28,963 nt of DNA, taken from the IMG/VR virus record IMGVR_UViG_3300009181_003674, positions 1 to 28,963 of that record; one strand, 5' to 3'. Positions 1 through 28,963 of the stretch are shown here, in pieces. The first letter of the stretch is position 1, and the number at the start of each line of letters is the position of its first letter. The position numbers were made by a program, and so were the translations under genes. A model generated the notes under the pieces. That model did no database searches. It saw only the letters and a list, made by a program, of their open reading frames with translations, and was not told the origin of the DNA. The DNA comes from a virus.

Positions 1-58
1 GCATTACAGTGAGTAATTTTCTCGACAACCCACTACCGCCTGTCATTATCTTTTTCAT
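1..58 (-). CDS. Start of an unidentified gene, cut by the window edge
   Basis: An ATG at 56-58 opens a frame with no stop that leaves the window at base 1 (19 codons seen, beginning MKKIMTGGSGL). The Gly-rich start is loosely like a nucleotide-binding Rossmann N-terminus, but the third Gly of GxxGxxG is absent, so I do not assign a family. The ATG overlaps the TGA of a tiny frame (GTG at 85-87, 10 codons) that has a good AAAGGAG ribosome site at 94-100, so a leader peptide with translational coupling is possible. The only support is position, strand and the overlap. Confidence 0.35.
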   Translation of the reverse strand, partial: MKKIMTGGSGLSRKLLTVM

Positions 59-203
59 TTTGTTCCAGTACTATGATAGTTTAACACAGTACGCTCCTTT
101 GGGACTGCTCCCTTAAAATATTTAACTACATCCTTTCAGAAATTATACGTTGCTGTTATTTTTTTTACTGTAAAAAAATTTACACTGTTGGAAAATCAAC
201 ACC
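59..203. other. Gap between csgG and the next gene
   Basis: On the minus strand this holds a TATAAT box (142-147) without a convincing -35, AAAGGA (131-136) and AAAGGAG (94-100) ribosome-site-like stretches, and a 6-bp inverted repeat TGTAAA/TTTACA just after the csgG stop that lacks a U-tract. A promoter for the next gene is likely but not proven. No clear terminator is seen. Confidence 0.35.
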
Positions 204-1523
204 TTACTTCTTTTCTTCTAATTTATTAGACTGTATCCAACCAGTTCGATCAGTACCATCTTTTACTACAACTTTCCACCAGCCCTCTGTTCCTGGTTGT
301 TTAATACCCATTACAGATCCTTTTGCAACCCACCATGTTTTAGCACTAGTTTCTGATTCTTTAGCATACAAATACGAGTTTTCTTTTAATATTCTATCAC
401 CAAACAGTGTTACTGTTGGGTTAACTCCTGTCTGCATTTCCGTTACTTTTAAATCAGTGTCTGCTTTCTCAATTAATGGTGTTACTTCTTCTTTAATGGT
501 TTTATTTTTTCCTTCGATTCCTGCAGGTGCTTTTCCGTCATCGGACTGCTGTGGTGCGGTTGCGGGTGACTCTTGGATAGGGGAGGGTGCTTTGGGGGTT
601 TGTGTTTGAACCAACTCATCTTTCTTCTCCTCAGGTTTTCTTATTTCTGACGATATAACTGGAGGTTGAACCACTGGCTTTTCTACCACTGGCTTTTCTA
701 CCAGTGGCGCAATGACTACAGGAATATTAGATTTAAAATCCCAAATAGATTTGCGTTGCCCTTCTTTAATTAATTCAACTACTGCCATTTCAATTGCCGC
801 TTTAACTGCATAAGTGCCTGGTTCGTTAATTGTTAATCCTGCCTCTGCTTCAAATGCCTGTGTGCCTGCATCAAAGAACTTCAATGCTGTTGCTGAATCT
901 GCTGTACTTAAGATTGTCTTTTGTACTGTTACCACTGCTAGTACTTTACCTGTGTTTACACTAACTGCTCGAACACTGATAGTTACAGTATCTTGACTCC
1001 ATTGTGTTTGCTTTCCAATACCAAATATACGCATACCAGCACCGCCACTATTGACAGTGGTGTCGTAGCCTACAATACCACCTTCCATAATAATACCAGC
1101 AAACTGCATGGCCATTAGTGGTTTGGCATTGTTGCCTTCATAGGCTTCGCGCATCTGACGAATAATTAGTCTTTCTTTGGTCAAGTTATCAATGCCTACA
1201 CGTTCAACAACTTCAAACCATTGTCCTTGGCCAACACCTTGAAGTGCTTGTATTAGGAATGTCTCGGCACCTTGTGTAACTGCTGAACTTAAACTGGCCA
1301 CGTTGGCTTGTGGTCGACGTTGTCCTGTTTTATCTTGAAAGCTATAAACTGCTACACTGATGGGTTTACCTGCGGCTGGCGCAGGTATAGTGTCAAACTC
1401 TTTCTTAACACCACGCATGGATGTAGTTACTGTTGGATCCGCTTCAGATAACCCTGTGCTTTGTATTGCGGCACATCCACTTAATAAGGCAACTATAGAT
1501 AATGATAATAATGCACGTTTCAT
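204..1523 (-). CDS. csgG: CsgG-family outer-membrane secretion pore lipoprotein with C-terminal SH3-like extension
   Basis: The 439-aa product has a lipoprotein signal with lipobox LLSGC (Cys17) and a CsgG domain at about 52-265: SVAVYSFQDKTGQ, the VERVGIDNL / ERLIIR stretch, IIMEGGIVGYD, FGIGKQTQ, TILS and the terminal SIWDFK all follow E. coli CsgG, the nonameric curli export channel. Bacterial CsgG ends near there; this protein adds about 170 residues: a Pro/Glu/Lys-rich linker (roughly 265-365) and a bacterial SH3-like domain ending GTDRTGWIQSNKL. The loop matching the pore constriction (residues 71-77, QANVASL) lacks the Tyr/Asn/Phe of E. coli. It lies 3 bases after csgF, with AGGAA as ribosome site. 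No CsgA/CsgB curlin is present here, so the cargo is unknown; a role in lysis or envelope permeability is an alternative. Confidence 0.88.
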   Translation of the reverse strand: MKRALLSLSIVALLSGCAAIQSTGLSEADPTVTTSMRGVKKEFDTIPAPAAGKPISVAVYSFQDKTGQRRPQANVASLSSAVTQGAETFLIQALQGVGQGQWFEVVERVGIDNLTKERLIIRQMREAYEGNNAKPLMAMQFAGIIMEGGIVGYDTTVNSGGAGMRIFGIGKQTQWSQDTVTISVRAVSVNTGKVLAVVTVQKTILSTADSATALKFFDAGTQAFEAEAGLTINEPGTYAVKAAIEMAVVELIKEGQRKSIWDFKSNIPVVIAPLVEKPVVEKPVVQPPVISSEIRKPEEKKDELVQTQTPKAPSPIQESPATAPQQSDDGKAPAGIEGKNKTIKEEVTPLIEKADTDLKVTEMQTGVNPTVTLFGDRILKENSYLYAKESETSAKTWWVAKGSVMGIKQPGTEGWWKVVVKDGTDRTGWIQSNKLEEKK

Positions 1524-1526
1524 TTA

Positions 1527-2036
1527 TTAATTTCCTGGCATATTAAATGATTCTAACGGAACATATATAGAAGTGATGCTGCCTGTTGTATCTGTTACAG
1601 TTAATAAAATACAAGTCCCGTTAGCAGATCCTGTACAGTTTATAGCATCACTGACTCTTGACCAGCTAATTTTACTACCTTGGAAATTGATAGAACCGGT
1701 GCAAGTTGAACTGGTTGTAACTGTACAACTATTATTGGCAAACATAGCCGTTGCTACGTTTTGGCTAATTTGTGCGTATATACGTGATTCTAAGTTGTTT
1801 AGGAACTTTGATAAATTTGTATTCTTAATATCACTTGCGGCTTTGTCTAATGCTGATTGAACTTTGTCATCGCGGGCCTTTTGTCTCACCGCCTCTTGAT
1901 TTTCGATTGTTAAGACGTGTGAACTGTATCCAACGCCGCTAAAACTTGGACTTTTAAATTGATAATCGCCCAACGGGGCCGCGGCAATACTAAATGATAC
2001 TGCCAAAGCCCAGATGGAAATTAAGGTTCTTTTCAT
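1527..2036 (-). CDS. csgF: CsgF-like periplasmic/extracellular partner of CsgG
   Basis: The 169-aa product has a Sec signal peptide ending near SIAAA (about 20 residues). The mature protein follows the CsgF pattern: an early YQFKSPSFSG (compare FQFRNPNFGG, the part of CsgF that enters the CsgG barrel), a helical middle (about 50-95), then a strand-rich end with LTVTDTTGSITSIYVPLESF matching the CsgF VTDRKTGQTSTIQV segment. It is longer than E. coli CsgF (about 138 aa), with a four-Cys insert (CTVTTSSTC and a later Cys pair), suggesting disulfides. It immediately precedes csgG, as expected for a pore and its cap, and starts after GGGAG. I see no convincing promoter between it and the terminator at 2121-2147. 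Confidence 0.75.
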   Translation of the reverse strand: MKRTLISIWALAVSFSIAAAPLGDYQFKSPSFSGVGYSSHVLTIENQEAVRQKARDDKVQSALDKAASDIKNTNLSKFLNNLESRIYAQISQNVATAMFANNSCTVTTSSTCTGSINFQGSKISWSRVSDAINCTGSANGTCILLTVTDTTGSITSIYVPLESFNMPGN

Positions 2037-2120
2037 TGGTTCGCTCCCAGAATACTATTAACCCTTATTGTATTTACATTAAAGTGCATATAAATTTTAA
2101 CACCATATAACAAACAGATT

Positions 2121-2147
2121 AAAAAAGGACTTCAAGAGTCCTTTTTG
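2121..2147 (-). terminator. Intrinsic terminator after the 514-aa gene
   Basis: A 10-bp perfect stem AAAAAGGACT/AGTCCTTTTT with a 5-base loop sits 20 bases beyond the stop at 2167 and runs into a T-tract on the minus strand. It is symmetrical enough to act in both directions. It separates the late 514-aa gene from csgF-csgG. Confidence 0.85.
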
Positions 2148-2166
2148 TGTATTTTAGTATACAATT

Positions 2167-3711
2167 TTATTTAATAGCAAATCCAATTTTTCCAACTGGT
2201 CTGCGTGTAGCGTAGTAATTGCCGCCTGGGTCCATTAGGATCTTGCCGGTAAACACTGGTGGATAGATAACTTCAAAGTTGGAGAAGAACGCACCACCCT
2301 GTGCGGCATCTGTGTCTTTGGTCACAGTCAAAGTAGTCTTAACTTGGATCATGTTACTTCGTTCCAAACACATTCTAAAGAATTTATCAGTTAATGGATT
2401 GTTGTTGATTTTATTGGCAATACCCTGTGCTAACCCTGCCAGCAAGTGCCACCCTATTCTATAGTCATTGCGCTGGTCATCATCAGTACCCTTGTATGAT
2501 AAGAGAGTATTTAAATTGTTTGCTTTTAACTGTTTTGGTGACACGTGTTGTTGGTCGCTGTCAATAATGGCCAACAATGCGTCAGATTGAACTCTATTGA
2601 TAATCTCAGTATGCACACCTAATTGTAGTACTCCAGCAATAGATCCATTTCTATACCATTGATTGCTACCAGCTACATAATCCATGTCTGGGTTTTTAAT
2701 CATGAGTACAACATCATACAACTTTTTCATTTCTTCTTCATCAAACATGCCTTCAAAACGCTCTGGATATTTTGTAATGTCGTCTACCATACCTGAAATA
2801 CTGGCTTTGGCACCACCTTTTTTATCCTTGCTACTTACACGAATAATGTTGTTGTCATCAATGATCAAGTAACTGTCATATAATTTTTCAGCTGGATCAT
2901 TTGGGAATTCAACTCCTCTAATCTTAGCAAATCCGCCAGCTCCACCTAATATTGAATCTTCGGCTTCTTGCCATGAACCACTAAGGAATCGTTGTTTAAC
3001 TAGGGCAATAGGTGCCGCCGTTTCACCTAGATCAATTTCATAACTTTTTGCATATTTGTTTGCGCCTGAAACTGGGGAGTTTCGACCTGCGGCAACATTC
3101 TCAAGTAGTGCGACTACTTGATCCTTTATCTCTTGACTTAAATCAGCTCTACCAGCAATTACACTGGCAACATCACTAGGGATATCATCTGTTGCAATTT
3201 CTGCATTAGTAGAAGCAATACCAACTGGTTTTAAATTAGTTGACGCTCTTTCTTGTACACCTGAAACTTTATCTTCCTCACCTTTTTTAGCACTGAGTTG
3301 CTGATAACCAGTTAGATCTGAAAACAACTTGGTTTGTAAAAAGATTGGATATGCTCCAGGTTTTCTTTTTCCTTTTAACGCAATCCATCCTACTCGTTTA
3401 CCTGTTGCCGCATCTTGAAAAACCAATGCCATTGCAACACCTGCTTTGTCTGGAGTTGATAGTCCGCTTGTAGCTGGGAGTGTTTTAAAGTCTGCTGTGG
3501 CAATACCGTTTGCTTCAGCAAAAGCAGTTAATTGTGCTATCAACTCGCCTGGCTCAAGTTCAGTTTCTACTTCTGGAATAATAACAGCATCAATCATGTC
3601 AATGACAGCGCCGGCATTATTTTTAAATGACACACGTTTTCCTCGACTGGCTTCTTCGGCTCGTCGTAACATGCCGCCTTCTGATTCAATTAAAAATTCT
3701 TTTGCTCTCAT
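2167..3711 (-). CDS. Unknown 514-aa protein with a T4-type capsid-targeting N-terminus (predicted internal, injected protein)
   Basis: The N-terminus MRAKEFLIES matches the T4 capsid-targeting sequence of internal proteins (MKTYQEFIAEA as remembered): an E-F-(I/L)-x-E-small core with an (L/I)xE site where the gp21 prohead protease cuts, here after Glu9. In T4 this peptide sends proteins into the prohead core for delivery with the DNA. The rest is soluble, without membrane segments; a segment around residues 280-305 (YDSYLIIDDNN, then IIRVSSKDKKGGAKAS) faintly recalls PD-(D/E)xK nuclease cores, which I would not call a match. Transcription fits a late gene: GATAAATA lies 7 bases before the ATG, no Shine-Dalgarno is present, and a strong terminator follows. 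The function after injection is unknown. Confidence 0.75.
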   Translation of the reverse strand: MRAKEFLIESEGGMLRRAEEASRGKRVSFKNNAGAVIDMIDAVIIPEVETELEPGELIAQLTAFAEANGIATADFKTLPATSGLSTPDKAGVAMALVFQDAATGKRVGWIALKGKRKPGAYPIFLQTKLFSDLTGYQQLSAKKGEEDKVSGVQERASTNLKPVGIASTNAEIATDDIPSDVASVIAGRADLSQEIKDQVVALLENVAAGRNSPVSGANKYAKSYEIDLGETAAPIALVKQRFLSGSWQEAEDSILGGAGGFAKIRGVEFPNDPAEKLYDSYLIIDDNNIIRVSSKDKKGGAKASISGMVDDITKYPERFEGMFDEEEMKKLYDVVLMIKNPDMDYVAGSNQWYRNGSIAGVLQLGVHTEIINRVQSDALLAIIDSDQQHVSPKQLKANNLNTLLSYKGTDDDQRNDYRIGWHLLAGLAQGIANKINNNPLTDKFFRMCLERSNMIQVKTTLTVTKDTDAAQGGAFFSNFEVIYPPVFTGKILMDPGGNYYATRRPVGKIGFAIK

Positions 3712-3718
3712 AGTAGAG

Positions 3719-3726
3719 TATTTATC
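3719..3726 (-). promoter_or_regulatory. T4-like late promoter box GATAAATA
   Basis: GATAAATA overlaps the stop codon of the bilin reductase and lies 7 bases before the ATG of the 514-aa gene. Compared with T4 late TATAAATA it differs at the first base. Transcription would start within a base or two of the ATG, giving a nearly leaderless message. Confidence 0.6.
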
Positions 3727-4411
3727 AGATTTCTGGGAACAGACAATCCTGAATGAACACAGCGATATCGGCCTCGTTTAGTCCTAAACTTGCCATTACT
3801 TTGGGTGTATGTGGATTTTGTTTTTGATTATCGCAGTAATAATTTTGATGTGCTGATGTATCAAGACTAGTATTGTTTGTCTCAGAAACCGCACTCAAAT
3901 AATGCTGTAAATTATAGCTGGCCATTTCAGAAATTTGTGCTAGTTCTGATTCATCACTAACATTACCAGCGGCCACCATTGACTCTGTGAATATACGTTT
4001 AGCCCACTCAGGAAGTTCACGCTGTTTGCGCCATTCTAATTTGGCAACTTCATCCCTAAACCACTCGATCATTGGATGGAATACGTCACCGGCTGGACTA
4101 AAATCATGAAAGCATCCAGTGATTTTTGTTTTACCAGCTACAACATCAAATCCAAATATAGGAGCGGGATTATGTGTATGTGGGAATACACAACAATGCA
4201 TCATCCAAAGTCCCTTTGTCTTTCTGGCATCAACTACATCAATGTGTGCCCGTCTGTAGTTTTCACTGGTCCAAACACGATTGACCCAACCAGGTTGATT
4301 AAACCGATCCATTCCTGGTTCGTTAATTTCTCTTCCAGTCAAGTCAAACTGATTGACAAATTCTTCTTGGATACCTATTAGTGTATCCCATACATTATTT
4401 GTTGAGTTCAT
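3725..4411 (-). CDS. Ferredoxin-dependent bilin reductase (PcyA/PebS/PcyX family)
   Basis: This 228-aa protein should reduce biliverdin IX-alpha to a phytobilin with electrons from ferredoxin. Family signatures are seen in order: RRAHIDVVDA, then MHCCVFPHTH, APIFGFDVVAG and HDFSP, whose Asp103 matches the catalytic Asp of PcyA (Asp105 as remembered), then the C-terminal YYCDNQKQN...TPKVM stretch common to FDBRs. Length is normal. Marine phages are known to carry FDBRs (PebS in cyanophages, PcyX in uncultured oceanic phages); an isolated PcyX-like enzyme making phycoerythrobilin is my best guess, but the product cannot be read from sequence. It overlaps the heme oxygenase end by 17 bases, so the two are co-translated as heme to biliverdin to bilin. 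No ferredoxin gene is in the window. The start gives MNSTNNVWDT. Confidence 0.88.
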   Translation of the reverse strand: MNSTNNVWDTLIGIQEEFVNQFDLTGREINEPGMDRFNQPGWVNRVWTSENYRRAHIDVVDARKTKGLWMMHCCVFPHTHNPAPIFGFDVVAGKTKITGCFHDFSPAGDVFHPMIEWFRDEVAKLEWRKQRELPEWAKRIFTESMVAAGNVSDESELAQISEMASYNLQHYLSAVSETNNTSLDTSAHQNYYCDNQKQNPHTPKVMASLGLNEADIAVFIQDCLFPEI

Positions 4412-4934
4412 TCATGTCTTTCATAAGACTAATGGCAAAATCAAAAGCAACATTGGCTTCATCACCCATGGTGTCATTTAACTTGCTACGAATCTTATTT
4501 TTAAGTTCTTCACCGTTTTCAAATTTGTACATAGTTCCAGATCCTGGAACACGTTTAGCAATCATTTGTCCACCAGCAAGGTCGCCCATGTGTCTAACAT
4601 ATACGTGTGCAAACAGTCTATCTGGATTTGGTGCTAGTTCGTCTTTGATATATTTTAGGTATCTATCAACTGTTGGACATAGTTCTGGTGGTTTGGTATC
4701 TTTCCACAATTCTAAATAATCTTGATAGATAGAATTTGCTCTACATAGATCATCTAGACCATCCATTGATCCGTTTATCATGGCAAATGACTCTAGTACA
4801 TGATATATTGGATGCAGATTAAACAAAAAGGTGGCATACCGTTCTTCAGTAATGTTACCACCCAATAGTTCTTTTACAAACGCAGTACGTTCAGCGTCAT
4901 GATGCTTTTCAGCAGTTAACTCTCTTAAACTCAT
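4395..4934 (-). CDS. Heme oxygenase (heme to biliverdin, CO and iron)
   Basis: This 179-aa HO-1-type enzyme carries KHHDAER near the N-terminus, in which His11 is the likely proximal heme ligand (compare SHxxAEN in cyanobacterial HO), and GDLAGGQ at 117-123, the flexible distal-helix motif (usually GDLSGGQ). It is shorter than cyanobacterial HO1 (about 240 aa) but both ends of the catalytic core are present. Its start overlaps the clpS stop by ATGA and its end overlaps the bilin reductase start, making a three-gene operon clpS-ho-FDBR under the sigma70-like promoter at 5276-5304. The reaction needs ferredoxin from the host and frees one iron per heme. Confidence 0.92.
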   Translation of the reverse strand: MSLRELTAEKHHDAERTAFVKELLGGNITEERYATFLFNLHPIYHVLESFAMINGSMDGLDDLCRANSIYQDYLELWKDTKPPELCPTVDRYLKYIKDELAPNPDRLFAHVYVRHMGDLAGGQMIAKRVPGSGTMYKFENGEELKNKIRSKLNDTMGDEANVAFDFAISLMKDMNELNK

Positions 4935-5236
4935 TCTTCTTCCAATTTAATTTGTAGTGGGAACCCGCTTGCTCTTGCCAAATTAGTTGATTCAACTGCT
5001 TTAGCTTCTGCAATTTCAAAAGTATATGTGCCAGCAACAGCACTACCTTGTTGATGAATTTGTAGTGTGATGTCTCTTGCAATTTCTTCAGTGTGCTTGA
5101 ACACTTCGGTTAGAATACCAACAACAAAGTCCATTGGGGTATGATCGTCATTAAGTAAAATTACCTTCCACTTTTTTGGCTCCATGACCTTTTGTTTAAT
5201 TTTTTCGTCTAATTTGATGTCTGTTGTAGTTGTCAT
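4931..5236 (-). CDS. clpS: ClpS-like N-degron adaptor of the Clp protease
   Basis: The 101-aa product matches ClpS over its folded domain: KWKVILLNDDHTPMDFVV contains the NDD/TPM residues (29-31, 33-35) that hold the substrate N-terminus, and QIHQQG supplies the conserved pocket His61; AEAKAVESTNLA continues the family pattern. In bacteria ClpS delivers proteins with N-degron residues to ClpAP, so a phage copy could alter which host or phage proteins are degraded. First gene of the operon with heme oxygenase and bilin reductase; GGAG ribosome site, about 33-base leader with a 5-prime hairpin. Confidence 0.9.
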   Translation of the reverse strand: MTTTTDIKLDEKIKQKVMEPKKWKVILLNDDHTPMDFVVGILTEVFKHTEEIARDITLQIHQQGSAVAGTYTFEIAEAKAVESTNLARASGFPLQIKLEEE

Positions 5237-5254
5237 TTATTTTTCTCCGTAAAA

Positions 5255-5272
5255 GGGGAAGTTGCCTTCCCC
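5255..5272 (-). promoter_or_regulatory. Hairpin at the 5-prime end of the clpS operon mRNA
   Basis: GGGGAAG/CTTCCCC pairs over 7 bp around a 4-base loop (GCAA on the minus strand, a GNRA tetraloop). The promoter at 5276-5304 would start transcription in or just before its first arm, so the mRNA would begin with a stem-loop, which commonly protects messages from 5-prime decay. On the minus strand it is followed by TTTT, so it may also partly terminate hsp20 transcripts. Confidence 0.6.
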
Positions 5273-5275
5273 CTT

Positions 5276-5304
5276 ATTATATTACTTAACCTCGACGATG
5301 TCAA
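5276..5304 (-). promoter_or_regulatory. Perfect sigma70-type promoter for clpS-ho-bilin reductase
   Basis: On the minus strand TTGACA (5299-5304) is followed by exactly 17 bases and TATAAT (5276-5281). The -35 lies inside the last codons of hsp20. It makes the bilin operon independent of the late hsp20 promoter and probably early-expressed. Confidence 0.85.
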
Positions 5305-5719
5305 TCAAGCGTGGCTTCAATTCTTCAGGTATTACTCTTTCAATAATTACTTGAAGAACGCCGTCTTGTATTGTAGCACCGTTAACTATCATATGCTCTG
5401 CCAATGTAAACTGGCGAACAAAATCTCTGGCGCTTAATCCTCTGTGCATATACACCGTAGTTGTATTTACAGTTTCAGATTTTTGTCCTTTGATTACTAG
5501 TTGGTCTTGGTCAACCTCAACAGTAATTTCATCTTTCTTGAATCCGGCAACAGCAATTTCAATGATATAATTGTCATTGTCAGCTTTGAGTATGTTGTAC
5601 GGGGGATAGTTGGATGCTAGTTGATTTGCAAATCTTGATTCAAATGTGTCAAACATTCTATCAAAACCTACAAGTGCTCTATTTAGAGCTTGAGTGTCAA
5701 TACGTGTTAATGCGTTCAT
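5282..5719 (-). CDS. Small heat-shock protein (Hsp20/alpha-crystallin family)
   Basis: From ATG 5719 the product is 145 aa (MNALTRIDTQ...), an ATP-independent holdase chaperone. The N-terminal MFDTFESR helix, the PPYNILKADNDNYIIEIAVAGF entry to the alpha-crystallin domain, VDQDQLVIKGQK, the HRGLSARDFVRQFTL segment and the late VLQVIIERVIPEE strand are typical of the family. An upstream in-frame ATG at 5794 would add 25 residues, but 5719 has a strong AGGAG ribosome site and the family-like N-terminus, and the extra part overlaps a structured leader. Expected from the late box at 5800-5807, consistent with the presence of hsp20 in many T4-like marine phages. Confidence 0.93.
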   Translation of the reverse strand: MNALTRIDTQALNRALVGFDRMFDTFESRFANQLASNYPPYNILKADNDNYIIEIAVAGFKKDEITVEVDQDQLVIKGQKSETVNTTTVYMHRGLSARDFVRQFTLAEHMIVNGATIQDGVLQVIIERVIPEELKPRLIDIVEVK

Positions 5720-5750
5720 AGTTTTCTCCTTTATTAAGCAAGAACGTTTT

Positions 5751-5765
5751 TGGACATCATGTCCA
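5751..5765 (-). promoter_or_regulatory. 15-base palindrome in the hsp20 leader
   Basis: TGGACAT-C-ATGTCCA lies in the roughly 80-base leader between the late box and the hsp20 start. Upstream in the same leader TGCAA (5790-5794) can pair with TTGCA (5771-5775) around a CCC/GGG inner stem. An operator or RNA-structure control element, possibly heat-responsive, is possible but untested. Confidence 0.4.
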
Positions 5766-5799
5766 TTTTGTGCAACCCCACCCGGGCATTGCATAAAAT

Positions 5800-5807
5800 T
5801 ATTTATC
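5800..5807 (-). promoter_or_regulatory. T4-like late promoter box GATAAATA for hsp20
   Basis: GATAAATA lies between the radical SAM stop and hsp20, 80 bases before the chosen ATG. It is identical to the boxes at 3719, 10294 and 14116. Confidence 0.6.
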
Positions 5808-5833
5808 TCTACTTTATTATTTTTTATAGTAAA

Positions 5834-7378
5834 TCATAAAGAAAGTAATTTTATTAAGTATTGCTCTTTTTGTTGTTTTACTAATACGTTATATGAGTCC
5901 ATTCCTTTGGCAAATTTATACATTGTTATTGAATCTAACTCTTCTTTACTTATACCTATATTATGTAATCTCATTATAGACCAATTCTGTAGGCTGTTTG
6001 TTTTCATTATTTTTAACATAATACCATATGCTATTTCTTGGGCTTCAGAAAATGTCATGTTTTCATTTGCCCAACTAAGAGATGCGCTTGGTATCGGAAA
6101 TGTGTAACCATATTTTTCTGGGTTGTCTCCAAATATGCTTCCCATGCCCCTTGCCAAATATAATGGATGAATGCCTGCGGCATCTAACATACACTCATCA
6201 GAACTCATATAATTTTCTAATTCTTTTATTGTGGTTTTTGTTTCGTGTGGTAATCCAACAATAAACCCAGAAGTAAGATGTACAGACTTGCCCCATGCGG
6301 TTTTTAAATCGTAAAGAGTTTGTTTTATTTTATCTGAATGCATTCCTTTGCCAATAGATTCACCAGATTTTTTGTTAAAAGTTTCAATACCAAAAAATTG
6401 ATTAACAACTCCAGTTTCTTTTAGTATGTGTTTCATTTCTGGATTTGAGTGATATAGTTCTAATCTAGCAAAGCCTCCCCATTCTATTTTAAATGGCAAA
6501 TTTGCTATAACATCATGTAAAAATTCAGCTTTTTCCATAGAGTCATTAGTAGTCTCATCCATAAACATATATTTTGTAGTGCCAAAATTTTCGTAATTAT
6601 ATATGAATTCAGATTGTAACGTTTCTTTGGATTTAGTATAATCTCCACGTTTTTTTCCTATCAATGGAAAATTACAAAACTTACATTTAAAAATACAACC
6701 CCTAGCAATTTCTATTGGTAAGTATTCGTCTTTACGCACAAAATCATTTGGTAAAAATTTTATCCTAGATGTATTGAATTCATTATACTCGTAGTTGCCA
6801 AACGATTCAATAATATTTTTAGATGGTCCATTGAATACAGGCTCAGGATTCGTTGAGTCGTATAACCATTTGGTTAAAACAACAGCAGATAAATCTGCAT
6901 TTCCTTTTATATAGTAATCAGCAACAATTCTTCTAGCAAATCCGTCTGACTGCATGGCCTGCCATGCTTTAGCTCCTCCAATTACAATTTTTATTTTTTC
7001 ATTCTTACTTTTAATATATTTGAAAAATTCTTTCATGTCTTCAGTTGAATGACTAAAAACGTATTGTGCTGTTGGCATCCACCTTTTTGCTATAAAGTCT
7101 TTAAAAGATATATTTCCGTCAATTGCATCTAATAAATCCTTTGAATTTAAGTCAGTATCAAAATACGAAAGAAATGTTGTTGAAAACCCTACCCATAATG
7201 TATCTTTTGATACAAATTTATCTACTATCTTTTTTAATTCGTCTAATGTATAATGAGTAAAATAATCAACTATTTGACAAGAAAAGTTATTATTTCTCAG
7301 ATGAGTTGCTATAAGATATGCTCCAGCATTTTTCCCATAGCCAGTGTTACATATATCTGAAAATATTAATATTTGCAT
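5834..7378 (-). CDS. Radical SAM protein with B12-binding-like N-terminal domain, function unknown
   Basis: The 514-aa protein contains CIFKCKFC, the C-x3-C-x2-C [4Fe-4S] cluster motif (Cys228, 232, 235), in a context (EIARGC...NFPL) typical of B12-binding-domain radical SAM enzymes. The first 200 residues look like a cobalamin-binding-type Rossmann domain (ILIFSDI, WVGFSTT, KIVIGGAKA, YYIKGNADL), but the cobalamin DxHxxG motif is not evident, so B12 use is doubtful. Later MFMDETTNDS, WGGFARLEL, FFGIETFN and SGFIVGLPHET are the usual radical SAM barrel strands. The substrate cannot be predicted. An AATAAATA late box sits 4 bases before the ATG, without Shine-Dalgarno. Phage IscU/IscA could supply its cluster. 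Confidence 0.85.
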   Translation of the reverse strand: MQILIFSDICNTGYGKNAGAYLIATHLRNNNFSCQIVDYFTHYTLDELKKIVDKFVSKDTLWVGFSTTFLSYFDTDLNSKDLLDAIDGNISFKDFIAKRWMPTAQYVFSHSTEDMKEFFKYIKSKNEKIKIVIGGAKAWQAMQSDGFARRIVADYYIKGNADLSAVVLTKWLYDSTNPEPVFNGPSKNIIESFGNYEYNEFNTSRIKFLPNDFVRKDEYLPIEIARGCIFKCKFCNFPLIGKKRGDYTKSKETLQSEFIYNYENFGTTKYMFMDETTNDSMEKAEFLHDVIANLPFKIEWGGFARLELYHSNPEMKHILKETGVVNQFFGIETFNKKSGESIGKGMHSDKIKQTLYDLKTAWGKSVHLTSGFIVGLPHETKTTIKELENYMSSDECMLDAAGIHPLYLARGMGSIFGDNPEKYGYTFPIPSASLSWANENMTFSEAQEIAYGIMLKIMKTNSLQNWSIMRLHNIGISKEELDSITMYKFAKGMDSYNVLVKQQKEQYLIKLLSL

Positions 7379-7382
7379 CAGC

Positions 7383-7390
7383 TATTTATT
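7383..7390 (-). promoter_or_regulatory. T4-like late promoter box AATAAATA for the radical SAM gene
   Basis: AATAAATA lies 4 bases before the ATG at 7378, in the 12-base gap after the MazG gene. There is no ribosome site between box and start. Confidence 0.55.
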
Positions 7391-7675
7391 TTATAAACTT
7401 TCTAGATTTTGTATATTAGACCACTTTTTTAGCTTTTCAATTTTAGCCCTTGTGGCAATTTCTAAAGCATCTTGATTAACGACTCCCATCTTTTCTAAGA
7501 TGCAGATCATGGCAATCATATCGCCCAATTCTTCTTCCAGATGTTCTCTGTTAGTTTTGGCCTTGCCCGGCTTAAAGTTATCAATACCAAAGCGGCTAAT
7601 CTTGCTAACTGCTTGAATAACTTCTGCACATTCTTCTTGCAGAATATCCATAACTTCTTTTACATCGGAGTTCAT
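7391..7675 (-). CDS. MazG-like nucleotide pyrophosphohydrolase
   Basis: This short single-domain MazG protein (94 aa) has the metal-binding ExxE...ExxD pattern: EECAEV near residues 14-19 and EEELGDMIAM near 47-56. MazG enzymes hydrolyse (d)NTPs to monophosphate and pyrophosphate; marine phage versions may clean up nucleotide pools or affect host alarmone signalling. It starts by ATGA overlap with the upstream exonuclease gene, so the pair forms a nucleotide-metabolism unit. Confidence 0.82.
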   Translation of the reverse strand: MNSDVKEVMDILQEECAEVIQAVSKISRFGIDNFKPGKAKTNREHLEEELGDMIAMICILEKMGVVNQDALEIATRAKIEKLKKWSNIQNLESL

Positions 7676-8202
7676 TCGAATTTCCTTCGTAATTTTTTAA
7701 ACATGGTTTGTACACCAATTGCTTGGCGTCTAGCATCTTCCAATGCGTGGTGTTTGTATGCTTGAGGCATTTCTGGATCCATTCCCAAATCAAACAATGT
7801 ACGAGTATCCCTAACGTCCCAGAAATTCCAAGGATATGGTTTACCAAGTTGGCGGAAATAGTGTTCTAGGATTACGATATCAAATGTCGCACCATGACTC
7901 CAAAAGCGACTAGAACTCGTACAAAACTTGTAGAATTTTTCCATTGCCACTTTGATGTCAACACGATTGTTGGGATCAAATGCTTCGTCTTGTGCGGCCT
8001 TGTCTTGGTCCGCCCACCATTTGATTGTGCTGTCATCTACATGTGTGTCTAATGCAGAACAGCTATCTACGTCCACACGTAGATAAAATTCATCATAAAC
8101 TTCATAACCATTTGGATTAAAAGTAACTGCGCCTATTGTAAGTATTTGAGCGTTTGGAGAGGTGGCTAGAGTTTCCAAGTCCACCATTAAATGCTTTGCC
8201 AT
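7672..8202 (-). CDS. DEDDh 3-prime to 5-prime exonuclease (T4 DexA/DnaQ-like)
   Basis: The 176-aa protein has the four acidic sites of DEDDh exonucleases: DLET (Asp8, Glu10) in Exo I, SHGATFDIVIL in Exo II, and HHALEDARRQ in Exo III, where the His marks the h subtype. The WSHGATFDIVIL form and size resemble T4 DexA exodeoxyribonuclease, though T4 DexA is longer (about 227 aa from memory). Likely roles are trimming DNA or recycling host DNA into nucleotides, fitting the overlapping MazG gene. Start ATG 8202 follows an AAAGG site, with a TATAAT box 25 bases upstream. Confidence 0.87.
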   Translation of the reverse strand: MAKHLMVDLETLATSPNAQILTIGAVTFNPNGYEVYDEFYLRVDVDSCSALDTHVDDSTIKWWADQDKAAQDEAFDPNNRVDIKVAMEKFYKFCTSSSRFWSHGATFDIVILEHYFRQLGKPYPWNFWDVRDTRTLFDLGMDPEMPQAYKHHALEDARRQAIGVQTMFKKLRRKFE

Positions 8203-8226
8203 TTGAGCCTTTCGTATTAGTTTTAT

Positions 8227-8232
8227 ATTATA
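8227..8232 (-). promoter_or_regulatory. Possible -10 box for exonuclease-mazG
   Basis: TATAAT lies in the only gap (8203-8264) between bS21 and the exonuclease. The -35 at 17 bases (TTTTAT) is poor. A 5-bp AACCA/TGGTT hairpin with a T-rich tail at 8250-8268 may be a weak terminator after bS21. Confidence 0.4.
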
Positions 8233-8264
8233 ACACGATAGTTACAATAATAAAACCAGTTTGG

Positions 8265-8474
8265 TTAATAAAGTTTATTAGGTAATTGCTCTTTTTCCAA
8301 CTTTTTCTTATAGCGTTGGATACCGGCGGCTTTTTTGCGTTTGCGTTTAGTAGTTGGTTTTTCATAGAATTCTTTTTTACGTAGATCATCAAGAATTCCA
8401 TTCTCTTCAACTTTCTTTTTAAATCGACGTAATGCTCGGCCCACGTCTTCACCATCTTTAACATATACTATCAT
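8265..8474 (-). CDS. rpsU: Phage-encoded ribosomal protein bS21
   Basis: The 69-aa product is a full-length bS21: [45 protein letters not shown] follows the alphaproteobacterial type with RKREFYEKP and a very basic C-terminal half. bS21 sits on the 30S platform near the anti-Shine-Dalgarno region and is exchangeable, so a phage copy could retune which messages initiate. Its start shares one base with the upstream stop (TAATG). Its presence matters because several promoters here appear to make leaderless mRNAs. Confidence 0.93.
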
Positions 8475-8890
8475 TATTCTTCCTTTGATTCATCATCAAT
8501 ATCCTCATCTTCTTCAGTAAATGATGCTACCACTGCATCTAAATTATAAATCCTATTTTTACTAATAAGTCCATATGGAGTTATTTCATCATTAGTTATA
8601 TAGTGCGTATTGGGTTGAGCCAATAAAAAAGTAACAAACAATTTGGTAGTTGGATCACAATTATCAACATCAATTACTGTGACATCTGCTTGCATTGCCA
8701 CACTCAACAACCAACCAATATCTGTTTCTTCTTGGTCGTAAATGAAAACATTTAATTCTTCAATATTATGACTCAATATTGTTTGGAATTGTTGTTTGAC
8801 ATTTAATGATGGTTTGATTAACAAATAGCTCATATTTAAATTGAACAGTTTGTCTGGAGGTGTGATTATGTTTATTTTTCCAAGGTTCAT
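8474..8890 (-). CDS. Conserved-looking phage protein of unknown function
   Basis: From ATG 8890 the product is 138 aa ([17 protein letters not shown]...), ending in an acidic tail ([14 protein letters not shown]). It looks like a small alpha/beta protein with alternating strands ([35 protein letters not shown]); I do not recognise a family. An in-frame ATG at 8953 would add 21 residues and overlap the preceding gene by 62 bases; 8890 is preferred because it lies one base after that gene's stop and gives a natural first strand. Neither start has a clear ribosome site. Overlaps bS21 by one base. Confidence 0.65.
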
Positions 8891-8891
8891 A

Positions 8892-10289
8892 TTATGATTT
8901 ATTTTTGATTCGTTGCCAAATTGACTCTTCAGTTTGTTCACTGTTTTGAACATAATCTACTGGCGGCTTTTCTTCACTTGCTGATCCGCTTGTTTGACTA
9001 TGTAAGTCATTTTTTTTTTGGTCACTGTCTGTGATTGTTTCTTGTTTAGGAAAATCTGGCTTGGGGGTTGTTAAATCCCGTTGCAACTCTGGAAATAATT
9101 TGTATTTTGATGCAATTTCTGATTTTTTATCATCAGTTAACTCGTCCCATGGAAGCTGTTCAATTATACCCAAGTCTTTTAACATTTCTTGATGCTTAAT
9201 TGTATCACTGGGATTTTGTTCTTTCCATACTGTCTTTGCAGATTTTTCTTTTTTTACTTCTTTATCAGCTTCCTCAATCATCCGGTTCCATTTGTCTAGC
9301 TCTGACTCTGTAGGTACTTCTTCTACAGGTTCCTCCGGTGCTGTTATATCACCTCCTAGTGCAGTCAACGGTGTTTCGCTTGGAACTTCTTCTGTGTGTG
9401 TTTGTTCTTGTGTACGTGGTGGATCCCACTCTAATTCAATTTCTGTTTTTGGTAATTCTTCTTTAGGAATAAACTCTGTAGGTTGCGGCACAAAGTCATT
9501 AATACTTACAGCCTTAATAGGTTCTGTGTCTTCACGCTTCCAACCAAATGTCATTTGTGCGGCTAGTAACATGATAACTGCCAACGGATCAAACACAACA
9601 ACTATGAGAACAATGATCCATGTTACTGCTTTTTCCAACATGTTTTCATCTGCACCTTTATCACCGTAGATAAATTTGGCGATGTATTTTATTGGGCCTA
9701 CTTCAGCTTCTACTTTACGTACCTCTGCACGAATTGGCGCGGCCTCGTCATTAAGAGTAGCAATAAGTTTTTGGTTGGCTTCAATGTCTTTGGCCAAAGC
9801 AACACGATCACGGGACTGATTTTTCCGTATGCTGACTGCTTTGTCCGCACCTTTTTCATCTTGACTGCGGCCCATGACTTGGTCAACTGCCTCATCCATT
9901 TGTTTGAGTTGCTTGCGGTTGGCTTCAATATTTTCTCGTGCTGTTTTGATTTTCTCATCATATATTGCAATCTTGCTTTGAACATCACCTGACACTAAAT
10001 TTTGATCATTATGCGCTTTGCTGAGGAATCCAAAAATACCCATTGAAGTTATAAGCATCAACACAACCACAGCAGTAATCATGTAATATCTCATAAAACG
10101 TGGAGCACGTTCCCAATTGGCCTTCAGCCAACTGGCGCAGACAAGTTTACCTATTTCTAATGCTGACCCCATTATTATAATAGGTATTGCCGCCGCAGAA
10201 AATATAGCGGTTAATCCCACTACTGAGTAATAGATTGCAACCGCCGATATTGTTAATCCTGTAAGTAAAAGTAACCAAGCTAAAGTCAT
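8892..10289 (-). CDS. Large membrane protein with a periplasmic or cytoplasmic coiled coil
   Basis: The 465-aa protein has three hydrophobic segments in the first 95 residues (about 2-26, 30-52, 69-92), a Lys/Glu-rich coiled-coil region (about 95-205), a fourth membrane segment (about 215-245, WIIVLIVVVFDPLAVIMLLAAQ) and a long acidic, Pro/Thr/Glu-rich tail. No catalytic motif is recognised. The topology suggests a host inner-membrane protein made late. GATAAATA lies 4 bases before its ATG with no Shine-Dalgarno. Confidence 0.8.
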   Translation of the reverse strand: MTLAWLLLLTGLTISAVAIYYSVVGLTAIFSAAAIPIIIMGSALEIGKLVCASWLKANWERAPRFMRYYMITAVVVLMLITSMGIFGFLSKAHNDQNLVSGDVQSKIAIYDEKIKTARENIEANRKQLKQMDEAVDQVMGRSQDEKGADKAVSIRKNQSRDRVALAKDIEANQKLIATLNDEAAPIRAEVRKVEAEVGPIKYIAKFIYGDKGADENMLEKAVTWIIVLIVVVFDPLAVIMLLAAQMTFGWKREDTEPIKAVSINDFVPQPTEFIPKEELPKTEIELEWDPPRTQEQTHTEEVPSETPLTALGGDITAPEEPVEEVPTESELDKWNRMIEEADKEVKKEKSAKTVWKEQNPSDTIKHQEMLKDLGIIEQLPWDELTDDKKSEIASKYKLFPELQRDLTTPKPDFPKQETITDSDQKKNDLHSQTSGSASEEKPPVDYVQNSEQTEESIWQRIKNKS

Positions 10290-10292
10290 ATT

Positions 10293-10724
10293 TTATTTAT
10301 CAGTAAAAACCCATGTGTTAGAATTTGTTTTATAACATGCCCACTCTTCAAAAGAACGTTGATCTGATTTAAGTGTTACAACACTATAAATCCTACGACA
10401 CATGTCACCGTTTTTAGTCACAGTGGCCATTACAGACACTTGGCCAGTATGGTATCCATCATATGAATACCATTTGGTTACTTCACCATTATCTAACCTG
10501 TTCAAAGCAATGAATACTGCCTGCTGATGTTTTAAGCTATCCTCTTTGTTTAAAGAACTAAACAAGGATCGATATACATTGAAAATTACACCAATGCTAC
10601 TAGTTGATTCTAACTCATTTTGGTATAGGGGTTTATTCCAACTTTGAGCATGAACACCAGTTACACTAGTGAATATTACGGCCGTCAATAACTTCCCAAG
10701 TACCATCATATTTTTGGCAAGCAT
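10293..10724 (-). CDS. Secreted protein with 17-kDa-surface-antigen-like C-terminal domain
   Basis: The 143-aa product has a signal peptide ending near GVHA-QS (about residue 26). The mature part (FIALNRLDNGEVTKWYSYDGYH, then NGDMCRRIYSVVTL and WACYKTNSNTWVF) recalls the C-terminal domain of Rickettsia 17-kDa-type outer-membrane antigens, where a CR-x-Y stretch and a terminal AC-x-x-x-x-x-W pair two cysteines. ATG 10724 is chosen because GGGAGAGGA precedes it, although this overlaps the upstream lipoprotein by 59 bases; Met6 and Met7 lack a ribosome site. Its own stop overlaps the late box of the next gene. Confidence 0.6.
   Translation of the reverse strand: MLAKNMMVLGKLLTAVIFTSVTGVHAQSWNKPLYQNELESTSSIGVIFNVYRSLFSSLNKEDSLKHQQAVFIALNRLDNGEVTKWYSYDGYHTGQVSVMATVTKNGDMCRRIYSVVTLKSDQRSFEEWACYKTNSNTWVFTDK
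10294..10301 (-). promoter_or_regulatory. T4-like late promoter box GATAAATA for the coiled-coil membrane protein
   Basis: GATAAATA contains the stop of the preceding secreted-protein gene and lies 4 bases before ATG 10289. No ribosome site is present. Confidence 0.6.
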
Positions 10725-10998
10725 ATCCTCTCCCTTCTATGATTCTACCACTAGGCAATTGATGCCGATACGGTTGTTCAAAACATTGTTTTGCAACGCC
10801 CATTTTTTTGATTCCAATTTGTTCAATTGGGTCATCGTTACACCTAATCAAAGTTTCACTAGACACAGTTTCTTTATCCTGTACTCTAATTTCTTGACTG
10901 GTATGGCAATACTGCTTTGCTGACTTGACCGGGGTTGATGAACACCCGGAGCCAGCAACTGCCAATGACACGATTAGAAGCAGACCAATCGTTTTCAT
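10666..10998 (-). CDS. Small lipoprotein related in its C-terminus to the next secreted protein
   Basis: The 110-aa product has a lipoprotein signal with AGSGC (Cys19). The mature 90 residues have four further cysteines and end GYACQKYDGTWEVIDGRN, echoing WACYKTNSNTWVF of the adjacent gene, so the two may be diverged relatives. It starts 2 bases after the LPP20-like gene, with AAGGGC as ribosome site, and belongs to the envelope-protein run transcribed from 11647-11675. Function unknown. Confidence 0.72.
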   Translation of the reverse strand: MKTIGLLLIVSLAVAGSGCSSTPVKSAKQYCHTSQEIRVQDKETVSSETLIRCNDDPIEQIGIKKMGVAKQCFEQPYRHQLPSGRIIEGRGYACQKYDGTWEVIDGRNIH

Positions 10999-11000
10999 GA

Positions 11001-11474
11001 TTAGCCCTTGCTTGCTTTGGCTTCTGCAATCAATTGGTCAAAAACTTGCTTGGGCATTTTTAAACGAACAAACGTATAGTGACGACCGTTCATTGTAAAT
11101 TGACCCATCTCACGTTGCAAGTGCTCACGAATGGCAGTATTCTTAACTTGATAAGAAATCAAAGTCTTAGTAGACTTTTTATCGTTAACAAAACTAATTT
11201 CAGTTGAGCTGTTAACTTCGCTGTTGATACGTTTGGCAAAGTTATTCATAGCAATGGCATACATTTGTTCTTCAGCGGCTTGCTGGTATGCGCTTTCTCC
11301 AGCACCACAAGCATACGCATATTCCTTAGTCCACCAGAACCAACCTTCAGTTCCAGCTTGCGCACAAGATTGATACCAATCTGGTTGTGCATAAGTTTTG
11401 CGTTCCTCAACAGCTTTCATTGAACCACAAGCGGTCAAAACTGCTACGATAGGTATTAAAAGAAACTTTTTCAT
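11001..11474 (-). CDS. LPP20/FlgP-like outer-membrane lipoprotein
   Basis: The 157-aa lipoprotein has lipobox LTAC (Cys16), then QPDWYQSC, a Gly-Ala patch (ACGAGESAYQQAAEEQ), and the A-x-x-x-A / FAKRINSEVNSST helix-strand pattern of LPP20-type lipoproteins such as FlgP. In bacteria such lipoproteins coat outer-membrane structures and can act alongside CsgG-fold proteins (FlgO/FlgT), so a link with the phage CsgG/CsgF pair is conceivable. Its ATG overlaps the stop of the 42-aa membrane peptide, so translation is coupled. Confidence 0.7.
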   Translation of the reverse strand: MKKFLLIPIVAVLTACGSMKAVEERKTYAQPDWYQSCAQAGTEGWFWWTKEYAYACGAGESAYQQAAEEQMYAIAMNNFAKRINSEVNSSTEISFVNDKKSTKTLISYQVKNTAIREHLQREMGQFTMNGRHYTFVRLKMPKQVFDQLIAEAKASKG

Positions 11475-11599
11475 TTTGCCATCTCCTGACTCTGTGTTTT
11501 AACTGTGTCTACGCCTTTGTCCAACATCTTAGCAATGCCGGAGAATCCAACAGTTGCCAGGACTAGTCCAAAGACTGTGCCTAAAATAAAGCCTTTCAT
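11471..11599 (-). CDS. 42-aa single-pass membrane peptide
   Basis: The frame encodes a 42-aa peptide with one hydrophobic segment (GFILGTVFGLVLATVGFSGI) and a polar tail (MLDKGVDTVKTQSQEMAK). It has an AAAGG site, is the first gene after the perfect promoter at 11647-11675, and overlaps the lipoprotein start by ATGA. From memory, peptides of this kind recur in T4-like marine phages. The position next to the endolysin and lipoproteins suggests an envelope role. Confidence 0.7.
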   Translation of the reverse strand: MKGFILGTVFGLVLATVGFSGIAKMLDKGVDTVKTQSQEMAK

Positions 11600-11646
11600 A
11601 ATACGCCTTTCTGTGTGTGTTAATAAAATAAAGCCTTTACACCTAT

Positions 11647-11675
11647 ATTATAGTGTAAAAGCTTCATGTTGTCAA
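11647..11675 (-). promoter_or_regulatory. Perfect sigma70-type promoter inside an inverted repeat
   Basis: TTGACA (11670-11675), 17 bases, TATAAT (11647-11652) on the minus strand. The -10 is flanked by 7-bp arms TTTACAC (11636-11642) and GTGTAAA (11653-11659), a possible operator dyad. It drives the 42-aa peptide, three envelope proteins and possibly more, with a leader of about 40 bases. Confidence 0.85.
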
Positions 11676-11692
11676 AGATTTTGGTAAACCAA

Positions 11693-12004
11693 TTATTTGA
11701 AAAAGATCAATGCAAGTAAAACTGATTGAACAATAAAACCAAAACCAATTGTTGCAACATTGAGCATGTCTTTGGCTATAATTGCACGGGCAAACAATAA
11801 TGTTAAACCTCCCCAAATTAGAATGATCACATCCATTCCGGGAAGTTTGTCAGTTAGCCCCATACCAACTGCAAAAAATGTAGGCACTGTTGCAGAATGT
11901 AATACAATGTTAGCAAGCCACCCCAGTGTTTCAGTTGAAATGGTTTTGAATTTATCTTTGATCATGTTGATGATGCTTGTTACAAGTTGTTCAATTTTTT
12001 CCAT
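11693..12004 (-). CDS. Small multi-pass membrane protein, holin candidate
   Basis: From ATG 12004 the product is 103 aa: an amphipathic N-terminal stretch, then hydrophobic segments at about 29-48, 55-75 and 82-102, with the C-terminus ALIFFK. Start 12004 is chosen over an in-frame ATG at 12046 because AGGGA precedes it and it overlaps the endolysin stop by only 14 bases. Position directly after the muralytic gene and small multi-spanning design fit a holin, but there is no family match I can name. Confidence 0.6.
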   Translation of the reverse strand: MEKIEQLVTSIINMIKDKFKTISTETLGWLANIVLHSATVPTFFAVGMGLTDKLPGMDVIILIWGGLTLLFARAIIAKDMLNVATIGFGFIVQSVLLALIFFK

Positions 12005-12548
12005 TTTTGTTATCCCTATAAAATATGTGTCGTCCAATTTTACCAATTTTCTCTTTGCCCCACTGCGGGTTTACATAGTCTGCATGATAATATAATGCAT
12101 CCTTCATAATGTCAAGTCTAAAGTCTTCCAATAAAACTTTTTTGGCCACTTTGTAAGACTCGTCATACAAGGCCGATGAACGAATCAGCGGCTGACCACC
12201 ATTTTGGCAATACCAACTAAATTGGCAAACTACCTTTTCGTAAAACACATTTTTTTGGTAAACAACAGCACACACATCGCTTGGAAATTTTCCAGACTCT
12301 GCTCGATTCATTGTTACCTGTGCTACTGCCACTTTACCTTCAAACGGTTCACCTGCGGCTTCATGATAAATGTTTTTGGCAAGACAATCTAATTGCCTTT
12401 CTCTATCTCTAATTGATATAACATCCTTTGATGAAACAAATTGTGTCTCTTTAAGGGTGTTGATCTTTTTGAGGGTCAGTGTTGATACTAAACTACCAAT
12501 AACAAATACCCCAATAACTAACATTAAAAGTCGTAAAACTTTTTCCAT
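11991..12548 (-). CDS. SleB-type cell wall hydrolase (membrane-anchored endolysin)
   Basis: The 185-aa protein has an N-terminal hydrophobic segment (about 5-25, LRLLMLVIGVFVIGSLVSTL) and a Hydrolase_2/SleB domain: NIYHEAAGEPFEGKVAVAQVTMNR contains the catalytic Glu63, followed by FPSDVCAVVYQ, CQFSWYC and the ALYYHADYVNPQW segment. It cleaves peptidoglycan. The uncleaved N-terminal segment suggests signal-anchor export, as in SAR endolysins. AAAGGAGA precedes the start; the holin candidate follows with overlap. The candidate structured RNA lies just upstream. Confidence 0.9.
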   Translation of the reverse strand: MEKVLRLLMLVIGVFVIGSLVSTLTLKKINTLKETQFVSSKDVISIRDRERQLDCLAKNIYHEAAGEPFEGKVAVAQVTMNRAESGKFPSDVCAVVYQKNVFYEKVVCQFSWYCQNGGQPLIRSSALYDESYKVAKKVLLEDFRLDIMKDALYYHADYVNPQWGKEKIGKIGRHIFYRDNKNGKN

Positions 12549-12595
12549 ACTGCTCTCCTTTCATTTGGTGTGTTCAAAACAAACACATTACACTA

Positions 12596-12842
12596 AGGGA
12601 GATGACTGCACTACTTGGCTCTAACCCAAAGCAGATTCTGTCTTCTCCATCGGTACATAATAAGTGTTAGCCTATTATGCACTTTTGGCAAGCCTGGCAT
12701 CCCGTACTCCGGGTTTCTAATTGGCCAAGACTCGCGGATTTGTTCATTGGGATCGCCAATTTACAAATCTACTATCTTAGTTTCTCTCGAAACTCTACTT
12801 CTATATAGCTTCTGTACGAAAATCTTGGGTAAAAACGACCCA
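12596..12842 (-). ncRNA. Candidate structured non-coding RNA (unidentified)
   Basis: About 245 bases have no convincing gene on either strand, unusual in this packed genome. On the minus strand I find many nested stems: GTGCATAATA/TATTATGTAC (10 bp, 12653-12662 with 12673-12682), GATTTGT/ACAAATC around ATTGG/CCAAT (12737-12769), AGTTTC-GAGA-GAAACT (12779-12794, GNRA loop), CCCG/CGGG (12701-12713), TGGGT/ACCCA (12826-12842), TTGGC/GCCAA and GGAGA/TCTCC. The 10-bp stem has a G-U pair on the minus strand that is A-C on the plus, favouring a minus-strand RNA. Its loop (12666-12672) could pair with 12617-12625 as a pseudoknot. No tRNA, tmRNA or riboswitch consensus recognised; a decayed gene is the alternative (one minus frame spans it with four stops). 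Confidence 0.5.
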
Positions 12843-13232
12843 TTATCGACGCATTTTGGCAATATCCTGTGCTTCCTCGTTACTAAAAACTGGTACGGCA
12901 TTGCTCTTATGCATAGTGGCAATGCCCTTTATCATTGTACCTGTATAAATTTTATCTGGCGGTTTAGTACACGCTCCGCCACTAAAAGGCAAGCTAGGAA
13001 TTTTTGGTTCATTGCTACCTCTATAGTTTCTTGGCTCTGGTTGCCAAACATCGGCCTCCAAAGCACGTTTTTTCTTACGTTGCTCTTCCTCAATGCCATA
13101 ACGTTTGATAAGCTCTTTCCAACTTTCATCAAGTTGCTCAGACTTACGCTTTGCTTCGGCACTTGCCCATTTTTTCTTGCCTTTTTTCTTTCCTGTTGTG
13201 GAAAGCCAAGGACCTTCTAAATGCATTGTCAT
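12843..13232 (-). CDS. Conserved-looking phage protein of unknown function, leaderless
   Basis: From ATG 13232 the 129-aa product begins MTMHLEGPWLSTTGKKKGKKKW, is very basic in the first third, then acidic/helical, and ends PVFSNEEAQDIAKMRR; a middle stretch carries IPSLPFSGGACTKPP and YTGTMIKGIATMHKSNAVPVF. From memory, similar proteins are common in T4-like marine phages; function unknown. The frame is open to a TTG at 13286, but the promoter at 13239-13267 would start transcription at the A of ATG 13232, so a leaderless message is predicted. ATG 13226 is the alternative. Confidence 0.75.
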   Translation of the reverse strand: MTMHLEGPWLSTTGKKKGKKKWASAEAKRKSEQLDESWKELIKRYGIEEEQRKKKRALEADVWQPEPRNYRGSNEPKIPSLPFSGGACTKPPDKIYTGTMIKGIATMHKSNAVPVFSNEEAQDIAKMRR

Positions 13233-13238
13233 ATGATT

Positions 13239-13267
13239 ATTATACGACAATACTGATAAAAAGTCAA
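13239..13267 (-). promoter_or_regulatory. Sigma70-type promoter giving a leaderless message
   Basis: TTGACT (13262-13267), 17 bases, TATAAT (13239-13244). The seventh base after the -10 is the A of ATG 13232, the same geometry as the promoter at 17147-17175. It sits in the gap after iscA. Confidence 0.8.
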
Positions 13268-13282
13268 TGATTTTGGTTACCG

Positions 13283-13609
13283 TCAAACCCTAAACGATTC
13301 TCCACATCCACAGCGGTCACGTTCGTTGGGATTGACGAAATCAAAACCTTCATTTAGTCCATTGCGGACCCAATCCATTGTTAAGCCATTTAGATACACT
13401 AGACTTTTGGCATCTACTAATAAAACAAAATCTTTTTGAGCAAAGTTGGTAACACCGACCTCAGCTTCATAGCTATCCACATATTCCATAGTATAGGCCA
13501 ATCCACTGCATCCTGTGGTCCTTACACCTATGCGAATACCTGCGCCTTTGCCACGGCGCTCTAAATTCAGTTTAATCTTTTTATACGCTGTGTCGGTTAC
13601 GGTAATCAT
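13283..13609 (-). CDS. iscA: IscA/ErpA-type iron-sulfur carrier
   Basis: The 108-aa A-type carrier keeps the three cluster cysteines: Cys34 in TTGCSGLAY and Cys100/Cys102 in DRCGCGESF. A-type proteins bind iron or a cluster and pass it to apo-targets. Its start overlaps the end of iscU by 29 bases, so the scaffold and carrier are co-translated. Length is normal for the family and nothing is missing. Confidence 0.95.
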   Translation of the reverse strand: MITVTDTAYKKIKLNLERRGKGAGIRIGVRTTGCSGLAYTMEYVDSYEAEVGVTNFAQKDFVLLVDAKSLVYLNGLTMDWVRNGLNEGFDFVNPNERDRCGCGESFRV

Positions 13610-13961
13610 TTACAGCCGCTTTGATGGCATCCTCGGCCAATATGCTACAATGTATTTTAACCGGAGGTAACGCAAGTTCTTCAGCAATTTCACTATTTTT
13701 AATAGATGATGCTTGATCAAGACTCATACCTTTTACTAACTCAGTAATAAGAGAACTGCTAGCAATAGCACTGCCGCAGCCATACGTTTTAAAACGTGCA
13801 TCGGTAATAATACCATCTTCTACCTTAATCTGTAGTTTCATTACATCGCCGCAAGCTGGTGCGCCAACCATACCGGTACCAATTGTAGGATCACTCTTAT
13901 CAAAAGATCCAACGTTCCGGGGATTTTCATAGTGGTCAATTACCTTTTCAGAATAAGCCAT
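13581..13961 (-). CDS. iscU: IscU iron-sulfur cluster scaffold
   Basis: The 126-aa protein is an intact IscU: APACGDVMKLQ (Cys37, Asp39), TYGCGSAIASSS (Cys62), and LPPVKIHCSILAEDAIK (His104, Cys105) supply the cluster ligands. LPPVK (98-102) is the motif recognised by the HscA chaperone, so it should work with host IscS and HscA/HscB; no cysteine desulfurase is present here. AAAGG precedes the ATG. With IscA it would support cluster supply for the radical SAM protein, and indirectly host ferredoxin used by the heme oxygenase and bilin reductase. Confidence 0.95.
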   Translation of the reverse strand: MAYSEKVIDHYENPRNVGSFDKSDPTIGTGMVGAPACGDVMKLQIKVEDGIITDARFKTYGCGSAIASSSLITELVKGMSLDQASSIKNSEIAEELALPPVKIHCSILAEDAIKAAVNDYRNRHSV

Positions 13962-13970
13962 TGTATACCT

Positions 13971-14087
13971 TTATTTTTTAGCAATCATAGCTTGAATTTT
14001 TTCCTGAATAATCTTTGCCCAAAATGGCTGCGGAAAATTCCAACCTACAAATGCTCCTACTGCTACCCAAAATAATGTGTCTAACAT
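13971..14087 (-). CDS. 38-aa conserved-looking peptide
   Basis: The frame runs from ATG 14087 to TAA 13971 (MLDTLFWVAVGAFVGWNF...), with a strong GGAGGG ribosome site. The first half is hydrophobic (LFWVAVGAFVGW), a possible membrane segment; the second half is basic and helical, ending MIAKK. The late box at 14116-14123 lies upstream and iscU follows 9 bases later. From memory, peptides like this recur in marine T4-like phages; function unknown. Confidence 0.7.
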   Translation of the reverse strand: MLDTLFWVAVGAFVGWNFPQPFWAKIIQEKIQAMIAKK

Positions 14088-14115
14088 AATACACCCTCCA
14101 AAAAAGTGTACTAAT

Positions 14116-14123
14116 ATTTATCT
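14116..14123 (-). promoter_or_regulatory. T4-like late promoter box GATAAATA upstream of the 38-aa gene and iscU-iscA
   Basis: GATAAATA lies directly after the methyltransferase stop and 28 bases before ATG 14087. Here the leader has a strong Shine-Dalgarno, unlike the leaderless cases. Confidence 0.6.
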
Positions 14124-14124
14124 A

Positions 14125-14883
14125 TTATTTTGGCACTTCAAACACAACCCTTATATCTCCGTCATGCGATAACATGTCTTGAAAAAAATCAACCCTACTT
14201 TCTAATGAAAGAATATTTAATCCCAAGTCAGTAATTATGCTGTCGATATGTTCTGATAAAGGTTTGGGATTATACGGACTAAGTCCTCTACTACTGTACC
14301 AATCAGACGGTGTTAATAATAACGGAAACATTGCTGGGATACCTAGATATCCTCTACCGCCAGGTTTTATTATTTTACTAAAATCTATAATAAACTTTCC
14401 AATAGTTTCCCAGGTCACTACTTGAATATTGATAGCAAACGCCGCATCAAATTTTTGAGTATATTTAACTATAAAATCATGATCGTATTTTTCTATAACA
14501 TCTACGTTTGATCCCATTACATCAAAACCTGTAATATTTGGTATATATTTTTTAAATATGTTCCACCCACACCCTATATCTGCAATACTCTCAGGATTAA
14601 TTTCTTCTAAGAATTTTAAGTAATAAAATGGAGTTATTGAAAATCTCTTCTTTGATGGCCTATGCCGATTAAATTTTATGTTAGGGTTGCCTAAGATTTC
14701 TCTTGGGGTAACAGCAAAGTCTTCCCAAAATGTCTGCCCAGTGATATCCATACCATTTTTTCTACTAGCTTCTAAGATATTCCTAACACAATATACCAAA
14801 TCATATTCTGATGATATCGCCTTGCCCCGCGGTGTCTCCATAAACTCCTTATAAAAAATATCTTCGTTTATGTGGTTTATCAT
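14125..14883 (-). CDS. Class I SAM-dependent methyltransferase-like protein
   Basis: The 252-aa protein has SIADIGCGWN (about residues 98-107), the SAM-binding motif I, followed by ITGFDVMGSN (motif II position) and KPGGRGYLGIPAMF (motif V-like). A roughly 90-residue N-terminal part (TPRGKAISSEYDLVYC...) is not recognised. The acceptor cannot be predicted. It follows the oxygenase gene with an AAAGGA site and closes the methyltransferase/oxygenase/methyltransferase cassette. Confidence 0.78.
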   Translation of the reverse strand: MINHINEDIFYKEFMETPRGKAISSEYDLVYCVRNILEASRKNGMDITGQTFWEDFAVTPREILGNPNIKFNRHRPSKKRFSITPFYYLKFLEEINPESIADIGCGWNIFKKYIPNITGFDVMGSNVDVIEKYDHDFIVKYTQKFDAAFAINIQVVTWETIGKFIIDFSKIIKPGGRGYLGIPAMFPLLLTPSDWYSSRGLSPYNPKPLSEHIDSIITDLGLNILSLESRVDFFQDMLSHDGDIRVVFEVPK

Positions 14884-14901
14884 TTATTTTCCTTTCAGTT
14901 T

Positions 14902-15561
14902 TTAGATTTTACTGGGCGGATCTGCCCAAACATTTACCAAATTTGCTTGCCAATACCATCCTTTACTTCCAAAGTTAATTCCAAGAATTAACCGATCTTT
15001 ATCAATAGTATTTGCCAATACCCTGTGTCGAAGGTATGCAGGAAACAAAATAAAGTCACCGGTATTAACTGAGATCTCATGTTGGAATTGATATTTCTTT
15101 TTATAGTTTACAGGTTGCACTGATAATACTGTATCAAGTGGATTTTCTAAAATCAAGTTACCTTGTTCTGGGCTAGCATCAACATACAATACTGCTGTAA
15201 ACGGTATACTCATATGTAGATGGCTTTCAATCCATCCACCCTTTGGTGTTTTATTTGCCCACATCTGTGCAACAAATGGTTCAAGGCCTTCGTAGTAGTC
15301 TAACTCTTTCCAGTATTTTTTAGCTTCTTCTGTTGCAAAATTAACAAAGTCATTTGTTTCATCTGGGAAAGTTTTATGTATATATTCTTCTTCTAAGTAA
15401 GAACAAAAATTGTCTTCCCCTCTCATAAACTCTTGATTGTTACTTTTAACTCGATCCCATACGGAATCTAATTTTGGAAACAACTTGTTTTTTAAATCAG
15501 AGACGCCAGGATAAGTTGTTTGATATATTTTAATAGGAAAAAGTTGTGTAACATTGCTCAT
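14902..15561 (-). CDS. Putative 2OG-Fe(II) oxygenase
   Basis: The 219-aa protein resembles phage-type 2-oxoglutarate/Fe(II) dioxygenases: MWANKTPKGGWIESHLHMSIPFTAVLYVDAS is the family core with the first iron-binding His region, NTGDFILFPAYLRHRVLAN holds the distal His, and KDRLILGINF the Arg for 2-oxoglutarate. The exact second ligand is unclear because HLH replaces HxD/E. Substrate unknown. Its ATG overlaps the stop of the upstream methyltransferase, so the two are coupled. Confidence 0.75.
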   Translation of the reverse strand: MSNVTQLFPIKIYQTTYPGVSDLKNKLFPKLDSVWDRVKSNNQEFMRGEDNFCSYLEEEYIHKTFPDETNDFVNFATEEAKKYWKELDYYEGLEPFVAQMWANKTPKGGWIESHLHMSIPFTAVLYVDASPEQGNLILENPLDTVLSVQPVNYKKKYQFQHEISVNTGDFILFPAYLRHRVLANTIDKDRLILGINFGSKGWYWQANLVNVWADPPSKI

Positions 15562-16220
15562 AATAAATTTCCATGTATTAACACGATTTGCACAAAATTT
15601 GGATCGCCTTGTATAGACACTTTTAAATCAATTTCTGCATTTATTAGTTGGTCTTCAATTTCTTTTTTTGTGAACGACGCTTTTAAAGAGTTTAAAAAAT
15701 CATTTTTAAAAGATTGATTCTCATTGCCGGCCATTGTTGACACAACATTATTTGCAATATCTATATTGTCTGGTCTTATTAGATCCATTACAAATACTGA
15801 ACAATTTGATGTTGCAATACGTTTTACTGTATTCCAAAAAATTGACGGATCATGCACATGATGTAGTGTCCCCGAAGATACAACACAGTTTGTTTTTATA
15901 TCTTTAATATCATTAAATTTTGATTCAAATAACGTTATACGATTTTCTAATTTTTTAATATTGATATTCTTAGTTGCTGTGTCAATCATATTTTTAGATC
16001 CGTCAACACCAATAATAGATATATCTGGAAATTCTAAACACATTCTTATTAAGTATTTTGCAGGACCACAGCCTAAATCTACGATAGTACCTGATGTTAT
16101 GTTACAGTATTCCTTATACCAATTTATGAATGCGTCTTCAGAATAATCTCGTTTGGCATTATTGAATCCAATTACTTGATCATTGTCATCCATAATTTCC
16201 GGTTCAGTAACACGAAACAT
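15558..16220 (-). CDS. Class I SAM-dependent methyltransferase
   Basis: The 220-aa protein has TIVDLGCGPAKYL (about 45-57, SAM-binding motif I), IIGVDGSKNMI (motif II acidic residue) and VVSSGTLHHVHDPSIFWN (motif IV region), as in small-molecule methyltransferases of the UbiE type. The substrate is unknown. It starts 3 bases after the Hc1-like gene and overlaps the oxygenase gene by ATGA. Two methyltransferases around an oxygenase suggest stepwise modification of one compound or surface group. Confidence 0.85.
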   Translation of the reverse strand: MFRVTEPEIMDDNDQVIGFNNAKRDYSEDAFINWYKEYCNITSGTIVDLGCGPAKYLIRMCLEFPDISIIGVDGSKNMIDTATKNINIKKLENRITLFESKFNDIKDIKTNCVVSSGTLHHVHDPSIFWNTVKRIATSNCSVFVMDLIRPDNIDIANNVVSTMAGNENQSFKNDFLNSLKASFTKKEIEDQLINAEIDLKVSIQGDPNFVQIVLIHGNLL

Positions 16221-16223
16221 TAG

Positions 16224-16421
16224 TTAACCTTCAGTAGATTTACGAGCGTTCTTTACTGTTGTTACATCGTTGCGTGTTTCTTTGCATAACTTGGCCAATT
16301 CTTGGCAATGCTTGCGTACACGAGTACCAGCGGCACCTACTTCTTTATCGTAAAACTTTTCAAAATCTGCTTCCATTGCTTCTACGATTTTTGTAAACTC
16401 TTGATATTTATTTGCTGACAT
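16224..16421 (-). CDS. Hc1-like (histone H1-like) small protein
   Basis: The 65-aa product follows the N-terminal domain of chlamydial Hc1: VEAMEADFEKFYDKEVGAAGTRVRKHCQELAKLCKETRNDV has the same helix and AAxRVR core, but the long Lys/Ala-rich DNA-binding tail of Hc1 is missing and only a short basic end (VKNARKSTEG) remains. It could bind DNA weakly or act as a partner domain. AAAGGAGA precedes the ATG. Similar short Hc1-like proteins are, from memory, common in marine phages. Confidence 0.75.
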   Translation of the reverse strand: MSANKYQEFTKIVEAMEADFEKFYDKEVGAAGTRVRKHCQELAKLCKETRNDVTTVKNARKSTEG

Positions 16422-16448
16422 AATAGTCTCCTTTGTATGTATTAGTTA

Positions 16449-16640
16449 TTACCAGTGTCTAATTGTGTTAGCAATAATGAATAGGCAAGTTATCACATGT
16501 ATTATTACCCAAAAAGTTTTTAGGAACAATGCAATTCTTGCTTCACGTATTGTTAGAATTGGTACATCTGGTCGGTCATCATCAGTTGACCCCATCAAAT
16601 GGCCCGTTGCTCTGGCCCATATTTTTTCAAAACTATTCAT
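16449..16640 (-). CDS. Small membrane protein
   Basis: From ATG 16640 the 63-aa product (MNSFEKIWARATGHLMGSTD...) has a soluble, acidic N-terminal half and one hydrophobic segment near the C-terminus (TFWVIIHVITCLFIIANTI) ending IRHW. ATG 16640 is chosen because it overlaps the nucleotidase stop by ATGA; in-frame ATGs at 16685 and 16667 would overlap by up to 49 bases and have no ribosome site. Function unknown. Confidence 0.65.
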   Translation of the reverse strand: MNSFEKIWARATGHLMGSTDDDRPDVPILTIREARIALFLKTFWVIIHVITCLFIIANTIRHW

Positions 16641-17140
16641 ATCTTCAATAACAGTTGCTCTAGCCATTTTTGACAGTCTGGCCAATTTCGATATATGTGT
16701 GCTCTACCACCAGCTTGGATCCATTCTTCACAATTACTAGTACGGTCATCAATTAAGATATCGCCAGGCTGACAATGTTTATGCTTGTCGTTACTATAAG
16801 GACCAAATAGCACTGGGATACGTTCAAAACGTTCGGTTGCCCACAGAACTTTATCATAGGCCGCATACTGCATATCATTATTATGTGGTAGTGCTGTTAG
16901 GAAACGCAAGTCGTCTGCTAGACCATCTGCCACTAGATTACGACAAAGGTCAATTAATTCAAATGCACCTTCTTTGATTGGCAAGTTACGATAGAAACGA
17001 CTGTTGCGTTTAAGCTCTTGCCATTTGTCGTCTGGAATACGTGCCCACTGGTCTCCGTTAGGGAACTTTAGTTTGAGAAAATCTTCGGCTGCTGTGCGCC
17101 AATCAGCAACAACATCATCCATGTCTAAATATATAATCAT
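16637..17140 (-). CDS. HAD-family 5-prime nucleotidase-like hydrolase
   Basis: The 167-aa protein begins IIYLDMDDVVADW, the HAD nucleophile motif DxDx(V/T) with Asp6 and Asp8, has FLTALPH in the motif II position, and ends with GDILIDDRTSNCEEWIQAGG, the metal-binding DD of motif IV. This matches 5-prime(3-prime)-deoxyribonucleotidase-type phosphatases, which dephosphorylate nucleoside monophosphates; in a phage this would adjust nucleotide pools. The ATG coincides with the predicted transcript start of the perfect promoter upstream, and there is no Shine-Dalgarno. Confidence 0.87.
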   Translation of the reverse strand: MIIYLDMDDVVADWRTAAEDFLKLKFPNGDQWARIPDDKWQELKRNSRFYRNLPIKEGAFELIDLCRNLVADGLADDLRFLTALPHNNDMQYAAYDKVLWATERFERIPVLFGPYSNDKHKHCQPGDILIDDRTSNCEEWIQAGGRAHIYRNWPDCQKWLEQLLLKI

Positions 17141-17146
17141 GTTGTA

Positions 17147-17175
17147 ATTATATAGGTATTATTTGATGCTGTCAA
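17147..17175 (-). promoter_or_regulatory. Perfect sigma70-type promoter giving a leaderless message
   Basis: TTGACA (17170-17175), 17 bases, TATAAT (17147-17152). The seventh base after the -10 is the A of ATG 17140. The -35 overlaps the last codons of the PAAR gene. Confidence 0.87.
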
Positions 17176-17465
17176 CTGTCTGCAAAGACATTTGAGCTGC
17201 CGCTTGCCGCACTATTGGGAACCCAGTTACCGTGACCGCCTGTAGAGTCTCCCAATCTGTGTACTGGAATATTATTGGCAAACACAGTGCCGCTGGCACC
17301 TACTGCTGGATCTCCGCAAAGAGTCTTGTCACCTTTACGTATTACTGGTTCATTGTTTACAAATACAGATCCACTGCCACCAACATAGTGTGTTTGATGA
17401 AATGGTACCCTGTATCCGGAATGACCGGCATGCGCATCCGCACTCGCTCTAACTACTGCTGGCAT
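17172..17465 (-). CDS. PAAR-domain spike-tip protein
   Basis: The 97-aa protein shows the PAAR pattern: repeated VFVNNEPVIRKGD and VFANNIPVHRLGD hairpins, Gly-rich turns, and scattered His (HAGH, HQTHY, GGHGNW) and Cys residues for the metal at the tip. In T4 the equivalent is gp5.4, which caps the gp5 spike for outer-membrane piercing. It shares one base with the fibre stop (TAATG) and has AGGGAGA as ribosome site, so tip and fibre are made together. Confidence 0.88.
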   Translation of the reverse strand: MPAVVRASADAHAGHSGYRVPFHQTHYVGGSGSVFVNNEPVIRKGDKTLCGDPAVGASGTVFANNIPVHRLGDSTGGHGNWVPNSAASGSSNVFADS

Positions 17466-20400
17466 TACATTCTCCCTATCATAACTTCAATGACGCCTTC
17501 AACACCGTCAAAGTTTTCAATTGCTTTACCAATTACACTTCCGTATACTGGTGTAGCACTTGGTCTGGCAAAGCCACCACCACCAGATACTAAAAAGTCA
17601 CCCTTACGTATGCGTCCTCTAACCTTAACTGGTACTCGACCCTGTAGTGCAATGGCCACAACGTGTTTGCCACCACACTCTTTATTCATTAAGTATGCTG
17701 GGTTAGTGGATACAACACCAGCTACTCTGCATGTTGAATCTTCTGCTAGTGTGACTTCTTTTTCTCCGCCAAGCTCAACCACTGTGCCTGGCTCATAGTT
17801 TGAATCTGCTTCGTAATATTCTGCCAAGTCAGCATATGTTGCTTGCCACTTGCCAGTTAAACTCCAATCGCCAACTATTGTACCAGCAGTGGTTGATGAT
17901 CCAGTAGTTATTGCCGTTGTTTTTAAAGTGGTCGCAATTGTTACTAATCCATCTGTGTCAATAGTCATTCTATCAAGGTATGTACTGGCCTTGGCTGTTT
18001 GAAATACCAATGTTTCGTAAGTTGAGCCGGCATTGGCTATTACTCCAATTCTTGGATTATAAGATGAACTACTGGTTCTAGCTAGTTCAATAATGCCAGT
18101 AACACCATCTGATTTACCTATAAACTTGGCGGCGGCACCACCAGCTGTAGTTCCAGCAACAACTGACATAGTGGGACCATTAGTACTACCAGAACCCCCA
18201 AATTCTACAGTATTAACTCTTACGTCCATTTTGAATAATGGGTTACTATCTGGAAACGCATTACCAAAAGCAATTTCAGTAGTGCCCAGTGATGACGCAG
18301 GTGAATACAATCTAGCCCTAACGAAAGTGTCACCGTTATAGTTAACTTTAAACGACATTAAATCTATATTTGTGGCACCATCAATCCAACTGTCCACAGT
18401 TAATTTGGTTGTTGTTATTCCACCACTAAATGTGGATGCTGTTGATGTAGAGGCTCCACGGCCAGTAACAGTATCTAGAGTATCTGCTTCAGCACTTAGA
18501 TAAGGTAATGCTGGGAATGTACAATTAGAGCTTAATGTTTTATTAGTCAGTGTTTGATTAGTATCTAAATCAACAATGTCACCCGCGGCAGTTCCACCAA
18601 TTGCCTTGCCTAATACTTGAGTAGCACTTAAAACTGTGGTGTTATTAATTTTAAAAGTTTTACTATTTGGTATGTTCCAATGTTCACTACTGGTCCAATT
18701 ACTATTTGTGTTATCCCATACAATTGTTTTGTCTGTGGTACCTTTTAATGTTATACCTCCGCCATTGGCTGTAAAATTATCTGCACCACCAATGACTAAC
18801 ACTGTTAAACTTCCGCTTGTAACATGCGGAACATTAACTGTGATTTGTGTTGCACTATCAATTGATGCAATTTTCGCATTTGCTCCAAGAGCTCCTGAAC
18901 CAAATTGTTTTTCAACTGTTTGACCAATAATGTATCCCGCAGTGGACGCAACCTTAATTATGTTTTCTCCAGCAACAATATCTACGGTAGATGACGTATT
19001 AGATAAAACAACACTGCCTAGCTCAATATTTTTATCATCTACAGTTAATGTATTTGAATTTATAGTAGTAGTTGTCCCATTTACAGTTAAATTGCCACCA
19101 ATAGTTATATTACCACTAGTACTGATAGTAGTCATTCCAGATAATGCAGTTATTGTATCACCTAAACTAACAACAGTACTTCCAACTGTTATACTACTGT
19201 TTGTTAATCTGCTGTTACCAAATGTTCCAGTAATTTTACTAGTTGCAATACTACCAGCCAGCATGTCATTTGTAACACTACCAGTATCACCAGTTGTTAC
19301 CACAGTTCCAGTAACATTGGGCAAAGTAATTGTACGGTCTGCTGTTGGATCAGTAACTGTTAATGTAGTTTCAAAGTCATTTGCTGTAGCACCTTCAAAC
19401 ACTATACTTGCATCGCTTAGGGTTAGTCCGCCTATGCTTGGGCTGGTTAGTGTTTTATTTGTTAATGTCTGCTCACCTGTTTTAGTAACAACAGTATCAT
19501 CTATTGCAATAGTAACTGCCGCAGAACCATTAAAGCTGGTTCCAGATAGCCCAGTGCCAATAGTTAAGGCATTTGCCGCTGTCGCTGTTACAGTTAAACT
19601 TCCACCTAAACTTACATCATTACCGTTAATGGTAATTTTTGAGTTAGCCAACATGGCGTTACTAACTGTACCAGTGTCTGCACTTCCAACCAACGTGCCA
19701 CTTGTTGGCAATGTTACTGATGTGGTTGCACTAACTGTTAAAGTTGTAGCAAATGCACCACTGGTAGTTAAGTTGCCGCCTAGTGTAATAGTCTTATTAG
19801 TATTGGCTACACCAGTACCGCCATATGTTCCTAAGATAACACTACCGTTCCAAGTTCCTGTTGTAACTACACCAGCATTGGCCGAACTCAGTTTATTCCA
19901 TTGTAGTGTACCGTCAGCATCTATTTGTAGAACAGATGTTTCTGTAGCCTTAGCCAATACAGTTAAAGTGTTAGATGCACTGGCATAAATTATATCGCCT
20001 TTAGCGTAACTAGTTAAGCCAGTTCCTCCATAGATAGTTCCTATCGTAGTACCTTGCCAAGTACCTGTGCCAATAATGCCAACAGTTGTTAAACTTGATG
20101 TTACAACAGCAGTGCCTAAAGTTGTTGCATTAAGTACTGATGTGTTATTGATTTTAAATGCTTTGCCAGTGGCTATATTCCAATCTTGATTAGATGTCCA
20201 ATTGCTATTGGTGCTATCCCATACAATTGTTTTGTCTGTAGTACCTTTAAGTGTGATACCGCCGCCATTGGCAGTTGCGTCACTTGCGGCACCGGCGGTA
20301 AATGTTACTGCCCCATTTGTAACGTGTAATACATTTAATGTAATTTGTGTTGCACTATCAACAGTACTAATTACTGGACTTGCTCCAAATACTCCAGTAC

Positions 20401-23400
20401 CAGCAGTTTTTGTAATAGTCATGCCGGGCACCAGACCAGCAGTTGATGCCACTGTTACTGTATAGTTTCCAGAAACTAGTGTAGCAGTTAATCCAGTTTT
20501 GGTAACTACTGATCCTAGTTCAATATTTTTATCATCAACAGTCAATGTTGTGGTATTAAATGTAGTAGTTAATCCATTTACAGTTAAATTACCAGCAACG
20601 GTTAAACTGCCTGCTAGAGACAGTGAGCTTGACCACTGCGGTGCATTGCCTGCTGTATTAACTGTTAAAATTTTATCTGAATCACCAATAGCCAATGTAG
20701 ATAATGTTGCAGTATCTGAAGCATATAGTATATCGCCTGCGGCATATGTTGATAATGCAGTTCCACCCTTGTTTACTGGAACTGCTTTGGATAAGTTTGA
20801 TGGATTTAAAAAGTATGCGGCATTGTAACTTTGTAATGTGCCAGCATCAATAACTCCATCTTTAATATATACTTGACCAGCAGTATTAAGAGCAGCCGTT
20901 CCAACATTGAATTGAGTTTTTAAAAATTGAGCAACACCTACATTAGTGTAAGTATCGTTGCCGCCGGTACCGCTTACTTTATCAACATCTAATGTCACAT
21001 CACCATAAAATAAATTTTCACTATTAACTGTGGCATAAGAGCCTGTTGGTGTTAATGCGCTCCCTGAAGCTTTCTTAATACTTTGTACGGCTGTTTTCCA
21101 ACTTTGATCTCCACGTAAAAACGTTGATGAACTTGCTGATCCAGTAGCTAAACGTGTAGTTCCAACAATGCCACTAATAATGCTACCAGCATCAATAGTG
21201 CTAGTTGATAATGGACTCCAGTTGTTTGTATTTGTGGAACTTGTGTTTACTACGCCATACACAAAAACGTTTTGTTTCTTTAAATTGGCATTTCCAGACC
21301 CAGTTGATGTAAAATTAACTGGTAATGTTGCCAAGCCGTTAACACTTGATAATGCATCGCTTCTTGATGCATGTAGCGTAAATGAATTAGTAGTTACTGA
21401 TCCAACAAAATAAAAAGTTCCACTAACTGTTGCAATAGCGTCAATTGCTGGTAATGAGCTTCCTGTTAATTGTATACAGTCTCCAGTTGCGTACCCGTGT
21501 GTTGCTAGGTATATAGAATTACCAGTTACATTAATTGCACTTGTAGTTAAAGTATGCGTTCCAGATGCAGAACTTGTGATGTTTATTATAGTACTTAAAG
21601 AATATTCTTTGTATAGTTGAATAGTATTAGTGTTTAATACTTTAATATAATATACGTTACCGCTGGCCAGGCCTCCCAATGCAACATTAACCCCAGAACT
21701 ATATGTAACTGGATCGCCGTTTGTTAAACCGTGACTAGTAATTGTAAGCGTGTCTGCATCACTGTCAACTGCTCCGCCTATGTTAGTGGACCCTGCACTA
21801 AATGATGTTGTACTTGAACCAGTTAAAGCCAGTGTTGTGTTTGATGCATTATTATCTGCTATAAAATTAGGACTTGCATTTGTTGCTGTAAATTTTGTAC
21901 CACTTAATAATGTAACGTATACACGGTTTTCAATTGATGTTACTGGAAATGCACATGGCGTTGTTACTGTTCCACCTATGTTAGCCGCGTTAACTGATAA
22001 TACATTTCCAACAGCATACCCTGTTCCCCCACGGCGTAAGTCAATGTTAACTACAACACCGTTTGTGACTGTAATATCTGCCACTGCGCCCGTGCCAGTT
22101 CCGCCTGTTAACGGTACATAAGAATATAGTACTGTTCCACTTGCTGGAGTATAGCCTGTTCCAGGTGTGTATGTTGCGGCATCTACTGTTTTAACGACTC
22201 CAAATTTTGTACTGGCAATTCTGCCTTGTATTAAATCATTTGCAGAAGTAATAACATTACCTACAGTAAAACTATATGTTCCTGTTGTGGGCAATATTAA
22301 GTATTGGCCTTCGTTACTGTTAATTAAAACATAATTTGCAGTATTGCCTGTAAGAGCAGTTCCCACAGCAGTTGGATATCTGGCTGTAACAACCCCACCA
22401 ACAGTGAGTACATTGACCGCAGTTGTATTAAAATTAATATTAAACAGTTGACCGTTTACATTACCGTAGCTTGCAACTGTTATTATATTTGATGCTGTGA
22501 CGTCAGTGGTCAAATAGCCACTAGCATTGGTAGTTGCTTGTGTTACTAAAGTTCCAGCTGTTGCTGTTATTGTACCGCTAAGAGTTAATTGAACAGTACT
22601 GTATGTTTCACTTACAATATCACCATTTAATAAATCAGTTGCTGGTACTTCTTCTAACAATGATAGTCTGCTGTTGTAACCAAAGGCTTTAGCACTGTTG
22701 AAGTTTCTAACAGCGGGTAGCAAGTCAACGTTAATCTGTCCTGAACTGTTTAATTGAATAACCGATCCTGGAACGGCATTTGTTGATACAGATTTATCAA
22801 TGAAGTTACCAAGTCTGTTAGATAGGAAACTGCGAATAGCAAGTTGTGTTGTTAAATGATTGTCTGATGCTCCGCCTGCTTCGTTGTCACCAAGTCCAAT
22901 ATCATTACTAATGTAATCAATAACAATATTGCCCACTGCTAGACGCAAAGCATCTAACTGTGCTACGCTCACTTTATTAGTGAAACTAACATTACCAGTC
23001 CTGTTCTCAGCTTTAATAAAATTGCCAACTTTAAAGTCACCAAGTTCATTAGTACCTGACGAATAAACACGTCCTGGTAAATCAGATACTTGCTCATAAG
23101 CAAATATTGACTGTCCGCCGTTTTGAGGTAATGCATTATAGTCAGTACCACTACCAGCGTATTCCCAAGTATGTCCTGAGCTGTTAACAATACTTGGTCT
23201 GTGTAACCATAGTATTTTCTTAGGCAGATTTAGAAGATTTGAAAGTGTTCCACCAGTTGATGTTGATTGTATTGTAAATGTGCCAGTATATAAATCACTC
23301 TTAGAAGCTACGCCAGTTACAGATATATTACATACAACTCCATCATTTGTAACAATAGTACTACCCGCGGCAAATGGGTTTCTAATAACACTTGCATTTA

Positions 23401-25603
23401 CCGTAACTTGATTTAACGATACAACCAACTCTCTGGTTATAGGATTGTAACTGTAGATATATGCATCATTAGCGTTACCAGTAGTTGAGCCAGTGATAAT
23501 AGATCCTGGAGTAAATGTATATGATCCAGATGCTAACGTTAGTGTTTGATAAGAATTATGTGAACTGACTAAATCTTTAATGTAAAACTCTTGCAAGTTT
23601 TTAATAAAATATTGTGTTCCTGAACCCACGCTAGTAATATCAATAGTTTTAGTCAGCGTTTCGTCATAAGACAATCTAAATGTATTTTCATTTAAATAAT
23701 TAATGTAATATTTTTGTTCATCAAACAGTCCGCCTATTGCGGTTCCATTATTGCTATCGTAAATTACTCCATCGCCATTGTTAAATCCGTGCCCAGTAAT
23801 AGTAATTACATTACTAGTTGTATTAACATTAGTGGCGGCATTAAAGGAATAGCTAGTTGATGAAGGAACAAAACTAGTTGTAATATCACTTGCAGTCCCG
23901 TATGGCACAGCCACTGGTGCTGTTGACGGACTGGTAATTGCATTTGTAATAATATCAAAATAGTTGCCAACAACGGTGCTTTTGCCAGTTAGTGAACTTA
24001 CTGCTGTTTGCGCTAGGCCCTTAGCATAGGCAATCGATGCTGAGGATATTGCATAAATGCCAGTTGCTAATTTCTGATAAGATAGTCCAGCAGCCACTGA
24101 GTTACTATTACCGCCAGTTATTACATCATTCATCACAGCATCGATTGATAACCCAATGTCTCGCTCGCCTTTAACTCTATTTGATCCGCTGTAATTATAT
24201 CCAGCAAATGGTGCTGTACCATTAGTAATTTGTAAATCGATCCATGTACTTGTTTGAGATATAATACTGGCTCTGTTTGCCTTTAATAAATCAAAAGTAT
24301 ATCTAAATGTAGGATCTCTAAATTTTAGAACATAGTCTTGTGTTGGCAATCTACCAAAGCCAATAGCCGTAATGCTTTGTAGACTATTGTTTACACCAGT
24401 GGCTGTTACATATCCTTTATCAAATGAAAACGCATTAGGACTGTAACCAGAAGCACGTAACGCATATGTTCCAAAGTTAGTGGCCGAGTTGGTAATAGAA
24501 GCATATCCTCCAGACTGAGCATAAGTTCCATTTAGTGCAAAGATTTGGAAGCAGGATACAATTTGAATATACGCATCATTAATAACACGCCAAGCTGTTC
24601 CGCCAAAGGTCAACATGGTAAATGCGTTGGCAACCATTGAGTGACCTTGTTCTGGGGCTGGCCCATCAACTGGATTCTCAACTTGTATTTGATTGTTTGG
24701 GTTATTTGGTGTTACAACTAAGTTACCGTCAACTAGTGCTCCGTTGCCGCCTAAGAAACTGATAATAGAACAGTTTTGTATATAAGGAGAAACATCAATT
24801 ATTGGTTTTGTTGTTGGCAAATTGGTATACCCAACTCGACTGGTACTAGTATCACTTGGATTGTCAAAACTAACAGAATAGTCCCAAGTATATACTGGAA
24901 CTCTATTAATATCTAAAGCATCTCTGAATGTAAATTCAGAAAAATATGATGCACTACGTACCCGTAAAAAGTCTTTATTAGCGTTTAATGGTCTAAGATT
25001 ACAAGCTCTAAGACTTGCACCCTTTACTGTGACATTGTCTGGAACAATGATAGGATTGTTTTCATAGTAATCACCAGCAGCCACATTAACGGCAATTTTA
25101 GTTCCGTTAATACTTCCGTCACTGTTATAAACGAATCCTGATGCTAATTGCAATGCACGTTTAATTGTCTTAACTGGCTTTGAAATTCCGTTATTTGCAT
25201 CGTTACCGTTTGATGTTGATACGTAAATTGCATTACCGCCAACTGAGTCTGGGTTTACAAATTCTAACTGCCCGTTAGCTCCAACACCTAATATTGTGCC
25301 ATCAGCACCTAATGTTGGTGGCAATTTAAGATCGTACGATCCAGGCAAGTTTGTTGGGGAACTTACACTGACTGCATTATTACCGTTTACACTTGCTTCA
25401 TAAAATTTTAATACGGAAGCGTTTGTTAATTCAAATACTCCATCATTAAGCCCACCTGCGGCACGGCCGCCGTATGTTATACCATCTCCAATAAACACTT
25501 GTTTTAGATCACTATCATAAATGATCTCACCGTCTAAAGGTACAAATGCTAACCTATCTGCTGTAGGCCCTCTTCTTAATAAAATGCTTCCGGTATCGCT
25601 CAT
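17465..25603 (-). CDS. Giant tail fibre/adhesin (2,712 aa)
   Basis: This takes up 28% of the window. The N-terminus (GSILLRRGPTADRLAFVPLDGE..., then IYDSDLKQVFIGDGITYGG) resembles the phage major-tropism-determinant N-terminal domain. Residues about 125-215 (IYVSTSNGNDANNGISKPVKTIKRAL...) look like the start of a pectate-lyase-type beta-helix. Three HG-x-x-x-GD ... YYI ... repeats lie near 600-672, 1288-1348 and 1358-1444. A Ser/Thr/Gly-rich fibrous part has GGTG-type, LTNKTL and TLPxxxGTxV repeats and a duplicated module (about 1665-1822 and 2164-2322). The C-terminus (ADLAEYYEADSNYEPGTVV...) resembles intramolecular-chaperone/peptidase G2-like ends. Likely host-recognition fibre or baseplate adhesin. 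ATGA overlap with the preceding gene; late box at 25967. Confidence 0.85.
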   Translation of the reverse strand: MSDTGSILLRRGPTADRLAFVPLDGEIIYDSDLKQVFIGDGITYGGRAAGGLNDGVFELTNASVLKFYEASVNGNNAVSVSSPTNLPGSYDLKLPPTLGADGTILGVGANGQLEFVNPDSVGGNAIYVSTSNGNDANNGISKPVKTIKRALQLASGFVYNSDGSINGTKIAVNVAAGDYYENNPIIVPDNVTVKGASLRACNLRPLNANKDFLRVRSASYFSEFTFRDALDINRVPVYTWDYSVSFDNPSDTSTSRVGYTNLPTTKPIIDVSPYIQNCSIISFLGGNGALVDGNLVVTPNNPNNQIQVENPVDGPAPEQGHSMVANAFTMLTFGGTAWRVINDAYIQIVSCFQIFALNGTYAQSGGYASITNSATNFGTYALRASGYSPNAFSFDKGYVTATGVNNSLQSITAIGFGRLPTQDYVLKFRDPTFRYTFDLLKANRASIISQTSTWIDLQITNGTAPFAGYNYSGSNRVKGERDIGLSIDAVMNDVITGGNSNSVAAGLSYQKLATGIYAISSASIAYAKGLAQTAVSSLTGKSTVVGNYFDIITNAITSPSTAPVAVPYGTASDITTSFVPSSTSYSFNAATNVNTTSNVITITGHGFNNGDGVIYDSNNGTAIGGLFDEQKYYINYLNENTFRLSYDETLTKTIDITSVGSGTQYFIKNLQEFYIKDLVSSHNSYQTLTLASGSYTFTPGSIITGSTTGNANDAYIYSYNPITRELVVSLNQVTVNASVIRNPFAAGSTIVTNDGVVCNISVTGVASKSDLYTGTFTIQSTSTGGTLSNLLNLPKKILWLHRPSIVNSSGHTWEYAGSGTDYNALPQNGGQSIFAYEQVSDLPGRVYSSGTNELGDFKVGNFIKAENRTGNVSFTNKVSVAQLDALRLAVGNIVIDYISNDIGLGDNEAGGASDNHLTTQLAIRSFLSNRLGNFIDKSVSTNAVPGSVIQLNSSGQINVDLLPAVRNFNSAKAFGYNSRLSLLEEVPATDLLNGDIVSETYSTVQLTLSGTITATAGTLVTQATTNASGYLTTDVTASNIITVASYGNVNGQLFNINFNTTAVNVLTVGGVVTARYPTAVGTALTGNTANYVLINSNEGQYLILPTTGTYSFTVGNVITSANDLIQGRIASTKFGVVKTVDAATYTPGTGYTPASGTVLYSYVPLTGGTGTGAVADITVTNGVVVNIDLRRGGTGYAVGNVLSVNAANIGGTVTTPCAFPVTSIENRVYVTLLSGTKFTATNASPNFIADNNASNTTLALTGSSTTSFSAGSTNIGGAVDSDADTLTITSHGLTNGDPVTYSSGVNVALGGLASGNVYYIKVLNTNTIQLYKEYSLSTIINITSSASGTHTLTTSAINVTGNSIYLATHGYATGDCIQLTGSSLPAIDAIATVSGTFYFVGSVTTNSFTLHASRSDALSSVNGLATLPVNFTSTGSGNANLKKQNVFVYGVVNTSSTNTNNWSPLSTSTIDAGSIISGIVGTTRLATGSASSSTFLRGDQSWKTAVQSIKKASGSALTPTGSYATVNSENLFYGDVTLDVDKVSGTGGNDTYTNVGVAQFLKTQFNVGTAALNTAGQVYIKDGVIDAGTLQSYNAAYFLNPSNLSKAVPVNKGGTALSTYAAGDILYASDTATLSTLAIGDSDKILTVNTAGNAPQWSSSLSLAGSLTVAGNLTVNGLTTTFNTTTLTVDDKNIELGSVVTKTGLTATLVSGNYTVTVASTAGLVPGMTITKTAGTGVFGASPVISTVDSATQITLNVLHVTNGAVTFTAGAASDATANGGGITLKGTTDKTIVWDSTNSNWTSNQDWNIATGKAFKINNTSVLNATTLGTAVVTSSLTTVGIIGTGTWQGTTIGTIYGGTGLTSYAKGDIIYASASNTLTVLAKATETSVLQIDADGTLQWNKLSSANAGVVTTGTWNGSVILGTYGGTGVANTNKTITLGGNLTTSGAFATTLTVSATTSVTLPTSGTLVGSADTGTVSNAMLANSKITINGNDVSLGGSLTVTATAANALTIGTGLSGTSFNGSAAVTIAIDDTVVTKTGEQTLTNKTLTSPSIGGLTLSDASIVFEGATANDFETTLTVTDPTADRTITLPNVTGTVVTTGDTGSVTNDMLAGSIATSKITGTFGNSRLTNSSITVGSTVVSLGDTITALSGMTTISTSGNITIGGNLTVNGTTTTINSNTLTVDDKNIELGSVVLSNTSSTVDIVAGENIIKVASTAGYIIGQTVEKQFGSGALGANAKIASIDSATQITVNVPHVTSGSLTVLVIGGADNFTANGGGITLKGTTDKTIVWDNTNSNWTSSEHWNIPNSKTFKINNTTVLSATQVLGKAIGGTAAGDIVDLDTNQTLTNKTLSSNCTFPALPYLSAEADTLDTVTGRGASTSTASTFSGGITTTKLTVDSWIDGATNIDLMSFKVNYNGDTFVRARLYSPASSLGTTEIAFGNAFPDSNPLFKMDVRVNTVEFGGSGSTNGPTMSVVAGTTAGGAAAKFIGKSDGVTGIIELARTSSSSYNPRIGVIANAGSTYETLVFQTAKASTYLDRMTIDTDGLVTIATTLKTTAITTGSSTTAGTIVGDWSLTGKWQATYADLAEYYEADSNYEPGTVVELGGEKEVTLAEDSTCRVAGVVSTNPAYLMNKECGGKHVVAIALQGRVPVKVRGRIRKGDFLVSGGGGFARPSATPVYGSVIGKAIENFDGVEGVIEVMIGRM
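18621..19100 (-). repeat. Fibre internal duplication, copy 2
   Basis: Codes for GNLTVNGTTTTINSNTLTVD, DKNIELGSV, a variable middle, then ANGGGITLKGTTDKTIVWDN and FKINNTTVLSAT. The ends match the copy at 20121-20595 closely even in nucleotides, while the middle differs. Confidence 0.8.
20121..20595 (-). repeat. Fibre internal duplication, copy 1
   Basis: Codes for GNLTVNGLTTTFNTTTLTVD, DKNIELGSV, a variable middle, then ANGGGITLKGTTDKTIVWDS and FKINNTSVLNAT. Same order and length (about 158 residues) as the copy at 18621-19100, with about 1,000 bases between. Confidence 0.8.
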
Positions 25604-25962
25604 GGTGGGGGTATGCTTCCATCAACAGTGACCAATGGATCTAAATTTAAAATGTATCCATCTCTATAAATTCTAGGGCTGTAATTCAGTATCCAATACT
25701 CAGGACCAAATCCGCCGCCAGCACTAGCAGGTAATACATCTGCTGATGTGTAGGTTTTTGTTGGGTCGTAAGTGGCTGTGCCCGCTAAGGGTATTTTGCC
25801 GCCATCAATAGTGAAGGTAACGGGCCTATTAAAAGACCCGCCATCTATTTTACTCACAGCCGCATCTGGATACGGATTAACAAAGGGGCCTGCATCGATA
25901 GCAGGTCGGTTAAAATAATTATCTAAATCAAATGGGGCGCCTGCCCTTAGTTTATAAGTCAT
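25600..25962 (-). CDS. Small probable virion protein preceding the fibre
   Basis: The 120-aa product (MTYKLRAGAPFDLDNYFNRP...) is rich in Pro, Gly and aromatic residues, has no membrane segment, and ends in a proline run (SIPPP). I recognise no family. It overlaps the giant fibre start by ATGA and shares its late promoter, which suggests a fibre or baseplate accessory protein. An AATAAATA box lies 4 bases before the ATG and there is no Shine-Dalgarno. Confidence 0.7.
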   Translation of the reverse strand: MTYKLRAGAPFDLDNYFNRPAIDAGPFVNPYPDAAVSKIDGGSFNRPVTFTIDGGKIPLAGTATYDPTKTYTSADVLPASAGGGFGPEYWILNYSPRIYRDGYILNLDPLVTVDGSIPPP

Positions 25963-25981
25963 AGTGTATTTATTACACTAT
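25961..25981 (-). promoter_or_regulatory. Late promoter box AATAAATA inside a perfect inverted repeat
   Basis: AATAAATA (25967-25974) is embedded in an ATAGTGTA-N5-TACACTAT palindrome whose arms (25961-25968 and 25974-25981) reach into the start codon of the 120-aa gene. It should serve the 120-aa protein, fibre and PAAR operon. Confidence 0.6.
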
Positions 25982-26268
25982 TATGTCACGATCCCTGTAG
26001 TTGCTTTGATATATTGTTTTGCCGCAGATTCTTCAGTGGTTTCTAACACTGTGATAGTGGATTTGCTCATTCTGATATCTTTATCAGGATCCACGGTAAA
26101 CAAATATGGAACCATGCCAATTCCTTGCTGGCCCATTGTTAAAACTAATGGTCTAGCGATTTTTATTTGCATTGGATTTTCTTCAATTAATTTGGCCACT
26201 AGTTCTTCGCCAGAAGTTAATTTAATTGTTACGATGTCTCCAGATGAAACTCCTTTGTTAATTAACAT
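25981..26268 (-). CDS. Small Sm-like fold protein, conserved phage type
   Basis: The 95-aa product opens DIVTIKLTSGEELVAKLIEE, which looks like the strand-turn-strand of an Sm/LSM barrel, followed by IKIARPLVLTMGQQGIGMVPYLF and a helical tail with AAKQYIKATTGI. I recall similar small proteins in T4-like marine phages, where the function is unknown; RNA binding is only an inference from fold resemblance. It overlaps the glutaredoxin end by 11 bases, with AAAAGG as ribosome site. Confidence 0.65.
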   Translation of the reverse strand: MLINKGVSSGDIVTIKLTSGEELVAKLIEENPMQIKIARPLVLTMGQQGIGMVPYLFTVDPDKDIRMSKSTITVLETTEESAAKQYIKATTGIVT

Positions 26269-26497
26269 ATTGTACCTTTTTTAAATGTTCGTTGAGTTCT
26301 GTAAACCCACCTATTAATTTATCATCTAAAAAGATTTGCGGCACTGTTCTTGCAGTTGGTACTGCTTCTAACAATTCTTCTTTGCTATAACCGTCACCAA
26401 TTTTCTTTTCTTCAAAAGGTATACCTTTGTGTTTCAACAAGGCCTTGGCTTGGTCACAATAGGGGCAGTTGTACTTGCTCCATATAATTGCTTTCAT
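26258..26497 (-). CDS. Glutaredoxin
   Basis: The 79-aa product is a complete dithiol glutaredoxin: CPYC active site (Cys11, Cys14), TVPQIFLDD with the cis-Pro loop, and GGFTEL near the C-terminus for glutathione contact. It lies 9 bases after nrdB, with AAGGA as ribosome site, and most likely reduces the phage ribonucleotide reductase during dNTP synthesis, as T4 glutaredoxin does. Confidence 0.93.
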   Translation of the reverse strand: MKAIIWSKYNCPYCDQAKALLKHKGIPFEEKKIGDGYSKEELLEAVPTARTVPQIFLDDKLIGGFTELNEHLKKVQYVN

Positions 26498-26506
26498 AAT
26501 ATTTCC

Positions 26507-27607
26507 TTAAAAATTTGGTAGTGCTTCGTAATCAAGAGATTCACTCATTGCCCCAATTACATAATTAGTTGATTCGTTTTCTTGTAGGGCAGTTTGTTTT
26601 TTACTTGTATCAGTATGCTTGTTGAACCAAGGGATTGGTGTAGTCTTTGGTGCAGTATTATTATACTTTAGACCAATATCTTTTAGCGCACCCACTGCTG
26701 TGTAGTCCACAAAGTCTTTTAAAATGTTAGCGTTAAGACCAATCACTGGGCCTTTGTTAAACAAATAGTCAGCCCAGGCTTTTTCTTCACGGATCACATC
26801 CATGTACAGTTGATATACTTCTTGTTCACATTCTTGTTTGGCTTCAGCAAAGCGTGGATCTTCTTTGACCACTTGATTAATCAAATAGGCTGTCCATCCT
26901 TTGTGTAGTAATTCATCTTGCAAGATCAACTGAATAATATTGCCGTTACCAATAAAGATCTTGTTCTCCACCATTGCTAAACTAGTAGCAAAACTAACCA
27001 TAAAGCGGAAAGCTTCTAGTGCATAGCTGGCATGTAAAGCCATCCAAATTGCACGAACATGCTCTTTTTCAGTAACTGTCTCACCTAACTGTTTACGGCA
27101 GTTGACCACATGCAATGCTTCGTAATAGTCACCTACACTGGAAGCCATGTCAATAATTTCTTTAGTATCATGAATTGTGTTGAACACATCCTTAGGTACA
27201 TTATAAATGTTACGAATAATATGACTGTAGCTCTTACTATGAATATTTGTTTCAAAGAAAGTCCAGTTGTATACAAGTGCTTCTAGTTCTGGCAAGCTAA
27301 CCACTGGCATAAAGATTTGACTTGGTCCACGTCCTTGTAAACTATCCAATGCTGTTTGTCTTAACAAGTTACTGGTAAAGATGTGTTTAACTGCATCACT
27401 GGCATCTTTAAAATCGTTAGCATCTTTACTAAGACTAATCTCTTCTGGTTGCCAAAAGAAGCCACGTGCAGTAGCTTCAAAGTCTGCAATCTTTTTATAC
27501 TTTACTTCTTCAAAACGTTGGATAGTAACTGGACCAGCTGGGTCAAGAAACATCTTACGATTGAGGTAATCTGTTTTTGTGTTTAAGTTATATTGTTGTT
27601 TACTCAT
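26507..27607 (-). CDS. nrdB: Ribonucleotide reductase class I small subunit
   Basis: The 366-aa NrdB houses the di-iron tyrosyl-radical cofactor. Seen ligands: Asp88 in ALDSLQGR, Glu119 and His123 in FFETNIHSKSY, the radical Tyr127, a later Glu in ALEAFRF, and DELLH for the second ExxH. Compared with E. coli numbering (D84, E115, H118, Y122), one extra residue sits between the first Glu and His (ExxxH), confirmed in the DNA. It shares one base with the nrdA stop (TAATG) and is followed by glutaredoxin. Confidence 0.96.
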   Translation of the reverse strand: MSKQQYNLNTKTDYLNRKMFLDPAGPVTIQRFEEVKYKKIADFEATARGFFWQPEEISLSKDANDFKDASDAVKHIFTSNLLRQTALDSLQGRGPSQIFMPVVSLPELEALVYNWTFFETNIHSKSYSHIIRNIYNVPKDVFNTIHDTKEIIDMASSVGDYYEALHVVNCRKQLGETVTEKEHVRAIWMALHASYALEAFRFMVSFATSLAMVENKIFIGNGNIIQLILQDELLHKGWTAYLINQVVKEDPRFAEAKQECEQEVYQLYMDVIREEKAWADYLFNKGPVIGLNANILKDFVDYTAVGALKDIGLKYNNTAPKTTPIPWFNKHTDTSKKQTALQENESTNYVIGAMSESLDYEALPNF

Positions 27608-28963
27608 TATAGCTTACATGCCTCACAGTCATCTTCTAATTCCTCTAGTTGGTGTCCGTTATAGTGTACCTCAACTGGAGTAGGCTCAGCGGCTGACTTG
27701 GATCCTTGCTTGTTGATCAAACTGTAGTAGAATGTTTTTAATCCCCATATGTGTGCTTGCATCAAGTTCTTAGCAATCAATGTAGTTGGTACTTTGCGAT
27801 CTGCAAAGTGTGCGGGATTATAGAATGTGTTAGTGCTGATACTTTGATCCACATAGGCCGCAAGCACTGCCGCAGTTTTCAAATAGCCATCACAGTCCTT
27901 TTGATCCCACATAAGTTGATACTTGTTTTTCAATCTATGATACTCAGGAACAACTTGAATAAATGATCCAGCTTTTGATTCCTTTACACTGATAAGACTC
28001 ATTGGCATTTCAATACCATTGGTACTGTTAATCACAACTGAACTTGATTCAACTGGAGCAATGGCCATTAGTGTGGCATTGCGTACACCATATTGCTTCA
28101 TGTTACCACGTAGTGTTTCCCAGTCCAATTCAGGAGTAAAGTCTGCCAATTGATTTGCACCATCAGCACGTAGTTCCCATGGAAAAACTCCTTGTCCATA
28201 ACGTGTGTGTTCACTGTGTGTACATGCGCCACGTTCCTTGGCCAGTTCTACTGTGGCTTCTGTTAGATAGTATGCTTGATGTTCCATCCAGCTCTTAACA
28301 TCTTGTAGTGCATCTTTCTCACCATACTGGTAGCTACGTTTGGCATGCCAGTAGGCCAAGTTAGTGACTCCAATGCCCAACGGTGATATTTCATCATTGC
28401 TTAGTTTGCTTTGTATGCTTAGAAAATCTTGGTAATCAAGTATGTTGCATAGACTGCGCTGTAAAATGCGGCAAGCACGGCGCATGTCTTCTGGATTACG
28501 GAATGCTCCCCAGTTGATTGAGCCGAGTGTGCAAAGAGCAATACGGCCAGTATCATCATCAAGACGTTTAAAAGATTTTGTAGGTAATAGTATTTCACAG
28601 CAAAGGTTACTCTGGTAAATTGTATGATACGCAGGATCAAATGGTCCTTGATTTTGTACGTTGTCAATGAACACAAGATAGATACGTCCGGTGTCAGTAC
28701 GTTCTTTTAGTATGCCACTTTTAAAGACTTCTTCGGCACTCATAGTCTTAGTACGTAAGTCTTTACGTTTTTCATATTTTACATACAACTCTTCAAACAG
28801 TTTGATATTGTTGTAGAACGCTTCATACAAGTCAGGCACTTCATTAGGATCAAAGAATGTTATGTCTTCTTTGTTTTTAAATCGTCTCCAGAAGAAAGCA
28901 CTAAGCACAACCCCATAATCCATATGACGGACTCGGGTTTCTTCTGTTCCTTGGTTGTTCTTA
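27607..28963 (-). CDS. nrdA: Ribonucleotide reductase class I large subunit, 5-prime part outside the window
   Basis: The frame stays open to the right edge (NNQGTEETRVRHMDYGV precedes the first internal Met at 28923), so only about the last 450 residues are present. Visible are SNLCCE, with the catalytic Asn-Cys-Glu (E. coli N437, C439, E441), IALCTLG with the second redox Cys, GLKTFYYS with the paired radical-transfer tyrosines, and the C-terminal CEACKL whose cysteines accept electrons from glutaredoxin. It forms nrdA-nrdB-glutaredoxin, reducing ribonucleotides for phage DNA synthesis. Confidence 0.96.
   Translation of the reverse strand, partial: KNNQGTEETRVRHMDYGVVLSAFFWRRFKNKEDITFFDPNEVPDLYEAFYNNIKLFEELYVKYEKRKDLRTKTMSAEEVFKSGILKERTDTGRIYLVFIDNVQNQGPFDPAYHTIYQSNLCCEILLPTKSFKRLDDDTGRIALCTLGSINWGAFRNPEDMRRACRILQRSLCNILDYQDFLSIQSKLSNDEISPLGIGVTNLAYWHAKRSYQYGEKDALQDVKSWMEHQAYYLTEATVELAKERGACTHSEHTRYGQGVFPWELRADGANQLADFTPELDWETLRGNMKQYGVRNATLMAIAPVESSSVVINSTNGIEMPMSLISVKESKAGSFIQVVPEYHRLKNKYQLMWDQKDCDGYLKTAAVLAAYVDQSISTNTFYNPAHFADRKVPTTLIAKNLMQAHIWGLKTFYYSLINKQGSKSAAEPTPVEVHYNGHQLEELEDDCEACKL

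Follow-up and report, generated by a model that had tools for sequence, protein, structure and literature searches.

A Heme Oxygenase and PcyX-Type Bilin Reductase Cassette behind clpS in a Putative Jumbo-Myovirus Lineage

Gene Organization of the Locus

The window, the whole stretch of DNA analyzed here, comprises 28,963 bases and is a linear fragment from IMG/VR. Three genes follow one another on its minus strand: clpS (4931–5236), coding for a predicted N-degron adaptor of 101 amino acids (Pfam ClpS, PF02617, E 1.7e-28); a heme oxygenase (HO) gene (4395–4934; 179 amino acids, Heme_oxygenase, PF01126, E 1.5e-21); and a gene for a ferredoxin-dependent bilin reductase (FDBR) of the PcyX type (3725–4411; 228 amino acids, Fe_bilin_red, PF05996, E 2.6e-16). 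The clpS and HO genes overlap by 4 bases (ATGA, with the HO start lying over the clpS stop) and the HO and FDBR genes by 17 bases. The constant upstream neighbor of clpS is hsp20 (5282–5794, minus strand), which encodes a small heat-shock protein (PF00011, E 3.1e-18) and is also adjacent to clpS in most relatives. A sigma70-type promoter, TTGACA-17-TATAAT, with 12 of 12 positions matching, is found at 5304–5276 (minus strand), its -35 element lying within the last codons of hsp20. The first-pass annotation had claimed a perfect sigma70 promoter in front of overlapping clpS, HO, and FDBR genes, which was borne out by the open reading frames, the Pfam matches, and the 12/12 site; it had overlooked the hsp20 neighbor and a hairpin described below.

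Thirteen bases downstream of FDBR lies a gene (2167–3711, minus strand) for a 514-amino acid protein with neither a Pfam nor a PHROG match, which is possibly cotranscribed with FDBR. Some relatives carry a homolog (23–77% identity) at this position, and the slot is otherwise variable. The proteins encoded in this slot of the relatives repeatedly share an MRxxEFL-type N-terminus, possibly a targeting signal. Farther upstream, a B12-binding-type radical SAM protein (5834–7378, minus strand; PF04055, E 2e-12) belongs to the neighborhood only and lies outside the operon; its match to the B12-binding domain is weak.

Recurrence of the Operon and Its Lineage

A search with the window FDBR yielded 304 related viral stretches, of which 79 loci were kept (the window cluster), and a search with the FDBR of contig PBPT01000016 gave a second cluster of 80 loci (the L102 cluster). 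Genes for ClpS and HO/FDBR accompany each other in 75 of the 79 and 77 of the 80 loci, respectively, and of the 74 nearest ClpS loci that extend far enough downstream, 73 have HO/FDBR behind clpS; these three locus sets partly overlap and share ancestry, and the counts are not independent. The ATGA overlap is present in 63 of 76 relatives, in which clpS is translationally coupled to HO.

The common gene order in the window cluster is o465, o159, exonuclease, mazG, hsp20, clpS, HO, and FDBR, often with csgF and csgG next; o465 (8892–10289) and o159 (8474–8953) are unnamed open reading frames of the window. Most inspected relatives have a DnaK-like open reading frame (about 630 amino acids; the copy in one of them, L041, is Hsp70, PF00012, by Pfam) between exonuclease/mazG and hsp20, where the window has the radical SAM gene.

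Contigs of the window cluster reach 280, 345, and 400 kb. No capsid gene was found within the 28,963-base window; a T4-type gp23 was detected in four relatives of 214–400 kb that share its neighborhood, and that of the 400-kb relative shares 69.5% identity with the gp23 of Phosso, a Sinorhizobium phage of 469 kb, and 69.3% with that of a 349-kb Vibrio phage. Judging from these relatives, the window is probably a piece of a jumbo myovirus. The 400-kb relative also encodes a Gram-negative-type porin, which fits a Gram-negative host and proves nothing.

Several contigs, L102 (PBPT01000016.1, 335 kb), L099–L101, and L103, were binned in bacterial MAGs of various phyla and are phage-like by neighborhood or genes. 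A bacterial origin of the FDBR was considered and rejected: the genome scan returned only six matches, mostly seeming virus contigs in bins, including one beside phage structural genes and one on a 335-kb contig with the same neighborhood. Another of the six, on a genome contig of Shewanella surugensis (L104:7450–8792), consists of HO, then an FDBR match to residues 5–75 only, and then a transposase-like open reading frame, and appears to be a broken copy from a bacterium or prophage.

Promoter and Hairpin Upstream of clpS

Perfect TTGACA-17-TATAAT sites occur three times in the window (5304, 11675, and 17175), all on the minus strand, compared with 0.015 expected in a first-order Markov sequence. 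The sites at 17175 and 11675 each lie just 5' of an open reading frame. Among relatives, a perfect site was found in 12 of 58 distinct clpS-upstream regions versus none of 174 control stretches. The perfect clpS promoter is thus real in a subset of relatives; it is no general rule, because the remaining upstream regions have no perfect site. The two further perfect sites in the window suggest a phage-wide promoter class.

A GC-rich hairpin, GGGGAAG-GCAA-CTTCCCC, with a GNRA-type loop is located between hsp20 and clpS, downstream of the promoter (5272–5255, minus strand). It was detected in all 73 upstream regions of the window cluster and in 57 of the 67 of the L102 cluster, its loop being mostly GNRA, and its score was reached by 7 of 2,600 shuffles. 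Among 23 distinct hairpins, all seven stem pairs vary on both sides, 99.4% of cells are paired (0 of 500 shuffles equaled this), and shifting the partner strand drops pairing to 53–77%; these pairing figures are inflated, since each sequence had been trimmed to its predicted hairpin with a loop of four bases, a procedure that itself favors pairing, and the variety of paired stems stands. The transcription start expected from the window promoter (about 5269) falls inside the hairpin, and therefore the full stem would form only on read-through from hsp20. A canonical intrinsic terminator was rejected, as the T-run after the hairpin is absent in most relatives. We infer that the hairpin may be a processing, stability, or attenuation element.

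Family Assignment and Conservation of the Three Proteins

The window FDBR matches the solved PcyX structure 5owg over its full length (E 3.9e-70, vs. 5e-16 for PcyA 2d1e) and is 52% identical to pelagiphage PcyX and 25–31% identical to cyanophage PcyA. In the phylogenetic tree, the PcyX group stands apart from PcyA and PebS, and within it the window cluster is the sister of a group made up of Mosig-like PcyX and the L102 cluster (support 0.91–0.97 in both cases, as FastTree local values only). A tree of the kind proposed in the first-pass annotation thus places the window enzyme in the PcyX group. Asp105, His88, and an Asp at the position of Glu76 (PcyA numbering) are present in the window and in all 148 distinct viral FDBRs; the absence of Glu76 has been described for PcyX (PMC10151467).

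The proximal His of HO is conserved in 168 of 168 sequences and the GD-x-x-GG frame of the distal helix is kept (GDLAGGQ in the window), so that the window protein has both the proximal His and the distal glycine-rich helix of a canonical, HO-1 type heme oxygenase. The best solved relative of the window ClpS is ClpS2 (4yjm, E 1.4e-20). Its degron pocket contains N34, D35, D36, T38, M40, and H66 (E. coli numbering; NDD-T-M-H), and among 114 distinct relatives D35, T38, and H66 are invariant and N34 is found in 113. These pocket residues mark the window ClpS as a predicted N-degron adaptor.

Median pairwise dN/dS in the window cluster was 0.078 for FDBR, 0.087 for HO, and 0.186 for ClpS; the corresponding values of the L102 cluster were 0.121, 0.138, and 0.307 (Nei–Gojobori estimates, with nonindependent and in many cases saturated pairs). 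HO and FDBR are under strong purifying selection, from which we conclude that the function of both bilin enzymes is being preserved. In published work on relatives, PcyX formed phycoerythrobilin (PEB) and the HemO of phage CB_2 formed biliverdin, and the FDBR of CB_2, the experimentally tested freshwater phage enzyme, made PCB and not PEB (PMC11480375). The most likely product of the window FDBR would be PEB, by four-electron reduction. The conversion of heme to biliverdin and then to a reduced bilin, as first claimed for this locus, is supported by catalytic residues that are kept in all distinct relatives.

Comparison with Known Systems

The window has adjacent HO and FDBR genes on the same strand of a phage genome (a virus record with phage neighbors), as in published hemO-pcyX cassettes. 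HO is likewise directly upstream of, and overlaps, a PcyX-type FDBR in pelagiphage Mosig EXVC030M and in the oceanic PcyX locus (EBK42635, PDB 5owg), whose FDBR is 52% identical to that of the window and shows the same D76/H88/D105 signature. In the 141-kb Mosig genome, the cassette precedes the neck genes and follows genes for 2OG oxygenases and one annotated as ferrochelatase; unlike the window, it has no clpS or hsp20 beside it, and the window FDBR falls in a separate cluster. Freshwater and marine phages such as CB_2, which infect non-photosynthetic hosts, have these enzymes in valaS/vhemO/vpcyA-X cassettes (Wegner et al. 2024, PMC11480375), and ALAS is likewise present in some relatives of the window. 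However, the CB_2 FDBR, which makes PCB, groups between PcyX and PcyA, unlike the PcyX-type enzyme of the window, and the main text of that paper does not mention clpS. Cyanophage PcyA and PebS are phage-borne members of the same FDBR superfamily, but residue 76 is Glu in PcyA and Asp in the window enzyme, and PebS branches at a great distance from it in the tree.

The core idea, PcyX and HO in phages of non-cyanobacterial hosts, is therefore already known from pelagiphage Mosig and from Wegner et al. (2024), where such hemO-pcyX/pcyA cassettes, freshwater ones included, were reported and their purpose was called enigmatic (PMC11480375). We found no earlier description of the setting, in which hsp20, clpS, HO, and FDBR recur together in a putative T4-related jumbo-myovirus lineage (related contigs of 280–400 kb). 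Here the cassette is a near-constant trait and not a sporadic acquisition, and it is placed in a chaperone/protease-adaptor neighborhood, which bears on the question of what bilins are for in phages whose hosts are non-photosynthetic bacteria. We found no paper joining clpS or a halogenase to a hemO-pcyX cassette in a search that left most subscription journals outside and is not proof of novelty.

Two isolated jumbo phages, Phosso (Sinorhizobium) and Atu_ph07 (Agrobacterium), resemble the lineage of the window in having hsp20 close to clpS; unlike the window, they have a thymidine kinase gene between the two and neither HO nor FDBR. Conversely, clpS is found in none of 80 Mosig-like pelagiphage loci, in which HO-PcyX precedes neck genes. 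Either half of the operon can thus be found alone. Jumbo phages are already known to carry ClpS (PMC7824862), and because of the arrangement in Phosso and Atu_ph07, clpS near hsp20 looks like an older trait of such phages. The further suggestion of the first-pass annotation, that ClpS acts with the bilin genes in a coordinated takeover of host proteolysis, was not upheld, as hsp20-tk-clpS exists without HO or FDBR; these two groups of loci also weaken ClpS as a sign of a joint program.

Search for Photosynthesis Genes and Bilin Partners

The locus had been described at the outset as lying in a phage without evident photosynthesis genes, and cyanobacterial markers, ferredoxin, bilin lyase, and GAF genes had been named as worth searching for. 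No credible example of any of them was found in the relatives, which agrees with that description. The psbA gene was absent from 72 distinct records (searches of 40 and 33, with one shared), CpeT lyase from 37 records, and a credible phycobiliprotein from 39 records; each of these three families was detected in the cyanobacterial control. One weak partial Phycobilisome-family match in a 400-kb contig, inside an open frame of 4,122 amino acids, was read as spurious. No GAF protein was found in the large relatives and no Fer2 ferredoxin in 39 records, and two Fer4_7 fragments in a 76-amino acid frame were below threshold. Most of the records searched are fragments, for which absence is only suggestive, and several are 200–400 kb long. 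A search for AmoC (pmoC), which bears on the idea of a methanotroph host (CB_2 is a proposed Methylocystis phage), was empty in 38 relatives and in the control as well. ALAS was detected in 8 of 39 relatives, including one 280-kb and one 400-kb contig, and lies tens of kilobases away in long contigs.

Since the operon recurs in well over 100 related fragments without photosynthesis genes, the bilin probably serves a purpose other than a cyanobacterial light antenna.

Possible Roles of the Cassette

Our preferred reading, held with moderate confidence, is that the lineage carries a hemO-pcyX cassette of the published type, coupled behind clpS near hsp20, and that synthesis of the bilin for its own sake most likely explains it. 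The genes, their catalytic residues, coupling, conservation, and selection are read from sequence, whereas enzyme activity, product, host, and purpose are inferred. In the proposed pathway, HO would open heme to give biliverdin IXalpha, iron, and CO, and the PcyX-type FDBR would reduce biliverdin by four electrons, most likely to PEB. Electrons would come from a host ferredoxin, given that no phage ferredoxin was found. ClpS would act as an independent adaptor of host proteolysis that merely shares the transcript. The virus would then gain from the reduced bilin, or from complete removal of heme into one, and not merely from iron. ALAS in relatives and the ferrochelatase-annotated gene upstream of the cassette in Mosig point to a supply of heme, so that flux to a product fits better than net iron release. 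Arguing against this reading are the lack of a bilin-binding partner in the large relatives, the occurrence of ALAS in a minority of them, and the formation of PCB by the CB_2 enzyme.

Scavenging of iron or heme is possible, if clearly less probable. HO would free the iron of host heme for iron enzymes of the phage (class Ia RNR, 2OG-Fe(II) oxygenases, and Fe-S assembly by IscU/IscA), and FDBR would only clear biliverdin so that HO turns over. The window does encode RNR subunits (27607–28962 and 26507–27607), a 2OG-Fe(II) oxygenase, and IscU/NifU-type and IscA-type proteins, and a supply of iron has also been proposed in the literature (PMC11480375). However, FDBR is as constrained as HO and keeps the specific PcyX active site, where a mere sink would need less, and the 8 of 39 relatives with ALAS would gain no net iron by building heme in order to break it. 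We place iron second because making a precursor while degrading heme fits a wanted product, which is a matter of judgment.

Less likely again is the supply of a chromophore, in which the bilin would be loaded into a host phytochrome or another bilin-binding protein and alter light sensing or stress signaling. In E. coli, PCB made by the CB_2 phage enzymes gave rise to a functional phytochrome, and globins that bind bilins occur in non-photosynthetic bacteria (PMC11480375, PMC10151467), but neither a GAF protein nor a credible phycobiliprotein was found in the phage relatives and no host receptor can be named.

We regard as improbable a joint action of ClpS and HO on host heme metabolism, whereby ClpS would promote degradation of glutamyl-tRNA reductase by Clp while HO removes heme. 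Clp degrades this reductase (GluTR/HemA) in Salmonella and in chloroplasts; the chloroplast enzyme is bound by ClpS1 and is subject to control by heme (PMC7966870). The coupling of clpS to HO in 63 of 76 relatives would suit such a scheme. Against it stand Phosso and Atu_ph07, which have hsp20-tk-clpS alone, the 80 of 80 Mosig-like loci with HO-PcyX and no clpS, and the ALAS-carrying relatives, which would bypass HemA. Finally, a cyanobacterial host whose phycobilisome would receive the chromophore, as suggested by the carriage of HO, PcyA, and PebS by cyanophages, is very hard to reconcile with the absence of psbA (0 of 72 records), CpeT, and a credible phycobiliprotein in searches whose cyanobacterial control contained each family, with an FDBR 52% identical to pelagiphage PcyX and less than 32% to cyanophage PcyA, and with a major capsid protein that, in the 400-kb relative, is closest to those of Sinorhizobium and Vibrio phages.

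Halogenases between HO and FDBR

Extra DNA was found between HO and FDBR in 41 loci. The slot contains Trp-halogenase-family proteins, carbon-nitrogen hydrolases, 2OG oxygenases, and once a second HO-like gene (by Pfam for those tested). About two dozen relatives have a flavin-dependent halogenase there (e.g., L057:6512–8059, L246:4493–5989, L253, L218, and L241); in the window, no halogenase match was found. The slot halogenases have intact catalytic Lys and Glu residues and group as a single clade in a tree that also contains outside relatives (local support 0.92). All halogenases found by the scan at 51% identity or more lie behind HO in this operon, one of them on a contig that ends before FDBR; at 43–44%, the L057 protein (44%; likewise that of L308) lies behind HO and two others are located elsewhere. 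Most contigs with a slot halogenase had no other halogenase that we could find. The CN hydrolase was rejected as operon-specific, as only 8 of its 80 relatives sit in the HO-FDBR gap.

This dedicated halogenase clade behind HO suggests that bilin, biliverdin, or heme may be the natural substrate. It is conceivable, albeit with low confidence, that in the part of the lineage with the order HO, halogenase, and FDBR, sometimes with a CN hydrolase, a tailored, perhaps halogenated linear tetrapyrrole is made; the window operon, which has no halogenase, would then end at a plain reduced bilin. The halogenase between two bilin enzymes is a specific lead that can be tested with purified proteins.

Other Observations in the Window and Its Relatives

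In one relative (L429:4842–5594), a membrane protein that resembles fatty-acid desaturases by eye directly follows HO, at the place expected for FDBR. CsgG and CsgF homologs are encoded at 204–2036 of the window, and relatives add an adjacent curlin-like repeat protein (by eye; L064:12345–13196); phages of this lineage may carry curli-export genes. The IscU/NifU-type and IscA-type Fe-S assembly genes of the window are adjacent and overlapping (13283–13961).
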